A DNA stretch of 64,000 nt from contig NZ_JAQSWB010000003.1 in NCBI RefSeq assembly GCF_029266855.1, forward strand, positions 186,001 to 250,000, given 5' to 3'. Under the pieces are notes generated by a model. It was not told the DNA's origin and searched no databases. It saw only the letters and a list, made by a program, of their open reading frames with translations. Each line of letters opens with the position of its first letter. Positions within the stretch are counted from its first letter, which is position 1. Source of the stretch: Fluviicola sp. GTDB lineage: Bacteria > Bacteroidota > Bacteroidia > Flavobacteriales_D > Crocinitomicaceae. This document shows positions 1-64,000 of the stretch, one piece after another. The position numbers were made by a program, and so were the translations under genes.

Positions 1-2429
1 GTTCCCCCGAAATCTGAAAATACGAATACAATAAATCCAAAGAAAAGAATCACGGAAGTGTAAATGATACTTAAACCGGTTTCACGGATAGAGATCGCGA
101 TACATTCTTTGAGATCCCATTTTTTCATTTTCAGTTCATTCCGGTAATGGGCCAGGAAGTGAATGGTATTATCGACCGTAATCCCCAGTGCGATAGAGAA
201 AATCAATAAGGTAGAAGGTTTTAACGGAATTCCGAAGATTCCCATAATTCCGGCAGTTACCGCCATTGGAATCAGGTTCGGAATCATGGATACAACTACC
301 ATTCTGAATGAATAGAATAACAAGCACATCAATGCCGCAATGGAAATAGTTGCGAAGACAATACTGGAGGTTAAATTACTTACGAGATACTTTGTTCCCT
401 CAGATGCGACAACTGAAGTTCCCGTGAGTGTTACATCGTAATATTCCTTATCGATTGCTTCACGAAGTGTATGCTTGAACTTTGGTTTGCCGAAATAGCT
501 TCTTACCAATTCCGGATTAGAGTCAAAGGCATATTGTTTCTTGTCGTTTCCATTTGAAAGCAGGGCAGTGACATTGTTGTATACGCCACTTGATAATTCA
601 AAAATGGAATCAATGTATTCTTTCTTCCCTTTTTTGAATTGGGCATAATAGGTCTCCAGTAAAGGTTTGTCAGGATTCATGATGCTGTCAATGCGGTGTT
701 CAATTAAATGAACCTGATCTTCTACTTCATAAGATCCCAGATCTTTCATGGAAGTTCTGATTCGGAGAATATGATTGGTCGTATCAACCAGCTCTTTGAT
801 GGAAAAAGTAGCGTTGTTTGTTGTCGTGGACAGATTCTTTAAATAAGAATTCAGTCGCAGTTTGTCTTTTGTTGCAAAAATCTTGTATTGCTCCGGATTG
901 TTGTTGTAATAAGCCATGTTAACGACTTTGACGAAATCAACAATGGAAAGACTTTTAGCAAACAGGGTGTCTTTTGAAAGCATTTCCTGAACCTGTTCTA
1001 CACTTTGCATGGTGTTTTTCCCGAAGAGGCGTCCTTTTTCTTTGTAGTTGATCAAAACTTCAAAAGGAACAGCTCCGCCAAAATTGGCTTCCATGAATTG
1101 GATGTCTTTCAGAATAGGATCCTTCGCAGGTAAATCTCCTGTAATATTTCCGGTAACTTTCATGAAGAAAATACCTATTCCCGTACCAACTGTTAAAGCA
1201 ATGGTAATGATATAAACTGTACGACGATTGTTTGTTGTAATGCTTACTAATTTTTCCAGGAACCTTACTGCAGCTTTTCTGTCCAGGTGTTTTAAATGAC
1301 GCAGTTTCGGTTTTTTGGAGAACGAAGCGAAAATCGGAATCAAACACAATGAAACAACATAACAAAGCATGATGTTTAAAGATGAGATAACTCCAAATTC
1401 AAAGAATTTGGTCGAGTTTGTAAACAGGAAGGTCATGAAACCAATTGCTGTAGTAACGTTCGTTAGCCACATTGCGGTTCCCGTTTTGCGGATTACCTGT
1501 GTCAGTGCTTTGATCTTGTTTCCGTGCTGCCTGAATTCAAAATGGTATTTGTTAAAGAGATAAATACAGTTCGGAATCCCGATAACGATCATCAGCGGAG
1601 GAATCAGTGCCATCATGATGGAAATATTATAGCCCATCAAACCAATGGTTCCCATCGCCCAGATTACTGTGATCATTACCACTAAAACACTGATTAGTGT
1701 TACCCGGATGGACCGGAAGAAGAAATACATGATCCCGAAAGAAACCAATAATGAAAGTATCACAAAAATGTACATTTCGCTCATTACACGTTTCCCGATT
1801 AAGACCCGCATGTGCGGTAAACCAGCAAAATGGACCTTATTGAAATGCTTTTCATAAGTTTTAGCCAGCTCTTCAATTTCGACAACTACTTTCTGCTTTT
1901 CTTTATCAACCAGGAAGTTTTCGTCCAGGGTGACCATCATTAAACTTACGTTTGCAGAATCGTTATACAAAACTCCATTATAAATCGGGTTTCTCCTGAT
2001 CTCATTTTTGATTTGTTCAATGGATTTTTCTTTAAACGAAATATCGGAGAAAATAGGTTTAATGATGAACTGACTTGAAGCGGTATCATTGATAAGGTTA
2101 AACAATTTTGCTTCTGAGATTACCGAAATTACGCCGTCGATCTGAAGAATCGAATCCCCCAAGTTTTTCCACAGTAAGAATTTCTCTTTCGTGTAAAGGT
2201 CTTTATCCTGTATGGCAATAATCAAGGCAGATCCATCCTCACCAAACATTTTTTTGAACTTCAGGTAGGTAACCTGGGTCGGACTGTCTTTCGGAAGCAT
2301 GTTGCCATACTTATTGTCGATTTTTAAACCTGTAATGGCATAGTAACCGAACAAGACGGTCAATAAGGCCATAATGGCAAGAATAATAAAACGATTTCTT
2401 AGAATGATATTGGCAATTCTATTCCACAT
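1..2429 (-). CDS. RND/MMPL-family exporter (partial, 3' end cut by window)
   Basis: This gene is absent from the ORF track because its stop lies outside the window. I read it from ATG at 2429 (MWNRIANIILRNRF...) without a stop to base 1, about 809 codons. It has an N-terminal membrane helix, a soluble loop with KIDNKYGNMLPKDSP, then a helix bundle (FVILSLLVSFGIMYFFFR, LMIVIGIPNCIYLFNKYH), and the pattern repeats in the second half (SIALGITVDNTIHFLAHY). This duplicated topology is that of RND-superfamily predicted exporters (MMPL type), inner-membrane proteins thought to move lipids or hydrophobic compounds. The substrate cannot be told from sequence. Confidence 0.88.
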   Translation of the reverse strand, partial: MWNRIANIILRNRFIILAIMALLTVLFGYYAITGLKIDNKYGNMLPKDSPTQVTYLKFKKMFGEDGSALIIAIQDKDLYTKEKFLLWKNLGDSILQIDGVISVISEAKLFNLINDTASSQFIIKPIFSDISFKEKSIEQIKNEIRRNPIYNGVLYNDSANVSLMMVTLDENFLVDKEKQKVVVEIEELAKTYEKHFNKVHFAGLPHMRVLIGKRVMSEMYIFVILSLLVSFGIMYFFFRSIRVTLISVLVVMITVIWAMGTIGLMGYNISIMMALIPPLMIVIGIPNCIYLFNKYHFEFRQHGNKIKALTQVIRKTGTAMWLTNVTTAIGFMTFLFTNSTKFFEFGVISSLNIMLCYVVSLCLIPIFASFSKKPKLRHLKHLDRKAAVRFLEKLVSITTNNRRTVYIITIALTVGTGIGIFFMKVTGNITGDLPAKDPILKDIQFMEANFGGAVPFEVLINYKEKGRLFGKNTMQSVEQVQEMLSKDTLFAKSLSIVDFVKVVNMAYYNNNPEQYKIFATKDKLRLNSYLKNLSTTTNNATFSIKELVDTTNHILRIRTSMKDLGSYEVEDQVHLIEHRIDSIMNPDKPLLETYYAQFKKGKKEYIDSIFELSSGVYNNVTALLSNGNDKKQYAFDSNPELVRSYFGKPKFKHTLREAIDKEYYDVTLTGTSVVASEGTKYLVSNLTSSIVFATISIAALMCLLFYSFRMVVVSMIPNLIPMAVTAGIMGIFGIPLKPSTLLIFSIALGITVDNTIHFLAHYRNELKMKKWDLKECIAISIRETGLSIIYTSVILFFGFIVFVFSDFGG

Positions 2430-2537
2430 ATCTCTTTGTTTTTATTTTTAATCGGACCGCATTAACGTATCCATTTTTTGTTACTTTCTTATGACCTGGA
2501 CAATCCTCAACTGGCGATCTTTTGTCAAAAACCGTAC

Positions 2538-4568
2538 TTATTTTAAATAAGTATTTAACCAGTCAAAAAACTCCCTGTTCCACAACATACTGTTTTGTGG
2601 TTTGGTAACCCAATGGCCTTCATCCGGAAAATAAAGGAATTTGCTTGGTATTCCTTTCAATTGAAGAACTTGAAATGCCTGCATACCTTCAGATTCCGGT
2701 ACGCGGAAATCTTTTCCGCCATGAATCACCAGCATGGGTGTATTCCATTTGTCAACGAATTTATGCGGGCTATTTTTTGAGTACAATTCTTTATTCTCCG
2801 GCAACCAGTATGGCCCGCCGATATCCCAGTTTGCGAAGAATAATTCTTCTGTTGTGCCGTACCAGCTTTCCAGGTTGAATAGTCCGCAATGAGAAATAAA
2901 GGCTTTGAAACGATTTTCATGTATTCCTGCCAGGTAGTAAACAGAATATCCTCCGTAACTTGCTCCAACTGCTCCTAATTTATCTTTATTGATAGAAGGT
3001 ATTTGTGCAACACAACTATCCGTTGCAGTTAAATAATCACGCATTGCCTGTCCGCCCCAATCTTTCGAAATAGCATCATTCCATTCCTGACCAAATCCGG
3101 GCAAGCCTCTTCTGTTCGGTGCAATAATGATATAGCCTTGTGAAGCCATTAAGCGGAAATTCCATCGGTATGAAAAGTATTGAGATACCGGGCTTTGCGG
3201 TCCGCCCTGGCAATAAAGCAAGGCAGGATATTTCTTCGTGGGATCATAGTCCGGAGGGTAGATCACCCAAGTAAGCATTTTTTTTCCGTCCGTTGTAGTA
3301 ATCCATTTTTCCTGCACGGTAGGTTCCGCAATACCTTTTAACTCTTCTTTGTTTGCATGAGTCAGTTGCTCATTCAGGTTGGTTTTTGGTGTAAAGATCC
3401 AAATATCCGTCGGATGGATCATGTCTTGTTTCTCAAGCAAAACACGGTCTTTCATAACACTGAAGCTTACATAATCGCAACGGTCAAAAGTCAATTGCTG
3501 AACCTTCCCGGTTTTAATGTCGATGGAATACAATTGCTTTGTTGCTTTCGTAGTCGCAGTAAAATAGATGAGCTCTTTTGAAGGATGCCACGCGAAGTCG
3601 TTTACGCTCACGTCAATACCTGCTGTCAGGTCTTTCTCCTGTCTGCTTTCCAGGTCCATGATGCGGATCCTGTTTTTGTCAGCCTCAAATCCGTCTTTCT
3701 CCATACTCAACCATGCAAGTGTCTTTCCTGTGAAATTGACAGCAGGATTGGTATCGTATCCCTTGTGGGCAGAGGAAAGAATTGTTGTGATCTTATCAGA
3801 TGTGCGATAAGCGTAAATTTCTGAGTTTGTGGATTGAGCAAATGTTTTCCCGGCCATTTTCTTGGTTGAATAAAAAATGGTTTGTCCGTCTTTACTGAAG
3901 CAAACGCTTTCTATACCTCCGAATGGACCTGTAACTGACGGATAATTTTCATTATCCATTACATCGGCCTTTTTCATGAACTTACCTTCCGCTGATGATT
4001 CGTACCAATACAAGTGAAGTGCTTCGGGTGAAGACCATTGGTTCCAGTGGCGGTACATTAAATCGGTTTCCACTCTTCCGGAAGTCTGGGGCAAATCAGA
4101 ATATTTGTCTTTTACGGTTTGTTTCAGTTTCAGGGGTTCCAAGGTTGCGAATCTTTTTCCATCTGAGCTAAGAACGAGTCCTTCTACCTGAGTTGTGCCG
4201 AAATTATGGATTACTTTGACTGCTTTATTTGAGGGGTTCAGACTTTTCAATTCAATTTCGGAACCTGCAGTTTGAAGGAATACCAAGTGGTTTTCAGAAT
4301 TCCAGCAGAAGTTCCAGGCTCCATCCAGATCTAACACACTTTTCTTCCCTGTCTTTAATTCAACCAGTATTGTATTGGTTGTTCCTTTATTGATTGTGTA
4401 ATCGTATTTGGTGCTCTGATAAATCATCCATTCTTCGTTGGATGTACCCAAAGTTCCTGAAATTCGATTGAGCGACCACATCTTTTCAGGAGTAAATTCT
4501 TGCGCTTTTGACTGGAATTGTACAAAGGCGCCCGCAATCAGCGCAAGGAAAATAGAAAGTTTACCCAT
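2538..4568 (-). CDS. S9 family serine peptidase (acylaminoacyl/dipeptidyl peptidase type)
   Basis: The protein has an N-terminal beta-propeller region (WD40/PD40-like strands, about residues 40-400) and a C-terminal alpha/beta-hydrolase domain. The catalytic triad is visible: Ser in GASYGGYS, Asp in HGGKDFRVPE, His in PDEGHWV. The track start (4610) adds 14 residues; I prefer ATG at 4568, which gives MGKLSIFLALIAGAFVQFQSKAQ, a clean signal peptide, so the enzyme is probably periplasmic. Family members cleave short peptides or acyl-amino acids. It is followed 110 bp downstream by the RND gene, possibly co-transcribed. The length (about 676 residues) is normal for the family. Confidence 0.93.
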   Translation of the reverse strand: MGKLSIFLALIAGAFVQFQSKAQEFTPEKMWSLNRISGTLGTSNEEWMIYQSTKYDYTINKGTTNTILVELKTGKKSVLDLDGAWNFCWNSENHLVFLQTAGSEIELKSLNPSNKAVKVIHNFGTTQVEGLVLSSDGKRFATLEPLKLKQTVKDKYSDLPQTSGRVETDLMYRHWNQWSSPEALHLYWYESSAEGKFMKKADVMDNENYPSVTGPFGGIESVCFSKDGQTIFYSTKKMAGKTFAQSTNSEIYAYRTSDKITTILSSAHKGYDTNPAVNFTGKTLAWLSMEKDGFEADKNRIRIMDLESRQEKDLTAGIDVSVNDFAWHPSKELIYFTATTKATKQLYSIDIKTGKVQQLTFDRCDYVSFSVMKDRVLLEKQDMIHPTDIWIFTPKTNLNEQLTHANKEELKGIAEPTVQEKWITTTDGKKMLTWVIYPPDYDPTKKYPALLYCQGGPQSPVSQYFSYRWNFRLMASQGYIIIAPNRRGLPGFGQEWNDAISKDWGGQAMRDYLTATDSCVAQIPSINKDKLGAVGASYGGYSVYYLAGIHENRFKAFISHCGLFNLESWYGTTEELFFANWDIGGPYWLPENKELYSKNSPHKFVDKWNTPMLVIHGGKDFRVPESEGMQAFQVLQLKGIPSKFLYFPDEGHWVTKPQNSMLWNREFFDWLNTYLK

Positions 4569-4647
4569 TAGCTTTTTTTCAAGTTGTTCAAAAATACCTA
4601 AAAAAGTCAATTTGGGGACTATAAAATACCGGAAATACTGGATTGTT

Positions 4648-4860
4648 TTAGGATTTAAGCTTCACCTTCTTTCTGCGGGAACTGTTTTGCAAGTATACGT
4701 AGGTGAATACAAATAAAGTGACGATTCCCGTAAAGATAAACGCATTGGAAAGAATGTCGGGCAACGAATAAGAACGCGAACTGGAATAGAAAAGCGAATT
4801 AATGGCTGCTAACAAAATTATTAGTGTTCTCTGAAATCGTTTTATTCGAATCATTAACAA
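4648..4860 (-). CDS. Small two-helix membrane protein, unknown function
   Basis: This 70-residue ORF has two hydrophobic stretches (TLIILLAAINSLFYS and ILSNAFIFTGIVTLFVFTYVYL) and basic ends (RIKRFQR at the N-terminus, SSRRKKVKLKS at the C-terminus), consistent with a small inner-membrane protein with both ends in the cytoplasm. It could start at Met1 or Met3. It lies between the S9 peptidase (same strand, 80 bp upstream of it) and the divergent Cys-motif family. I do not recognise a family. Confidence 0.55.
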   Translation of the reverse strand: MLMIRIKRFQRTLIILLAAINSLFYSSSRSYSLPDILSNAFIFTGIVTLFVFTYVYLQNSSRRKKVKLKS

Positions 4861-4926
4861 ACTGGTTTTAAACGAATTTATTAAAAAATCGGATTGATTT
4901 CTATCAAAGTTAATAATTAAACAAAA

Positions 4927-4934
4927 TAGATTTG
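4927..4934 (+). promoter_or_regulatory. Putative -7 promoter box of the Cys-motif paralogue cluster
   Basis: TAGATTTG fits the Bacteroidota -7 consensus TAnnTTTG. It lies 42 bp before the ATG at 4976 and just before the track's TTG start (4940), which would then be at the transcription start; this supports the ATG. I see no convincing -33 TTTG. Confidence 0.4.
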
Positions 4935-4975
4935 AACTTTTGAAGTTCTATACTGTACGGTTCAAAAAACACACT

Positions 4976-5827
4976 ATGAAAGCAAAATCCATTCGATATT
5001 CAATCCCAACGCCGTGTCATGAAAGTTGGAATGATATGAAACCTGAAAACAAGGGGCGGTTTTGCGGATCCTGTGAAAAATCAGTAGTTGATTTTACTAG
5101 TATGCCTGATTTCTCAATTGTGAATTACCTTGAAAATCACAAGAATGAGAAGGTGTGCGGAAGATTTACGAAGCCACAACTTGACCGTGTGTACCGCTTA
5201 AACCAACCAGTATTTTCCTCTAGTTTTGACTTGCGTACAGTTGTTCTGGGTTTGGCATTGACTACTTTTTCTGCAGTTCATAGTTATGGTCAGACGGAAC
5301 CTGCTGTAAAGCCACTAGTTATAGATACTTTAAGGGCTCCAGCGCCGGTTGTTGGAACCGTGCAGCAAGTTGAACCAATGATCATTGAGCCGGTTGATTT
5401 CATGGAACCCATGTTAATAGAGCTTGCAATGACTTATGACCACAGGTCGGAAAAGAAAGCGACTGGAATAATAATTACCCGGAACAAAAAATTCAAGGGA
5501 ATTGTGATTCAATTAAAAGATGATAGCGGAAAAATTTTAAAAACGTACTATCCGGATTCAAAAGGGCGTTTCGTTGTGAAACTGAATTGGAAGTTAAAGC
5601 CAGCTTACCTGGATTTTTGGGGGGAAGGTAATGAACAGGAAACTATTAAGATCCGATACAAACAATCTATTCAGGATATGAAAATTGAATTAGGTGAGGA
5701 GCAGGGTGAAATGATCCGTGGTGAAGTTATCCAGGGAGATGTGAAAGCTACTGAAGACGCGTTCGATGATCTTATCCTGCAAAAGATATCTATCGGGAAT
5801 GTTAGCATAGAAACAGAAGAAAAATAA
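4976..5827 (+). CDS. Cys-motif / CPD-like membrane-anchored protein, paralogue 1
   Basis: The ORF track begins at a TTG (4940); ATG at 4976 gives MKAKSIRYSIPTPCHESW, which aligns exactly with the starts of paralogues 3 and 4. The N-terminal ~60 residues carry PCHESWxxM, GRFCGSC, VVDF and VCGRF: four Cys and a His, arranged like a metal-binding ribbon. A hydrophobic segment (TVVLGLALTTFSAVHSYGQ, about residues 88-106) ending in a GQ site resembles an internal signal or membrane helix, and the C-terminal part is a beta-rich carboxypeptidase-regulatory-like domain (ATGIIITRNKKFKGIVIQLKD). The N-terminal motif recurs in Bacteroidota proteins of unknown function. It has an extra 40-residue tail compared with its neighbours. 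Confidence 0.8.
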   Translation: MKAKSIRYSIPTPCHESWNDMKPENKGRFCGSCEKSVVDFTSMPDFSIVNYLENHKNEKVCGRFTKPQLDRVYRLNQPVFSSSFDLRTVVLGLALTTFSAVHSYGQTEPAVKPLVIDTLRAPAPVVGTVQQVEPMIIEPVDFMEPMLIELAMTYDHRSEKKATGIIITRNKKFKGIVIQLKDDSGKILKTYYPDSKGRFVVKLNWKLKPAYLDFWGEGNEQETIKIRYKQSIQDMKIELGEEQGEMIRGEVIQGDVKATEDAFDDLILQKISIGNVSIETEEK

Positions 5828-5836
5828 AAAAATGCC

Positions 5837-6367
5837 ATGAAAAAAGAAAAGATCATTTGTCAAACGACCAAACCAGCAAGCTCTTTTTCAATATGCGATC
5901 CCAGATTTATAGCGAATAAAATGGTTCGTGATTCGGACTTTGACTTGCGTGCAGCGCTCCTGGGGGTTACCTTAATTGTTTTTTCAACGGTTCAGGGATT
6001 TTCACAAACAGGATCTTCTCAAACGACTTTCAAGTTTGAAATCAAAGATACGAGCAACCTTCACACAGAACTTCTCAAAACTTCCTCCGTTGAATGTTTT
6101 GATCATCGTGAAGATTCCAGTATAAGTGGAACAATTCATGCTTCAAAGAAAGATTTTCAACAGATTACCATTCAATTGAAAAATTCGAGGAGAGAAGTCT
6201 TAAAAACACTTCATCCAAATTCTAATGGGAACTTTGAACTGGATTATAATTGGCAATTGAGTCCCATGTATTTGGAATTTTCTGGCCCGGATTATAAAAC
6301 GCTGGTACTTTATATTCCTGGCCTCCGCTCTTTTTCGAACATTGTTGTTGAATTATTACCCGAATAA
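5837..6367 (+). CDS. Truncated paralogue 2, Cys-motif domain lost
   Basis: This protein aligns with its neighbours from the hydrophobic segment onwards (DFDLRAALLGVTLIVFSTVQGFSQ) and keeps the C-terminal beta domain (SISGTIHASKKDFQQITIQLKN), but its first ~35 residues lack the PCHxxW, GRFCxSC and VCGRF elements of the other three copies. Only isolated Cys (IICQ, SICDP) remain. It starts 9 bp after paralogue 1, so translation is probably coupled. Either the N-terminal domain was deleted after duplication, or the gene is decaying; the frame is intact and its base composition matches the neighbours. Confidence 0.75.
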   Translation: MKKEKIICQTTKPASSFSICDPRFIANKMVRDSDFDLRAALLGVTLIVFSTVQGFSQTGSSQTTFKFEIKDTSNLHTELLKTSSVECFDHREDSSISGTIHASKKDFQQITIQLKNSRREVLKTLHPNSNGNFELDYNWQLSPMYLEFSGPDYKTLVLYIPGLRSFSNIVVELLPE

Positions 6368-6461
6368 AGTCAAGCTTGCATCAAAACTCAACGAAATTTG
6401 AACGTTTTTCAAAAACTGCTGAACTATTTTCCGTTACCAATGTATTAAACCGAAAAGCGCC

Positions 6462-7163
6462 ATGAAACCGAAGAAAATAAACTACAAAATTGAAGAACCT
6501 TGCCATGCAGACTGGGACCAAATGAAGCCGGAAGCGAAAGGACGGTTTTGTTCTTCCTGCAGTAAAACGGTGGTTGATTTCAGTACAATGTCTGATTTTT
6601 CAATTGTCAGTTTCCTGGAGAATAACAAACACCAGGCGGTTTGTGGTCGTTTTACGGAAGATCAATTAACTAAAACCTATTTATGGACGAAACCTCATCA
6701 ATCTGTATTTCATTTCGATTTGAAAGCAGTTGCCTTGGGTTTAGCCTTGAGTACTTTTTCTGCTTTGCCATCTCAGGCACAAAATTCGGTACGGATCGAA
6801 CAACACAATACGGCAACGGTTGAGCCGGTTTCAGTAAAACAGGGTGAAGTTGCAGTGTTTTATGATCACACAGATGAAACATTTGTAGGTGGAAAGATTA
6901 AATTCGAAGGAAAAGATTATAGTTTGGTGAAGATCACTTTGATGAATGGTGCATCTACTGAGCTTACATCCATCAAGCCACAGAAAAACGGAACCTTCAA
7001 AATCCCATTGGATTGGACAAAGAACCCGGTTTCCATTCGGGTAAGTTCTCCCGGCTACGGTTCTCAAACAGTTTATTTCAGCAATCATGAGTCTTTGGGT
7101 AATTTGACGATTACCTTGTATGAGAAAAGAATGAAAATGGGAAAAGTTGCTGTTGAAAAATAA
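6462..7163 (+). CDS. Cys-motif / CPD-like membrane-anchored protein, paralogue 3
   Basis: The 233-residue protein starts MKPKKINYKIEEPCHADW and has the full motif set: PCHADWxQM, GRFCSSC, VVDFSTMSDFSIV, VCGRF. A hydrophobic segment follows (AVALGLALSTFSALPSQAQ, about 90-108), then a beta domain beginning at VGGKIKFEGKDYSLVKITLM. The order suggests a Cys ribbon on one side of the membrane and a beta domain on the other, but the helix could also be a cleaved internal signal. It is 94 bp after paralogue 2 and 12 bp before paralogue 4. Confidence 0.82.
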   Translation: MKPKKINYKIEEPCHADWDQMKPEAKGRFCSSCSKTVVDFSTMSDFSIVSFLENNKHQAVCGRFTEDQLTKTYLWTKPHQSVFHFDLKAVALGLALSTFSALPSQAQNSVRIEQHNTATVEPVSVKQGEVAVFYDHTDETFVGGKIKFEGKDYSLVKITLMNGASTELTSIKPQKNGTFKIPLDWTKNPVSIRVSSPGYGSQTVYFSNHESLGNLTITLYEKRMKMGKVAVEK

Positions 7164-7175
7164 ATCAGACCGACC

Positions 7176-7871
7176 ATGAAAGCGAAAACAGTCAAATACA
7201 GTATTGAAGAACCCTGTCACGAGGATTGGAACCAAATGAAACCCGAAGCAAAGGGGAGATTTTGTTCCTCGTGCAGTAAAACGGTTGTGGATTTCAGTTC
7301 CATGTCCGACTTTTCCATTGTCAGCTACCTGGAAGGAAAGAAGAAGGAATCTGTTTGCGGAAGATTCCGACCGGATCAGATGGATAAATTTTATACCCTT
7401 CCAAAACGAAATCATTCATTTTCATTCGACTTAAAGGCAGTTGCTTTGGGCTTGGCTCTGAGTACCTTTTCCGCTATTCATGTGGATGCGCAGGTTGCTC
7501 CAATTGACACTTCACAAGTGATTCAGCAGGAACCACTCGATGGAATGGTAAGTATGATTGAATACTACGACCATTCGGATGAGAAGTTTGTGAGCGGGAC
7601 CATTTTGGTAAACGGGAAAGGTTACGGAATGGTAACGATTGAATTAATAGACGTTGCCGGAAAGGTACTCTTGAGGACGAGTCCTGACAAAGAAGGGGGA
7701 TTTAAAGTTCCGGTTGATTGGAGTAAAAGTGAAGATCCACATTCTTTACTGATAAGTGGTCCGGGCCTGATTTCTCACAGTTTGTTTTTCCATGAAAAAG
7801 AATCTATCAAGGATATGAAAATCACGCTTTACGAAGAAATAATGTTGAAAGGGAATGTGATATCCCGCTAA
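7176..7871 (+). CDS. Cys-motif / CPD-like membrane-anchored protein, paralogue 4
   Basis: The 231-residue protein starts MKAKTVKYSIEEPCHEDW and is very close to paralogue 3 in the N-terminal 100 residues (GRFCSSCSKTVVDFS, then AVALGLALSTFSAIHVDAQ), while the C-terminal domains have diverged more (VSGTILVNGKGYGMVTIELID). The gradient suggests the N-terminal module is under stronger constraint or was recently homogenised. It is the last gene of the tandem set, followed by a hairpin with a T-run. The function is unknown; a redox or metal-sensing role for the Cys module is only a guess. Confidence 0.82.
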   Translation: MKAKTVKYSIEEPCHEDWNQMKPEAKGRFCSSCSKTVVDFSSMSDFSIVSYLEGKKKESVCGRFRPDQMDKFYTLPKRNHSFSFDLKAVALGLALSTFSAIHVDAQVAPIDTSQVIQQEPLDGMVSMIEYYDHSDEKFVSGTILVNGKGYGMVTIELIDVAGKVLLRTSPDKEGGFKVPVDWSKSEDPHSLLISGPGLISHSLFFHEKESIKDMKITLYEEIMLKGNVISR

Positions 7872-7906
7872 CTAAGTTCTACCAACCCCCCAAATATGAA
7901 AAAGAG

Positions 7907-7942
7907 AAAGGATCATTCGCGTATGGCTAATGATCCTTTTTT
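7907..7942 (+). terminator. Intrinsic terminator after paralogue 4
   Basis: An 11-bp perfect stem (AAAGGATCATT / AATGATCCTTT) with an 11-base loop is followed by a T-run. It lies 35 bp after the stop of paralogue 4 and 10 bp from the stop of the convergent KAP gene, so it could serve both strands. Confidence 0.85.
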
Positions 7943-7951
7943 ATGTCAAAA

Positions 7952-9352
7952 CTAAAGACGGTCGAAATCTTTTAGCGGCTCCACTAAATCAATTTTTTTT
8001 AAAAGATAATCTATTGGGGTTCTACTTCGTTGATAATTATTCAGCTCCTGTTTGATACAATTTTTAAATGTCGATTGATCCTCGGAGGTGTCAAAGTATG
8101 ATTTAATATTTAAAGGTTCGTTATCATTCACTTTTATTTTTTCTTCATAATCAAGATATTCATTATAACAAGTAAGTAGCATAGCCTCAATATTTATTCT
8201 AAAGTAATACCTGTTATTCTTTACTAAATCACCTTTTAACACTTCTGCGCATTTGTCGATAAGTTGTTGATGGGTTAATTCTCGTCTCCTAATTTGTGTG
8301 TAAAGATTATTATAGAAAAGTTTAAGATAAACGAGATATACCAATAGTTCGGGAATTATAAACGCATTTTCAAGAAAACTTCTTAAAACGACTCCTGTAT
8401 GGCTCAATATTTTTTCTTGTTGGCGTAGAGTTAGATTTTTAAGTTCAAAAATAAATTTAGCATATTCAATAAACATTTTAGTATCTCTGGCTAATACATC
8501 ATGTTTTCTTTTTCCAAGGTTGAAAAAAGAATTTAATCCACATAAATCGATTAAATGAATAATATATTCCTCGATTTCTGGTTCAGGAAGCGAATATTCA
8601 ACATCAATAAATCGTCTTAAATATTCGTTTGCATCAATTTTATCACTTCCATATGCGCCGCAAATAGCATGTCCAAGTTGCTCCTTGTCAATTGAAAGCA
8701 CGAATACAATTCCTTTTACGGAAAAGAGGTGTTTTACATTTTCTAAGATTGCCACTGCATAATTCGGTCTGCATCGATCCAATTCATCGATAATAAAAAC
8801 AATTGGTTTTCCGTTCGAATTCTCTTCTATATAGTTCTGAAGTTCGTTTCGGAAATCTGACATTGTTTGTTTGCGATCGATGTATGAGTCAATATCTTCT
8901 TTAAACGCCTCAAGTACTCCCTGGCTATAACTTTCCATTATTTCCGCTGCATCCTCACCGGCATATTTTTTTACCACAGATTTTATTATGGAAGGGATGG
9001 TTGCTTGGGCGATTTTACTTCCCTTTTTTAGAATCTCTTTAAAAGTATCTGAACTCTCACTTTTCAGAAGTACTTTTAATTCTGCGGTTAATGCTATAAA
9101 TGGATTGTTTTCGAAATCGTTTTCCCAGGCATTGAAATAGAGTGTTTGAAATTCTTCATTTTCTAAGTGTTGTTTCCACATAGAAATAAAAGTTGTTTTT
9201 CCAGCACCCCATTTATTATCAATTGCCAATACAAAACCATCCGAATTTGTTCTAACAATATCTGTAAGAACCTTTGCATATGGCTCTCTAGCCAATTTGC
9301 AGTTTAAAAAAGGGTTTTCTTTAGGGGTTTCTACAGCTGTGATTCTAGTCAT
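7952..9352 (-). CDS. KAP-family P-loop NTPase
   Basis: The 466-residue protein has Walker A (NKWGAGKTT, about residues 47-54) and Walker B with the KAP-like IIDELDRCRP (about 187-196). A LSIDKEQLGHAI segment follows, as in KAP NTPases (named for Kidins220/ARMS and PifA). PifA-type and similar KAP proteins are linked to phage exclusion. Many KAP proteins have membrane helices between the Walker motifs; here I see only a weakly hydrophobic stretch, so it is probably the soluble type. It stands alone, convergent with the Cys-motif cluster, boxed by hairpins on both sides, and looks AT-richer than its neighbours. These features fit an acquired single-gene accessory element. A defence role is an inference. 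Confidence 0.85.
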   Translation of the reverse strand: MTRITAVETPKENPFLNCKLAREPYAKVLTDIVRTNSDGFVLAIDNKWGAGKTTFISMWKQHLENEEFQTLYFNAWENDFENNPFIALTAELKVLLKSESSDTFKEILKKGSKIAQATIPSIIKSVVKKYAGEDAAEIMESYSQGVLEAFKEDIDSYIDRKQTMSDFRNELQNYIEENSNGKPIVFIIDELDRCRPNYAVAILENVKHLFSVKGIVFVLSIDKEQLGHAICGAYGSDKIDANEYLRRFIDVEYSLPEPEIEEYIIHLIDLCGLNSFFNLGKRKHDVLARDTKMFIEYAKFIFELKNLTLRQQEKILSHTGVVLRSFLENAFIIPELLVYLVYLKLFYNNLYTQIRRRELTHQQLIDKCAEVLKGDLVKNNRYYFRINIEAMLLTCYNEYLDYEEKIKVNDNEPLNIKSYFDTSEDQSTFKNCIKQELNNYQRSRTPIDYLLKKIDLVEPLKDFDRL

Positions 9353-9375
9353 GTGGTTAAGGATTTAATGGAAGT

Positions 9376-9406
9376 AAAAAACCAACAAGATTGCTTGTTG
9401 GTTTTT
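9376..9406 (-). terminator. Intrinsic terminator after glmS
   Basis: A hairpin AAAAACCAACAAG / CTTGTTGGTTTTT with a 4-base loop lies between the glmS stop and the KAP start. The arms end in A- and T-runs, so it could work both ways. Only 23 bp separate it from the KAP start codon, so KAP is either read through from glmS or has a very compact promoter. Confidence 0.85.
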
Positions 9407-9427
9407 AATAATTAGAATTTATCTCAT

Positions 9428-11272
9428 TTACTCTACAGTAACCGATTTCGCCAGGTTTCTAGGCTGATCCACGTTACAGTCTCTCATTACCGCGATGTGG
9501 TAGCTCAATAACTGGAATGGAATCGTTGCCAAAATAGGAACCAGGTGCTCATCCGTATCCGGAATTTCAATTACATGATCAGCCATGGCTTTTACGTCTA
9601 CATCACCTTCTGTAACGATTGCGATGATCTTTCCTTTACGTGCTTTTACTTCCTGGATATTGCTGACTACTTTCTCATACGAAGTTCCTTTGGTTGCAAT
9701 TACGAAAACCGGCATTTCTTCATCAATCAATGCGATTGGGCCGTGTTTCATTTCTGCGGCAGGATAACCTTCTGCATGGATGTACGAAATTTCTTTCAGT
9801 TTTAATGCTCCTTCCAATGCTACCGGGAAAGAACTTCCTCTTCCAAGGTAAAGTGCATTGTTCGCATCTTTATAGATCTTCGCGATCTCTTCTATCTCCG
9901 CATTTCTTTCCAAAACACGTTTCACTTTATCCGGAATTACTTCCAGTTCCGAAAGCATTGTTCTGAATTTAGACTCGCTTAAAGTTCCTTTTTTATGAGC
10001 TAAAGAAAGCGCCATCAAAGTCAAAACAGTTACCTGAGCAGTAAATGCTTTTGTAGAAGCAACTCCGATCTCCGGTCCTGCGTGTGTGTAAGATCCTGCA
10101 TCCGTAATACGCGAAATAGAAGATCCTACTACGTTACAAATTCCAAGAATAGTTGCTCCTTTTGATTTTGCAAGTTCAAGAGCGGCTAATGTATCGGCCG
10201 TTTCGCCTGATTGAGAAACTGCGATTACGATATCATTTTCGTTGATGATCGGATTTCTGTATCTGAATTCAGATGCGTATTCTACTTCTACATTGATACG
10301 GGCCAGATCTTCGAATAAATATTCTCCGACCAAACACGCATGCCACGATGTTCCGCAGGCAACCATCACAATGCGCTGAGCATTGATCATTTTTTGTTCG
10401 TAATCTTTTATTCCTCCCAAGGAAACCCACCCTTCAGATGCATTTAAGCGTCCGCGGAAACAGTCTTTAATGGAACGTGGCTGTTCGTGGATCTCTTTTA
10501 ACATGAAATGCTCATATCCGCCTTTTTCAAGTGCTTCCAGTTGCATTTCCAATTCCTGAACATAAGGTGTTTTCGGCTGGTTGCGGAGGTTTGTAATGTT
10601 TAATCCTGTGACAAGGTCTACTACTGCAATTTCTTCATCCTCCAGGTAAACAACCTGGTTGGTATATTCGATAATTGGAGTAGCATCAGATGCCAGGTAA
10701 AAATCATTCTCTTTACCGATTCCAACCACTAAAGGAGAACTCTTACGAGCCGCGATCAGTTGGTTTGGATTATCGGAAGAAATAACCACGATGGCATAAG
10801 CTCCGATCACATTTTGCAATGCCATACGAACAGCTGTAGCCAGATCAACATTTTCTTTCTTTTGAATATCATCGATTAAGTGAACCAATACTTCCGTATC
10901 CGTCTGACTTTTGAAATGATAACCGCGAACGATCAATTCTTCTTTTAAACTGTTATAGTTTTCAATGATCCCGTTGTGGATCAAAGCCATTTTTTCGTTG
11001 TTTGAAAAGTGCGGATGTGCATTGATGTCATTCGGGGCTCCGTGAGTAGCCCAGCGTGTATGCCCAATTCCAGCATGCCCTGCCAGATTTTGTCCGGCTG
11101 CAAATTCTTCTAAATTGGATACTTTTCCCTGACGTTTGTACAGATTTACTTTTCCTGCGTCCAGCAATGCAATACCTGCACTGTCATACCCGCGATATTC
11201 CAAGCGCTTTAATCCTTTAATTAAGATTGGATAAGCTTCTTTCTTTCCGATATATGCTACAATTCCACACAT
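9428..11272 (-). CDS. glmS: Glutamine-fructose-6-phosphate aminotransferase (isomerizing)
   Basis: GlmS makes glucosamine-6-phosphate from fructose-6-phosphate and glutamine, the entry step to UDP-GlcNAc for peptidoglycan and LPS. The N-terminal glutaminase domain begins with the catalytic Cys (MCGIVAYIG) and has HTRWATHG and a GNDxxxN-like HNGIIENY; two SIS sugar-isomerase domains follow (VACGTSWHA, VSQSGETADT, GRGSSFPVALEGALKLKE) and it ends in the usual LAKSVTVE. Its 614 residues are the expected size. It follows the DUF4270 gene with a 2-bp gap in one operon. Confidence 0.98.
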   Translation of the reverse strand: MCGIVAYIGKKEAYPILIKGLKRLEYRGYDSAGIALLDAGKVNLYKRQGKVSNLEEFAAGQNLAGHAGIGHTRWATHGAPNDINAHPHFSNNEKMALIHNGIIENYNSLKEELIVRGYHFKSQTDTEVLVHLIDDIQKKENVDLATAVRMALQNVIGAYAIVVISSDNPNQLIAARKSSPLVVGIGKENDFYLASDATPIIEYTNQVVYLEDEEIAVVDLVTGLNITNLRNQPKTPYVQELEMQLEALEKGGYEHFMLKEIHEQPRSIKDCFRGRLNASEGWVSLGGIKDYEQKMINAQRIVMVACGTSWHACLVGEYLFEDLARINVEVEYASEFRYRNPIINENDIVIAVSQSGETADTLAALELAKSKGATILGICNVVGSSISRITDAGSYTHAGPEIGVASTKAFTAQVTVLTLMALSLAHKKGTLSESKFRTMLSELEVIPDKVKRVLERNAEIEEIAKIYKDANNALYLGRGSSFPVALEGALKLKEISYIHAEGYPAAEMKHGPIALIDEEMPVFVIATKGTSYEKVVSNIQEVKARKGKIIAIVTEGDVDVKAMADHVIEIPDTDEHLVPILATIPFQLLSYHIAVMRDCNVDQPRNLAKSVTVE

Positions 11273-11274
11273 GT

Positions 11275-12621
11275 CTATTTGAATTCAGTGTATTTAATAA
11301 CTAATTTAGGTTTTGCCTTAAAAGGTGAGGCAGGACCATTAAAGACTATTCGTTCCGCCGTACAATTAAAGTACAGGGAAGACTGATAAAGGTATAAGCC
11401 CCTGTTTTCTGCCTTTCCAGAAACAATGTCCTGGATGTAATCTCTTAAATCAAGAATAAATGCTTTCTGATTATTATCGTATGATGCAGTTCTGAAAGTT
11501 ACAATTTTCCCACTATCCGTTTTGTATCCCAATTCCAGAGTTATACTCGGATAGTAGACGTCTTTGTTGTGATAGGACACTGGAATGTAAAGAAGTGCAT
11601 TGTTGATTACAGAATTACTTTTCAAATCTTTAACGGATGGAAATTCTATTACTGCTCTGCTGTCAAAAGACTGCGTGTAGAATTGAGTCTGACCATTCAA
11701 CGGATTTGCAAGAACATCCGCAATGTGATATGAAAGGTGATTAACCTCTACATGATTGAAATCACCGCATGAAGAATTTACTACTAATTCAACTCTGCGC
11801 TGAGTTGTCGGATTTTCTGAATGCTTAAAGTAGATGGTCATCTTCGTATCACTGCTTCCCAGGTTGAAATATAAAACGGCACCTTTACCGATCCCGGGTG
11901 ATGCATTTGCAACATTTATTTTAAATCCTTTGAAGTAACCCGAGTTCAGAAATTCGTCACCGCTTACAAAAGCGCCGTTGCCGGCAATAATATCGTCTAC
12001 GAACTGCTGGCCCAAGGTATTGTCCAGTTTCAATCTGAGCTGGGGTCTCAATGCGTCAATATCACCGTCGCCATCTTTATCAATATGCACAGAATCGGTG
12101 GTGTTTGGTGTCTGCGTAGCAGATCCCGGATCAACCAGATTTGATCCCATGGTTGCTTTTGTAGTATGTCTGTAATAAGTGGAATCTTTATGTAATTTTT
12201 CACTAAGCTGATGAATCTCAAAAGTTTGCGGGTCTAGTTTGCCGTAATAACCACCGTAAGCCAAACTTAAAACTACAGAATCCACGGTAGCTGTTCCATC
12301 TGGAAGCGTAACTGTTCCGCTGAGCGACAATTGTGTGTACAGGGAAGTATTTACAATTCCGAATTTCGGGTCATGGTAAGCTCCCAAAGTTCCATAAATC
12401 TGATTGTCGGTGGGTAAAGAGTCTTCCAAAACTGTATATGTTTTCAACTCGAAAGTATCCTTGCCACCTGCGGCCAATAAGTCATTAATATCCAGCACTT
12501 CTGTCCCGAATTCGGAGGATGTTTTTTTACAGCTTGGCAAAACGGAAACTGTAAATACAAAACAAGCGGAAAGTAAAATACCTTTCCGCCAGTTATTAGT
12601 TAGTTTTTTTAGATTCATCAT
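11275..12621 (-). CDS. DUF4270 family outer-membrane lipoprotein
   Basis: The protein begins with a signal peptide and lipobox (VSVLPSCKK, Cys about residue 31), so it is exported and lipidated. The body (GTLGAYHDPKFGIVNTSLYTQLSL early, a GNGAFVSGDEF segment midway) matches the Bacteroidota-specific DUF4270 family, whose function is not established. The place between a GlgA-like gene and glmS is a common arrangement for it. The start overlaps the stop of the GlgA-like gene by 4 bp (ATGA), and glmS starts 2 bp after its stop, so translation is likely coupled. Confidence 0.9.
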   Translation of the reverse strand: MMNLKKLTNNWRKGILLSACFVFTVSVLPSCKKTSSEFGTEVLDINDLLAAGGKDTFELKTYTVLEDSLPTDNQIYGTLGAYHDPKFGIVNTSLYTQLSLSGTVTLPDGTATVDSVVLSLAYGGYYGKLDPQTFEIHQLSEKLHKDSTYYRHTTKATMGSNLVDPGSATQTPNTTDSVHIDKDGDGDIDALRPQLRLKLDNTLGQQFVDDIIAGNGAFVSGDEFLNSGYFKGFKINVANASPGIGKGAVLYFNLGSSDTKMTIYFKHSENPTTQRRVELVVNSSCGDFNHVEVNHLSYHIADVLANPLNGQTQFYTQSFDSRAVIEFPSVKDLKSNSVINNALLYIPVSYHNKDVYYPSITLELGYKTDSGKIVTFRTASYDNNQKAFILDLRDYIQDIVSGKAENRGLYLYQSSLYFNCTAERIVFNGPASPFKAKPKLVIKYTEFK

Positions 12622-13448
12622 TGGATCAAAATACCTTCTTCTATCACTTTATCAAAGAACTCTGATAGTCCTTTTGTTAAATGTTCTTCCGGCAAATAAT
12701 TTAGTTTTAAACAAGTTGCGTCATCATAAACCTTCTGTAATTCCGGTTGAATTACCTCACTGCCTTGAATGACTCCATCGGAGAACGTTACTGCAGCTTT
12801 GGTTATTGCATCCAGCGTAGGCGATTTAACTAAATTTGTGACTTCCTCGTCAAATCCATCGAATTTCAATTTCTCATGGAAACGTTCGTTCCATGGAGAT
12901 TCAAATCCTTCTTTGTTGTCATAAATACTGTAAACCACTTTTGTATCTGCGAAATGCGGATCCTTATTGTAGATTTTTTTGATGTACAAAGGCATTAAAG
13001 ACGTCATCCAGCCGTGGCAATGGATTACATCCGGTTTCCAGCCAAGTTTTTTAACAGTTTCCAAAACACCACGACAGAAGAACATGCTTCTTTCGTCATT
13101 GTCACTGAAATCAGCTCCTTTATCATCAGCTACATTTGTCTTGCGTTTGAAGAATTCATCATTATCGATGAAATAAACCTGCAAGCGGGCAGCCGGAATT
13201 GACGCAACTTTAATGATCAAAGGGTGATCATTATCGTCAATTATGATATTCATTCCCGAAAGGCGGATTACTTCATGAAGTTGATGTCTTCTTTCATTAA
13301 TACTGCCAAAGCGAGGTGTGAAAACACGGATTTCTTTACCGTTCTCCTGAGTTCCTTGCGGAAGTTTGCGAGCGTTGTGAGAAATTTCTGTTTTAGCAAG
13401 AAATGGGTATATTTCCTGAGAAACAAAGAGAATTCTTTTCTTTTCCAT
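12618..13448 (-). CDS. Short glycogen/starch synthase-like (GT5 N-terminal) protein
   Basis: The 276-residue protein matches only the N-terminal Rossmann half of glycogen synthase (normal length about 480). It keeps LFVSQEIYPFLAKT at the start, RVFTPRFGSINERRHQLHEV, VYFIDNDEFFKRK and the PDVIHCHGWMTSLMP segment. The ADP-glucose-binding KTGGLADV element is replaced by KTEISHNA and the C-terminal catalytic half is absent, so synthase activity is doubtful. Similar short versions are common in Bacteroidota next to panC and DUF4270, suggesting a conserved non-canonical role. It starts a three-gene operon divergent from panC. Confidence 0.85.
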   Translation of the reverse strand: MEKKRILFVSQEIYPFLAKTEISHNARKLPQGTQENGKEIRVFTPRFGSINERRHQLHEVIRLSGMNIIIDDNDHPLIIKVASIPAARLQVYFIDNDEFFKRKTNVADDKGADFSDNDERSMFFCRGVLETVKKLGWKPDVIHCHGWMTSLMPLYIKKIYNKDPHFADTKVVYSIYDNKEGFESPWNERFHEKLKFDGFDEEVTNLVKSPTLDAITKAAVTFSDGVIQGSEVIQPELQKVYDDATCLKLNYLPEEHLTKGLSEFFDKVIEEGILIQ

Positions 13449-13484
13449 AGAATTCGATAGGGGAATTTTTGAATATTATAAGTG

Positions 13485-13516
13485 CAAAATTAAGAAAAAA
13501 AGACGGAATCTTCAAG
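13485..13516 (-). promoter_or_regulatory. Promoter of the GlgA-like/DUF4270/glmS operon
   Basis: On the minus strand, CTTG, a 20-bp spacer and TAATTTTG match the Bacteroidota -33/-7 layout (TTTG-N19-21-TAnnTTTG), except for the first base of the -33 box. The -7 box lies 37 bp before the GlgA-like ATG. Confidence 0.65.
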
Positions 13517-13524
13517 ATATTAAT

Positions 13525-13532
13525 ATAGTTTT
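13525..13532 (+). promoter_or_regulatory. -7 box of panC; decides the panC start
   Basis: TAGTTTTG fits TAnnTTTG. The TTG start used in the ORF track (13531) lies inside this box, so it cannot be within the transcript if the promoter is real. The promoter faces away from the GlgA-like promoter, from which it is separated by only 8 bp. Confidence 0.55.
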
Positions 13533-13563
13533 GCCTGCTTGTTTTGAACGAAAGGGTAGAAAT

Positions 13564-14412
13564 TTGGAAATAATCGACAAGGTAGAGGTGTTAAAGCAAG
13601 CTTTAAACTCAGCCCGAAAAGAAGGTAAAAGTATTGGTTTTGTGCCAACTATGGGTGCTCTGCATCAGGGGCATATGGACTTGGTAAGTCGCGCCAGTAC
13701 TGAGTGTGACCTTGTTGTTGTTAGTGTTTTTGTTAACCCGACCCAGTTCAATAACTCAGCGGATCTAAAGCATTATCCGCGCACTCCGGAAGCCGATGCA
13801 GAATTGTTGAAAAAATTCGGATGTGATTTGGCTTTTTTTCCCTCAAATACAGAAATTTATCCTGAAAACTGGGTATCTCCCCGGGTAGATTTAGATGGAT
13901 TGGACCTGGTAATGGAAGGAAAATTCCGTCCCGGTCATTTTAAAGGAGTGGTGGAGGTTGTTTCCCGCCTGTTTGAAATTGTAGAACCCGATAAAGCATT
14001 CTTCGGTTTAAAAGACTTTCAGCAGGTTGCAGTTATAAAAAAAATGGTGGAAGAACTGAATCTGCCACTGGAGATCGTTGCGTGTGAAACTTCCAGAACC
14101 GAAAAAGGACTTGCCATGAGCAGCCGGAATAAGCGTTTATCCGAAAGTCAAAAGGAGGAAGCCCTCATTATTTTCCGGACATTGTCGCAGGCAAAAGTTG
14201 ATGCGGGTAAATTCTCTCCGAAAGAAACAACAGCGCGGGCAATTGAAAATTTTGAGACAGGAAGTCTCAAACTGGAATACCTGACTATTGTAAATCCTGA
14301 TACCTTGCAGGAACTCACGGACAATTGGGTTCCCGGAGCTACTATGTGCATTGCTTGTTTCTGCGGAGAAGTAAGATTAATCGATAATTTGACATTAATT
14401 CCTAATTCCTAA
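13564..14412 (+). CDS. panC: Pantothenate synthetase
   Basis: PanC joins pantoate and beta-alanine with ATP in coenzyme A synthesis. The ATP-binding HxGH is in PTMGALHQGHMDL, the pantoate pocket region in FVNPTQFN, the conserved GKFRPGHFKGVVEVVSRLF follows, and the KMSKS-like loop is LAMSSRNKRLS. The track starts at TTG 13531; a second in-frame TTG at 13564 gives 282 residues, the family norm, lies beyond the TAGTTTTG box and has GAAAGGG upstream. No ATG exists before PTMG, so a TTG start is required. PanD, which supplies beta-alanine, follows 369 bp downstream. Confidence 0.93.
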   Translation: MEIIDKVEVLKQALNSARKEGKSIGFVPTMGALHQGHMDLVSRASTECDLVVVSVFVNPTQFNNSADLKHYPRTPEADAELLKKFGCDLAFFPSNTEIYPENWVSPRVDLDGLDLVMEGKFRPGHFKGVVEVVSRLFEIVEPDKAFFGLKDFQQVAVIKKMVEELNLPLEIVACETSRTEKGLAMSSRNKRLSESQKEEALIIFRTLSQAKVDAGKFSPKETTARAIENFETGSLKLEYLTIVNPDTLQELTDNWVPGATMCIACFCGEVRLIDNLTLIPNS

Positions 14413-14506
14413 TGCAGAACTGAATTGGGACTGTAATTTAGAGTTTGGCTTATAGGTGGTTAAATATATTTCTTTGGCGTTAAAAATATATACAAACGTC
14501 GCTATA

Positions 14507-14561
14507 TCTATGCTTTATCTATGCTTTATTCATGCTTCATTTATACCTGATTCATGCATTA
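14507..14561 (+). repeat. 11-bp degenerate tandem repeat, five units
   Basis: The units are TCTATGCTTTA, TCTATGCTTTA, TTCATGCTTCA, TTTATACCTGA and TTCATGCATTA. They fall in the 369-bp gap between panC and panD, which otherwise holds an interspersed repeat and the panD promoter. The period of 11 is close to one helical turn. Confidence 0.8.
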
Positions 14562-14678
14562 AAGTCGGTTCAATGCTGTTCGAAAATCGTGATTAACTTT
14601 AATTAATTACTGATTTGAGGAATAGTGACGTTCCAGATTCGTAATCAGGGTCTTCATAATTCGTAATTTTTCCCAAAT

Positions 14679-14744
14679 CACTTCCGTATTAATCCGTCAG
14701 CTGACGGATCGGGATTTAGTCTTTCCGCCGCGGCGGACTATCGC
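14679..14744 (-). repeat. Interspersed palindrome repeat, copy A (inverted)
   Basis: Read on the minus strand it gives AAAGACTAAATCCCGATCCG then GTCAGCTGACGGAT and a GGAAGTG flank, matching the third copy at 29.9 kb. The tail GCGATAGTCCGCCGCGG also matches the junction of the first two copies there. A further degenerate partial copy (GAAGACCCTGATTACGAATC, minus strand) lies at about 14,635-14,660. Confidence 0.75.
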
Positions 14745-14754
14745 TTTTTCTTCT

Positions 14755-14762
14755 TATCTTTG
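14755..14762 (+). promoter_or_regulatory. -7 box of panD
   Basis: TATCTTTG fits TAnnTTTG and lies 19 bp before the panD ATG. It starts 10 bp after the end of the interspersed repeat, so the repeat occupies the -33 region. Confidence 0.6.
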
Positions 14763-14781
14763 CACCTCGATTTTTACAAAC

Positions 14782-15132
14782 ATGTTGATACAAGTAGTCA
14801 AATCAAAAATTCACCGGGTACGTGTTACTCAAGCAGAATTGAATTATGTTGGAAGCATTACCATTGATGAAGCTTTGATGGAAGCGTCCAATTTGGTTGA
14901 AGGAGAGCGCGTTCAGGTTGTTAATATCAATAATGGCGAGCGACTTGAAACTTACGTTATAAAAGGTGACAAAGGAAGCGGTACAATTTGCCTGAATGGG
15001 CCGGCTGCGAGAAAAGTTGCTGTTGGTGATATGATCATAGTGATCGGTTACGGATATATGACTCCGGAAGAAGCCCGATCATTTAAACCCGCTTTGGTTT
15101 TCCCGAATGAATTGACTAATTTGATAGTCTAA
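14782..15132 (+). CDS. panD: Aspartate 1-decarboxylase
   Basis: PanD makes beta-alanine from aspartate with a pyruvoyl cofactor formed by self-cleavage. The cleavage site is Gly24-Ser25 in [11 protein letters not shown], the active-site Lys is in [10 protein letters not shown], and [16 protein letters not shown] is the family signature. Its 116 residues are the normal size. Its stop TAA shares a base with the ATG of the next gene, so the two are translationally coupled, although the neighbour has no known part in the CoA pathway. Confidence 0.97.
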
Positions 15133-16148
15133 TGAAAAGAGCAGCAGGTATTCTTCTAAAAACAGTTCTTCCACTGGCTCTAGGTGTTTATCTGATTTGG
15201 TATCTTTTCAATTCTATGGAAGCGGATGTGAAAACTGCTTTTTACAAAGCTCTTCGCGAAGCCAATTATTTCTGGATTTTCCTGTCCTTAATATTAAGTT
15301 TCATTGCTTTGCTTTCAAGAGCTTATCGTTGGAAATATCTATTGGAGCCAATGGGGTATAAAACCTCTTTTTGGAATCGGTATCATGCAATTATGATTGG
15401 GTACATTGTGAATCTCACAATTCCCAGGGCTGGAGAAGCCTCCCGTGCAGGAATGCTTTATCGTTCTGATGGGATTCCTTTCGCCAAATCGTTCGGAACT
15501 ATTTTGGCAGAACGTGTTTTTGACTTGATTATGCTTTGTTCTGTTGCTCTTATAGCTTCTATAGTTGGAGCGGGAGATTTTTGGAAAATCAAAGCATTAA
15601 TAGAGACCACTGACCCGGAGTCTGCATCCAAAGTTCAAGTGATTAAATGGATCATTATTGGAATTGTTCTTACGGTCCTTGGAGTCATATTTTCCATAAA
15701 AAGCATTCGTTTAAAAGTGATTGGTTTTGTGAAAGGTTTGTTCGCAGGCATTTTATCAGTTTTCAAGACAAAGAATCCAGGAGCATTTATAGGTCATACC
15801 TTGTTCATTTGGAGCCTGTATATTATTTATTTCGCGATCTGCTTTTTTGCTCTGGATGAAACATCAAATGTCCCATCGACCGGAATGTTACTTGCCTTTT
15901 TAGCCGGTTCATTAGGGATTACGCTCACAAACGGAGGGATTGGGGTTTTTCCGATAGTTGTGGGACTTGTTATTGAATATTACTTAAGAGATCAATACGG
16001 CAGCGAGGCGAAAGGAATCGGATATGCTTTAGGAATGATCATCTGGTCTTCGCAAACCGTATTGATCATTAGTCTTGGAGTATTGTCCTTTTTTCTCTTA
16101 CCAAAAAACTATTCAAAAGATGGGGAAATTCGAGCAAATCAAGAATAA
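15132..16148 (+). CDS. UPF0104 / lysylphosphatidylglycerol-synthase-like TM protein
   Basis: The 338-residue integral membrane protein has about eight hydrophobic helices (e.g. FWIFLSLILSFIALLSRA, LIMLCSVALIASIVGA). The conserved RAYRWKYLLEPMGY and NLTIPRAGEASRAGML segments are those of the UPF0104/AglD2 family, related to the flippase domain of MprF. The soluble aminoacyl-transferase domain of MprF is absent, so lipid movement is more likely than lysylation. It overlaps panD by one base and rfaE2 by 29 bp. Confidence 0.88.
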   Translation: MKRAAGILLKTVLPLALGVYLIWYLFNSMEADVKTAFYKALREANYFWIFLSLILSFIALLSRAYRWKYLLEPMGYKTSFWNRYHAIMIGYIVNLTIPRAGEASRAGMLYRSDGIPFAKSFGTILAERVFDLIMLCSVALIASIVGAGDFWKIKALIETTDPESASKVQVIKWIIIGIVLTVLGVIFSIKSIRLKVIGFVKGLFAGILSVFKTKNPGAFIGHTLFIWSLYIIYFAICFFALDETSNVPSTGMLLAFLAGSLGITLTNGGIGVFPIVVGLVIEYYLRDQYGSEAKGIGYALGMIIWSSQTVLIISLGVLSFFLLPKNYSKDGEIRANQE

Positions 16149-16635
16149 AGTCACTTCATTGGATGAAATGTCACAGCGGATCCGGGAATGGAAACAAGCC
16201 GGTGAAAAGGTCGTGTTTACAAACGGGTGCTTTGATATTTTGCATGAAGGACATGTTACTTACCTGGCAAAAGCTGCGGATTTCGGGTCCAAGCTGATCA
16301 TTGCGATTAATACGGATGCTTCGGTAAAAAGGCAGGGAAAAGGTGAGGAGCGGCCAATTAACCCGGAATCTTCAAGGGCATTGATCCTGGCAGCTTTGGA
16401 ATTTGTAGACGGCGTGGTGTTTTTCAATGAAGACACTCCTGTTTCCCTTATCGAATCACTGAAACCCGATGTTTTGGTGAAAGGTGCCGACTACGATGCG
16501 AATGAATCCGATCCTTCAAATAAAAAATATATTGTTGGCAGAGAGGCCATGCTTGCAAACGGAGGAGAGGTGAAAACCGTTGCTTTGGTTGAAGGTTTCA
16601 GCACAACGAATATTGTGAAGAAATTAAAAGCTTAG
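16120..16635 (+). CDS. rfaE2: D-glycero-beta-D-manno-heptose 1-phosphate adenylyltransferase
   Basis: The protein is a single nucleotidyltransferase domain, equal to the C-terminal domain of E. coli HldE, which makes ADP-heptose for LPS inner core. It has FTNGCFDILHEGHVTYL with the HxGH-type site, NTDASVKRQGKGEERP and a DVLVKGADY segment. The track starts at an ATG (16075) inside the upstream gene; ATG at 16120 gives MGKFEQIKNKV and 171 residues, the usual length. The stand-alone kinase partner is not in the window. Confidence 0.92.
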   Translation: MGKFEQIKNKVTSLDEMSQRIREWKQAGEKVVFTNGCFDILHEGHVTYLAKAADFGSKLIIAINTDASVKRQGKGEERPINPESSRALILAALEFVDGVVFFNEDTPVSLIESLKPDVLVKGADYDANESDPSNKKYIVGREAMLANGGEVKTVALVEGFSTTNIVKKLKA

Positions 16636-16686
16636 GACGCAGTTTATTCCACGTCCCAAACTTCTAATCAGTTCCAGAACTCAAAA

Positions 16687-17358
16687 TCAGATCGCGATCG
16701 TAAGTACCAGCACAGTACTTGTTGTGTTGGAAACAGTTCCGGCTGCAGGAATTTGTGCCTGAATTGGTAATCCGTCTGCTGTTTCTTCATCTGTAATCAC
16801 TTCATCATCCGGACTTCTTAATTCATAAGTGAATCCTAGGTTCTGAATCAATTCTTTCGTTTCTTCATTCCAATTTTTAGTAGTCAGGTCAGGAACGATT
16901 CGAATTTCAGACAGACTCTGAGGTGGTGGAACAGGAACTATTTTGAACTTCAGTTTCGCCATTGCATTTGATTGTAATCCGAAGCGGTTGACATTTCCTG
17001 CATTTAGCGGCGTTGCATTAATTGCATATTTGGACAGGGCATAACCCGCAACCGGACTGGATTGTTCGGATTTCAAATCAAGCGACAGGGAAATCTGTGC
17101 TTCAACTTCTGTTTCGGGAATGGTATAAAAAGTGGGTTGATATCCCATTCCACGAATTAAATTCAGGAGTTTCAGTTCTTCTTCGGTTCTTTCATCGTCT
17201 TTACTGAGGTCATAGATTTCCAAAGTTTGCTGAAGAGCTCCCTGATCCAGGGCAGCCTGGGCATCTCCGACTCCCTGACCTACAGAACTGATCAATTCTC
17301 CCAACGGACTGCCGAGCAGCTCGCTGAATAATTGTACTGGGTTGTTAGTATCACTCAT
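16687..17358 (-). CDS. Core-block protein with C-terminal PASTA domain (cluster gene 10)
   Basis: The N-terminal block SPLGELISSVGQGVGDAQAALD (about residues 17-38) is shared with the other cluster proteins; next come the strand block GYQPTFYTIPETEVEAQISLS and the third block (AKLKFKIVPVPPPQSL, near 140). Residues 152-223 form a PASTA-like domain (RIVPDLTTKNWNEETKELIQNLGF, ending QIPAAGTVSNTTSTVLVLTI). There is no signal peptide or membrane helix. PASTA domains normally lie outside the cell on penicillin-binding proteins and Ser/Thr kinases, so this context is odd. The start overlaps the previous gene by 8 bp. It is the last gene of the cluster. Confidence 0.8.
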   Translation of the reverse strand: MSDTNNPVQLFSELLGSPLGELISSVGQGVGDAQAALDQGALQQTLEIYDLSKDDERTEEELKLLNLIRGMGYQPTFYTIPETEVEAQISLSLDLKSEQSSPVAGYALSKYAINATPLNAGNVNRFGLQSNAMAKLKFKIVPVPPPQSLSEIRIVPDLTTKNWNEETKELIQNLGFTYELRSPDDEVITDEETADGLPIQAQIPAAGTVSNTTSTVLVLTIAI

Positions 17359-18259
17359 GTTTGCTAAAAATTACGGTTATTAATTGATTGGGCTGAATGC
17401 TGTCTCCTGGAGCCGGTGATTGTTTGAAAGAATCGCCGTTCACGACATCCGTGTTATTTTGATACACGGGGTTCAATCTTAAATTGAGACTTTTCAGTAC
17501 TCTTCGAACAGCTGTTTCGGTTAATCCGCTCAGATCAGGAAGCGTTGCCATTGTGGTTTCTCCACTTTGCGTAGGCGTGATATCAAAAGTGAGTTCACTG
17601 ATGGCATTGCCGTTGATATTGTCTGAATTGGCAATATCCAATAAAGCAGCACTTACGGATTCTCCGTCTCTCTGAATTACTGCTTTCAATTTCAGTGAAA
17701 TATTTGAAAGTTTGAATGCGGAAGATGCAGAAGCTCTTGTTGCGTTCTCTATTTCAGAAACAATATCGGTATACAGTTCATTAATAGGAACGGCAGTTGT
17801 TTCCGGCGTTTCCGGGCATTCACATTCAAAAGGAAAGTAGCTTGCAATAGGCTGAAAATCTTTGAAATTACCTGTAATACCGGTGATAGCGTCTTCTGGA
17901 GCCAGCCAGAGCGCACCGAAATCAAATTCATAGATATCACCGTCATAGACATTAAAGGCGAAAGTACTTGCAATGATCTTCGGAAGTCCGCTTCCAGTAG
18001 GAGGTGCAGCCGGAACAATGATCAACGGCGGGATCTGCTCGCTTCGGAGACGGTCAAAATAAGGAGCTTCTTCCGGAGTGGCAGTATTGATGGATCTTTG
18101 AATATAAAGTCCGCCTTTGGTGATCGTTTCTGCATAAAGTGTGACCCAGGTCTTACTGGAAGATTCGTAATACTTTACCAGAACAGGATAATTATCTGCT
18201 AATGATCCGTCTGAATTGCGAAGTGAAAGTTTGGTTAGGGTATTTTGAAAATCTATCAT
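17351..18259 (-). CDS. Three-part protein with C-terminal PASTA domain (cluster gene 9)
   Basis: The 302-residue protein starts with a beta-rich domain (KLSLRNSDGSLADNYPVLVKYYE, about 1-140) that resembles an Ig/CPD-like fold. A degenerate core segment follows (INELYTDIVSEIENATRAS then SNISLKLKAVIQ, about 158-200), and a PASTA domain ends it (LPDLSGLTETAVRRVLKSLN, SPAPGDSIQPNQLITVIFS, about 237-299). No signal peptide is seen. It overlaps the previous gene by 4 bp and the next by 8 bp, implying coupled translation and fixed stoichiometry. Confidence 0.78.
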   Translation of the reverse strand: MIDFQNTLTKLSLRNSDGSLADNYPVLVKYYESSSKTWVTLYAETITKGGLYIQRSINTATPEEAPYFDRLRSEQIPPLIIVPAAPPTGSGLPKIIASTFAFNVYDGDIYEFDFGALWLAPEDAITGITGNFKDFQPIASYFPFECECPETPETTAVPINELYTDIVSEIENATRASASSAFKLSNISLKLKAVIQRDGESVSAALLDIANSDNINGNAISELTFDITPTQSGETTMATLPDLSGLTETAVRRVLKSLNLRLNPVYQNNTDVVNGDSFKQSPAPGDSIQPNQLITVIFSKHE

Positions 18260-18966
18260 GGCTTACTAATTGCGATTGATGAAAAATGTGTTCCGCTGTT
18301 GGTTACAAAAACAAATGTTTTATCCGTGTCATAATCGGTATTGTCAATTTGAACGGAAACGGTGAATTTCCCGGTGCTGTCAGTGTAACCATCTTTTGCA
18401 CCCAAAAAAACGGGAGGAGTAACAGGAGTGTCGGAATTGAAACCCAGTGAAGTTTGCTCATCAAAGTTAATTTCGATGCGTTGTCCCGCTACAGGTTCAT
18501 TGTTTGCATTGACAACGTTGACTACTAATTGGTATTCAATGATATCCGGATCCTCATCGTTCAGTTCCGCAGAACAATTCAAAAAGATCTGCGGTAAGCC
18601 TTCATTTGGCATTACTGCAACAAATCTTCCCGAAATATTACTGGTGATACTCCCCAGGTTTTTTGATGTTGTTTCGGTACTTCTAAAGGGGGTGAAACGA
18701 ATGGCATTCAGGGCTAAAACCGGTGATGTTGCCGTTCTTCCGGGAATCTCAAGTGTTCCATCAGTTCCACTTGTTTGTGTTGATTCGAATTGCGAAACAA
18801 CTTCCAGGTTAAAATCCAGGTAGGGAAGCTGGTACAGGGTGTTAGGCCGTCCGTATTCGTCATACGGAGGCATACTGCGCAACTGCTGCTGCGCTTCGTT
18901 CAGGCTGTCGGCGATGCTGAGAACTATTTCATGCAAGGCCAGTGAATTATATGCTGATTGACTCAT
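18256..18966 (-). CDS. Core-helix protein with C-terminal Ig-like domain (cluster gene 8)
   Basis: The N-terminal helix LHEIVLSIADSLNEAQQQL (about 11-29) and the strand block YQLPYLDFNLEVVSQFE (about 44-60) correspond to the first two core blocks of the family; the third block is missing. The C-terminal half (from about 128) is a bacterial Ig-like domain of Big-1/invasin type (EYQLVVNVVNANNEPVAGQ, GYTDSTGKFTVSVQI). No signal peptide is present. It begins 1 bp after the coiled-coil gene and overlaps the next gene by 4 bp. Confidence 0.75.
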   Translation of the reverse strand: MSQSAYNSLALHEIVLSIADSLNEAQQQLRSMPPYDEYGRPNTLYQLPYLDFNLEVVSQFESTQTSGTDGTLEIPGRTATSPVLALNAIRFTPFRSTETTSKNLGSITSNISGRFVAVMPNEGLPQIFLNCSAELNDEDPDIIEYQLVVNVVNANNEPVAGQRIEINFDEQTSLGFNSDTPVTPPVFLGAKDGYTDSTGKFTVSVQIDNTDYDTDKTFVFVTNSGTHFSSIAISKP

Positions 18967-18967
18967 T

Positions 18968-20041
18968 TTAAATGTATTTATCTTTTTTACGTTCTTTCAT
19001 TCTCTTTGACCGTTCTTCTTCTTTTCGTTCGGCCTTTTTTTGGGATAAGCGTTCGGCCTTTCGTTTTTCCCGGAGTTCGATTTCCTTTTCGGTCTCTTTC
19101 TGTTCGGATTTTTTAGAAGAGCTATCTTCGCGAACTTTATTTTGTCGGTCTTCCATAGACAATTCTTTTTTCAGGTTATCAGTCAGTTCTTTGATCTCAG
19201 GAACTTTTGATTCCAGGGATTCCAGTGAATCTTTGATGTCTGATTTCACTTTCTGACCGAAGCGTTTTGTTTCTTCCAGTTTTTCCGAAAGTTTTTTCAG
19301 GCTTACTTTTTCCCGGAGCTTTTCTGTTTGGGCTTCACGTTTTTCGTCCCAGTCATCTTTTATCCTGCGAATGCGAGTTGGAATCTCTGCAGCTTTTTTT
19401 ACCTGATCCGGTTTCTTTTGAAACTTCACAAGATCCTTCTGTCCGAAAGAGTCTGATGTTTTTTTGAATTCCCTGATTTTGTCAGGGATCTTCTCTGTCT
19501 TTTTGACTCCTTCGGTTAGCACTTTTTTCTTTCTTTCTATTTCATCTTTCTTTTTCCGTATGAAATCGGTGTCAAACCGTTTTCTCCCGGAACTTTTGTT
19601 TACTGATTTCGGTGCTTTCAGGCTGGTTGAAGGATCTTGTTCCGTTTCTTTTTTCTGAAGCAGGGTTTTTCTTTGGAGAGCGAGCTTTTCTTTCAGACGG
19701 TTCTGATTTTGTTCCCATTTCTCCAATTCCCTGTTCTTTTGTAAGAGCCGCTCTTCGAGTTTTCTTTTCTGAGCGGCTCTGTTTTTTTCTTTCTCACGTT
19801 TACTCTTAAACGATTCGATAGTACCGGTGAACCGAGGATCTTCTTCTACAGGATTATTGGATTGAAGTAAATTGCCCATCTCATTTTCCAAAGACTTCCG
19901 TTCCTTCAACAATTCATCCAATTCCCGGTTTTGCGATGCAATTTCATCGAGGGTTAATTGGATACTACTAAAAGAGTTTTCGCTTCCGTTGTTTGAATCG
20001 GAATCAGTGGTTTTGACGAGTTTTTTCCAGCTTTTTGTCAT
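18968..20041 (-). CDS. Highly charged coiled-coil protein (cluster gene 7)
   Basis: The 357-residue protein is dominated by Lys, Glu and Arg, with long heptad-like runs (QNRELDELLKERKSLENEMG, KRKLEERLLQKNRELEKWEQ) and an extreme basic/acidic tail (KRKAERLSQKKAERKEEERS). There is no hydrophobic segment. Such proteins act as scaffolds, rulers or nucleic-acid-associated rods; none can be assigned. It sits between core-block proteins with gaps of 34 and 1 bp, so it is part of the same transcript. Confidence 0.72.
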   Translation of the reverse strand: MTKSWKKLVKTTDSDSNNGSENSFSSIQLTLDEIASQNRELDELLKERKSLENEMGNLLQSNNPVEEDPRFTGTIESFKSKREKEKNRAAQKRKLEERLLQKNRELEKWEQNQNRLKEKLALQRKTLLQKKETEQDPSTSLKAPKSVNKSSGRKRFDTDFIRKKKDEIERKKKVLTEGVKKTEKIPDKIREFKKTSDSFGQKDLVKFQKKPDQVKKAAEIPTRIRRIKDDWDEKREAQTEKLREKVSLKKLSEKLEETKRFGQKVKSDIKDSLESLESKVPEIKELTDNLKKELSMEDRQNKVREDSSSKKSEQKETEKEIELREKRKAERLSQKKAERKEEERSKRMKERKKDKYI

Positions 20042-20075
20042 AATCTGTGAATAGGGTTGTTATTTAATCTTCGTT

Positions 20076-20633
20076 CTAACCTTCCACTTCTTCTTCAGGT
20101 GGAGGTGGCATTTCGGCCTGAACTCTGGCGATTTCTGTTTCGTCCATCAATTGTTTCAAACGACTTTCAAACATGGCCGGAGCCGGAACCGTTACTAGTT
20201 TGGTACGCATTTCGGAACTTCCGCTTGCTTCATATTGGTATTTCTGGGAATAACTTGCGTTCACAGAGGCTGCAATGACACCAAACGGTGACCAGGCAGC
20301 TCCTCTGATAGAAGATTCAGCACTTACTTCCTCTTCTTTTTTCATCGAAATAGCCAATTTGAGTTCAATGTATGTTTCTACGAACTGGTAAAATGTAGGT
20401 GTGAAACCGAGAGCCAGTAAGCTCACTCCTTCATCGCCTTCTCTGAGTTTGATCAGCGAGGTTTCATCACGTTCCAAGTTTCCCGAATCATTCGTTACAA
20501 ATCCCGCCATTAATTGCGCGATTCTGATAGAAACACGATCGAGAGCATATTGAGCCTCGGCAATCCCTACACCAAGCGTTCGAACCAATTCAGGAAACGG
20601 AGCATTTAATAACTCTCTTCCAACATTTATCAT
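20076..20633 (-). CDS. Minimal core-block protein (cluster gene 6)
   Basis: At 185 residues this is close to a pure version of the core: LLNAPFPELVRTLGVGIAEAQYALD (8-32), LLALGFTPTFYQFVETYIELKLAISM (about 73-98), and SYSQKYQYEASGSSEMRTKL with VTVPAPAMFESRLKQLMDE near the end. The tail EMPPPPEEEVEG is acidic and Pro-rich. It has no signal peptide. It is most similar to cluster gene 5. The order helix, strand block, VxVxAxP-like block recalls the DUF2589 family, whose function is unknown; that link is my inference. Confidence 0.78.
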   Translation of the reverse strand: MINVGRELLNAPFPELVRTLGVGIAEAQYALDRVSIRIAQLMAGFVTNDSGNLERDETSLIKLREGDEGVSLLALGFTPTFYQFVETYIELKLAISMKKEEEVSAESSIRGAAWSPFGVIAASVNASYSQKYQYEASGSSEMRTKLVTVPAPAMFESRLKQLMDETEIARVQAEMPPPPEEEVEG

Positions 20634-20691
20634 AAGCTTATTGATTAAGGGTTAATAGAGCAGCTGCCACTGTGACAGCTGCCCGGGTTAA

Positions 20692-21558
20692 TTATGCCGT
20701 CGGTTGTGGTGGAGTGTTGTTAAACTCTTCCTCCATCAAGCGCTGAATACGTTGTTCCAGAACTGCAGGAGCAGGAATCGGCACCAATTTGGTGCGAAGC
20801 AAACTGGATCCTTCAGCTGAGTAACTGTACTTCTGAGCGTAGCTGGCGTTCACCTGCGTGGTTTGAACGGATCGTCCGAATTTGATTCTTCCCAACCCAA
20901 ATCCAATGCGAGCTGCACTTGATCTTAAGTTGTTGTTTACTGCGGTGTTGGTAGATCCTTCTTGTGTGTAACGGATGGAAATTTTCACTTCAATGATCGT
21001 ATCCACGAATTGATAGAAGGTTGGGGTGAAACCACATTCCAACATCGAGATTCTTCTTGGAAGGCTGACTGCCGTAGCAGGATCATTCGTACCGGCAAGA
21101 GCAATCTCCAGGTCCCCATAGGCTACCTGGACAGAGCCTGTTCCGCCTACGGTACCTACATGGTAAAAACCTTGATAATCGATATAAGTATCCTGTGGAA
21201 TTGCTGCTCCAGGAGTAAATCCGGTCGGAACAGTAGTGGTTAACGTTGGTTTGTAACTGCTACCCAATACTCCACGAATCTCTGCTTTTTGCTGAATGTT
21301 GGATGTAGAATTGTGACGAGCAATCGCTTCACCTTTTGTGATGCTTTCCGTTCCGAAATACACACGGCTGTCCTGGAAAGTAACGTTCCCTGCTTCATCC
21401 GTAACGGTTGTTAAGCCGCCCATCATTTCGGCTACATCGATAGAGTTCTGATCCAGAACGATTTGTGCTTCTGCAATTGCAAAAGCCATTTGGCGAATCA
21501 TGTCGCCCATAGGCACGTCAAGAAGTTCCTGACCAATGCGTGGTTTGTTGTTAAACAT
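20692..21558 (-). CDS. Core-block protein with internal insertion (cluster gene 5)
   Basis: The first block is LLDVPMGDMIRQMAFAIAEAQ (12-32). About 120 residues are inserted (TTVTDEAGNVTFQDSRVYFG, then a DTYIDYQGFYHVGTVGGTGS stretch) before the second block CGFTPTFYQFVDTIIEVKISI. The third block is SYAQKYSYSAEGSSLLRTKL followed by VPIPAPAVLEQRIQRLMEE. Compared with gene 6 the core is clearly paralogous and the insertion is a beta-rich module of unknown type. No export signal is seen. Gaps to neighbours are 25 and 58 bp. Confidence 0.78.
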   Translation of the reverse strand: MFNNKPRIGQELLDVPMGDMIRQMAFAIAEAQIVLDQNSIDVAEMMGGLTTVTDEAGNVTFQDSRVYFGTESITKGEAIARHNSTSNIQQKAEIRGVLGSSYKPTLTTTVPTGFTPGAAIPQDTYIDYQGFYHVGTVGGTGSVQVAYGDLEIALAGTNDPATAVSLPRRISMLECGFTPTFYQFVDTIIEVKISIRYTQEGSTNTAVNNNLRSSAARIGFGLGRIKFGRSVQTTQVNASYAQKYSYSAEGSSLLRTKLVPIPAPAVLEQRIQRLMEEEFNNTPPQPTA

Positions 21559-21583
21559 ACTTTGTTGTTTTTGTGATTAATGA

Positions 21584-22045
21584 TTACGTTGTTGTGTTTC
21601 CTTCTGAGCTTAAATTTTTCAGAAGTGTAACTAGGTTTTCGGGTGGAGGCAGTGAAACCATGCGGGCTGCAATACTCGAAGAGGCCGAAGCCGATTGATC
21701 GAATTTACGTGCGTAGCCTGCACTTACGGTAGTTGAAACTACCTTTGTTTCAACTGAAACCACACCATTGACATCGAAAGCAGTCGATTCTGACATAGCG
21801 AAGTCCATTTTTGCATCAAAACTTGCTTCCGTAAAAGCGTAGAAACTGGGAACGAAACCTAGATTTAACAGGCTTACTTGTTTTCCTCCGATTTCCACGG
21901 TGCTGGAAGCGATCTCCTTGAGCATTTTGATAGAATTGCCGTCTAAAGCTGCTTGCGCTGTTGCTATTGAAAGTCCCATGTTTTCGATCATGGATGAAAG
22001 CGGGGAGTTCGTTAGCGTACTTGTAATTGTTTCAATTGCTGCCAT
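21584..22045 (-). CDS. Minimal core-block protein (cluster gene 4)
   Basis: At 153 residues this is the smallest family member. Blocks: NSPLSSMIENMGLSIATAQAALDG (12-36), LLNLGFVPSFYAFTEASFDAKMDFAM (about 58-84), and AGYARKFDQSASASSSIAAR then MVSLPPPENLVTLLKNL. It is nearly free of extra modules, so it is the best template for defining the core. It starts 24 bp after the OmpA-containing gene and shares with it the variant third block (AR[ML]VSLPxP). Confidence 0.78.
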   Translation of the reverse strand: MAAIETITSTLTNSPLSSMIENMGLSIATAQAALDGNSIKMLKEIASSTVEIGGKQVSLLNLGFVPSFYAFTEASFDAKMDFAMSESTAFDVNGVVSVETKVVSTTVSAGYARKFDQSASASSSIAARMVSLPPPENLVTLLKNLSSEGNTTT

Positions 22046-22069
22046 TTACTAGAAGTTAATAGGTGAATA

Positions 22070-23923
22070 TTATTCTTCCGTAGAGCTTCCGTATTTTCTA
22101 TCCAGAAAAGCACGGAACGCATCTGGTGCAGGAAGTGAAACCAATCTTGCTGACATGGAGGAGTTTCCTTCCATAGACATTTCAAACTGGCGCGACATTC
22201 TGAAATCCACACTTGCTCCGAAAGCGAATGACTTACTTTGAGTAGTGTTACTTGAGCTTTCGCTTTCTGTAGCACTTTCACTCTTGGTTTTCGCCCACAA
22301 GTAGGAACTTTGGTTTTCGCTTCCTTCGATTCCGCTTTCAGAGTTTTCTTCAATGGTAATCTCTTCTGCCGCATTGGAAAGCAAATGCAATTTGACAATT
22401 GCTTCGTTGTCCAGGGAGTAATGAAATCCTTCTGTCGTTTCTTCGTGCTTGTGGTTAGTCAATTTAATCTTTGCAGAATTCCAGATTTCCGTAAAATCGG
22501 AATTGGTAGCTACCAGACTAATTGAACCGTATTGAACATCCAATGAAGTAAATACACCACCTGGTGCCGTAGAGTCATCCGCATAAACGAATTTATTAAC
22601 TCCGGTAGTTGGTGTTGCTTCTTTTTTCACATTACCACCGATAACGATCAGATAATCTGCATCCAATTCGATAGTAGCATTACGTTGCAGCAAATTACTT
22701 GGACCTGCAGTATTGGTAATCGCACCAATTTCTACATTGACCGGAGCTGAAGATCCGAAGATATGGTTGCATAGCTTTTCAGCACGTCTTTTAGCCAAAC
22801 TTCTGTTTTTCGGATTGTCTCCACCTTTCGGATCTGTCATTCCTGTAATGGTAATTGACGCACCAGAATCGTGGCTTTGGATCAAGCGAAGTACTTTATG
22901 GATCAGTTTATGCTCCGGGTAGTTCTGATTATCGACAGCAGTGGTAGGAGCTTCATACGGAGTATTGTAATCCAGGACACTTGTTTCTGCGGGTAGTTTC
23001 AGATCTTCATTATACGTAATCTTATCGCTGTTGTACGGGAAGTAAAACTTACTTGAAATTTTCATCCAGCCTGTTCCATCATGCATGTGTAAAGTTCCAC
23101 CTTTCGTCAAAGCATAAACAGCAGCTCCGGCTCCGGCTCCTGTAACAGCATTGTTTAACAATGTGTTATCAAAGGCAGTAGGCAAATTGAAAGGGGTAGC
23201 AGCCGTTGGTGTTGGACCATCAAGATCAATGGAAATGGTAGGTGCGTTAAAGTCTGTAATCTTTAATACTCCGACACCCTTCGCTGTTCCTCCAAAATGT
23301 AAACTTGGTTCAATTCGAATGAATCCTCCGTCTATCCAGACATCCACCCCGCGGCTTTTATTTTCGGTAAGCGTTCTGGACTGGATTTCTTCATACACCT
23401 GGTCAACGGATGCTTCGGTTTGGATTTTGTGTTTGAAATCCTCCAAACGGCTTTTTGAATCAAGGTACTCACTTTGGCTGACGAATTTGTTGTTGATCTT
23501 GATTGCCTTTTTTTCTTTTGCGCGAAAGTTCAATTGTCGAACAGATTTGTATTCTTCGGAAGTTTCCGAATAACTGTTTGAACTCAGGAACGTTCGGCTG
23601 GCTGAGGTGTATCCTTTTTGGTTGGCCAATTGGACATCGAGTCCAAATCCGAATTCCAACGCTTCTTTCAGACCCATTCTCAAGTTGATACTGGCACTGA
23701 TGTCCGCATATTGGAATGCGTAAAAGACAGGAGCGAATCCTAAAGACAACAAGGATTCACCGTCGATGTTGGTTTCTGCCAATTTAATAGCCTGGGCTAT
23801 CGAATTGTCATCTAGTTTCTGTTGAGCTTCTGCAATTCCCATTGCAAGGTTTGTAAAGATGTCGCTGACATCGACCTGCTGAAGAATGGAAGCCCCTTCA
23901 CTGAATTTGGTTAAATCACTCAT
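22070..23923 (-). CDS. Core-block protein with embedded OmpA-like domain (cluster gene 3)
   Basis: The 617-residue protein has the first block DIFTNLAMGIAEAQQKLDDNSI (about 21-42), the second LLSLGFAPVFYAFQYADISAS (58-78), and the third at the far end (DFRMSRQFEMSMEGNSS, ARLVSLPAPDAFRAFLD, about 573-608). Between lies some 480 residues, including a beta-rich region with DGTGWMKISS and an OmpA-like domain at about 290-420: KFYFPYNSDKI, then TGMTDPKGG and NRSLAKRRAEKL. Asp364 and Arg379/380 correspond to the residues that bind diaminopimelate in OmpA. There is no signal peptide, unlike normal OmpA-domain proteins. Confidence 0.8.
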   Translation of the reverse strand: MSDLTKFSEGASILQQVDVSDIFTNLAMGIAEAQQKLDDNSIAQAIKLAETNIDGESLLSLGFAPVFYAFQYADISASINLRMGLKEALEFGFGLDVQLANQKGYTSASRTFLSSNSYSETSEEYKSVRQLNFRAKEKKAIKINNKFVSQSEYLDSKSRLEDFKHKIQTEASVDQVYEEIQSRTLTENKSRGVDVWIDGGFIRIEPSLHFGGTAKGVGVLKITDFNAPTISIDLDGPTPTAATPFNLPTAFDNTLLNNAVTGAGAGAAVYALTKGGTLHMHDGTGWMKISSKFYFPYNSDKITYNEDLKLPAETSVLDYNTPYEAPTTAVDNQNYPEHKLIHKVLRLIQSHDSGASITITGMTDPKGGDNPKNRSLAKRRAEKLCNHIFGSSAPVNVEIGAITNTAGPSNLLQRNATIELDADYLIVIGGNVKKEATPTTGVNKFVYADDSTAPGGVFTSLDVQYGSISLVATNSDFTEIWNSAKIKLTNHKHEETTEGFHYSLDNEAIVKLHLLSNAAEEITIEENSESGIEGSENQSSYLWAKTKSESATESESSSNTTQSKSFAFGASVDFRMSRQFEMSMEGNSSMSARLVSLPAPDAFRAFLDRKYGSSTEE

Positions 23924-23974
23924 AAATTAATTGTTTTTAATGTTTTACGAAATGCAGGTGAATCGCTCTTGCCT

Positions 23975-23989
23975 GCCAAAATTTTTGGC
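23975..23989. repeat. Short palindrome in the gap between cluster genes 2 and 3
   Basis: GCCAAAATTTTTGGC is a perfect 7-bp inverted repeat about one base. It lies in the only sizeable gap of the cluster (170 bp). I see no TAnnTTTG box there, so an attenuator, processing site or operator are all possible. Confidence 0.4.
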
Positions 23990-24093
23990 GTGACAATCCT
24001 GGCCCGGTTCTTTTCAGGGAGGGAAGAGACAGGTGGATATTCTTAACTTCGCGCGCAGCTAAAACCGCCTGCGATTTCGTATAAACGTTTGTT

Positions 24094-24651
24094 TTAGAAC
24101 GGATTGATCATTTCCGGCAGTTGAACTGCTATTTTTTCGTTGACATTTTCCTTACGAACAGTAAAGTAGTGATGCCTGTTTTGTAAATCACGCACTTTTT
24201 GGTGAGTAATTGCATAACCTCTTCGAAGCCAGTTTAATAGTTCTTTGCTTAAGGGCATATTAAAACCGGTTGCCTCTTTGAGCGCTGAATCGAAAGCTTC
24301 GATCGCCTCTGTTTTTTCATCCAGGTAGATGCACTGGATTCCTTTCCGTTCCCAGAGTGATGCGAGGTTTTTCCTGAACCAATCATCGTTTCGATCGACT
24401 TTTTTTGGTGTCAGGAAATCAATGCTTTTCTCACAAAAAGTGATGATTTCCTGGTGTGCCTCCATCAATTCCAGTGATTCCATTGCACACAAACTGTAAT
24501 GCTGCAGGAAAACTTCTGAATTTTCGGCCGTTTGACACATGCGCATAGCCTCTTTGTAATGGCGTAATGCTTCTTTGTGATCTCCTCTTAAAGCGAGTAC
24601 TTTTCCGTTTTCAGCGATTTGGAGATGGAGGTTAGGTTTGTTTTCGTTCAT
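24094..24651 (-). CDS. TPR-repeat protein (cluster gene 2)
   Basis: The 185-residue protein contains TPR-like helical pairs: NGKVLALRGDHKEALRHYKE (about 14-33) and GIQCIYLDEKTEAIEAFDSA (about 104-123), with further helices between. It is soluble with no signal peptide. TPRs mediate protein-protein contacts, so it may be an assembly factor or chaperone for the cluster. It starts 5 bp after the first gene and is followed by a 170-bp gap. Confidence 0.78.
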   Translation of the reverse strand: MNENKPNLHLQIAENGKVLALRGDHKEALRHYKEAMRMCQTAENSEVFLQHYSLCAMESLELMEAHQEIITFCEKSIDFLTPKKVDRNDDWFRKNLASLWERKGIQCIYLDEKTEAIEAFDSALKEATGFNMPLSKELLNWLRRGYAITHQKVRDLQNRHHYFTVRKENVNEKIAVQLPEMINPF

Positions 24652-24656
24652 AGTGC

Positions 24657-25715
24657 TTAGTATTCGTATTCGATTTCACATCCAATGTATTCCAGCTGTT
24701 TTTCAAGCAGTCGGCTCAAAGTACCACCGAGGGGCAGAGGGGCTTTCCAGACATCTGTGATTTTGTCTAAACTGACATCTTTGTAAAATTTGCTCAGGAT
24801 TTCCCTTGCTTTTCCTGAATCGGTAATGTTACTTACAGTGAGAAGATACTTTCCGAATGGGATTTGTTCTTCGGAACAATCCAAACCGGCTTGTTTGTAG
24901 GTGGCTAATTTTTCCTGAAGTGTTGCGTAGTTGACTGATTCGTCGAGCAGAACTGGAAGATTAGCGTGAATTTCTGCGAGTACTTCCGTCGGCATGCCGA
25001 TTTCGCTGACCAAAAAGTTGGTCTGGGAAGTATTCGTCAGGTCAAAGTTATCCAGGAGAATACGAAACCTGGAATAGCTCTGATTGTAGATCTTAACCTC
25101 GTGCTGGGATCGGTAGCGTGTGAGAAACTGGTTCATTTGTTCGTAGGTTAAGTTGCGAACCCATTTTGTTTCTCCCTCAGGAATGGTAATTTCCTGATTT
25201 TTGAAGAGGTTAATTAACTTCAAGCGGTCATTTTCTGATTCTGCAGTGAATTCAATGGTGTACAAATCCATTTTCGGGTTACTTGCAATCACTTCGGCAT
25301 CTACGCGTTTTTGCAAGCTTTCTGCTGTGGCCATAGATACTCCACCCAAAACCACGCATGGTTCCTGGAGCAAGAGTTGCAGAGATTCACTTTCATCGCA
25401 GCCCAGAAATTCTGACAGCTGTTTGTTAACGGTGCTTAATTTCACCGGATCATTGATGTGGATGGCGATATCAAGGGATTCTGTGGACAGAGGTGCTTTT
25501 TCATTCACATTTTGTATCTGAACTTCCAGCCCGAGTTCTGTTAAAATGGTGAATGCCTTTTCTGCCAGCGTTTCATCTGCATTGTCCAAAAAGACAGCAG
25601 GCGCATTGTAAAGAATTTTGAATAATAACTCCTGATTGATTTCAAATGCTTGGGAAAGCGCTTTGATAATTTTAGGGGTTGCCGTACCAACGGAAAGGAT
25701 GATAATTCGTTTCAC
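24657..25715 (-). CDS. Protein of tandem ribosomal L7/L12-CTD-like repeats (cluster gene 1)
   Basis: The 352-residue protein appears built from about five repeats of a small alpha/beta unit. The clearest are at residues 15-68 (KALSQAFEINQELLFKILYN then APAVFLDNADETLAEKAFTI) and at the C-terminus (WKAPLPLGGTLSRLLEKQLE then YIGCEIEY). The pattern APxxLxxxxxxxxAExxxxxLxxxGxEVE follows the C-terminal domain of ribosomal L7/L12, a docking domain for translation factors. The other repeats are more divergent. No signal peptide. It is the first gene after the promoter at 25.8 kb. The repeat call rests on motif reading by eye. Confidence 0.65.
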   Translation of the reverse strand: MKRIIILSVGTATPKIIKALSQAFEINQELLFKILYNAPAVFLDNADETLAEKAFTILTELGLEVQIQNVNEKAPLSTESLDIAIHINDPVKLSTVNKQLSEFLGCDESESLQLLLQEPCVVLGGVSMATAESLQKRVDAEVIASNPKMDLYTIEFTAESENDRLKLINLFKNQEITIPEGETKWVRNLTYEQMNQFLTRYRSQHEVKIYNQSYSRFRILLDNFDLTNTSQTNFLVSEIGMPTEVLAEIHANLPVLLDESVNYATLQEKLATYKQAGLDCSEEQIPFGKYLLTVSNITDSGKAREILSKFYKDVSLDKITDVWKAPLPLGGTLSRLLEKQLEYIGCEIEYEY

Positions 25716-25783
25716 GATTCGATTTATAATGGTTAATAATAGGTTGTTTTTGCAGCTTTTTCTTTTACCGATTTGCTACCTTA

Positions 25784-25815
25784 CAAAGATAAGAAATCTT
25801 TATTGATCTACCAAA
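25784..25815 (-). promoter_or_regulatory. Promoter of the core-block cluster
   Basis: On the minus strand TTTG, a 20-bp spacer and TATCTTTG match the Bacteroidota consensus exactly. The -7 box is 68 bp before the ATG of gene 1. The rest of the 311-bp gap (25,716-26,026) is strongly AT-rich, with one terminator at its far end and no other feature seen. Confidence 0.8.
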
Positions 25816-25966
25816 CTTTTTTGCAATTATTTTGATTATAATTTAATCTTTTTTATTAAATAATCAATATTTACAGGGATTTAAGGATGTAAAATAATTA
25901 ATATTTATTGATTAGTTTTTAATCAAATCGAATTATTCTTCTATTTTCAATAGATCGATTTTAATC

Positions 25967-26001
25967 AAAAAAAAGCAGGAGAGTAAATTTTACTCTCCTG
26001 C
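25967..26001 (-). terminator. Intrinsic terminator after the LytTR regulator
   Basis: A 13-bp perfect stem GCAGGAGAGTAAA / TTTACTCTCCTGC with a one-base centre is followed on the minus strand by eight T. It lies 25 bp after the regulator's stop and separates that operon from the core-block cluster. Confidence 0.9.
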
Positions 26002-26026
26002 CGGAATGCATCTATTTTTAGCCTTT

Positions 26027-26752
26027 TTACAATCCCAACCTGGATTTTAAATCACTGTATGAAGAACGTGAGATCGGAATGCTTGTACCGCTCTTTAAAA
26101 TGGCAACGTAACTGTTTTTCTCGTAGGATTCGATTTTAGTTAATTCGTTTACATTCATAATATACGAGCGGTGGATCCGGATGAATTGATCTTTGGGTAG
26201 AACCTGTTCGAAGTGATTCATTGTTTGTTTCTTCAATACATATTTTTTCCCCTGATAGATTTTCACGTAGTCATCATATGCTTCAATATAATCCACTTCA
26301 TTGATCGGGATGATCTTGATCTCGGTTCCGTCTTTAACGACTATCCGGTTTTGCTCGTGAATTATTTGAAGCGGAATATCTTTTCTTGAATCAGGATTCA
26401 GTTCAATGTTCCTTTTTTTGCTGATCGCCGAATCAAAACGTTCTTCCGAAAATGGTTTTAACAAGTAATCCAGTGCATTTACTTCAAATGCTTTTAATGC
26501 AAATTCGTCAAAAGCGGTGGTGAAAATAACCGCCGGATTTTCCGATAGCAATTCCAATAATTCAAACCCGTTGATCTTTGGCATTTGAATGTCGAGGAAC
26601 AACAAATCCGGTTTTGCTTCGGGAATTAGCTTCAATGCTTCAAATCCGTCATTTGCCTCTCCAACGAGAAGAATGTCCGTGTATTTTTGTAAATGCTTTT
26701 TAACAAGCTCTCTTGCCAGTGGCTCGTCGTCTACAATGAATGCCTTAATCAT
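26027..26752 (-). CDS. LytTR-family response regulator
   Basis: The receiver domain (1-120) has the phospho-acceptor Asp in LLFLDIQMPKINGF, acidic pair DDEP at the start and the conserved Lys in LLKPF. The C-terminal LytTR DNA-binding domain (about 145-241) has EVDYIEAYDDYVKI and FIRIHRSYIMNV. Its ATG overlaps the kinase stop by 4 bp. With the LiaF-like gene it forms a three-gene envelope-stress-type operon. Confidence 0.95.
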   Translation of the reverse strand: MIKAFIVDDEPLARELVKKHLQKYTDILLVGEANDGFEALKLIPEAKPDLLFLDIQMPKINGFELLELLSENPAVIFTTAFDEFALKAFEVNALDYLLKPFSEERFDSAISKKRNIELNPDSRKDIPLQIIHEQNRIVVKDGTEIKIIPINEVDYIEAYDDYVKIYQGKKYVLKKQTMNHFEQVLPKDQFIRIHRSYIMNVNELTKIESYEKNSYVAILKSGTSIPISRSSYSDLKSRLGL

Positions 26753-27774
26753 TTCGGGATCAAAATTTTAGTAATGAATAGCTTATCTTGTTTTTCGGTG
26801 GTTAACAGATCGTATTGATTAAAGAGCAGCATGAGTCTGCGTTTGATACTTGTGAGTCCAAATCCTTTTCCGGCTTTGTATTGCGTGAAATCTGAATCAA
26901 AAGGATTTCTTACTTCGATCAGCAAACCATTTTCCTGGTGTTTCACGCCGACATAAATAACAACTTCTTCGGTAGAGCCGTATAATCCGAATTTAATCGC
27001 ATTCTCAATAACAGGCTGAAGCAGCAGAGGAGGTACCAATGTCTGCATACAGCCTTCATCAATGTCGAATTCGGTTTTCAAACGATGTCCGAAACGGATC
27101 TTCTCGATTTCAAGATAGCGTTTTACCTGCTCGATTTCTTCTGCGATCGGCACTAAGGTTTGGATGTCTTTGCGCAGGGTTCCGCGAAGGAAATCACTTA
27201 ATAATAAGATCATCCGGTTGGCTTCCTTCGGATTTATTTCAGTCAAAGCTCCTATTGAATTCAGACTGTTGAACAAGAAATGGGGCTGTAACTGCTGATG
27301 AATATTGTCCAGCTCTGCTTTGGTCAATGCGCGTTCCTGTTCGATAAGCTGCTGATGAACCTGTGACTGGATCTGTTGATTTTTATTTATCCACCAATAC
27401 AAACTCACCGAAATGAGAATAAAGAAAACGATAAAGGCCCGTGCTCCTTCAAAGGGGCGAATGTATTCTGTCCATCTTTCATTCCCTAAGACCAGTTTGA
27501 ATGCGCTGTTAATCAAAAGTTGGTAAATTGCTGTTAAAACCAATACCAAACCGAAATTGTAAAAATTAACTGGTCTTTTTGCATGGGAATAAGTCTGAAT
27601 GAAATACAGGATCTGCGAAATAATCGAAATGATCAGTCCGGAAAAAAGTGAATCCTTCCAGGCAATATCAACCGGAAAACGATTCACTAACAGTAAAAAG
27701 AAGAGTACAAGACTTGCAATCACCGTCCAAACGATGAAAAGTAACTGCACTTTTGTACTGGTTCTTAAAAACAT
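26749..27774 (-). CDS. LytS/YehU-type sensor histidine kinase
   Basis: The 341-residue protein has four N-terminal membrane helices (about residues 10-130), a linker helix, then a His_kinase domain with the phospho-acceptor His in LQPHFLFNSLNSIG and an HATPase domain (PVIENAIKFGL, GKGFGLTSIKRRL). No large periplasmic sensor domain is present, so it probably senses within the membrane or through the upstream LiaF-like protein, which ends 5 bp before it. Confidence 0.94.
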   Translation of the reverse strand: MFLRTSTKVQLLFIVWTVIASLVLFFLLLVNRFPVDIAWKDSLFSGLIISIISQILYFIQTYSHAKRPVNFYNFGLVLVLTAIYQLLINSAFKLVLGNERWTEYIRPFEGARAFIVFFILISVSLYWWINKNQQIQSQVHQQLIEQERALTKAELDNIHQQLQPHFLFNSLNSIGALTEINPKEANRMILLLSDFLRGTLRKDIQTLVPIAEEIEQVKRYLEIEKIRFGHRLKTEFDIDEGCMQTLVPPLLLQPVIENAIKFGLYGSTEEVVIYVGVKHQENGLLIEVRNPFDSDFTQYKAGKGFGLTSIKRRLMLLFNQYDLLTTEKQDKLFITKILIPK

Positions 27775-27779
27775 GTGCT

Positions 27780-28586
27780 TTATTTACTGAAACTGTTTAC
27801 TTCAATTCCTCCGAACATACAGGTTCCTCTGAGTACCATGACTTTGGTTTGTTCACCGGCATCTCTTTGGTACTGTGGGCGTTTATCTTCGAATGATCCA
27901 AAGATGCTGGCAACTTCAGAAATTACTTCCCAGTTATTGGGGATCGTTAAAGTTGTTCCGCCGAAAACATTGGTTACATCAACTACGATCCGATCCTGAA
28001 AGTCTGCCTGCGAGAGATTTACGTCGGTTCCGCCGAAGAAAGAAACGATGTCAGCACCTTTGAAATTCTTGCTTACGACCGTTTTTGTAATGCCGCCAAA
28101 AAAGCTGACACTGTCGATGAAATCTTCTTCGTTCACATTGTAAGCGGCATAACCTCTTTTATGAGCTTCGTGGATGTGTTTCCAGTTTTCCTTTGAAAAT
28201 CGCTGTCTTCTTTTGTTCTGTCCGCATTTCCTGTTTTTTGAAAAAACAATAAACAGACCGATGAGGATTAGTGCGATCGGGAAAATAATTTTGCCATTAA
28301 TTAAATTCGGATACCATTCTGCCAAAAGGAAAAGTTTACCAACAATGATAAGCAGGTATCCATGAAATTTTCTGAATTTGTGTTTGATCAGTACAATGAT
28401 CCCGATTACGATAAGGATCATTTGCCAGCTAAGTAAGTAAGATGGGATTTCGTAACCCAATTGTTTCAATAAGTAAACTACTCCAAAGAAAACAATGGCT
28501 AATCCACCTGCAATTTTTCCGCGACGATGACTTTTTTGTGCTTTTAAAATTTCGTGTTCGATTTCCGTGCGAATATCTGTTTCCAT
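27780..28586 (-). CDS. LiaF-like membrane protein
   Basis: The 268-residue protein has four membrane helices (e.g. IAGGLAIVFFGVVYLLKQLG, SWQMILIVIGIIVLIKH) followed by a soluble beta-solenoid-like domain with repeated FGG turns (VSFFGGITKTV, VSFFGGTDVNL, TNVFGGTTLTI, CMFGGIEVN). This is the LiaF/DUF2154-type architecture. In Firmicutes LiaF restrains the LiaS kinase under non-stress conditions; a similar control of the neighbouring kinase is inferred from gene order. Confidence 0.85.
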   Translation of the reverse strand: METDIRTEIEHEILKAQKSHRRGKIAGGLAIVFFGVVYLLKQLGYEIPSYLLSWQMILIVIGIIVLIKHKFRKFHGYLLIIVGKLFLLAEWYPNLINGKIIFPIALILIGLFIVFSKNRKCGQNKRRQRFSKENWKHIHEAHKRGYAAYNVNEEDFIDSVSFFGGITKTVVSKNFKGADIVSFFGGTDVNLSQADFQDRIVVDVTNVFGGTTLTIPNNWEVISEVASIFGSFEDKRPQYQRDAGEQTKVMVLRGTCMFGGIEVNSFSK

Positions 28587-28606
28587 AATCTGAAAGATTT
28601 ATGCAG

Positions 28607-28614
28607 CAAAGTTA
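28607..28614 (-). promoter_or_regulatory. -7 box of the LiaF-like/kinase/regulator operon
   Basis: TAACTTTG on the minus strand fits TAnnTTTG, 20 bp before the LiaF-like ATG. A TTTG lies 25 bp upstream, longer than the usual spacing, so the -33 box is uncertain. Confidence 0.55.
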
Positions 28615-28669
28615 AGAGACTAATCAGGAGTTGAATAATCAAAATCGGTCAACGGTGGACGAAAATCGG

Positions 28670-29284
28670 TTAACGCATGTATTTCCAGTCTTTTGATTTT
28701 CCTTCGAGCAGGTTTTCAAGGGTTTGCTGTAACCTTCGCTGCCTGGTTTCTTCCCGTTTAGCTTCAGTTATCCAATTGATGTATTCTCTTTGGTGGGAAG
28801 GTGGAAAGGAATCAAATGACGTTTTGGCTTTGGGATTTTTTTCGAGTAGTTCGACTAATTCCGAAGGAATTTCTGCAAGCGGTTTTTTAAACTTCGGATT
28901 TAGTTCACGGGGTATTGCTCCCTGCTCAATTAAGGACATTGCTTCCAATATATAAGCACCCAAATGTTCGCGTTTTGGCAGATCATCCAGTGAGGTGATC
29001 TTTCCCAGGCTACCCATTCCTCCTTCTGTAGAACGTTTGAAAATCCCATGCGGATCACTCATCTGAGAATGAAGCCAGAACCCGAAGGAACAGTGTTCTT
29101 TAAAAGAAGCTGTACTGCACAGGTTTTTACCGCGGTACATAAAATAGGGCATGCTCCATTTCATTCCTTCTTCAACATCGGGGCAGAAATCATGAACCAA
29201 TTCCCTCAGGTAATTCATGATCGGTTGTGCAAAATCCGCTGATTTTGAAATGTATCGGGTTATTCTTTCATCGCGCCGTTTCAT
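28670..29284 (-). CDS. DUF1801 / YdeI-like (OmpD-associated) protein
   Basis: The 204-residue protein has an N-terminal DUF1801 domain (FCPDVEEGMKWSMPYFMYRG) and a C-terminal YdeI/OmpD-associated part (FDSFPPSHQREYINWITEAK, followed by a TRQRRLQQTLENL helix). YdeI-type proteins have been tied to stress and bacteriocin tolerance, but the biochemical role is unknown. Its first 17 bases overlap the stop region of the upstream membrane protein, so they are co-transcribed. Confidence 0.88.
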   Translation of the reverse strand: MKRRDERITRYISKSADFAQPIMNYLRELVHDFCPDVEEGMKWSMPYFMYRGKNLCSTASFKEHCSFGFWLHSQMSDPHGIFKRSTEGGMGSLGKITSLDDLPKREHLGAYILEAMSLIEQGAIPRELNPKFKKPLAEIPSELVELLEKNPKAKTSFDSFPPSHQREYINWITEAKREETRQRRLQQTLENLLEGKSKDWKYMR

Positions 29285-29687
29285 TCGTGTCCTTTTTTCG
29301 AATTAAAAAATAAGCAAGGTAACCTATCGGGATAAATACCAGGAAACTGGTGATCCACATCCATTTCGGGTGCGGGAATATGAACAATTGAATAAGTGTC
29401 AGAGCGTTCAGAACACCAACCACTGCAAGCATGGGCTTTGGAGAATTTCTTCCTGAAATGTAAGTGCTGACAATTGCGGCAACGAAAGCGGAAATGATCC
29501 AGTTGATAACAACCGTCACCTTGGAACCTAAGGAAACATCATTTTCGATATAATCAGCCATTAAGGTATGGTCTGTGGGGACCGGTGTTTCTACCGGGAA
29601 AACATACGTTGACAAAGCCTCACCAAGAGCTATGAATAATCCTCCGATAATAATTCCTGTTACAATTGCTAGTGTTCTTCGTTTCAT
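29268..29687 (-). CDS. Four-helix membrane protein, unknown function
   Basis: The track start (29750) adds 21 residues without a good ribosome site; ATG at 29687 gives MKRRTLAIVTGIIIGGLFIA, a proper first helix. Four hydrophobic segments are visible (IVTGIIIGGLFIALGEAL, VINWIISAFVAAIVSTYI, LAVVGVLNALTLIQLFIF, WITSFLVFIPIGYLAYFLI). The protein is about 139 residues. It overlaps the YdeI-like gene by 17 bp. I do not recognise a named family. Confidence 0.72.
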   Translation of the reverse strand: MKRRTLAIVTGIIIGGLFIALGEALSTYVFPVETPVPTDHTLMADYIENDVSLGSKVTVVINWIISAFVAAIVSTYISGRNSPKPMLAVVGVLNALTLIQLFIFPHPKWMWITSFLVFIPIGYLAYFLIRKKDTNETAR

Positions 29688-29723
29688 GATTCGATTCTTT
29701 GTAGTAAATATAAGAAAAAGCGA

Positions 29724-29957
29724 CAGCTTTTGAAGACTGAGATACGACAAACGTCAGTGCGGAAGTATCGATGGATAAGCGCTAGTCCGCCGCGACGAAA
29801 AGACCAAAATTACGATCCCGGACGTCCGGGATCAGTGCGGAAATAATTTAGGCGCGCTAGTTCGTTAAAACGCGAATTCTATAACTTTTGAAGACCAAAT
29901 CACGATCCGTCAGCTGACGGATTAGTGCCGAAGTGTCGAGGGATAAGCGATCAACCG
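29724..29957 (+). repeat. Interspersed palindrome repeat, three tandem copies (B, C, D)
   Basis: This region fills most of the 383-bp gap before the L,D-transpeptidase gene. The copies are at about 29,724-29,788, 29,794-29,863 and 29,881-29,957. They share a frame like GAAGACCAAATYACGAT, a palindrome, then ATYAGTGCSGAAGTG and GGATAAGCG. The palindrome is CCCGGACGTCCGGG in the second and CCGTCAGCTGACGG in the third copy; the first copy has lost it. Confidence 0.8.
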
Positions 29958-30070
29958 GGCCTAATCGCTGGCATCACTATTGTAAGAATAAAATTTAAAG
30001 ATAAATTTGAAAAGGGTTCTTAGTATTTTGTACCCGAATTAATTTTTAGCGTTAGAACAAAAACTGAAAA

Positions 30071-30715
30071 ATGATCAAGCTGTATTTTATTGCCGTCCTC
30101 TTATTTGTGTGCGCATGTACCTATAACCAGGCGCAAACCGCTCAACTAAATGCCAGTGAACCCCAAGAGATGCCTGTTGAATCTGATTATGATTCAAGCC
30201 GTTTTTTGCAGGTGCTGCCGCGACAGATCGAATCGCTTAAGAATTATATCAAAAGTAAAGGGTCGGTCTATTCGAACCGGAAGGCCATTTTGATCGATAT
30301 GAAGATTCCATCCAACTATTATCGTTTGTTTGTAGTGGATTTAAAAACCAATAAAGTGATTTCCAAAGGACTTTGTGCACATGGTTCGGGATCGGAAATT
30401 GCCGGTACAGATTCTCTCCAGTTCAGCAATATTCCGAATTCCTATATGACTTCGCTTGGTTTGTATAAGATCGGCAGTTCATACCAGGGTAGTTTTGGAA
30501 AATCGTATAAGCTGGCAGGATTGGAGAAATCAAATGATAAAGCAGCGGCAAGAGCAATTGTACTGCACCGGTATAGCTGTGTTCCAGATGAAGAACAGTA
30601 TTATCCTATCTGCAACAGTTTGGGTTGTGCCATGTTATCGGAGAATTATTTCGAAGAGTTGATCCCGATTATTGATAACGAACCGAAACCAATGATTATG
30701 AAGATTTATTATTAA
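30071..30715 (+). CDS. L,D-transpeptidase catalytic-like lipoprotein (YkuD_2 type)
   Basis: The 214-residue protein has a signal with a lipobox-like Cys (LLFVCACTY, Cys about 14-16). The catalytic region shows HRYSCVPDEEQYYPICNSLG then CAMLS, the His/Ser-x-Gly-Cys arrangement of the YkuD_2 murein L,D-transpeptidase-like family. Such enzymes act in the periplasm on peptidoglycan cross-links or lipoprotein attachment; the precise substrate is unknown for this subgroup. It stands alone between a repeat array and the convergent Mla genes. Confidence 0.87.
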   Translation: MIKLYFIAVLLFVCACTYNQAQTAQLNASEPQEMPVESDYDSSRFLQVLPRQIESLKNYIKSKGSVYSNRKAILIDMKIPSNYYRLFVVDLKTNKVISKGLCAHGSGSEIAGTDSLQFSNIPNSYMTSLGLYKIGSSYQGSFGKSYKLAGLEKSNDKAAARAIVLHRYSCVPDEEQYYPICNSLGCAMLSENYFEELIPIIDNEPKPMIMKIYY

Positions 30716-30732
30716 TTACGAATGATAATTAA

Positions 30733-31494
30733 TTAGATCTTCTTTAACGTTTCCTTAATTTCCTTCATAAAGTCCGAAGCGAATACAAAATCATTGATTT
30801 CCGGGTTATCAGTCGTAATGATGGATTTACGGTCTCCCTGCCACCAGTTTTGGCCCTGATTAATGAAAGTTACGTTGTCACCGATTTCGATTACAGAATT
30901 CATATCATGAGTGATCACAATGGTTGTGATATCGTATTCGTAGGTGATTTCACGGATCAGGTTATCAATAAGAATGGAGGTTTGAGGATCTAAACCCGAA
31001 TTCGGCTCATCACAGAATAAATATTTCGGGTTCATGGAAATTGCACGGGCAATAGCAATCCGTTTCTGCATTCCCCCGGAGCATTCTGCCGGATACAAAC
31101 CGTTTTTACCAGTAAGGTTTACCCGTTCCAGGCAAAAATCCACGCGTTCCTGCATTTCCTTCTTGCTCATTTTGGTAAACATGGTCAAGGGAAACTTAAT
31201 ATTCTGTTCAACGGTCATGGAGTCAAAAAGTGCTGAACCCTGGAAAAGCATCCCGATTTCCTGTCTGATCTCCTTGCGTTGTAGGCGGTCCATTTTTGTA
31301 AAATCTCTTTCGTCGTAGAGAATCTGTCCGGAATCTACTTCATGCAGACCCACAATACATTTTGCAAGTACGGATTTCCCGGATCCGGATTGACCGATGA
31401 TGAGGTTTACTTTTCCCTTCTCAAAGGTTGCGCTGACATCTTTCAGGATTTGGTTATCACCAAAAGTTTTATTGACATTGATAACTTCGATCAT
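30733..31494 (-). CDS. mlaF: ABC transporter ATP-binding protein, MlaF type
   Basis: The 253-residue ATPase has Walker A GQSGSGKSV, signature ECSGGMQKR, Walker B LFCDEPNSGLDP and the switch His in IVITHDMNS. Together with the MlaE permease just upstream (shared base at 31494) it forms the inner-membrane core of an Mla-type phospholipid transporter that maintains outer-membrane asymmetry. No MCE-domain gene (MlaD) is adjacent here. Confidence 0.93.
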   Translation of the reverse strand: MIEVINVNKTFGDNQILKDVSATFEKGKVNLIIGQSGSGKSVLAKCIVGLHEVDSGQILYDERDFTKMDRLQRKEIRQEIGMLFQGSALFDSMTVEQNIKFPLTMFTKMSKKEMQERVDFCLERVNLTGKNGLYPAECSGGMQKRIAIARAISMNPKYLFCDEPNSGLDPQTSILIDNLIREITYEYDITTIVITHDMNSVIEIGDNVTFINQGQNWWQGDRKSIITTDNPEINDFVFASDFMKEIKETLKKI

Positions 31495-32234
31495 TACAGC
31501 AAGAACATTTGGGTTAGGAAGAAATTCGCGATCAAAATCGCAACACTTGCACTTACTACAGCTTCTGTAGAAGATTTACCCACGTCCAAAGATCCGCCTT
31601 TGGTGTAATAACCTTTGAAAGACGCGATGGAAGTGATTAAGAATGCAAAGACAACCGTTTTAGTCAAAGCGTAAACAATATCACTGTCTCTATAAAAGAA
31701 ACGAATCCCGTAAATGTATGTTTCAGTTGATGAAAGTCCGGATAGTTTCAGGGATAACCAGCCTCCGATCAAACTTAAACCGATAGAGAAAATAATCAAT
31801 ACCGGAAAGAAGATCATTGCAGAAGTTACTTTTGGAAGAACCAGGTAACTTAAGGAATTTACGCCCATGATTTCCAGGGCATCAATTTGTTCCGTAACCC
31901 GCATGGTTCCTACTTCAGATGCAATATTCGAACCCACTTTTCCTGCCAGGATCAGGGAGATAATAGTTGGTGAGAACTCTAAGATGGTAGAAGAACGGGT
32001 GATATATCCGACGGTATATGCCGGAAGAAGCGGGTTGTCCATATTCGAAGCAGTCTGCAATGCAATTACAGCTCCCATAAACGCAGACATCAATGCAACA
32101 ATTGGAATAGATTTTACTCCAATCAATTCCATCTCTTCAAAAAACCGTCTACGGAATATTTTCCATTTTTCTGGCTTAGAAAACACGATGTACATCATCA
32201 TGAAATACTTGCCAATGTTTTGTATTATCCCCAT
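31494..32234 (-). CDS. mlaE: MlaE-family lipid ABC transporter permease
   Basis: The 246-residue membrane protein shows the MlaE signature: FGMMY-like start region, IPIVALMSAFMGAVIALQTA, LILAGKVGSNIASEVGTMRV, TEQIDALEIMGVNSLSYLV. Five or so helices follow the expected pattern. It pairs with MlaF; stop and start share one base. The MCE substrate-binding subunit is presumably encoded elsewhere. Confidence 0.94.
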   Translation of the reverse strand: MGIIQNIGKYFMMMYIVFSKPEKWKIFRRRFFEEMELIGVKSIPIVALMSAFMGAVIALQTASNMDNPLLPAYTVGYITRSSTILEFSPTIISLILAGKVGSNIASEVGTMRVTEQIDALEIMGVNSLSYLVLPKVTSAMIFFPVLIIFSIGLSLIGGWLSLKLSGLSSTETYIYGIRFFYRDSDIVYALTKTVVFAFLITSIASFKGYYTKGGSLDVGKSSTEAVVSASVAILIANFFLTQMFLL

Positions 32235-32383
32235 TTCGGATATAAAGTTAAAAGAAATATGTTTTCAAGCGAATTCAAAATGCAAAATGTAGAATTCAAA
32301 ATTTTCAGTTGTTCACTTTTGAATGTTCTTTTTGAATTTTACCTTTTGAATTTTGCATTAAAAAATGCCGTTTCTTTGTAGCG

Positions 32384-33031
32384 TTGGAAGCAAAATTGAC
32401 AAAAAAAGAAAAGTATATTCAGCAGCTGAAAGCCTATTTGCCAAGTGGTTTCGAGGTAATGGTGGCGGATTTGCTGCTTAGTCATCCCGTGCGTTTTGCA
32501 ATTACCAATCCGAGAACCACCAAACTGGGTGATTACCGGGCTCCGCAGCAGGGAGAAACCTTTCATCGGATTTCGGTAAATGGAAATTTAAATCCGTACA
32601 ATTTTTTGATTACAACCCTGCATGAGTTTGCGCATTTGCGTGTGTACATCCAATTCGGATTCCGGATCAAACCACATGGTGAGGAATGGAAAGCTGAATT
32701 CCGGAGCTTATTGTGGCCGGCCATTCAGACAGGGTTACTTCCCAAGGATATTGAGATTGCCCTGATGACCAGTTTAACCAATATGAAAGCGTCTTCCTGC
32801 ACGGATACACAATTGTCGCGTGTTTTGAGACAATACGACAAACGCGAGGGCGGGGAGATAATTCTTGAAGAGATTCCAAAAAATGCTACTTTTGTTTTGC
32901 AGGGAAAAACCTTTGTGAAAGGAGAGTTAAGACGTACACGCTTTTTATGTACCGAAGTGCCTTCGAAACGTCAGTTTTTAATTCATTCTCTTGCTACTGT
33001 TCAACTTTTAGAAAACATACATGAAAGATAA
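32384..33031 (+). CDS. SprT-like zinc-metalloprotease-type protein
   Basis: The 215-residue protein has the zinc site HEFAHLRVY (HExxH) with a following H in KPHGEEWKAEF, as in SprT/Spartan-like domains. A C-terminal part (LQGKTFVKGELRRTRFLC) lacks the four-Cys zinc ribbon of some members. Eukaryotic Spartan cuts DNA-crosslinked proteins; the bacterial role is not established. The start used is TTG; no in-frame ATG lies upstream of the conserved region until Met26. It overlaps the next gene by 11 bp. Confidence 0.85.
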   Translation: MEAKLTKKEKYIQQLKAYLPSGFEVMVADLLLSHPVRFAITNPRTTKLGDYRAPQQGETFHRISVNGNLNPYNFLITTLHEFAHLRVYIQFGFRIKPHGEEWKAEFRSLLWPAIQTGLLPKDIEIALMTSLTNMKASSCTDTQLSRVLRQYDKREGGEIILEEIPKNATFVLQGKTFVKGELRRTRFLCTEVPSKRQFLIHSLATVQLLENIHER

Positions 33032-34109
33032 TTATTGCGTTATCATGGCTGGTGGAATCGGAAGCCGGTTCTGGCCTATGTCAACTGTTCAACGTCCGAA
33101 GCAATTTTTAGATGTCCTGGGAATAGGTAAATCATTGTTGAGAATGACCTTCGAACGCTTATTGCATATTGCCCCGGCTGAAAACATCTATATTGTTACC
33201 AATGCAAATTACTTTTCTTTGGTGAAAGAACAGCTTCCCGAGTTAAGCGACGGTCAAATTCTGACTGAACCGGAAAGAAAGAATACTGCTCCATGCATTA
33301 CTTACGCCGCCGCCAAAATATATGCGATCAACCCAAATGCAACCTTGGTTGTAGCACCTTCCGATCATTTGATCCTGAAAGAAGATAAATTCACCGAAAT
33401 AGTGAATACGGCTATTGCAACTGCTAATGAAAATGATCGTTTGGTTACTTTGGGAATCAAACCTACGCGCCCCGATACGGGTTACGGCTACATCGAATTC
33501 GTTGAGGACGGGGATATTCTTCCGGGCCAGGTGAAAGATGTGAAGCATTTTACCGAGAAGCCGAATCGCGAATTGGCTGAGATTTTCCTTAGAAGCGGAA
33601 ATTATTACTGGAACTCCGGAATCTTTATCTGGAGAGCAAAAACAATTCTAAATGCTCTGGAGAAATTCAAACCGGAATTGTTCCATTTGTTCACGGATGA
33701 ATCTGCCAAGTATAACACTCCGGAAGAACAGGCCTATGTGAATGCTTCATTTGCTGCCTGCGAAGATATTTCGATCGACTTTGCAGTAATGGAAAATGCG
33801 AAGAACGTAGATGTAGTATTGTCAAATTTCGATTGGTCCGATTTGGGAACCTGGGGAAGTTTGTATTCGCATCTTGAAAAGGATTACAACGGGAATGCTG
33901 TTATCGGGGACAATGTACATATGATCAACTCTGAAAATTGCATTGTAAACTTGCCAAACGATAAATTGGCTTTGATCCAGGGCCTGGAGAATTATATCAT
34001 TGTCGAATCGGACAATATGTTAATGATCCTGAATCAGCACGATGAACAGAACTTAAAGAAATACATGGCTCCGATGGAAGAATCGAGCCCGGCATTTTTT
34101 CCGAAATAA
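33021..34109 (+). CDS. manC: Mannose-1-phosphate guanylyltransferase
   Basis: The enzyme makes GDP-mannose from mannose-1-phosphate and GTP for polysaccharide synthesis. The nucleotide-binding motif is MAGGIGSRFWPMSTVQRPKQF (first part), followed by VVAPSDHLI, GYGYIEF, FTEKPNRE, YYWNSGIFIWRA and VVLSNFDWSDLGTW, all typical. At 362 residues it is the short single-domain form without the phosphomannose-isomerase part. It is coupled to the SprT-like gene by an 11-bp overlap. Confidence 0.95.
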   Translation: MKDNYCVIMAGGIGSRFWPMSTVQRPKQFLDVLGIGKSLLRMTFERLLHIAPAENIYIVTNANYFSLVKEQLPELSDGQILTEPERKNTAPCITYAAAKIYAINPNATLVVAPSDHLILKEDKFTEIVNTAIATANENDRLVTLGIKPTRPDTGYGYIEFVEDGDILPGQVKDVKHFTEKPNRELAEIFLRSGNYYWNSGIFIWRAKTILNALEKFKPELFHLFTDESAKYNTPEEQAYVNASFAACEDISIDFAVMENAKNVDVVLSNFDWSDLGTWGSLYSHLEKDYNGNAVIGDNVHMINSENCIVNLPNDKLALIQGLENYIIVESDNMLMILNQHDEQNLKKYMAPMEESSPAFFPK

Positions 34110-34117
34110 TTTTAATG

Positions 34118-34163
34118 AAAAAACACGTAGGGCCGAGATTAATCTCGGCCCTACGTGTTTTTT
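34118..34163. terminator. Perfect 46-bp palindrome, convergent terminator (P1)
   Basis: The 23-bp arms have no mismatch: AAAAAACACGTAGGGCCGAG then ATT, and its exact reverse complement ending in TTTTTT. It sits between convergent manC and the CPD-plug gene and has A/T runs on both ends, as in a bidirectional terminator. It shares ACAYGTAGGG and GATTAATC with the palindrome at 34,973. Confidence 0.9.
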
Positions 34164-34175
34164 GTAAAGGTTGGT

Positions 34176-34889
34176 TTACGGTCTGTTATTGTATTCGCGA
34201 AGTAAGTCGAAATAGCTTAAAGTTTCCATCACTACTACTCCGCCTGTGGTGTCTCCGTATTTTGCAGGAATTGCTCCTGAATAAACCATCACATATCCCA
34301 ATGCTGCACTCGGTACATTCTGAACATCATTCATTTTTACTCCGTCGATGTAGTTGATCACGTCTCCTTTTCTTGCTCCGCGGAAGATCAGTTGTCCGTC
34401 ATCAGATAGTTTTACATCAGAAGAAATAGAAGTGATCATTTGTTTTGCATCAAATTTATTTGCCATGTGTTTGATGTCTTTCGCTGTTAGTTTAATTTCA
34501 GGAGTTACACCTAATCTTAAACTTGGAAGCCCAGCATAGATGACCGGTCCACCAGTAATTTCATTAACTTTTGTCTGAACTACAACTCCGGTATTTCCAT
34601 AACCATCGGGAGCCACATCTACCATATCCGGAGCAATAGTTGTGTCACCTTCCGCCGTAATAAAAAATACTTTATAGCTTCCTGCCGGAATAGCAGAGAT
34701 CCGAAAGCGACCTTCTTCATTGGTGTTTGCCCCGAAAACCTGTTCACCTCTTGTGGTGACAACCCGAGCACCGTAAACCCCTTCTTTTTTGTCTGCGTCT
34801 ACAAACGTTCCGATAATATCTCCAAATGTGTTTTGTGCGAAAGTTATTCCTGTAAGAAATAAGGTTGCGATAAATGTGATTGTTTTCAT
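34176..34889 (-). CDS. Secreted CPD domain plus orphan TonB-plug-like domain
   Basis: The 237-residue protein has a signal peptide (MKTITFIATLFLTGITFAQ), a carboxypeptidase-regulatory-like domain (about 25-115; GIGTFVDADKKEGVYGA-type start, NTNEEGRFRISAIPAGSYKV) and a plug-like domain (about 130-230; ITSISSDVKLSDDGQLIFRG, YIDGVKMNDVQNVP, YSGAIPAKYGDTTGGVV). These are the first two domains of a SusC/TonB receptor, but no beta-barrel follows, and the ORF ends cleanly at YFDLLREYNNRP. Flanking palindromes mark it off. Barrel-less proteins of this type occur in Bacteroidota; the role is unknown. Confidence 0.85.
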   Translation of the reverse strand: MKTITFIATLFLTGITFAQNTFGDIIGTFVDADKKEGVYGARVVTTRGEQVFGANTNEEGRFRISAIPAGSYKVFFITAEGDTTIAPDMVDVAPDGYGNTGVVVQTKVNEITGGPVIYAGLPSLRLGVTPEIKLTAKDIKHMANKFDAKQMITSISSDVKLSDDGQLIFRGARKGDVINYIDGVKMNDVQNVPSAALGYVMVYSGAIPAKYGDTTGGVVVMETLSYFDLLREYNNRP

Positions 34890-34972
34890 GATCTAAATAT
34901 TAATTGATTTCTATAGAGATACAGGAGTTATAGAAATTCCATAAATGAACATGAAAAAAATAAAATGGGTGT

Positions 34973-35014
34973 AAACATGTAGGGGACGCGATTAATCGCG
35001 TCCCCTACATGTTT
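34973..35014. repeat. Perfect 42-bp palindrome (P2)
   Basis: The 21-bp arms are perfect: AAACATGTAGGGGACGCGAT then T and the exact reverse complement. It lies between the start of the CPD-plug gene and the stop of the NifU-like gene, so it could terminate the latter. Same family as the palindrome at 34,118. Confidence 0.88.
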
Positions 35015-35031
35015 TTTATTTCTTCTAAGGA

Positions 35032-35634
35032 TTACAATGATTCTGCAACCACTTCTTTAACATCCGGTAAATGCTGTTTCAATAAGTTTTCGATTCCACC
35101 TTTCAATGTTGCCGTACTGGAAGGACAACCTGAACAAGCACCGCGAAGCGCAACAGTTACAGTTCCTTCTTCAAATCCTACGAAATCGATTGCGCCGCCA
35201 TCACCTTCTACTGCCGGACGAACATATTCATCCAATAGAGAACGGATCGCATCATCGTATTCTGACGGGGCGTATTCTTTGGCTGGTTTTGCATCGTCAC
35301 CGCTTGCTTTTGGTTTTGCAACAGGCATTTGAATTAAAATGTCTTTTCCTTCAACGATCCAGTTTTTAATGAACTCGCGTAGTTCCATCGTTACGAAATC
35401 CCACGAAATCGTATCGTTTTTAGCAACGGTCACAAAATTTGCCGTGATGAAAACGGTTTTAACGAATGGAAAATGAAATAATTCTTCTGCTAATGGTGAA
35501 TATCCTTTGGCTTCTGCGCCGGAATGAAATTCAACCGACTCCCCGTTAATAAGCAAATATTTGTTTGCTACGAATTTCATCGTGTTTGGATTGGGGGTCA
35601 TTTCAACGTATACTGTAACTGGAACTGATGTCAT
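35032..35634 (-). CDS. NifU-like Fe-S cluster scaffold protein (NFU type)
   Basis: The first domain (MTSVPVTVYVEMTPNPNTMK..., about 1-90) is the Nfu N-terminal domain; the second (about 125-200) is the NifU C-terminal domain with the cluster-binding CxxC in GACSGCPSSTATLKGGIE. The track start at 35733 lies upstream of a TATCTTTG promoter box, so ATG at 35634 (200 residues) is correct. The protein holds and passes on Fe-S clusters in the cytoplasm. It stands alone. Confidence 0.93.
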   Translation of the reverse strand: MTSVPVTVYVEMTPNPNTMKFVANKYLLINGESVEFHSGAEAKGYSPLAEELFHFPFVKTVFITANFVTVAKNDTISWDFVTMELREFIKNWIVEGKDILIQMPVAKPKASGDDAKPAKEYAPSEYDDAIRSLLDEYVRPAVEGDGGAIDFVGFEEGTVTVALRGACSGCPSSTATLKGGIENLLKQHLPDVKEVVAESL

Positions 35635-35656
35635 GATGTTTGTCTGTTTATTTTTA

Positions 35657-35664
35657 CAAAGATA
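35657..35664 (-). promoter_or_regulatory. -7 box of the NifU-like gene
   Basis: TATCTTTG on the minus strand, 22 bp before the ATG at 35634. It argues against the longer start in the ORF track. Confidence 0.6.
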
Positions 35665-35780
35665 GTTCAAATTGAAAATGTAGAATTGAAAATTGAAAAG
35701 GGAATGAAATAAGTTAGAAAGTTTAACAAGCAATAGTCATTTTTTGATGAAAACCGAACGTTCATTTTTTCAATTTTCAA

Positions 35781-36653
35781 TTATTCCGAAGGTTCCACAT
35801 GCACCAAAACATCTTCGATCTCAGGGATTTCATCCATTAAGTATTTTTTCAGATTGTGAGAGATAGTATGTCCTTCGTGAACACTTAGTTTTCCATCAAC
35901 ATGAATGTGCAGATCTACCCAATAGCGCATTCCGGATTTTCGAACCCAGCACTTTTCAGTTGTATGGATTCCATCAACTTCTTTTGCTTTCTCACGGATT
36001 ACCGAAATAAATTCATCATGAACGTGTTCGTCCATGATTTCTCCCAATGCGGGCCGGAATATTTTGTAAGCATTGTAAAATATGATCAATGATGCAACCA
36101 GGGCTGCCCAATCGTCGGCTTGTGCCCAGGTGTCTCCCATGTAAACCGCAATTGCGATTCCGACAAAAGCACAGGCAGAAGTAATTGCGTCGCTTCGGTG
36201 ATGCCATGCGTCAGCCTGTAATGAAGTGCTTCCTACTTCTTTCCCCGATTTGGAAACGAAGCGAAAGAATAATTCCTTGACAATAATGATTCCCCCAATA
36301 AACCAAAGTGTGTAAGAAGCTGGCGCTTTGTGAGGAGTTTGTATGTTGTGAATACTTTCAATAATAATCAATGTGGCAGAAGCGACCAGGAATCCCACGA
36401 CCACAAAGGTGATTAAGGGTTCTACTTTTCCGTGTCCGTATGGATGATTTTCATCCGGTGGTCGTCTTGCATAACGAAAACCCACAATTACCAAAGCAGA
36501 AGCAAAAACATCGCCTGTGGATTCGATCGCATCGGCAATTAAAGCATAAGAATTACCGAAATAGCCGACCAAACCCTTTACAATGGCCATAATGAAATTG
36601 CCAACTAAACTGAACCAGGCAGTTTTTTCTGCTTTTTCGTGGTTAACACTCAT
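35781..36653 (-). CDS. Cation diffusion facilitator (CDF) metal efflux transporter
   Basis: The 290-residue protein has six membrane helices, the metal-site Asp pairs in LIADAIESTGDVFA and WHHRSDAITS, and a C-terminal cytoplasmic domain (KSGMRYWVDLHIHVDGKL, LHIHV) that dimerises on metal binding. CDF proteins exchange Zn(II), Fe(II) or Mn(II) for protons. It is coupled by a 4-bp overlap to a Fur-family regulator, so metal-dependent expression is likely. The His/Asp site is compatible with zinc. Confidence 0.94.
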   Translation of the reverse strand: MSVNHEKAEKTAWFSLVGNFIMAIVKGLVGYFGNSYALIADAIESTGDVFASALVIVGFRYARRPPDENHPYGHGKVEPLITFVVVGFLVASATLIIIESIHNIQTPHKAPASYTLWFIGGIIIVKELFFRFVSKSGKEVGSTSLQADAWHHRSDAITSACAFVGIAIAVYMGDTWAQADDWAALVASLIIFYNAYKIFRPALGEIMDEHVHDEFISVIREKAKEVDGIHTTEKCWVRKSGMRYWVDLHIHVDGKLSVHEGHTISHNLKKYLMDEIPEIEDVLVHVEPSE

Positions 36654-37045
36654 TTCTCAGAGTCTTTGCAGTTCTTACAAATTCCGGAAATAGTAAAAAA
36701 GCTCTCTTCTGACTGAAATCCTCCGGGAAGAGCAAAGGAAGGAATCACCTGGTCAAGGCAGGTCAGTTCACCGCAAATTCTGCAGCTGAAATGAATGTGC
36801 TCATGATCGTGCTGATGATTGTGATTACAGGAATTGCAGGCAGCGTAATTTACAACGCCATTTACATTGACGATTTTGTGAATTAAACCGTCATCCAGTA
36901 AGCGATCCAATACCCTGTAAATAGTCACCCGGTCGCACAAGCCATTCAATTTGTGCTGGATAGCAGGTTGAGACAACGCCACGTTTGAATCGTTAATGAG
37001 TTCCAGAATAGCACTTCTGGCTGCTGTGTTTCTTGTTGTCTTCAT
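36650..37045 (-). CDS. Fur-family metalloregulator (Zur/PerR-like)
   Basis: The 131-residue protein (start ATG 37045; the track's extra 15 residues lie upstream of the promoter box) has a winged-helix part with VTIYRVLDRLLDDGLI and a metal part with HNHQHDHEHIHFSCRICGEL and a final CKNC. The Cys pairs (CRIC, CKNC) form the structural zinc site. The CNSC pair and Gly-poor His tract are unusually rich in ligands. It is transcribed together with the CDF exporter and divergently from the metal-uptake-like set, so it likely controls both. Confidence 0.9.
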   Translation of the reverse strand: MKTTRNTAARSAILELINDSNVALSQPAIQHKLNGLCDRVTIYRVLDRLLDDGLIHKIVNVNGVVNYAACNSCNHNHQHDHEHIHFSCRICGELTCLDQVIPSFALPGGFQSEESFFTISGICKNCKDSEK

Positions 37046-37062
37046 TTTGAATTTCAGGATAA

Positions 37063-37070
37063 CAAAAGTA
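37063..37070 (-). promoter_or_regulatory. -7 box of the Fur/CDF operon
   Basis: TACTTTTG (minus strand) within CGTACTTTTG, 17 bp before the ATG at 37045. The same CGTACTTTTG occurs in the divergent promoter at 37,136. Confidence 0.6.
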
Positions 37071-37136
37071 CGAAGTTTAATCCTTGGCATTTCAAGTTAA
37101 TTGTTTTTTATGAATTTATCCGTACTTCTTTTTTCG

Positions 37137-37144
37137 TACTTTTG
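37137..37144 (+). promoter_or_regulatory. -7 box of the HYC_CC_PP/TonB/HMA set
   Basis: TACTTTTG lies only 6 bp before the ATG at 37151, so the transcript should be leaderless or nearly so. The track's TTG start (37142) falls inside the box. A second CGTACTT lies 20 bp upstream. Confidence 0.55.
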
Positions 37145-37150
37145 ATTTCG

Positions 37151-37594
37151 ATGAAACAAATACTTCAAATAGGAATGATTGTGGTAGTACTGATGGGAAC
37201 CATCGGGATTCCATTTTATCAGCACACCTGTTTGCATGAAAACCGGGTGTTACAATCTGTTTTTGTTCCGTCGAATGAATGCTCCGAAGAGCATTTGAAA
37301 ACCGAAACACCGGATTGTTGTGCAACTAAGCAAACGACCACGTCTTCCAATGAAGAAACAATTTCTGATAATTGCTGCCTCGATGAGGTTTCGAATTGGC
37401 AATTCTCTTTTTTCTTCTTCCAGGATGTGCATCCGATCTTTTCAGAATCTTTGGAAGAGCTTTCCGTTCTTTCATTCTTTTCGCATTTCGAAGTACTTTG
37501 GGTAAACGAAGATAAAGAGTTGTTTTCAGGATCCGATCCACCCACCTTAACGATTCTCGAACGATTAACTCATTTGTGTATTTGGCGTCTGTGA
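37151..37594 (+). CDS. HYC_CC_PP family Cys-rich protein
   Basis: The 147-residue protein has an N-terminal hydrophobic signal/anchor (ILQIGMIVVVLMGTIGIPF) followed by QHTCLHE, PDCCATKQ and DNCCLDE: the His-Cys and paired-Cys pattern of HYC_CC_PP proteins, which in Bacteroidota precede TonB receptors linked to metals. Paired Cys suggest a soft-metal (copper or zinc) ligand role outside the inner membrane. ATG at 37151 is preferred over the TTG at 37142, which lies in the promoter box. The TonB receptor starts 51 bp downstream. Confidence 0.8.
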   Translation: MKQILQIGMIVVVLMGTIGIPFYQHTCLHENRVLQSVFVPSNECSEEHLKTETPDCCATKQTTTSSNEETISDNCCLDEVSNWQFSFFFFQDVHPIFSESLEELSVLSFFSHFEVLWVNEDKELFSGSDPPTLTILERLTHLCIWRL

Positions 37595-37645
37595 TTCTCT
37601 TCCTTTTTTTGAAAAAAAGTGAAGTCGAATTAAACGTTAAAAACA

Positions 37646-39862
37646 ATGAAGTATATTCTATTCGGGTTTTTCCTGTTTTTTCTTTCTTACAGTCAGGCCC
37701 AGCTTCAGGGGATTGTATTTGGAATTAAGGATGGTGGAAAAATCCCGCTTAAACAAGCAAAAGTAATTTTAAGAAAAGCTCAAACCCGGGTGTTCACAGA
37801 AGAGAACGGACGATTTGAGATGATACTGCCGAAAGATCTGCCGGATATGCTGGTGATTTCTGCTCCCGGCTATGAAACAGATTCCGTTCCGGTAACAAAA
37901 AATGACCGCTTCGCAGGCCTGGAGGTCTTCCTTTTTGAGGTAGACGAATTGGATGAGGTGATCATCGAGTTCAAACAAGATTCCAAAACTTTTTCACGCT
38001 TAAAACCTCTCCAGGTGGAAAATCTGGGGGAAGGAGAATTGAAAAAGGCAGCTTGCTGTAATTTGTCCGAATCTTTTGAAACCAATGCCACGGTAGATGT
38101 GAATTTCACTGACGCCGTTTCCGGTGCAAAGAAGATCCAGTTATTAGGATTGGACGGAGTTTACACTCAATTACAAATGGAAAACATACCGTTTCTAACA
38201 GGTTTGGAAAGCAGTTTCGGATTGAATTCTGTTCCGGGAACCTGGGTCGAATCCATCCAAATTACCAAAGGAACCGGTTCTGTAGTGAATGGTTATGAAT
38301 CCATGGCCGGATTGATCAATGTTGAATTTCGCAAGCCGACAACCATGCAGCGTGTTTTCGTAAACGGTTACGGATCCAGCCTCGGAAGAGCAGAGCTGAA
38401 CGTTCATGGCGGACAAATCATCAATGATAAATGGAGCACAGGAAGCTTTGCCCACGTCTCAACCCTTCAAAGTGAATGGGATAATAACAAAGATGGTTTT
38501 CGGGACGCGCCTTTGAGTAAATCGGGTTCCTTCATGAACCGCTGGGATTATCAGGGGAAAAAGTTTGAAACCAAATTCGGTGTAAACGGATATTACGATC
38601 AGCGATTGGGAGGACAGCTTTATGGAGTCGCAAACAGGTACAAAGCGGAAACAACAAATCAGCATGCGGAGTTTTTTGCAAAAACTGGTTTCTTATTCCC
38701 AAACAAACCGTACCACAGTTTAGGTATCGTCTACCAATTCAAATACCATCAATCCGACGGATTGTATGGCCTGAGAGATTTTGGGGGAAGAGAACTTCGC
38801 GGGTATATCAATGCAATTTTCGATGGTATTTTCGGAACAACAGCACATAAATACAAAGTGGGAATCTCGGCCGTCGGACAGGATTTACAGCAGCACATTG
38901 ATTCGGTAAACTTTAACCGGAATGTGATAACACCGGGAGCTTTCCTTGAGTATACGTACACGGGAACGCGATTGGTATTGGTAGCAGGGATGCGTGCAGA
39001 CTACCAGACTGCTTTCAGTGATCAGACCGAAAAATTCCAGTTTTCACCACGTGTTCACGCAAAATATACTTTGGATGAATTTACAGATCTTCGCGTTACA
39101 ACCGGGAAAGCCTGGAGATTACCGACGATTGTGATGGATAATTCGTCCTTAATGGCTACTTCAAAAGCCTGGATCGTAAACAGCAGTAACGAACAGGAAG
39201 AAGTTTGGAACTCGGGAATCTCAGTGATCCGGACCATGAGATGGTGGAATCGGGCAGCGAGTATTTCAGCGGATTTCTATCATGCGCGGTTTACGAAACA
39301 ACTGATCATTGATCGCGAACAATCAACGGATTCTATTTTCTTCGGATTTCAGCGAAATGTTTCGAGAAGCAGTACGTTCCAAACAGAGCTGAGCTTTATG
39401 CCCTGGAAAGCGATTACTTTCCGTTTAGCATATAAATTCCTGGAAGTAAAGGCCAATTATGCCGGAAGTTTGAGACAGCAGGTAATGATTCCGCAGCACC
39501 GGGGCTTGTTTAATGTGGCCTTCGCGAGCAGAAATAAGAAATGGGAGGTTGATGGTACGATTTCTGTATACAGTCCAATGCGTTTGCCGGATGTTACTTT
39601 ACCGGACGGATCGCGTTTAACGAATGAGAAGAGTAAAGCGGTACCGGTTGGATTGGCACAGATTACACGTCACTTCAAAAACTGGGACGTATATGTAGGA
39701 GGAGAGAACCTGTTTAACTTCACACAGAAGAATCCGATAATCAGTTCGAATAATCCGTATGACCCGACTTTCGATGCAACACGCGTGTGGGCATCTGTAA
39801 TGGGGACAGTAGTTTATGCAGGTTTTCGATATGAAATTAAAAGAAAAACAGAAAAAAAGTGA
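37646..39862 (+). CDS. TonB-dependent outer-membrane receptor (metal-type)
   Basis: The 738-residue protein has a signal peptide (YILFGFFLFFLSYSQAQ), a short CPD domain (20-110), a plug domain (LKKAACCNLSESFETNATVD, GAKKIQLLGLDGVYTQLQME, about 125-225) and a 22-stranded-type barrel ending in an aromatic-rich strand (VYAGFRYEIKRK). The AACCNLSESF Cys pair in the plug is typical of receptors next to HYC_CC_PP and HMA genes. The likely cargo is a copper or zinc species; the barrel itself does not tell. Confidence 0.92.
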   Translation: MKYILFGFFLFFLSYSQAQLQGIVFGIKDGGKIPLKQAKVILRKAQTRVFTEENGRFEMILPKDLPDMLVISAPGYETDSVPVTKNDRFAGLEVFLFEVDELDEVIIEFKQDSKTFSRLKPLQVENLGEGELKKAACCNLSESFETNATVDVNFTDAVSGAKKIQLLGLDGVYTQLQMENIPFLTGLESSFGLNSVPGTWVESIQITKGTGSVVNGYESMAGLINVEFRKPTTMQRVFVNGYGSSLGRAELNVHGGQIINDKWSTGSFAHVSTLQSEWDNNKDGFRDAPLSKSGSFMNRWDYQGKKFETKFGVNGYYDQRLGGQLYGVANRYKAETTNQHAEFFAKTGFLFPNKPYHSLGIVYQFKYHQSDGLYGLRDFGGRELRGYINAIFDGIFGTTAHKYKVGISAVGQDLQQHIDSVNFNRNVITPGAFLEYTYTGTRLVLVAGMRADYQTAFSDQTEKFQFSPRVHAKYTLDEFTDLRVTTGKAWRLPTIVMDNSSLMATSKAWIVNSSNEQEEVWNSGISVIRTMRWWNRAASISADFYHARFTKQLIIDREQSTDSIFFGFQRNVSRSSTFQTELSFMPWKAITFRLAYKFLEVKANYAGSLRQQVMIPQHRGLFNVAFASRNKKWEVDGTISVYSPMRLPDVTLPDGSRLTNEKSKAVPVGLAQITRHFKNWDVYVGGENLFNFTQKNPIISSNNPYDPTFDATRVWASVMGTVVYAGFRYEIKRKTEKK

Positions 39863-39905
39863 GAGTCAACCACTACGGATTGACAAAGTTTTAAATTAGA
39901 ATAAT

Positions 39906-40271
39906 ATGAAAAGTAGTTTATTATTATTAGCCCTTTTGTTTGTAAGCAGTCTTGGATTTAGTCAAAAAACAAGCGCTAAAACAGAAACAGTAGTCATTAT
40001 GACAAGTGCCGAATGCGGTGAATGCAAAGAGCGTATTGAAGGATCTTTGAATTATACAAAAGGTGTCAAATTCGCAGAATTAGATGTAGATTCTCGAAAA
40101 CTGACCGTTAAATTCAAAAATGACGTGATTACTTTGGAAGAGATTAAAAAGCAGGTTTCACTTCTTGGTTACAACGCAGATGAAGTACTTGCAGATCCGA
40201 TCGCATTTGAAAAACTTCCGGCTTGCTGCAAACCGAATGGAATGGAGCATAAAGAACATGGCGGACATTGA
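39906..40271 (+). CDS. Secreted HMA-domain metal-binding protein
   Basis: The 121-residue protein has a signal peptide (SLLLLALLFVSSLGFSQ), then an HMA fold (TVVIMTSAECGECKERIEGS, then GVKFAELDVDSRKLTVKF and EEIKKQVSLLGYNADEV). The metal loop reads SAECGECK, keeping CxxC. The C-terminus adds LPACCKPNG and HKEHGGH, more possible ligands. Export makes it a periplasmic metallochaperone rather than a cytoplasmic CopZ. It starts 43 bp after the TonB receptor. Confidence 0.9.
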   Translation: MKSSLLLLALLFVSSLGFSQKTSAKTETVVIMTSAECGECKERIEGSLNYTKGVKFAELDVDSRKLTVKFKNDVITLEEIKKQVSLLGYNADEVLADPIAFEKLPACCKPNGMEHKEHGGH

Positions 40272-40306
40272 TTTGACCGAATAGTTATATCCAAATAAAA
40301 TTCGAG

Positions 40307-40374
40307 CCTCGTGCTCTTCGCGTGCTTCGTGGTTGAATGAACCATTAAGACCACGAGGATCACGAGGTTTTTTA
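40307..40374 (+). terminator. Nested hairpin terminator after the metal gene set
   Basis: Outer arms CCTCGTG / CACGAGG and inner arms CTTCGTGGT / ACCACGAG form a long imperfect hairpin followed by six T. It separates the HMA gene from the convergent membrane-protein gene. Confidence 0.7.
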
Positions 40375-40380
40375 TTTCTG

Positions 40381-40749
40381 TTACCCGCCGATTTTGAATG
40401 AAGCATTACTGATCATCAGCAGAATCAATAAGGGAAGAACTAAAAGTATACTAGTCTGTGCCATGTCGATCAGAAGGGATTTCATTTGCCTGCTTTTAGC
40501 GTGTTTTACTATAAGTGCAATGTTCGTCCATAGCCAGAACAAACCAACGGAAACAGCACTGGTAATTAAATGACCCAAACCATTCAGGTAATCGTGCTGA
40601 AGCATAAGTGAGAATATGAAACAAACAATGACACTGGCCAGATAGACCATAATTACAGGAAGAATCAATTTGTTGTTTGCTTGGTTTATCAATCGATGAA
40701 ACCAGATAATACACCCGGTAAAAGCGATGAGGTTCAGAAGAATAGCCAT
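40381..40749 (-). CDS. Four-helix membrane protein, unknown function
   Basis: The 122-residue protein has four hydrophobic segments (LLNLIAFTGCIIWFH, LPVIMVYLASVIVCFIFSLM, LITSAVSVGLFWLWTNIALI, SILLVLPLLILLMISNA) with a basic loop (VKHAKSRQMKS) before the last. No family is recognised. It stands alone, convergent with the HMA gene and divergent from the MmcQ/YjbR gene. Confidence 0.7.
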   Translation of the reverse strand: MAILLNLIAFTGCIIWFHRLINQANNKLILPVIMVYLASVIVCFIFSLMLQHDYLNGLGHLITSAVSVGLFWLWTNIALIVKHAKSRQMKSLLIDMAQTSILLVLPLLILLMISNASFKIGG

Positions 40750-40831
40750 GGTTGTTTTAAAAGATTAAAACTAATTAAAATTTTATTAGTGTAAATTAGA
40801 AACGATATATTCGCTTATAAGTTGCTCTATA

Positions 40832-41167
40832 ATGACAGATTTTTCCACACTTCATGATTATGTGATGTCACTTCCGGAAATAACGGAAGAGCCTCATTTT
40901 GAAAAGAGATCTTACCGGGTGAAAAAGAAAATAGTCGCTACTGTAAGTACGGATGAAGGCTTTTTTGTTGTCAAACTGACACCGGTTCAACAATCTTTAT
41001 TTTGCAAATGGGATGAAAGTGCCTGCCACCCGATTCCGAACAAATGGGGGCTTCAGGGCTGGACCAGGGTTTATTTTGAGAAGGTAGATCCAGACTTTTT
41101 AAAAGACATTGTGAAGACTTCCTATTCGAATGTGGCTCCGAAAAAACTGGTGGATTTGATTGACTAA
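40832..41167 (+). CDS. MmcQ/YjbR family protein
   Basis: The 111-residue protein matches the YjbR fold: LHDYVMSLPEITEEPHFEKRSYRV, EGFFVVKLTPVQQ, HPIPNKWGLQGWTRVYFEKV and DFLKDIVKTSYSNVAPKKLV. The fold resembles DNA-binding double-wing proteins but no function is proven. It is a single-gene unit. Confidence 0.9.
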   Translation: MTDFSTLHDYVMSLPEITEEPHFEKRSYRVKKKIVATVSTDEGFFVVKLTPVQQSLFCKWDESACHPIPNKWGLQGWTRVYFEKVDPDFLKDIVKTSYSNVAPKKLVDLID

Positions 41168-41176
41168 AATTCTGCT

Positions 41177-41821
41177 TTAGAGTCCTAGTTTTTTATAACC
41201 TTCGAATACTTTTGTTGTTTCGAAGTAGTATGTTTTCTTTTTACCTTCAACTTTCACGTCCATTCGATCGCATAACCCATCTTTACGGTCAATACTTTGT
41301 TCTTGTAATTTTGCATCCAACATCTGGAGAATAAAATATTCTTCAGTTACTTGAACAACTGGCCAGGCCGTAGCACAAGTTTGGCCATCTCCGTTTTTTA
41401 CGATAGAGTTTAACAGCCCGAATTGAATGGTTTTGTATTTGCTTGCATTCACTGTATCGCCAATATTTTTGTAAGTCTGACGTAAAATTTTGTGTGCCAT
41501 CATATCAGTATAGTCAATACTCAGAATTTGTTTTGTAAGGTTGATAATTTCCTGTGAATTGGAATTTCTCATTTGAGTATACATCTCTTTTTTGAGACTG
41601 TCCATTTCTTTGGATTTCCCGCTTGCAATTATGAATTGTTCGCTTTCAATAAAACTATAACGAAAATCCTGGTAATTGATATTTGTTTCGCCGGCTTCTA
41701 ATTTTTTCACCGATTCAGAGTATTTATCTTTGAAAGTTGGGATGACTATTTCAACTGAATTTTGGCCGAAGGAAAGAAAATTTACAAACAATAAGCCAAC
41801 TAGTAGTAATTGATTTTTCAT
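41177..41821 (-). CDS. DUF4919 family secreted protein
   Basis: The 214-residue protein has a signal peptide (NQLLLVGLLFVNFLSFGQ) and the DUF4919 pattern (NINYQDFRYSFIESEQF, NGDGQTCATAWPVVQVTEEY, ETTKVFEGYKKLGL). The helical middle part resembles TPR-like repeats. The function is unknown. Its stop is 9 bp from the stop of the convergent MmcQ/YjbR gene. Confidence 0.87.
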   Translation of the reverse strand: MKNQLLLVGLLFVNFLSFGQNSVEIVIPTFKDKYSESVKKLEAGETNINYQDFRYSFIESEQFIIASGKSKEMDSLKKEMYTQMRNSNSQEIINLTKQILSIDYTDMMAHKILRQTYKNIGDTVNASKYKTIQFGLLNSIVKNGDGQTCATAWPVVQVTEEYFILQMLDAKLQEQSIDRKDGLCDRMDVKVEGKKKTYYFETTKVFEGYKKLGL

Positions 41822-41865
41822 GGTTTTGTTATTTCGGGATGAAGATATGGAAGTTTGACGAATTT

Positions 41866-44046
41866 TTATTCCTCATTCTTCTTAAACATTCCACCAACTT
41901 CTTTCGATAGGCGCTGGATGGTTTCGACACCTGCGGCAATCGGACTCCCGCTCATATCGTCATAAGCTGAATAAGACAGATCAGCCACACTTTGAGAAGG
42001 GTAAATATAGATGTGATCCAGGTTTGGATTTTCTTTCTCCATGCGCTGAGGTAAAGATTCCATTCCTGTAAATGCGGAAACAGATCCTGAACGGGCAAAA
42101 ACGGATACAAATAATTGATTTTCACTGAAAGCAGGAAGTTTTTCCAGCATTTCTTCCGGCGATTCAATAGAAGTATGTGTCAGATCCGCACTGAATTTTC
42201 TGTAAGTCCGGTATGCCTTGAACTTTTCAAAGGTTTCGCGTGTGCTGTACACATCAATATCCAGGTTTAATTCCTTCGAAATGCGCATAATGCGTTCCAG
42301 CCATTGGTTACAATCCTGTTCCAGTTCAGCATAAGGCGGACAAATAACAGAGATCTTCCGGTAACTTGGGAAAGGATGATTGAAATGACAAAAGAAAACT
42401 GTTTTCTCACAGACATTCAACAAATGTTCACGGTCATCACCAATGAGGCGTTTGAGCAAACTGACTTTTGAATTGTCATTGATCAAAACGATATCAGCTA
42501 CCAATTCTTTTGAGACGCGTGCAATCCCACTCGATAAATTATGATCGATTGTTGCCATGGCGTGTACATTGATTTCGCCGCTGTTGTAGTGTGTTATAAA
42601 GTCGTCAATGTGTTTCCTGGAACGGCGAATACGCATTTCAGCCTCTTCATCGTTTTCCAGAACACTGACTACCGAAATCGGGTTCATGACCGTTTTATCT
42701 GTGATCAGAACCGAAAAATCAAGCAAAGATTCGTTTCCCTTTAATTCATTTGCTGCAACCAAAACATGCTGACTGCGCATAGACGGGCCTTCCAAAGGTT
42801 CGTGCCTGGTTTGGGAGATCAGCAATTTCTTCCCGGCATTTTCGGTAACGAAAGAAGCTGTCATACTGGTGATCAGGATCAAAATAACAGTTCCGTTGAC
42901 AATCTCAATATCCAGGATTCCCATTGTATATCCTACATTGATCACGGCTAAGGTTGCAGCTGCATGTGCGGTACTTAATCCGAAAATGATTTGCCGTTCC
43001 GGTCTGCTCAGTTTGAAAATCAATTGCGTGATCAAAGCGGCCAGGAATTTACTGAAGATAGCAAAAGCACTTAAGATTCCGGCTACTGCCCAAGCCCATG
43101 GTTCATTTGCCAATGCTTTTACATTTACCACCATTCCGATAGAAATCAAAAAGAAAGGAATGAACAAGGCATTTCCGATAAATTCGATCCGGTTCATCAA
43201 GGTGGAGGAATGGGGGATCAGGCGATTCATTACCAATCCGGCAACGAATGCTCCGATAATTCCTTCAATTCCGGCTACTTCCGCAAGAAAGGCAGCGAAG
43301 AAAAGAATAGACAATACGTAGATAAACTGGGAGGATTTTTCCGATTCAAGTTTACTTAGGAACCACCTGGAAATTTTGGGAACTCCCCAAAACATGATGA
43401 GACTAAAGATCGACAAGGTAATTGTAAGATGAACCAGTACACTGCCGTTAATTACTCCGTTGTCAGATCCTGAGATAACTGCAAGAATGATCAAAACTGC
43501 AGTATCCGTGAGAATTGTTCCTCCGATTGCAATTGCAACGGCTTCCATTTTCGAAATCCCGAATTTGGAAACGATCGGGTAAGCAACCAGCGTGTGAGTT
43601 GCAAACATACTTGCGGTCAATAAACTGGCCATTTCATTCAGCCCTAGTGCATATCTGCAGGTCGGGTAACCCAAAAGGAGCGGAATGAAGAAGGTGAGAG
43701 CGCCAAAAGTCAGGGATTTATTCCGGTAACGTTTGAATTCCTGCATGTCCAGTTCCAGTCCGGCCATGAACATGATATAGAGCAAACCGATTTTAGCAAA
43801 CATGTTGACAAATCCCGTTTTCATGTTGGCTTCTGAGATCAATTGAAAGCCATTCGGGCCGATGATCACCCCGGAAATAATTAGGCCGATCAGTGCAGGA
43901 ATCTTTACTTTTCTCAGGATAATAGGAGAGAAGAGAATGATTAGAAGGAGGATCGAAAAAGTAAGAATCGGGTTTTCTAAAGGCAATTTAAACTCACCGA
44001 TCAAGTTTTGAAACTCTTTAGAAAATTGTTCGAATAACCCGTTCAT
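41866..44046 (-). CDS. CPA2-type cation:proton antiporter with cytoplasmic tail
   Basis: The 726-residue protein has about 12 membrane helices in residues 20-400 (IPALIGLIISGVIIGPNGF, FAKIGLLYIMFMAGLELDMQ, IEGIIGAFVAGLVMNRLIP) and a 300-residue cytoplasmic tail with two Usp-like stretches. Family members exchange Na+ or K+ for H+. There is no TrkA-N (RCK) domain. It is one of two such antiporters in the window; this one carries AHAAATLAVINVGYT where the other has an NTRGLMELIVLNIGY segment. Confidence 0.92.
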   Translation of the reverse strand: MNGLFEQFSKEFQNLIGEFKLPLENPILTFSILLLIILFSPIILRKVKIPALIGLIISGVIIGPNGFQLISEANMKTGFVNMFAKIGLLYIMFMAGLELDMQEFKRYRNKSLTFGALTFFIPLLLGYPTCRYALGLNEMASLLTASMFATHTLVAYPIVSKFGISKMEAVAIAIGGTILTDTAVLIILAVISGSDNGVINGSVLVHLTITLSIFSLIMFWGVPKISRWFLSKLESEKSSQFIYVLSILFFAAFLAEVAGIEGIIGAFVAGLVMNRLIPHSSTLMNRIEFIGNALFIPFFLISIGMVVNVKALANEPWAWAVAGILSAFAIFSKFLAALITQLIFKLSRPERQIIFGLSTAHAAATLAVINVGYTMGILDIEIVNGTVILILITSMTASFVTENAGKKLLISQTRHEPLEGPSMRSQHVLVAANELKGNESLLDFSVLITDKTVMNPISVVSVLENDEEAEMRIRRSRKHIDDFITHYNSGEINVHAMATIDHNLSSGIARVSKELVADIVLINDNSKVSLLKRLIGDDREHLLNVCEKTVFFCHFNHPFPSYRKISVICPPYAELEQDCNQWLERIMRISKELNLDIDVYSTRETFEKFKAYRTYRKFSADLTHTSIESPEEMLEKLPAFSENQLFVSVFARSGSVSAFTGMESLPQRMEKENPNLDHIYIYPSQSVADLSYSAYDDMSGSPIAAGVETIQRLSKEVGGMFKKNEE

Positions 44047-44064
44047 TTATTTGGAATATCGCAA

Positions 44065-44072
44065 CAAAAGTA
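44065..44072 (-). promoter_or_regulatory. -7 box of the 41.9-44.0 kb antiporter
   Basis: TACTTTTG on the minus strand, 18 bp before the ATG at 44046. Confidence 0.55.
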
Positions 44073-44200
44073 ATCGCATTTTTCACGAATCTATGCGTAT
44101 TGCCTGCTTTGGATCAAAAAAACTTATTTTCCAATGGTTGTTTGGTGAATATTTGATGCGTTTTACTTTTATGGATCCCCGAAAATTCTCATTGTTTACC

Positions 44201-44208
44201 TAGTTTTG
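44201..44208 (+). promoter_or_regulatory. -7 box of the DUF4476 gene
   Basis: TAGTTTTG fits TAnnTTTG and gives a leader of about 70 bases before the ATG at 44284. No clear -33 TTTG at the usual distance. Confidence 0.45.
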
Positions 44209-44283
44209 CGAACACGTTAAAGTAAGTTAATATCCTTTGGCATCGTTTTTGTCTTGGGCTTCCAAAATTTAAATTTAATTACT

Positions 44284-45243
44284 ATGAAACAGTTATTTAC
44301 CTTATTAATCTTAGTATTCATTTCACAGTTGTCAATCGCGCAACAGAATACGAACTTGGTCTTCTTTTCAGAACAGGGGCAGCAATTTTACATTATTTTG
44401 AACGGGATTCAGCAAAATGCAAACCCGGAAACAAATGTGCGGGTGACAAACCTCATTCAGCCTTATTACAAAGTGAAAGTGAAATTTGCGGATGGAATCA
44501 CTCCGGATATAGATAAAACGATCAATTTTAATGCAGGCACAGAAACAACTTATGCTATCCGAAGTTCGAACAAGGGAGAAATTGTTTTGAGATGGATGAG
44601 TGAAGTTCCGATTCAGCAAGCTCCACAGCCAATGGCAAATCAACAGGTGATTGTTTATCACAGCACGCCTCCCACAACTGTTACTCAGACAACTGTTATT
44701 TCCAATACGACCACAACTCCATCTAATTCCGAACAAATTAATATGGGGATCAACGTAAGTGATCCGGCAACAGGAGGGGCAAATATTAACATGAATATCA
44801 ATGTCAATGAAACCGGGATGAATACACAAACACAAAGTACCACGACTTCGTATTCCACCACAACTACCACCACTTCAGGGAATGTGGGGACTGTACAACA
44901 ACCGGTGTATGTGATGCCTGGTTATAACGGAAATGTTGGCTGCAACGGTTACCCGATGACTGAAGCGCGTTTCAATGAAGTGGTTCAATCAATCCAGGCT
45001 AAGAACTTTGATGATTCCAAATTGACCATGTCTAAGCAGGTAATCAGTTCAAACTGTATGACGAGCAATCAGGTAAAACGATTGATGCTGTTGTTTAGCT
45101 TCGAAGATACACGTCTGGACCTGGCTAAATATGCTTATGGCTACACCCATGATATCGGAAATTACTATCAGTTGAATGATGCATTTACTTTTGAGTCAAG
45201 CATCGAAGAATTGAATGAATATACAAGCGGATTCAGAAGATAA
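44284..45243 (+). CDS. DUF4476 family secreted protein
   Basis: ATG at 44284 (10 codons inside the track ORF) gives MKQLFTLLILVFISQLSIAQ, a signal peptide. Residues 20-110 are a beta domain, 125-215 a low-complexity Thr/Asn/Gln linker (NTTTTPSNSEQ, TTTSYSTTTTTTSGNVG), and the C-terminal 95 residues the DUF4476 helical domain (YPMTEARFNEVVQSIQAKNF, LMLLFSFEDTRLDLAKYAY). The function is unknown; the domain often closes periplasmic proteins in Bacteroidota. Confidence 0.88.
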   Translation: MKQLFTLLILVFISQLSIAQQNTNLVFFSEQGQQFYIILNGIQQNANPETNVRVTNLIQPYYKVKVKFADGITPDIDKTINFNAGTETTYAIRSSNKGEIVLRWMSEVPIQQAPQPMANQQVIVYHSTPPTTVTQTTVISNTTTTPSNSEQINMGINVSDPATGGANINMNINVNETGMNTQTQSTTTSYSTTTTTTSGNVGTVQQPVYVMPGYNGNVGCNGYPMTEARFNEVVQSIQAKNFDDSKLTMSKQVISSNCMTSNQVKRLMLLFSFEDTRLDLAKYAYGYTHDIGNYYQLNDAFTFESSIEELNEYTSGFRR

Positions 45244-45248
45244 TTACG

Positions 45249-45266
45249 TCCCGATAGCTATCGGGA
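45249..45266. repeat. Interspersed palindrome repeat, copy E
   Basis: TCCCGATAGCTATCGGGA is a perfect palindrome in the frame ACG-palindrome-TACGAATGCCGAAT, which parallels the 29.8-29.9 kb copies (ACGAT-palindrome-ATYAGTGCSGAA). It lies just after the DUF4476 stop. Confidence 0.65.
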
Positions 45267-45311
45267 TACGAATGCCGAATTCCTAATTTGGTATTGTAGA
45301 TAGTTATTTTG

Positions 45312-45343
45312 AAAAGGCTGTTCTTAATCAAGAACAGCCTTTT
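45312..45343. terminator. Bidirectional terminator
   Basis: AAAAGGCTGTTCTT / AAGAACAGCCTTTT, a 13-14-bp stem with a short loop, between the convergent DUF4476 and antiporter genes. Confidence 0.9.
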
Positions 45344-45357
45344 GTCTTTAAATCAAC

Positions 45358-47637
45358 TTACGGTTTTAAAATAAGCACCGACGGGGTGTTTGTGAGCCAC
45401 AGGCTTTGGGTCTCCACCGCTTTTCTCCAGCTGTCGTGGCTGATCAGCATTAAATCCTGCTGATTCATAAAATCTTTATCCAAACGCGGTTCGGTATGTA
45501 ATGAAATATGATTCGGTGCAACTTGTTCGATCATGCGGATAGATTCTTTTAATTCCGGATGTGTTTTGACTATCCCCGAGGAATCGATGATCGTTACGCG
45601 CGCATTGCTGTGGTGGATCAGTTTCTGTGCGTAAACCAGCAGGAAGCTATCATGAATGGAGAAGATCGGGAGAAATACATTCTCTACTTTTTCCAGGTCT
45701 TTATCTATTACAATACCAACGGGTAATTTCGCGTTTTTGATCAGCTGGCGCGTCCGTTCGTCAAATACCGTGTTTTCAAACAGCGGCTCCTTACCGGTGA
45801 TTGTTTCGTATAAACGTTCCGGGTTGATCAGTTTGGTTGTGAATCCTAAAATTCTTCCGAGAAGAGATCCTTCAAAAACGGAACTTCCGATCCCGATCAG
45901 GAGTAAATCAAAGTTTCCGGCATTGGATGTGTCCGTGATTTCCTTGTCAATATCTACTGTCGGTTTGAACAAAGTCACTACCGGCATTTGCAGTTTCTGT
46001 GATTCTTCTGTAATAGGGGCGAAACTTTCCCGTTCGTATTCTTCCGCGTTAAACTGATTCAGGTCATTACTCAGTGAAACATGCAGAGCCGTAACATTTG
46101 CATTTTCGGGTGATTTCCGAATAAAACTGTTGGCCAATCGGAGCAGGGTTCTTCCTCTTTGGGGGCTTCCGAACGAAAGCAAGATCGAATATTTGGTGGA
46201 AAGTTTCCGGTTATCGCTTAATTCCTCCTCTGTTTTCTTTTCGGGAATCAGCCAGTTAATCAAATCAAGCATCGGTCCGGTCATAAAGGTGGTGATTAGT
46301 GCCATAATTACCAACATAGCAAAGATCTCATCAGAAAGAACCCCGAGGTCATACCCGATGTTCAAAACGATTAATTCCATTAACCCGCGGGTATTCATCA
46401 AAGCACCGATGATCAAACTGTCTCTCCAGGATTGCCCGACGAATCTTGCTGCCAGTGCGGATCCAAGGAACTTTCCGGTAACAGCAACGGCAATAATCAC
46501 AAAGGCGATGAGCCACAAATGCCAATCGTTCAATAAACCGATCTGTGTCCGGAGTCCGGTGAAAACAAAGAATAAAGGAAGAAGTAAAAGCACTGAAACA
46601 TCTTCAATCTTTTCAATAAAGATCTTTCTGAAATTCATGTTTGACGGCATAATTACACCTGCCAAAAATGCTCCGAACAAGGCGTGAATTCCAATTACTT
46701 CCGTTGCGAAAGCAGAAATTAATAGGGTTATAAAAAAGATCGCAACCACCGGTTTACTTAAACTTTCCTTGTTTGAATGTTTGTCGCCCAGGCGTTTTAG
46801 GAAAGGTTGAACAATCTTGATCATCAGGAAAACATAGGCAATGGCCATGAGAATAATGTAGATCGCGCTCAAGACAGAACCTGCTTTCACGATTGCAATA
46901 ACTGCAGCCAGAATACACCAGGCTGTAATGTCATCGGCAGCTGCACAGGTAATTACAATGGAACCGAGTTTGGTTTTGCTCAATCCGCGTTCCTGAACGA
47001 TCCGGGCAAGGACCGGGAAGGCGGTGATACTCATTGAAATACCAATGAATAAAGCAAACGACAGGAAATTTACATTTGCCGGGGCGAATTCGGAATAGAT
47101 AAAATATGCTAACCCAACACCTAATGTAAAAGGAAAAATGATACTGGCATGACTGATTACTACAGCGTCATTTGCTTTGTTTTTCAATGTTTTCAATTCC
47201 AGTTCCATTCCAACAACGAACATGAACAGGATCAACCCGATCTGACTTAAGAATTTCAGGTTGTCCATTGATTTTTCAGGAAAAACAAAGTGGGAAAACT
47301 CCGGGAAATACATCCCGATAAAAGACGGGCCAAGAAAAATCCCTGCGATAATCTCACCGATCACAGAAGGTTGTCCGATCTTCTTGCAGAAAAAGCCAAA
47401 GATCCGGGCTACAATGATAATGGTGACGATTTGAAGCAGGAGAATCGCCAGCGGATGCGTTAAGTTGTGGTAATAAGTTTCCGTGAATTGCTGCCAGGTA
47501 GATGCGGTAGCCTCCGGTTTGAAAGTGGTTACTTTTCCAGCTTCCAGGGGTTTTCCTGATAAGATTACACCAAAAATGACGGCGGCGAATCCACCAATCG
47601 TTATAATGTAAAACAAGAGATTTCTGAGATTGCGCAT
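45358..47637 (-). CDS. CPA2-type cation:proton antiporter with Usp-like tail
   Basis: The protein (759 residues from ATG 47637) has an N-terminal helix, a soluble loop, then 12 membrane helices (IGQPSVIGEIIAGIFLGPSF, LSQIGLILFMFVVGMELELK, HALFGAFLAGVIMPSNMNFR, NTRGLMELIVLNIGYDLG) and a C-terminal region with Usp-like features (SILLSFGSPQRGRTLLRLAN, LLLIGIGSSVFEGSLLGR). The track's TTG start falls in the promoter box, so ATG 47637 is preferred. Such antiporters handle K+/Na+ and pH. Confidence 0.92.
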   Translation of the reverse strand: MRNLRNLLFYIITIGGFAAVIFGVILSGKPLEAGKVTTFKPEATASTWQQFTETYYHNLTHPLAILLLQIVTIIIVARIFGFFCKKIGQPSVIGEIIAGIFLGPSFIGMYFPEFSHFVFPEKSMDNLKFLSQIGLILFMFVVGMELELKTLKNKANDAVVISHASIIFPFTLGVGLAYFIYSEFAPANVNFLSFALFIGISMSITAFPVLARIVQERGLSKTKLGSIVITCAAADDITAWCILAAVIAIVKAGSVLSAIYIILMAIAYVFLMIKIVQPFLKRLGDKHSNKESLSKPVVAIFFITLLISAFATEVIGIHALFGAFLAGVIMPSNMNFRKIFIEKIEDVSVLLLLPLFFVFTGLRTQIGLLNDWHLWLIAFVIIAVAVTGKFLGSALAARFVGQSWRDSLIIGALMNTRGLMELIVLNIGYDLGVLSDEIFAMLVIMALITTFMTGPMLDLINWLIPEKKTEEELSDNRKLSTKYSILLSFGSPQRGRTLLRLANSFIRKSPENANVTALHVSLSNDLNQFNAEEYERESFAPITEESQKLQMPVVTLFKPTVDIDKEITDTSNAGNFDLLLIGIGSSVFEGSLLGRILGFTTKLINPERLYETITGKEPLFENTVFDERTRQLIKNAKLPVGIVIDKDLEKVENVFLPIFSIHDSFLLVYAQKLIHHSNARVTIIDSSGIVKTHPELKESIRMIEQVAPNHISLHTEPRLDKDFMNQQDLMLISHDSWRKAVETQSLWLTNTPSVLILKP

Positions 47638-47652
47638 AGCCTGAATTTTGAG

Positions 47653-47660
47653 CAAAAATA
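47653..47660 (-). promoter_or_regulatory. -7 box of the 45.4-47.6 kb antiporter
   Basis: TATTTTTG on the minus strand, 15 bp before the ATG at 47637 and overlapping the TTG used in the ORF track. Confidence 0.5.
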
Positions 47661-47739
47661 AGCTTGTAAAACAGGAAAGAAAACACCCTTTTTTAAGAAT
47701 GTACTGAAACCTGTTTTAATTGTACCGAATCCAGTATTC

Positions 47740-48459
47740 TTATTGTTTGAAGGCTTCCAGGAAGGTTTTCCGGTAGTTTTCACTTAAACCGAATTCGCGG
47801 TATTTTCCGTCTTTGTTCCGGATCTTGCCCAGGATAATGTCTCCATGATAACCCTGAATAAATCCTTTCGAAAGCAATTCGGATTTTGAAATGCGAATGA
47901 AAGTAATTGTATCCAGTTCCTGCAGCAGCTGATCAAAGGATTTATTCTTTACGATCAATTCATCCCCGTTTTCCAAAAGCATCAGTTTATCTCTTCTGTC
48001 GTAGGTGTCTGATGAGAAACTCACAATTTTTGAAAGCTGGATCGAGAATTTTCCTTTATTGGTATTTACTGACCAAACAGCCTGGTTTTTGGATTGATTG
48101 ATCCGTGTGCGAACTTTTTCGATGGCTCGTTCCAGGCGTTCTTTTTGCACGGGTTTTCTCAGGTAATCAATGGCTTCGATATCGAAAGCATCCGCAGCAT
48201 ATTCGTTATGTGCTGTTGTGAAAATGATCGGTTTCGAACCGAGTTTTTCAGCAACTTCCAATCCGCTGAGATGCGGCATTACAATGTCTGAAATACAAAA
48301 GTCGAATGAAAGATTGGAGACCTCAGACAGGAATAACAAGGGATTATCGAAAGCCTTCACGACCTCAATGTCCGGGATGCCTTCACACAAAGTCCTCAGG
48401 TAACCGAGTGCAAGTAATTCATCGTCCAGCAGAACCACCCGAAGTATTGATCTATCCAT
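47740..48459 (-). CDS. LytTR-family response regulator (second pair)
   Basis: The receiver domain has DDELL at the start, the phospho-acceptor Asp in FCISDIVMPHLSGLEV and Lys in YLRKPVQ. The LytTR domain (about 130-239) includes FSIQLSKIVSFSSDTYDRRD and FIRISKSELLSKGFIQGY. Its start overlaps the kinase stop by 8 bp. No target gene can be named. Confidence 0.93.
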   Translation of the reverse strand: MDRSILRVVLLDDELLALGYLRTLCEGIPDIEVVKAFDNPLLFLSEVSNLSFDFCISDIVMPHLSGLEVAEKLGSKPIIFTTAHNEYAADAFDIEAIDYLRKPVQKERLERAIEKVRTRINQSKNQAVWSVNTNKGKFSIQLSKIVSFSSDTYDRRDKLMLLENGDELIVKNKSFDQLLQELDTITFIRISKSELLSKGFIQGYHGDIILGKIRNKDGKYREFGLSENYRKTFLEAFKQ

Positions 48460-49180
48460 TGAGTTTCAGTTTGAGCCGGGCATGAAAAATGGGTTTCTCA
48501 TTTTTCAGAGAAAGTTCATATGCATTAGGATAGGCGATCTCCAGACGTTCTTCCAGGTTTTTGATCCCTAAGCCACTGCGCTCTTTTTTCATCGGAGTGC
48601 TTTCCGAAATGCGGTTGCTGACTTCGAGAACAAACTCATTATTTACTATTTCCAAATGAATGGAAATAAATGATTCGCTCTTTTGAAAGTCAGTATGTTT
48701 GAATGCGTTCTCGATTAAGTCGACGGTAATCAGCGGCAGAATTTTCAGATTACTGATCCGTTCGTCCTGTAAATTAATGGTGTTGCGAATACGCAAATCA
48801 AACAGGGGACTCAATTTCAAGCGATTGATTTCAATGAAATTCGCCGCAAAATCCATTTCTTCGCGTAAGCTCACCAAAGGTTGGTCACTTTCGTACAGAA
48901 TGTAATCCAGGACCCCTGAGAGCTTGTCCATCGAATAATACGTTTGATACGCATGTGATTGAATGGAATTCAGTGCGTTTTTAAACAAGTGCGGATTTAA
49001 TTTATAGCGGATCGAACTCAGTTCATTCGAATGAACGAGCGCATTCAGTTCGTGATTTTTGCCTGAAAGTTCGGTGTTGTTTTTCCGTGCTTCCTTTAAT
49101 TTCAAATACAGGATCCTGCAATAGACCATCAATGCTAAAGCGAGGACAGAAATAATGAAAAACAGGATCTGAAATATCAT
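48452..49180 (-). CDS. LytS/YehU-type sensor histidine kinase (second pair), single TM
   Basis: The 242-residue protein has one N-terminal membrane helix (LFFIISVLALALMVYCRILY), a short coiled linker, and the His_kinase domain with LNPHLFKNALNSIQSHAYQT, where the usual FLFNxLN reads LFKNALN. The HATPase part has VDLIENAFKHTDF and RSGLGIKNLEERL. With a single helix and no sensor domain, the input must come from the membrane or a partner. Confidence 0.92.
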   Translation of the reverse strand: MIFQILFFIISVLALALMVYCRILYLKLKEARKNNTELSGKNHELNALVHSNELSSIRYKLNPHLFKNALNSIQSHAYQTYYSMDKLSGVLDYILYESDQPLVSLREEMDFAANFIEINRLKLSPLFDLRIRNTINLQDERISNLKILPLITVDLIENAFKHTDFQKSESFISIHLEIVNNEFVLEVSNRISESTPMKKERSGLGIKNLEERLEIAYPNAYELSLKNEKPIFHARLKLKLNG

Positions 49181-49232
49181 AACGGGTCGAAGGTAAGGAA
49201 TTTGTGGTTTCGAAGATTCTTTCGTTTAATTC

Positions 49233-49754
49233 TTATTTAAGACTGATTTTAAGGTCCATTTCGTTTTTCATATAGAGTAGAACTTCAGCATTTCCTCTTG
49301 CGTCATCTACCGGATTGTGGGTATGTTCCGTTTTTCGCAAATGTTTCCACTGTGCAAATGTGTCTTTGACCAGTCCGCAATACAGATCAGATATTCGTCT
49401 CGATGAATAGCCGAAAGGATTTCTTTTGATGAAATGATGAAAATACCAACAGATGAACATCCAGTCGAAGCCATTATTGTCGCTTACAAAGATTGGACGT
49501 CCTTTCGAATTGGTTTTAATCCACTCTTCAAATTCGAGCATTGTTTTTTCCGGATCATCAAATTCCAGAGTTTCCTCCCTGGTAAAGCCGGAAATTGCTA
49601 ACGCATCAGGATTGTAATTTTCAGAAATAGGTTTGATTTTTCCGTAAAAAGTTTTGTCAAGCTTATCATCTACCAGAACGGCGCCAAAACAAATCATTGA
49701 AAAGTCACCTGGGATTGGACCGTCGGATTCGATATCTACTACTATGTAACTCAT
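49233..49754 (-). CDS. DnaQ-like 3'-5' exonuclease
   Basis: The 173-residue protein has the exonuclease motifs DIESDGPIPG (DxE at the start), a middle SDNNGFDWMFICWYF (Asp) and HNPVDDARGNAEVL (HxxxxD). The fold is RNase T/DnaQ type; the substrate (DNA or RNA) cannot be told. Its start overlaps the HD gene by 4 bp, so a coupled pair in nucleic-acid/nucleotide turnover is likely. Confidence 0.9.
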   Translation of the reverse strand: MSYIVVDIESDGPIPGDFSMICFGAVLVDDKLDKTFYGKIKPISENYNPDALAISGFTREETLEFDDPEKTMLEFEEWIKTNSKGRPIFVSDNNGFDWMFICWYFHHFIKRNPFGYSSRRISDLYCGLVKDTFAQWKHLRKTEHTHNPVDDARGNAEVLLYMKNEMDLKISLK

Positions 49755-50350
49755 GATTTATCTTTCTTTAAAATCCCTTTTTCCACACTGTCATTGATTA
49801 ATCCTTCGGCAAAGTTCCAAAGTGTTTCGGATCCTTCTTTAATGATTTGCTTCTTTTCGTACACTTTATCGTAATTGACTCCAAATTCATTCCAGGTGCC
49901 ACCGTTGTTAGAAATATTTTGAAGTAAGGGTTCCAGGCGGTCCATTGATCGGGCAAACTTTGCCTCGGGGCTTTCTCCGGCTTCAAATTCTTCCCAGATC
50001 GCAATGAGTTCATCCCTTTGTTCCTGCGGAAGCAGGCCAAATATTCGCTGTGCTGCCAGTCTCTCTTCGTCTGTGTTGGAATGGTTTTTCTGAGAATCGT
50101 AGATGAAAGTGTCTCCGGCATCGATCTCCACGATGTCATGGATCAGAACCATTTTGATGACTTTCAGAATGTCTATCCGCTCATTGGAATGTTCGGTGAG
50201 TATCAGTGCCATCAATGCCAAATGCCAGCTGTGTTCCGCGTCGTTTTCATTCCGGTCGCTGTTAAACAATTTGGTTTTTCTTTGGATGTATTTGACCTTG
50301 TCAATCTCTTTAATGAAATCAATTTGTTTCGCTAGTTTGTCTGAAAGCAT
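49751..50350 (-). CDS. HD-domain hydrolase, YfbR-like
   Basis: The 199-residue protein shows the HD-domain ligands: NDAEHSWHLALMALILTEH, IHDIVEIDAGDTFIYD and later SMDRLEPLLQN (Asp). E. coli YfbR is a 5'-deoxynucleotidase; the same activity is plausible here but not shown by sequence alone. The gene leads a two-gene operon with the exonuclease. Confidence 0.9.
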   Translation of the reverse strand: MLSDKLAKQIDFIKEIDKVKYIQRKTKLFNSDRNENDAEHSWHLALMALILTEHSNERIDILKVIKMVLIHDIVEIDAGDTFIYDSQKNHSNTDEERLAAQRIFGLLPQEQRDELIAIWEEFEAGESPEAKFARSMDRLEPLLQNISNNGGTWNEFGVNYDKVYEKKQIIKEGSETLWNFAEGLINDSVEKGILKKDKS

Positions 50351-50372
50351 GTGGATATTCTTTAGTGAATTG

Positions 50373-50380
50373 CAAAGTTA
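50373..50380 (-). promoter_or_regulatory. -7 box of the HD/exonuclease operon
   Basis: TAACTTTG on the minus strand, 22 bp before the ATG at 50350. Confidence 0.55.
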
Positions 50381-50549
50381 GGGTATAATTGTTAGTTGGT
50401 AGCATGAGCGCGAAACTGGTTTGGAAAGTGATGAGGGACTAATTGTCTACTAATTTAATAGAATATTAACACCTGTTTTTTCAACATTCGGGAATCAGTT
50501 TCTTTTTTTTCACTAATTTCGCACCCAATAAATTTTATAATCAAGGACT

Positions 50550-51830
50550 ATGTCATATTTGTTTACCTCAGAATCGGTTTCTGAAGGACACCCTGATAAA
50601 GTAGCGGATCAGATTTCCGACGCGCTAATAGATAACTTCATGGCTTTTGACCCGACGTCGAAAGTTGCTTGCGAAACCTTAGTAACAACAGGTCAGGTTG
50701 TTTTGGCTGGTGAGGTAAAAACAAATACTTATTTGGATGTTCAGGCAATTGCTCGCGAAGTAATTCGTAAAATTGGTTATACGAAGTCTGAATACATGTT
50801 CGAAGCGAACTCTTGTGGGATTCTTTCTGCAATTCACGATCAGTCATCGGATATCAATCAAGGTGTTGACCGTAAAGTTTCCAATGATGACTTCGAAGCG
50901 AAAGCAGATGCTCAAGGAGCTGGTGACCAGGGAATGATGTTCGGTTACGCAACGAAAGAAACGGAGAATTATATGCCTTTGGCTTTGGATTTGGCACACA
51001 ATATCCTACAGGAATTGTCTAAAATTCGTAATAACGAATCTCATATCATTGGTTATTTACGTCCGGATGCAAAATCACAGGTAACTATCGAGTATTCTGA
51101 TGACAATGTTCCGCAACGTATCGATTCAATCGTAGTTTCTACACAACACGATGATTTCGGAGCAGAAGCAGACATGTTGAAAAAGATTAAAGAAGATATC
51201 ATCAGTATCGTAATTCCTCGTGTAAAAGCGAAATTGAAACCAGAATTGCAAGCTTTGTTCAACGATCAGATCACTTACCATATCAATCCAACAGGAAAAT
51301 TCGTTATCGGAGGACCTCACGGAGATACAGGTTTGACAGGTCGTAAGATCATCGTTGATACATACGGTGGGAAAGGTGCTCACGGTGGTGGTGCATTCTC
51401 CGGAAAAGATCCTTCTAAAGTAGACCGTTCTGCTGCATACGCAACTCGTCATATCGCTAAGAACTTAGTGGCTGCTGGTTTGTGTGATGAGGTTTTGGTT
51501 CAGGTTTCTTACGCTATTGGTGTAGCTAAGCCTTGTGGTTTGTTCATCAATACTTACGGAACATCTAAATCAAACATGACAGACGGAGAAATCGCTAAGA
51601 AATGTGCGGAGATCTTCGATATGCGTCCTTATGCTATCGAACAACGTTTGAAATTGAGAAACCCGATCTATTCTGAAACTGCTGCTTACGGACACATGGG
51701 GCGTAAGAACGAAGTAGTGAAGAAAACATTCAGTGCTCCGGACGGATCACAAGTTGTGAAAGAAGTGGAGTTGTTCACTTGGGAAAAATTAGATTTCGTA
51801 GATAAAGTAAAAGCTGCTTTCTCTTTGTAA
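50550..51830 (+). CDS. metK: S-adenosylmethionine synthetase
   Basis: The enzyme makes S-adenosylmethionine from methionine and ATP. Motifs include [48 protein letters not shown] and [20 protein letters not shown]. At 426 residues it is slightly longer than E. coli MetK, as is common in Bacteroidota. The coding sequence uses a notably uniform, highly expressed codon set (many AAA, GGT, CGT). No SAM riboswitch was recognised in the 199-bp upstream gap. Confidence 0.98.
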
Positions 51831-51860
51831 GAAATAGCTGATAACTATATTACAATTTTA

Positions 51861-51903
51861 AACCCCGGTCATTGAGCGTAGTCGAAATGTCGGGGTTTTT
51901 TGT
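51861..51903 (+). terminator. metK terminator containing a repeat-like loop
   Basis: The stem AACCCCG / CGGGGTT is followed by a T-run. The loop contains CATTGAGCGTAGTCGAAATG, a sequence that in my memory recurs in intergenic hairpins of other Bacteroidota. A second hairpin (AAATCACAG / CTGTGATTT, 51,993-52,029) follows in the same gap. Confidence 0.8.
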
Positions 51904-51992
51904 TTTTGTTACTTTTTGCGCTTATTGTATTCTATTGGAGAACAAAGTCATTTGAGTTGGTTGAATGACGAGTGGTTACTGGTAGTTTGGTG

Positions 51993-52029
51993 AAATCACA
52001 GATTCGCTTGCGGACTGTGATTTTTTTTG
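51993..52029 (+). terminator. Second hairpin with T-run downstream of metK
   Basis: A 9-bp stem AAATCACAG / CTGTGATTT with a loop that can pair further (TTCGC / GCGGA region), followed by a run of T. No gene between it and the metK terminator is evident, so it may be a remnant or back-up terminator. Confidence 0.6.
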
Positions 52030-52095
52030 ATACCATGATATTATGAATTCGTGATATAACGAAGGCCGGACAGGCTAAGTCTTGAAGGTCTGTTT

Positions 52096-54399
52096 TTACA
52101 ACATCTTCGAAGCCTGGACCAGTTTTAATTCCCCATAGGTCACTTTATCTCCCAATTCTTCTTTCAAAGTTCCCAAAGTCTTTCCTTCTGCATCTTCCAG
52201 GTAGGATTCGATCTCGCTGATGCGTTTCGGATCTAAAATGTCCGTGATATCAATTTTCTCCTGCTGGACCAGCTTGGCGAAATGCCCTTCAATAGTGGAT
52301 AATCCCAATTGACGTTCATTGGCGATTTCTTCTATGGTTTTTCCCTGTTCAAATAACTCGAAGGTGATTTCGTAAGTATTCTTCTTAATGACTTTCTCCT
52401 CCTTGACCTTTTTGGGTTTCACCAATTGAATAACATCTACAAAATCTTCTTCAACCATTTCCTCCAGCATAGATCTGTTAGCCCTCAATTCCTGTTGAAT
52501 ACTATGTGTTTTTGCAATTACGTAATTCAGAATTTCCGGAGATTTGATTGTCTCTTTTGTAAATGGTTTTCCGTTAACAATGGCTTCCATCAGCAAACGG
52601 CCTTTCATTAGACGATGAACCACGGCAACTACTTCTTGTTCCAGCTCTTCCAGTTCTTCAAAATATTGCTTTGTTTTTTTGATTTTAGCTACCTCATAAC
52701 GTCTTTTCATGATGGAATAAACCTGTGCGTCCAACGGTTTGTAAAAATATTGGTAAGCAGCCTGTACGCGTTCGTGAATAAATTCCCATTCCGGTTTTTC
52801 TTTTGAGAAAAGATTTGAAAGCTGATTCTGAAATTTCCTTGCCGCATCAAAAGTAGACTGAACAGTCTGCAGCTGGTTTGCCACCCATGACTTATCTTTC
52901 CCTTTTTCTGTTTTTGGTCCCTGGGATTTAAAGCCCAATTCAAAAGTTGCCCATTTGGTAGTATAGTCATACCAATCAAAAGCCTGGATAAGGCTGTTAT
53001 AAACGAAGCGGGCTGTTTCCTGATCCAGGTACAATTTCATCTGGTCTTCCGGGGCTTTGTTCGAGGCATAGGAAACAACCTGGTGATCATTTACCAAACC
53101 ATTCATGGAGAGCGGCTTTAAAAGAACCAATCCCTCGAGGCTGCGAAGCCTGGATAAGGCAACATATGCCTGGCCCGGAGCAAAAACGTTCGAGACGTCC
53201 AAAACCGCTTTATCGAAGGTTAAACCCTGGCTTTTATGGATTGTTATAGCCCAGGCCAGTTTGATCGGATAATGAACAAAAGTTCCCAAAATTTCTTCTT
53301 TGATTTCTCCGGTTTGATCGTCAAGTGTGTATTTAATGTTGTTCCATTCGTATTTCTCTACTGTAATGCTTCGTTTTTCATCCGTGAAAAATACTTCGAT
53401 CTCATCCGGTGTTAAGGATTTGATAACTCCCATCTTGCCATTGTAGAAGTTCTTCTCAAATGAAATGTCATTTTTGATGAACATGATCTGAGCACCCACC
53501 TTCAATTCCGTTTCTTTCTCCAGGGGAAAAAGATGGGGAGGAAAATCTCCTTTGATCTCTGCAGAATAGATAATTGATTTTTCATTCAGCGAATTCAACG
53601 CTGTGGCATTCATCTGATCTGCTTTTGAATTGTGAGTGGTCAGGGTAATATAACCTTCTTCTTTCGTAGAATCGAATGCCGGATTGACATATTTTTCAAG
53701 CAGTTTCTGATCCTCAGTCGTTACCTGGTTGTTCCGCAAGTTGTTTAAAAGGTCGATAAAGAGCTGGTCATCCTGCCGGAAGATCTTATCCAGTTCAATA
53801 TAGACGGGGGCTTGTTCCTGGAGAACCTGCGCATTGAAAAAGAAAATTCCGCGGTAGTATCTTTGCAAAACACTCCATTCTTCGGGTTTGATAACCGGTG
53901 GAAGCTGCAACAGATCCCCGATAAACAGTACCTGAAGCCCGCCAAAGGGGTTGTTGTTTTTGCGTACATTTCTGAGTGTCCAGTCAATTGCGTCCAACAA
54001 ATCGGCGCGCAGCATGGAAACTTCATCAATGATCAGTAATTCGACATTCCGGATGAGGTTCTGTCTTGTTTTATTGAAATGAAAATGACGCTTCAGTGTT
54101 TCTTTCGATTCGAATTTGGTATTCCCTGCAACCAATCCGTCCGAAACAAATTCCGGGATAAAAGAACTGAACGGAAGCTGAAAAAAGGAGTGGATGGTCA
54201 CGCCTCCTGCATTCAAAGCCGCAATTCCGGTAGGAGCAACAATGACCGTGTTTTTGTGAGTGGTCTCAACAATTTTTCGTAAAAGCGTGGTTTTTCCTGT
54301 TCCTGCTTTTCCTGTTAGAAAAACCGGACTGTTCGTTTGATTGATAAATCGTTCTGTAAATTCAGCAGGATTGCTGATGGATTCTGTATTATTTTTCAT
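52096..54399 (-). CDS. Pif1-like superfamily 1 helicase with C-terminal HTH domain
   Basis: The 767-residue protein has Walker A LTGKAGTGKTTLL (about 29-41), APTGIAALNAGGVTIHSF, Walker B LLIIDEVSML and the C-terminal motifs LAWAITIHKSQGLTFDKAVLD-type and AYVALSRLRSLEGLVL. These place it in the Pif1/RecD-like group of 5'-3' DNA helicases. The last ~90 residues form an HTH_40-type winged helix (FELFEQGKTIEEIANERQLG), as in RQC-linked proteins. It likely unwinds structured DNA or forks. Confidence 0.93.
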   Translation of the reverse strand: MKNNTESISNPAEFTERFINQTNSPVFLTGKAGTGKTTLLRKIVETTHKNTVIVAPTGIAALNAGGVTIHSFFQLPFSSFIPEFVSDGLVAGNTKFESKETLKRHFHFNKTRQNLIRNVELLIIDEVSMLRADLLDAIDWTLRNVRKNNNPFGGLQVLFIGDLLQLPPVIKPEEWSVLQRYYRGIFFFNAQVLQEQAPVYIELDKIFRQDDQLFIDLLNNLRNNQVTTEDQKLLEKYVNPAFDSTKEEGYITLTTHNSKADQMNATALNSLNEKSIIYSAEIKGDFPPHLFPLEKETELKVGAQIMFIKNDISFEKNFYNGKMGVIKSLTPDEIEVFFTDEKRSITVEKYEWNNIKYTLDDQTGEIKEEILGTFVHYPIKLAWAITIHKSQGLTFDKAVLDVSNVFAPGQAYVALSRLRSLEGLVLLKPLSMNGLVNDHQVVSYASNKAPEDQMKLYLDQETARFVYNSLIQAFDWYDYTTKWATFELGFKSQGPKTEKGKDKSWVANQLQTVQSTFDAARKFQNQLSNLFSKEKPEWEFIHERVQAAYQYFYKPLDAQVYSIMKRRYEVAKIKKTKQYFEELEELEQEVVAVVHRLMKGRLLMEAIVNGKPFTKETIKSPEILNYVIAKTHSIQQELRANRSMLEEMVEEDFVDVIQLVKPKKVKEEKVIKKNTYEITFELFEQGKTIEEIANERQLGLSTIEGHFAKLVQQEKIDITDILDPKRISEIESYLEDAEGKTLGTLKEELGDKVTYGELKLVQASKML

Positions 54400-54417
54400 C
54401 TGTTACTTGAAGATAAG

Positions 54418-54425
54418 CAAAATTA
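54418..54425 (-). promoter_or_regulatory. -7 box of the Pif1-like helicase
   Basis: TAATTTTG on the minus strand, 18 bp before the ATG at 54399, within the 53-bp gap after the propeller-like paralogue. Confidence 0.5.
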
Positions 54426-54452
54426 GCGTGTCCGCAAGCTGAATTTTAATCT

Positions 54453-55793
54453 TTATCGATTCGTTAAATGTTGTTTGAAAATATAGTGCATACTCTGGTC
54501 CAGGTAATCCTTGTAAACATAGTAGATGAAATCTTTCCGGATCTGGATGTGCTCGGGATAAATATGGTCTTTGATCTGAACTACTTCTTCTGTTTTTCCC
54601 GTTGTTAAATTAATTTTTCTTAAGCTGGTGATTCCGTCTCTTTCGAAGCGTGCATATACATGTGTTTTCTCAATATTCGGGATCAGTTCATTTTTCCAGC
54701 CTCTGAAATATTGATAAGAAATGGGAAAACTGCGCACCCGGACACCGGATTTGGTGAATACAATGGCGGAATCATTCGGGTGATCAAATATGATAAGGGA
54801 ATCGTTTAATTCAAATAGAGGAGCATAGATCGGTTTTAAAAGAATCAAATCGTAAAATTGCTGGGTGCTCCATCTTTCCCGTGCTTTTTTTAGCTCCTGG
54901 TCATGGTTTGAAAGTTTATCGCTGTGATTTGCATTCGATTCTCTCAGAATCTCCATAACGGTCTGTTTGTTTTCTCTTTGATAATCTTTCAACTGCCTGT
55001 TCTTTTGCCGGTCCTGGCTAATGTAAAGTACTTTGCTCGATTTCGTTTTTTTTGTGATCAGCTGGTATTCCAAATACTGTTTTTGATTCATGTATGAACG
55101 GATAATGATCGAGGTATCGTCGGAGTAGGAGCAATTGTCCAAAATTCCAATGGATTTGTAATAGGGGGAAGGAGAAAAGATCCCGACTGAATGTCCGACG
55201 ATTGAGGTTTCGTAAATACTATCGGTATAAACCAGGTGAAACTTTCCGCCACAATCCTGTCTGATTTGCTTCGGGTGTTTTCTGATAGGGGCTTCATAAA
55301 CCTTGTCTCCCATTTCATTCAGATGCCTTAAAAAATAACGATGCTCATCGCTGCAGCACAGCAGGATGTTTCCGTCGGGTTCCACTTTGAAATCCAAAAC
55401 GTTTGCCTGCTTGCGTGGATAAACCCCAAATTTATTGGCTCCGTTAATGGTGACTTCTTCCAATTGCGTTTCTTTTGAGACCATAACCACTTGCAGTTTC
55501 ATGGTATCTTTCCATCTTTCCGGGAATAAGAGAATATCCGTGAAGTCGTTGTATTGGTTGTTTTTTACAGTGATCTGGGCAGGGAAATTGCCGTTTCTGA
55601 TGATGAAAAAACCATGGGAGTTGGTACGCGCATTATGAATATCTATCTGTACCGATGCATTTTTAACCGGACTTCCTGCTTCATTTACGACCTTTCCTTT
55701 AATGATAATATCTCCTTGTGCCCAGCCCGGATTACATAACGGTAGGAGGAAAGAAAAAAGGAATAAAAATCGAATTTTCGACAGGATCAACAT
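54453..55793 (-). CDS. CPD domain plus propeller-like protein, paralogue C
   Basis: The 446-residue protein has a signal peptide (FLFLFSFLLPLCNPGWAQ), a carboxypeptidase-regulatory-like domain (about 28-120; IIIKGKVVNEAGSPVKNASV, FPERWKDTMKLQVVMVSKE), a short link (LEEVTINGANKFGVYPRKQA) and a C-terminal beta-repeat region typified by NILLCCSDEHRYFLRHLNEM. The beta region (about 140-446) looks like a six-bladed propeller. It is the last of three tandem paralogues. The function is unknown; secretion and lack of an anchor suggest a periplasmic or surface binding protein. Confidence 0.82.
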   Translation of the reverse strand: MLILSKIRFLFLFSFLLPLCNPGWAQGDIIIKGKVVNEAGSPVKNASVQIDIHNARTNSHGFFIIRNGNFPAQITVKNNQYNDFTDILLFPERWKDTMKLQVVMVSKETQLEEVTINGANKFGVYPRKQANVLDFKVEPDGNILLCCSDEHRYFLRHLNEMGDKVYEAPIRKHPKQIRQDCGGKFHLVYTDSIYETSIVGHSVGIFSPSPYYKSIGILDNCSYSDDTSIIIRSYMNQKQYLEYQLITKKTKSSKVLYISQDRQKNRQLKDYQRENKQTVMEILRESNANHSDKLSNHDQELKKARERWSTQQFYDLILLKPIYAPLFELNDSLIIFDHPNDSAIVFTKSGVRVRSFPISYQYFRGWKNELIPNIEKTHVYARFERDGITSLRKINLTTGKTEEVVQIKDHIYPEHIQIRKDFIYYVYKDYLDQSMHYIFKQHLTNR

Positions 55794-55844
55794 AGGGTGT
55801 GTATATTGAAATTCATATAAAAATAAGAAGAAAAAGCGAGAGCC

Positions 55845-57146
55845 TTACTCAAGACGTTGTTTGAAAATATAATGCATGCTCTGGTTCAGATAATCTTTAT
55901 AGATGTAATAGATGAAATCTTCGTGAATCTGCAGGTGCTCAGGGAAGACGTGTTTTTCGAGTTGGATGATTCGCTCTGTTTTCCCGTTTGTCGTGTTAAT
56001 TTCCCGTAGGGTGGTTATTCCCTCCGAATCATACCGGGCAAAGATCTTTGTTTTTTCAAGGTTTGTAATAAGTTCCTTTTTCCAGCCGTCGAAGTATTGA
56101 TAGACAATCGGAAATGAGCGTACACGCATACCATCCCTGGTGAAAACCACTGCTGAATCATTGACATGATCGAAAATGAAGAGCGAGTCATTTAATTCAA
56201 ACAGTGGAATATAGACCGGATTAATCACAATGAGGTCATAGTATTGTTTTTCGTTCCATATTCCGCGGGTTATTTTGAGTTGCTCCGAAGTTTGAGAATG
56301 GAACATTTTTTCATCAGCCATGTAATGTTCGTATGCGTATTCCTCCATTTGTCTGTATTCTGTACGATCTTCCCCAACGTAAAGTGTTCTTGATTGTTTG
56401 GATTGGATATCGATGGCAAGGTATTCAATACGTTGGTCTTCATTGGAGTAGTTGTATTTTACCAGGTTCTTATCGTCTTTGTAGACACAGGATTTTAGTA
56501 AGTTGAAAATCCCCATTACCGCTTTTGCCTGGAAAATCCCGATGGAATTATCAATAAATGCAGTTTCATAGATGCTGTCAGAATAGATCAGGTGAATGGT
56601 TTCCATGCAATCCCTGTAGAGTTTTTTTGGATGGTTCCGGATAGGTATTTCGTTTGTTTTTTCTCCCTTTGCATTCAAACTTCGTATGAAATAACGGTTC
56701 TCATCACTGCAGCATAATAAAATCCCATTATCAGGTTGCACGAGAAAGTCCAGGACATTGGCCTGTTTTCTGGGATACACCCAGACCTTTTCGGCTGAAA
56801 TGGTTACTTCTTCAAGCTCCTTTTCCTTTCCGGTCATTACTACAAACACTCGGATTGTATCCTGCCGCTTTTCAGGAAGCACCACCATGTCCAGGTATTC
56901 TGCATATAAAGAATGAGTTACTGTCAGTTTTGCAGGAAATGTACTGTTTTTGACGATGAAGAAACCTGAGTTGTTGGTTCGTGCATCGCTGCTTCCCAAT
57001 TTCACAGAGGCATTCTTAATCGGTGCTCCGTTCTCAGTGACTACTTTTCCTTTAACGATTGCTTCGACCTGTGACCAAGTGGTATTGATTGCCCCTCCTG
57101 CGAAAAGCAATAAAAAAATAAGTCCGGTGTGATTTAAATGTTTCAT
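55845..57146 (-). CDS. CPD domain plus propeller-like protein, paralogue B
   Basis: The 433-residue protein is the closest relative of paralogue C: signal peptide (GLIFLLLFAGGAINTTWSQ), CPD domain (AIVKGKVVTENGAPIKNASV, VVLPEKRQDTIRVFVVM) and propeller-like part starting WVYPRKQANVLDFLVQPDNG and ILLCCSDENRYFIRSLNAKG. The C-terminal segment YYIYKDYLNQSMHYIFKQRL is nearly identical to that of C, which suggests recent duplication or gene conversion at the 3' end. Confidence 0.82.
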   Translation of the reverse strand: MKHLNHTGLIFLLLFAGGAINTTWSQVEAIVKGKVVTENGAPIKNASVKLGSSDARTNNSGFFIVKNSTFPAKLTVTHSLYAEYLDMVVLPEKRQDTIRVFVVMTGKEKELEEVTISAEKVWVYPRKQANVLDFLVQPDNGILLCCSDENRYFIRSLNAKGEKTNEIPIRNHPKKLYRDCMETIHLIYSDSIYETAFIDNSIGIFQAKAVMGIFNLLKSCVYKDDKNLVKYNYSNEDQRIEYLAIDIQSKQSRTLYVGEDRTEYRQMEEYAYEHYMADEKMFHSQTSEQLKITRGIWNEKQYYDLIVINPVYIPLFELNDSLFIFDHVNDSAVVFTRDGMRVRSFPIVYQYFDGWKKELITNLEKTKIFARYDSEGITTLREINTTNGKTERIIQLEKHVFPEHLQIHEDFIYYIYKDYLNQSMHYIFKQRLE

Positions 57147-57165
57147 AGTGATTCAGTAAAAGTGA

Positions 57166-58488
57166 TTATTCCTTCAGCGGCTGCTTATAGAGATAATGAA
57201 TACTGTTGTCCAGGTAATGTTTATACAGGTAGTAAGCGTAATTGTTCCGGATCTGAATTTGCAAGGGATAAATATGTTTTTCCAGGATATTCAGGTTTAT
57301 TACTTTGCCTGTTGAAGGATTGATTTGCCGGAGCGCAGTTAAACCATCGGTTTCATACTTGGCATATAGCTTTGTTTTTTCCTCGTTGATGAGTAGTTCA
57401 CTTTTCCAATTCTCAAAATAATGGTAACTGATTTGGAAGGAACGGACATAATTCCCGGAAATGGTAAAAACCAAAGCGCTGTCTTTGAAATGGTCATAAA
57501 CAAATATGGAATCGTTGATCTCGAAAATGGGTGCGTATAAGGGTTTTTTCAAAATCTGATTGTAAAATTGCTGGTTGTCCCATTTTTGTCTGTCATTGGT
57601 AATCGTCATTTGAGGAGGCTGTCTGTAGTTCGGATTGAATAAAGGAACAGGAATATCATTTGCCATCGCGAATTCATCCAGATCACGCATCGCAGCTTGA
57701 TCATTCGTAATATAAAGTAAATCGGGTTTTTTGGTGTTGCGGTTGATCTTCACATACTCGACCAATTTATTGTGAGGACCCAGTCTTTTGACGATGAAAT
57801 TGTCTTCGCTTGAAATGACGCAGGGGCTTAAAATGTCCATTACTTCGATATAGGAGTTCCCCGAAAGCATGGCTGTGGAGTTTCCAATCAATTTTAATTC
57901 GAAAACGCTATCTGCATAGGTCAAATGTATTCCTCCGGTGCAATCCTCGAATAAACCGGAAGGATTTTTTTTGATTTGAACATCTCTGATCTTTTCTCCG
58001 ACCGAATCGAGCCGTCTTAATAAGTAGTTATTATTTTCCCTGCAAACCAGGAGAATTTCATTATCTCTGAGTGCAAAGTCAATGATATGCGTGTTTTTTT
58101 TCTGATAAACCCAGATAACTTTTGAGGCACTTACCGTTACTTCATCCAGTTCGGTTGATTTGTTCTCAAGAATGATATCCAGAAATATAGTATCTTGTTT
58201 ATTCACCGGAGCACGCACAACTTCGAGGTAGTCGTTGTAAAGCCTATGTTTGATCGTTAACGTCGTAGGGAACTTATTTACTTTGAATGTAAAGATGCCT
58301 TTTGAATTTGATTTACCGTTCAATTGCCCCAGTCTGACTTCAGCACCGGTTACCCGGAGGTTTTGTTCGTTTGAAATGGTTCCTGTAACAACGATATCCT
58401 GGGAGTAGGCGAGTTGATAAAACAAAAGAACTAAAGCCATTATTGAAATGGATTTACACGATCTTTTCGATATACATAAGTAGCTCAT
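57166..58488 (-). CDS. CPD domain plus propeller-like protein, paralogue A
   Basis: The track begins at a GTG; ATG at 58488 gives MSYLCISKRSCKSISIMALV and a signal peptide (MALVLLFYQLAYSQ could itself be the start). The CPD domain (DIVVTGTISNEQNLRVTGAE) and propeller-like part (EILLVCRENNNYLLRRLDSV) align with B and C, but it is the most divergent, e.g. VCRE in place of the CCSDE of the others. The 20-bp gap to B suggests a single transcript. Confidence 0.8.
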   Translation of the reverse strand: MSYLCISKRSCKSISIMALVLLFYQLAYSQDIVVTGTISNEQNLRVTGAEVRLGQLNGKSNSKGIFTFKVNKFPTTLTIKHRLYNDYLEVVRAPVNKQDTIFLDIILENKSTELDEVTVSASKVIWVYQKKNTHIIDFALRDNEILLVCRENNNYLLRRLDSVGEKIRDVQIKKNPSGLFEDCTGGIHLTYADSVFELKLIGNSTAMLSGNSYIEVMDILSPCVISSEDNFIVKRLGPHNKLVEYVKINRNTKKPDLLYITNDQAAMRDLDEFAMANDIPVPLFNPNYRQPPQMTITNDRQKWDNQQFYNQILKKPLYAPIFEINDSIFVYDHFKDSALVFTISGNYVRSFQISYHYFENWKSELLINEEKTKLYAKYETDGLTALRQINPSTGKVINLNILEKHIYPLQIQIRNNYAYYLYKHYLDNSIHYLYKQPLKE

Positions 58489-58603
58489 TAGCACTCAAGA
58501 TATAGAAAAATCTTCATGGATCGCAACAGATTGATTAAAGTGTTGTCTTCGTTGATTTTAGATAATCGCTATCGATTTGTTCTTAAAACGTTCGAATTAT
58601 TGT

Positions 58604-58640
58604 ATTAGAAATTAGAAATTAGAAATTAGAAATTAGAAAT
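58604..58640 (+). repeat. Heptamer tandem repeat ATTAGAA, five copies
   Basis: Five exact ATTAGAA units plus a partial one. The last unit runs into the stop codon (TAA on the minus strand) of the barrel protein gene, so the repeat abuts and partly encodes its 3' end. The spacer 58,489-58,632 holds nothing else that I can identify. Confidence 0.9.
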
Positions 58641-60351
58641 ACGCTATATACCCGAAATGCACTTTTGAGTCTCTGAATAAAACAGGATTGGAAAACTGTT
58701 GTCCGAGCGCATAGGTCAGGGAGAAGATCCCGATATTGGTTCCAAAACATAAACCTGCACCAAAACCTTTCGGGGAATCATGCCTATAGAGCTGAACATT
58801 GCGTTCGTACCAGCTTTGGTCGTAGAACACGAAGAGATACGAATTTTGATCCAAAATAAACCGGGGCTCAATGGTGAATGTCGCACGGAAAGTTCCCAAT
58901 AACTCATCTTCCATAAAACCGCGCTGGGACAGGTTTCCTCCGAAACGCAGAAGTTCGTTTTGCTGTATGTTATTCGTGTAAAAGGATTCACTGATTAAAC
59001 CGCCTTTGATGACAAAGCGTTTTCCGAGGGATTGATAATATTCGATCTGTACTTTTCCTCCATAGATCAAATAATGATTCGTGATGGAATCTTTGACAAG
59101 AGTTCTTTTCCCGACATTTCCTTCCAGGTACCAGATAAATCCTTTTCGCGGATTGGGTAAATAATCTACTGTCTGGTTCCGGAATGAGAGTCCGTAAAGA
59201 TTGCTTTTCGAACTCCCGTAAGCCAGGCCGGTGTTTGCTGCCCCAAGTAAATTCGATTGTTGATTCTTATAGAAGCCTGTGAGTGTTTTTCCGCCGGAAA
59301 CAAAGTAAGTAACTCCGATACTGGTTTTAAGCTCGAGGAAAGTCGAATCTCTTTTGAAGAGTGAGAACTGGCCGTCTAAACCGAAAGGTGTATTAAACAG
59401 GAAAGGATATGCCGCCTGGATCTTCAGTTGCGGGCTGCCCGGTTGAATGGAACGCCAGTTCAAATCGAACAATTCTCCGTGCTTGAATGCATTCTGAAGT
59501 TTCAGCCTCAGATCCCCGGTGAGCTGGTATTTTAATTTGACCGGATCCTGCTGAAGACCAATGGTACCGTTGAATAAAGAAACGGGTTTCGTTTCAATGT
59601 AAAGGTAGAGATTCGCTCCTTCGGGTGTGAACAAAATTTCTGCAGGTTTTGTCTGTTTGACAAAAATGAGCTGTGTGAGGCGGGTATTGATCAGGTCCAC
59701 TTGATCCTGGTTGTACCAATCTCCCTTTTCGATGTTCAAAAAATTCTCCAGGTATTTTTTAGACAGTTTGACTTTCTCTCCCGAAACGATGAGGTCGTTC
59801 CACTTAACTCTTGAGTTGGGGATGACAATTAATTCTGCAAAAAGTGTTTCTTTCTCAACTCTCAGATCCTCAAATGAAATGGTAGCAAAGGGATATCCTG
59901 CAACCTCAAAATCGTGCAGAATGCGTTCCAGGTTTCTGGAAATCTCAAACGGGGTGGGAGGAAGTGTTTCAATGGTGCGAGGACTGATTCCTATTTCCCG
60001 CAGGGAACGTTTACTGTTGTCTGATAGGGAAAGCTTTAATTCCTTGTACCGTAAACCAAGTGTGAACCAGGCTTCGCTATTCAGACTGTCGGTAGGAATG
60101 ATGGAATCTACCCCGAAAGTTAAATAGCCTTTTTTATAAGCCAGAAATTGAATTTCCTGCAGCTGATTTTTCAGTGAAAAGGTATCTGAGTAAGTGAAAC
60201 TGTTTTTTTTACTGATCTTTTTAAATGCAGGATCAGAAAAATGAACGGTTTTTTGTGCGTGAAAAATTGTGGGTACGAAAAGCAGCAGGATGATCAAAAG
60301 ACCAACCCTCCGTTTTTCCTGAGTAAATTTACCGAAATGCTTCAATTTCAA
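58633..60351 (-). CDS. BamA/TamA-like outer-membrane barrel protein
   Basis: The 572-residue protein has a signal peptide (VGLLIILLLFVPTIFHAQ), two or so POTRA-like repeats (FEISRNLERILHDFEVAGYP, FLNIEKGDWYNQDQVDLINT), and a beta-barrel (about 250-572) with the LRGF-like motif LLRFGGNLSQRGFMEDEL, and ends in the aromatic VHFGYIAYF. This is the Omp85/TamA layout, reduced in POTRA number. It may insert or export outer-membrane or surface proteins. No partner TamB is adjacent. It follows 102 bp after the first small lipoprotein in divergent orientation. Confidence 0.85.
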   Translation of the reverse strand: MKLKHFGKFTQEKRRVGLLIILLLFVPTIFHAQKTVHFSDPAFKKISKKNSFTYSDTFSLKNQLQEIQFLAYKKGYLTFGVDSIIPTDSLNSEAWFTLGLRYKELKLSLSDNSKRSLREIGISPRTIETLPPTPFEISRNLERILHDFEVAGYPFATISFEDLRVEKETLFAELIVIPNSRVKWNDLIVSGEKVKLSKKYLENFLNIEKGDWYNQDQVDLINTRLTQLIFVKQTKPAEILFTPEGANLYLYIETKPVSLFNGTIGLQQDPVKLKYQLTGDLRLKLQNAFKHGELFDLNWRSIQPGSPQLKIQAAYPFLFNTPFGLDGQFSLFKRDSTFLELKTSIGVTYFVSGGKTLTGFYKNQQSNLLGAANTGLAYGSSKSNLYGLSFRNQTVDYLPNPRKGFIWYLEGNVGKRTLVKDSITNHYLIYGGKVQIEYYQSLGKRFVIKGGLISESFYTNNIQQNELLRFGGNLSQRGFMEDELLGTFRATFTIEPRFILDQNSYLFVFYDQSWYERNVQLYRHDSPKGFGAGLCFGTNIGIFSLTYALGQQFSNPVLFRDSKVHFGYIAYF

Positions 60352-60404
60352 TTATTTCCTTTGACAAATGTCAAGAATATTCTATAATATAACGCTGAAA
60401 GTAG

Positions 60405-60412
60405 TAAGTTTG
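60405..60412 (+). promoter_or_regulatory. -7 box of the first small lipoprotein
   Basis: TAAGTTTG lies 41 bp before the ATG at 60454. An exact TTGACA-N16-TATAAT also occurs just upstream (60,361-60,388), but this sigma-70 form is not the Bacteroidota type. Confidence 0.45.
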
Positions 60413-60453
60413 TATAGAAGTTACAATTAGTATGAACCATTAAACTGGAGATC

Positions 60454-60591
60454 ATGAAGAAATTATTGGGAATTCTTGCTATTGCCGTGTTTGTCGTTTT
60501 GGCAAGTGCATCCTGCAAAACAAAAGCAAACTGTGATGCATATAGTGCAATGGCGGATCAAAATCAGCATTCGGAAACAACAGACCGATAA
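60454..60591 (+). CDS. 45-residue lipoprotein, copy 1 (not in the ORF track)
   Basis: The frame ATG...TAA encodes MKKLLGILAIAVFVVLASAS then CKTKANCDAYSAM and ends ETTDR. The signal peptide and lipobox (LASASC) are clear and the mature part is only 25 residues with CDAY. It is paralogous to the ORF at 60,811. A ribosome site GGAG precedes the ATG. Function unknown; too short for the ORF track's cut-off. Confidence 0.75.
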   Translation: MKKLLGILAIAVFVVLASASCKTKANCDAYSAMADQNQHSETTDR

Positions 60592-60760
60592 TTGTTCAGA
60601 ACCTATCGTACTTAAAACATAGAAAAACAGGAAGTTTACCGGTTTTTCCCTGGCATTGGCGTTAAGAAAAAATAGCGATTTTCAATTAAATCACAACTAA
60701 TCAACATTATAAAAAAAGGAATGTGGATAATATTTTATGTGAACTAACGTTAAAAAATGA

Positions 60761-60768
60761 TAGCTTTG
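60761..60768 (+). promoter_or_regulatory. -7 box of the second small lipoprotein
   Basis: TAGCTTTG fits TAnnTTTG, 42 bp before the ATG at 60811, the same distance as for the first copy. The two genes therefore have separate promoters. Confidence 0.55.
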
Positions 60769-60810
60769 TAACCAACAACAACTAGTAAAACTAAAAAACA
60801 AGCAATAACT

Positions 60811-60948
60811 ATGAAGAAATTTTTTTCCTACGCGGCAGTAGCTGCTTTCTTAGCGGTAGTTCTGGCATCTTGCGGATCCTCAAGAGGACACTGTGATGCT
60901 TACGGAAGTGTTGATAACACTGAAAACGCTGATTTAGCATCGAAATAA
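60811..60948 (+). CDS. 45-residue lipoprotein, copy 2 (not in the ORF track)
   Basis: The frame encodes MKKFFSYAAVAAFLAVVLAS then CGSSRGHCDAYGSVD and ends DLASK. Signal, lipobox (VLASC) and the CDAY motif 7-8 residues after the lipid Cys are shared with copy 1, as is the length. A hairpin with T-run follows 12 bp after the stop. The conserved second Cys may form a disulfide or metal contact. Function unknown. Confidence 0.78.
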   Translation: MKKFFSYAAVAAFLAVVLASCGSSRGHCDAYGSVDNTENADLASK

Positions 60949-60960
60949 CGAAACAAACCA

Positions 60961-60988
60961 AAAGTCTCTTCCCACGGAGGCTTTTTTT
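60961..60988 (+). terminator. Terminator after the second small lipoprotein
   Basis: AAAGTCTC / GAGGCTTT with one G-T pair and an eight-base loop, then a run of T. It also lies 5 bp from the stop of convergent lptB. Confidence 0.75.
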
Positions 60989-60992
60989 ATGG

Positions 60993-61727
60993 TTACCTGT
61001 TTTTAGTGCGTAGAACAAAATTTTGACCCAGATAAACTTTGCGTACTTGTTCGTCTGAAGCCAGCTCTTCAGCTGTTCCCGATTTCAAAATACTCCCTTC
61101 AAACAAAAGATAAGCTCTGTCTGTAATAGATAAGGTTTCCTGTACGTTGTGATCTGTGATAAGGATCCCGATGTTTCTTTTCCGTAAATCGGAAACAATA
61201 CTTTGAATATCTTCTACCGCAATCGGATCTACTCCGGCAAAAGGCTCATCCAATAAAACGAATTTCGGATTGGTAGCCAAGGCACGGGCAATCTCAGTTC
61301 TTCTTTTCTCACCACCCGAAAGCCTGTTCCCAAGATTTTTCCTCACTTTCGTAAGACTGAACTCTTCCAGCAACTGTTCCATTTTTTCCTTGCGTTCCAC
61401 TTTGCTCAGGTCGGAAAGTTCCAGAATCGATAAGATATTGTCTTCTACGCTCAGCTTTCGGAAGACCGAAACTTCCTGGGGAAGATAGCCTATTCCTAAT
61501 TGTGAACGCTTGTACATCGGATAATGTGTGATTTCCAGGTCGTCCAGGAATACATGGCCTTCATCCGGTTTTACCAAACCTACCATCATGTAAAAGGAAG
61601 TGGTTTTCCCGGCACCGTTCGGACCCAGTAAACCTACAATTTCTCCCTGGTTCACCTCAATGGAGACTCCTTTTACTACGTTTCGACCTTTATAGGTCTT
61701 TTTGATATCGTGCGTATGTAATTTCAC
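60993..61727 (-). CDS. lptB: LPS export ABC transporter ATP-binding protein
   Basis: The 244-residue ATPase has Walker [15 protein letters not shown]-loop [11 protein letters not shown], signature [15 protein letters not shown], Walker [16 protein letters not shown] and the switch His in ITDHNVQET. The FRKL and [14 protein letters not shown] segments are characteristic of LptB, which powers LPS extraction from the inner membrane with LptFG. It stands alone here, separated from other lpt genes. Confidence 0.95.
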
Positions 61728-61761
61728 CTTGCGAAAATAAGATAATTTAGTCTAGCTTGAC

Positions 61762-62529
61762 TTATTTTGTATGCTTACCCTTTTCGAGTTCTTTTCTTTT
61801 GGCAATGGATTGACGAATCCAGAAGATGTGATTTCGTTTTCCTCTGTAGCCCATATTTCTTGATTCGTCAATGGCAGAATCTAAAAGTTGAGTTGCTTCC
61901 ATAAATCGCTGCTGGTTTTCTAAGAAGCAAGCATAAGTATATTTCCCTTCAAAATCTGCATAGCGCGTATTGAATTGTTCGTATTCTGTTTCAGCTTCTT
62001 TATACTTTCCCAATTTCTCCAGGGATCTGGCATATGATAGATGAGCTTGTGAACGGATGAAGTTCGGATGTTTATTTACCAGCTTGGCTAAGTCATTTAC
62101 TTTTTCATACTCGTTGACTGCGTAATTTGAACGCATCATAGCAGTAATCAATTCCGGTTCATTGGCAAAAAGTCCGTGACGGTTTTGCTCATACAATGCA
62201 AGCGCTTCTTCATCTCTGCCAAGGGCTTGGTAATAATTAGCAAGAGACATTCGGTTTTGAAATGTGTCAGAGAACTTTAAATTGCGCTCAAGCTGTTTCA
62301 GATTGCCATGCGGACGAACCACTGTATTCACATTGGAAGTCACTGAATTTAATTTGTCCCGGGTTAGAACAATTGTGAAAAGATAAATCAGGCTGCCAAT
62401 AAACGGGAGAAAAATAATAAGCCATAACCACTGGTTTGAATGGCCTTTACGCATACAATGGAATACACAAAATCCCTGCAGGATTAAGGATATAAAATAA
62501 TTGGAATACAATAAGTGTATTAGATTCAT
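61762..62529 (-). CDS. PLDc_N membrane segment plus TPR protein
   Basis: ATG at 62529 (11 codons inside the track ORF) removes an overlap with the upstream gene and gives MNLIHLLYSNYFISLILQGF. Two membrane helices (residues 10-60, including WLWLIIFLPFIGSLIYLFTI) form a PLDc_N-type (cardiolipin-synthase N-terminal) domain, followed by TPR-like repeats (NYYQALGRDEEALALYEQNR, YARSLEKLGKYKEAETEYEQ). The phospholipase catalytic domains are absent. The combination is found in Proteobacteria and Bacteroidota with no known role. Confidence 0.82.
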   Translation of the reverse strand: MNLIHLLYSNYFISLILQGFCVFHCMRKGHSNQWLWLIIFLPFIGSLIYLFTIVLTRDKLNSVTSNVNTVVRPHGNLKQLERNLKFSDTFQNRMSLANYYQALGRDEEALALYEQNRHGLFANEPELITAMMRSNYAVNEYEKVNDLAKLVNKHPNFIRSQAHLSYARSLEKLGKYKEAETEYEQFNTRYADFEGKYTYACFLENQQRFMEATQLLDSAIDESRNMGYRGKRNHIFWIRQSIAKRKELEKGKHTK

Positions 62530-62543
62530 GGCTGAAAAAGAAA

Positions 62544-64000
62544 TTAAAAAGCGAAGGACCAACGTGCCCGGATTCCCAAAGGAGAAATCCCTGCATACAA
62601 ATGGGTAATTCTCCAGACCAAATCGACCCGGCCCAGTTTGAAAATGTTTTCAATCCCCACTGAAGCCTCTGCATATGGAATGTTCCCGAATTGTTTGGTA
62701 AAAGATGGAATGATCATTACTTCATTATGTCTTTGACTGATGGCACCATAAGTTATCCGTCCGGTTGTGACTAAGCGCCATTTCAACTTTTTGATCAAAG
62801 GAATACGGTCGAATAATAATCCCTGCCAATGCTGTTCGATAAATCCGCCAACGTACCTGTCTGAAATAAATTCAAAATAAGACATGCGGTTGAATGAATT
62901 CGTATACAGCCAATAGGATTGACTTCCTTCGTGAACTTTTAAAAAAGGATAAGCAACTGTTCCTAATACGACACCGGCGTTAACTCCATAACGCAGTCTG
63001 CCTAGAACTCCCACATTCCGATTGTGCTCCAATGCAAATTCCAGTTTCTGGTAATTGTAGTCACTCCCGAAAACACCTTTCATCCCAAAGATCCCCTGGA
63101 TGGATAAAATAGGATATTTGGAAGGAAGTGTTGTACGGTCAAAATTTCCTGAAATAAACTCCTCATCCTTACACCATCTGAATCGCAGTGTTACTTCAGA
63201 ACTTTGAACGTGTCTGATCGTATCTAAGCCTCCGGATTCATTTCTTCGTTCGTAGGTGGCAAGACCCAAGGGAGTATATTCTTTCCATTCAAAGCCACCA
63301 AAGATCACAAAATCTTTCCCGAGATCTTTTTCCAGGTTAATCCCGGCCTTGTCGACAAAGGTTAGTTTGTCTAAGGGGCCTGTGCGTAAAAGCGAACTGA
63401 AAGTGGACCCGACGGCTGCCGCAGTAGGTGAAATCCCGATTTGTTCGATATCCCTGTTTCCATAGAATATTAAAAGTCCACGCTTCTTTGGGGTAATATT
63501 GATCCGGGTAGTTAAGCCGTATTTGAATCGTTCGTCGCCAAACCCATAATACAATCTTCCTCCGAATTCAATCCGTTTGGAAAAAGCGTTGGAAGTTCTG
63601 ATGGCTAATCCTGTCCGGAATTTCTCTACGGGGTTAACAGAGATCAGGGAATAAATGGATCCCAGTTCTATTTTCCCTATCGGGTAATAACCGGAGGCAA
63701 GCATGTAGGTCGAGTTCTTCAGGAATTTAAAGAAGGGATCCTGGTTCAGGGAGTCAACCATCTGATCAATTCCATTTTCCTGTTCATTAAGTGGAATGTG
63801 CCTGTGTGCTATCCAATAATCCCTGCTCCGTGTTTTGGCGCTGTCGGCTAATTCAACGGTAAAGTCGCTTTTATAAAAGTCTTCGGGCCGGTCTTTGTTG
63901 ATTACAAAATTCTTTCGGGATGAATATTTCCGGCCATAGAATCCGTATAATTTGGTCCCCTTGGTAACCTTCAGATCCAGGATCATTTTCTCTTCGGTAA
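62544..64000 (-). CDS. DUF5686 family protein (partial, 5' end cut by window)
   Basis: The frame is open past the Met at 63986 to the window edge (TEEKMILDLKV...), so the N-terminal CPD domain lies outside. The visible C-terminal 485 residues form an outer-membrane-barrel-like region (GGRLYYGFGDERFKYGL, YGVNAGVVLGTVAYPFLKVH) ending in GISPLGIRARWSFAF. This matches the C-terminal half of DUF5686/carboxypeptidase-like proteins (full length usually about 800 residues). The terminal Phe is typical of barrel assembly signals. Confidence 0.85.
   Translation of the reverse strand, partial: TEEKMILDLKVTKGTKLYGFYGRKYSSRKNFVINKDRPEDFYKSDFTVELADSAKTRSRDYWIAHRHIPLNEQENGIDQMVDSLNQDPFFKFLKNSTYMLASGYYPIGKIELGSIYSLISVNPVEKFRTGLAIRTSNAFSKRIEFGGRLYYGFGDERFKYGLTTRINITPKKRGLLIFYGNRDIEQIGISPTAAAVGSTFSSLLRTGPLDKLTFVDKAGINLEKDLGKDFVIFGGFEWKEYTPLGLATYERRNESGGLDTIRHVQSSEVTLRFRWCKDEEFISGNFDRTTLPSKYPILSIQGIFGMKGVFGSDYNYQKLEFALEHNRNVGVLGRLRYGVNAGVVLGTVAYPFLKVHEGSQSYWLYTNSFNRMSYFEFISDRYVGGFIEQHWQGLLFDRIPLIKKLKWRLVTTGRITYGAISQRHNEVMIIPSFTKQFGNIPYAEASVGIENIFKLGRVDLVWRITHLYAGISPLGIRARWSFAF

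Follow-up and report, generated by a model that had tools for sequence, protein, structure and literature searches.

Among the closest described systems to the locus reported here are the conflict systems of Kaur et al. (2020; PMC7159879), which are built on vWA, MoxR/AAA+ or STAND NTPases and have effector domains of the OmpA/PASTA type, with L12/ClpS insertions in one bacteroidetes subsystem. The closest protein family is DUF2589; the one paper found to name it describes up-regulation of the related Archaeoglobus genes AF0414–AF0417 on lactate. No known system matches the ten-gene module from Fluviicola sp. analyzed in this study. A preliminary description of this DNA had called the cluster undescribed, and this assessment holds: the genes are co-conserved, and no model in Pfam, NCBIfam, PHROGs or PADLOC names the system. 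A literature search, with preprints and most subscription journals outside its scope, found no description either, and an earlier description in such sources is possible.

The window (the whole 64,000-nucleotide stretch that was analyzed) carries the module on its minus strand at 16687–25715, as ten open reading frames named J to A in transcription order (Table 1). All ten genes proposed earlier were confirmed as ORFs, and each of them (10 of 10) has an excess of differences at third codon positions relative to the nearest relative, L002, so that all ten are real coding genes. The intergenic spacing from J to A is 5, 170, 24, 25, 58, 34, 1, −4 and −8 bp, with the widest gap directly upstream of H. 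The tight spacing of the preliminary description is therefore borne out insofar as most gaps are below 60 bp, but its "several" overlaps of 4–8 bp amount to two only (4 and 8 bp), and one gap is far from tight. The single good promoter that had been proposed is a Bacteroidota-type pattern, which is also present ahead of J in four relatives (L001, L002, L004 and L005) but was not found there in L006 and L007. No RNA families were found in the region. The highest 19-residue Kyte–Doolittle mean over the ten proteins is 1.35, and transmembrane helices are therefore absent; no signal peptides were seen on inspection of the N-termini, and no enzyme motifs were found in the ten proteins. These three absences had been stated before and stand, but the proteins do contain recognizable domains (PASTA, OmpA-like and bL12-like).

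Table 1. Features of the ten-gene module, with positions in the window
Feature	Position	Strand	Description
Promoter, Bacteroidota-type	25784..25814	-	TTG-N20-TATCTTTG; ~100 bp upstream of J
Gene J, 352 aa, GTG start	24657..25715	-	At least three tandem ribosomal bL12 C-terminal-domain-like repeats
Gene I, 185 aa	24094..24651	-	TPR protein; TPR_2 5.7e-7; orthologues in 17 other loci
Gene H, 617 aa	22070..23923	-	Split core fold; insertion holds OmpA-like peptidoglycan-binding domain
Gene G, 153 aa	21584..22045	-	Minimal core-fold protein; hhalign vs E 99.9%
Gene F, 288 aa	20692..21558	-	Core fold with insertion of ~100 aa; hhalign vs E 100%
Gene E, 185 aa	20076..20633	-	Core-fold protein, conserved most widely
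Gene D, 357 aa	18968..20041	-	Charged coiled-coil rod
Gene C, 236 aa	18256..18966	-	AQ-helix protein; possible partial core; orthologues in 19 other loci
Gene B, 302 aa	17351..18259	-	C-terminal PASTA domain, 3.9e-9
Gene A, 223 aa	16687..17358	-	Full core fold with PASTA; core vs E 99.2%

The module contains five paralogues of one fold. Four proteins (E, F, G and A) contain the full three-block core; in a fifth, H, the core lies in two pieces around the large insertion with the OmpA-like domain, and its core part matches G at 98.9% (hhalign). With profiles built from orthologues, every pair among these five aligns at 95.6–100% (hhalign). The preliminary description had counted five full-core proteins and two partial ones; its four unbroken examples are secure and the fifth proves to be split, but the partial pair, C and B, is weakly supported. 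The similarity of C to the core is weak (hhalign 59.6% against A and 8% against the pooled core), and the match between the B and A profiles is confined to the PASTA domain. Read by inspection, C probably has an Ig-like C-terminal domain. Rates of change differ across the set: B evolves fastest (49% identity to L002), and E, G, I and J are the most constrained, with G 95% identical to its L002 copy. Bacteroidota and Gammaproteobacteria copies of E are about 50% identical, and 52 columns are invariant across 16 sequences. Copies of A are longer in L004 and L005, where additional C-terminal repeat copies are present. No further copies of the module genes occur elsewhere in this genome; the module is single-copy.

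OmpA-like and PASTA domains bind peptidoglycan in other proteins. In the module, a PASTA domain is found in A (5.7e-5) as well as in B, whose orthologues beyond the Fluviicola group have an added coiled coil in the alignment. Pfam OmpA (PF00691) is detected in 13 of 14 H orthologues, the window's own H falling below threshold, and the H profile matches Pal structures (4g4v) at 4.9e-15; unlike the Pal/OmpA C-terminal domain that it resembles, however, this domain is inserted within a soluble core-fold protein that lacks a signal peptide. The coiled-coil rod, TPR protein and repeat protein previously named as partners correspond to D, I and J. Every other locus has a charged gene in the D slot (221–377 aa; 38–56% K/R/E/D/Q), whose N-terminus resembles that of D, and I is probably an assembly or adaptor partner. 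The J profile matches 1ctf (L7/L12) at E=5.2e-4, Pfam Ribosomal_L12 is recovered in 5 of 13 J orthologues (best 9.2e-5), and repeats 1–2 and 1–4 of J match each other at 94–96% (hhalign).

Pfam DUF2589 (PF11655) has no match among the ten proteins, and a search of the entire genome at E≤10 likewise gave no match. A 30-sequence core alignment nonetheless aligns with that of DUF2589 at 91.4% in hhalign, over 167 collinear columns, and larger alignment sets give 84.9%, against less than 9% for most unrelated profile pairs. These alignments indicate that the core is a remote, full-length relative of DUF2589. AlphaFold models of E (mean pLDDT 60) and of a DUF2589 protein (69.5), both of low confidence, predict a 30-residue N-terminal helix, long strands and a C-terminal helix; the core has no PDB relatives by sequence or by Foldseek, and the DUF2589 model has no significant Foldseek match in the PDB. 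DUF2589 itself occurs in 27 of 396 Bacteroidota genomes. The DUF2589 model also has a viral-library match, A0A516MP19, and a single 4-kb unannotated fecal contig gave a tblastn match.

Homologous loci were sought in one scan of an 85,462-species genome collection. In 19 further loci all ten slots are present with order and strand kept, save for genes lost at contig ends; these loci belong to Bacteroidota, Gammaproteobacteria, and MAGs of Gemmatimonadota and Latescibacterota. The range of the module thus extends beyond Bacteroidota, and isolates carry it both in that phylum (Fluviicola, Olleya) and in Gammaproteobacteria (Halomonas, Marinobacterium, Parendozoicomonas). In a concatenated tree, the copies from Gemmatimonadales and Latescibacterota, which lie on MAG contigs, cluster with Halomonas, and transfer to those phyla therefore rests on binning. 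No flanking gene is common to different lineages, and the two-component genes that adjoin the window's module are not retained in L004 or L005; the unit is therefore bounded by J and A. The genes are co-conserved in all 19 other loci, and the ten form a single co-conserved unit. This unit is rare and patchily distributed: the complete module was found in 1 of 297 Bacteroidota genomes (the window's own copy) and, for the class to which Marinobacterium belongs, in 1 of 369 genomes (the seed copy); both samples gave a second match, but to two core proteins only. A smaller cluster is present at two loci (L039 and L049), where two core proteins are accompanied by a coiled coil and another short protein.

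In three lineages the gene nearest to J is a wall hydrolase that, by inspection, lacks a signal peptide. In L006, an Amidase_2+SH3 gene stops 16 bp short of J, and no other Amidase_2 gene was found in that genome; a PG_binding_1+M15_4 gene, with the sole M15_4 found in 5.0 Mb, lies 290 bp before J in L018, and L019 has the same neighbor; and in L016 a CHAP protein with a PG_binding_1 domain is encoded at a distance of 224 bp from J, next to a Lipase_3 gene. PG_binding_1 genes number two in the L016 genome and three in that of L018. As a rough argument, with a hydrolase within 300 bp of the module in 3 of about 10 lineages and few such genes per 3.5–5 Mb, chance placement is very unlikely. In the majority of lineages, Halomonas and the window's own among them, the module has no adjoining hydrolase. 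That the hydrolases may belong to the system is suggested by adjacency only. Comparable enzymes are found at some DUF2589 loci: M15 with patatin (L077), CHAP (L084), PG_binding_1 (L091), subtilase (L037) and, by inspection, a muramidase-like gene (L108). In a pooled Pfam scan of DUF2589 flanks no hydrolase family was prominent among the matches listed (25 families), and the neighbors were mostly ordinary housekeeping genes.

The preliminary description overlooked the OmpA-like domain, the two PASTA domains, the L12-like repeats, the distant link to DUF2589 and the adjoining wall hydrolases; on these grounds, a role at peptidoglycan is favored over one resembling a gas vesicle or compartment. 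We tentatively propose, as the best-supported but still doubtful reading, that the ten proteins assemble in the cytoplasm into a single soluble complex, which engages peptidoglycan and brings a swappable wall hydrolase to the wall. The retention of the whole module in 20 loci, with flanks unrelated between lineages, argues for such a complex; peptidoglycan engagement is suggested by three subunits, with PASTA in A and B and OmpA in H; and a swappable partner is suggested by the signal-less hydrolases adjoining J in three lineages, with similar enzymes at some DUF2589 loci. The core proteins would form an oligomeric body, with the coiled-coil D as a rod or ruler, while J and I may help the parts assemble or bring in a client, and docking on the cell wall would fall to the PASTA/OmpA modules. 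The enzyme so carried could be an amidase, an M15 peptidase or a CHAP hydrolase, sometimes with a lipase, and the target could be the producing cell's own wall or, once the complex is released or injected, that of a different cell. The fast evolution of B and the constraint on E, G, I and J fit an exposed tip on a fixed body. Several observations count against this reading: an adjoining hydrolase is missing in most lineages, DUF2589 neighbors are mostly ordinary genes, the module has no tube, sheath, spike, ATPase or membrane anchor, and the core model is of low confidence (mean pLDDT 60) with no PDB match. A bolder version, which we consider rather unlikely, is that the module encodes a new sheathless, cytoplasm-assembled particle of DUF2589-like subunits that docks on peptidoglycan through PASTA/OmpA and carries interchangeable wall hydrolases or lipases to other cells, the DUF2589 clusters being its smaller cousins.

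The same domains could also serve an intracellular conflict (immunity) system, which would sense invasion or damage and turn its peptidoglycan modules and the linked hydrolase on the cell's own wall, a mode of action put forward for other multi-gene conflict systems that have OmpA, PASTA and L12/ClpS domains. The conflict systems of PMC7159879 share OmpA/PASTA and L12/ClpS domains with the module, its rare and patchy distribution is in keeping with such a role, and an abortive response could plausibly end in lysis of the cell wall. However, those systems centre on NTPases, whereas the ten proteins have no NTPase domain; the sole PADLOC matches are PD-T4-6 models, inside the PASTA part of B, and no highly variable effector gene lies within the module. 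Immunity is a rather unlikely explanation. We regard as less likely still the idea of the preliminary description, a self-assembling structure, taken here as an intracellular compartment, filament or storage particle with no wall role: it is hard to see what OmpA and PASTA domains would do in a particle of this kind, and neither a cargo enzyme nor a shell homolog was found, although the five paralogues of one fold, the rod, the TPR partner, the solubility of the proteins and the strong constraint on E and G would all suit it.

Least probable, in our estimation, is a chaperone-like or export-adaptor complex, in which a SecB-like holdase core with TPR and L12-like adaptors would maintain wall enzymes or adhesins that lack signal peptides in a state fit for delivery. 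Several SecB structures are among the top Foldseek matches of the DUF2589 model (probability ≤0.84), and adaptor folds are present in the form of TPR and L12/ClpS-like domains; but the SecB matches have E≥0.3 and TM≤0.4 on a model of pLDDT 69.5, and the core's own model has no SecB match.

An intact ten-gene module across distant bacteria is hard to explain unless it encodes a machine that needs every part. If the proposed wall-directed complex is real, it would represent a new class of device beside contractile and T6SS-like systems, and would offer the first functional lead for DUF2589. With contractile injection systems and phage tails the module shares a rod-like component, the occurrence of wall hydrolases beside some loci and, if our reading is correct, cytoplasmic assembly without signal peptides. 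It differs from them in having no sheath, tube, spike, baseplate or AAA+ protein: searches for contractile injection or tailocin parts gave no Pfam or PHROGs match, and the module has no ATPase or membrane anchor. Nor was a GvpA or compartment shell (gas vesicle or encapsulin type) matched in Pfam or NCBIfam, the core having no PDB sequence match, and these searches agree with the earlier statement that no sheath, spike, AAA+ or GvpA-like gene is recognizable. A phage or tail origin was rejected, as no viral relatives of the module were found in PHROGs, phage records or IMG/VR. The vWA–MoxR coupled conflict systems resemble the module in being multi-gene and patchy, in their OmpA/PASTA domains and, in some subsystems, in L12/ClpS, but vWA, MoxR/AAA+, STAND and other NTPase domains are absent from the ten proteins. 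DUF2589 loci, in turn, are smaller, without the I/J/H/D set, and have a third gene (~185 aa) with no counterpart in the window's module; the core, lacking a Pfam match, is linked to them by profile–profile comparison only (85–91%). Common to both are soluble proteins that carry an AQ helix at the N-terminus, a VPIP-like block and, at the C-terminus, an MPxGL-helix block; one operon encodes at least two paralogues and an AQ-helix partner, and at some loci a wall hydrolase, a lipase-like gene or a protease is present as well.

The ten-gene module is also present in CP034120.1 (L005), deposited as 'Glaciecola amylolytica THG-3.7'. Gene order downstream of the module is that of the Fluviicola loci, and the protein E, the most widely conserved core-fold member, is 83% identical to its window counterpart; this record looks like a Fluviicola-type genome bearing a gammaproteobacterial name. 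Gene A, which joins the core fold to a PASTA domain, encodes 223 aa in the window and is longer in the relatives' loci L004 and L005, whose additional copies indicate that the number of C-terminal repeats varies. The regulatory and membrane protein genes upstream of the window module are retained beside it in L001 and L002, and are not retained there in L004 and L005.

Features of the module, its flanks and related clusters
Feature	Location	Remarks
Gene A, additional C-terminal repeat copies	L004:13235-14119	294 aa
Gene A, additional C-terminal repeat copies	L005:13244-14350	368 aa
LytTR-type response regulator, histidine kinase, membrane protein	window 26027-28586	module's strand (-), immediately upstream of module
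Strong terminator	window 25974-26002	between the preceding genes and module
Smaller cluster	L039:14643-17422	Sphaerotilus plasmid
Smaller cluster	L049:2293-5658	
SpvB/RHS-type-like protein	L093:2622-6818	1398 aa, immediately after DUF2589 cluster
DUF2589 genes, then muramidase-like gene	L108:6119-10401	Deltaproteobacterium Smac51 plasmid

The smaller clusters open with a short gene and also encode a coiled coil, two core proteins and one protein of 165-170 aa; they are possibly the ancestral or reduced form of the module. Among loci with DUF2589, a remote relative of the core fold, the SpvB/RHS-type likeness in L093 was judged by inspection only, and the muramidase-like gene of L108 is annotated as 'peptidoglycan-binding protein'. 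A conserved 91-94 aa protein occurs in L108 and in L105, a Vibrio plasmid.
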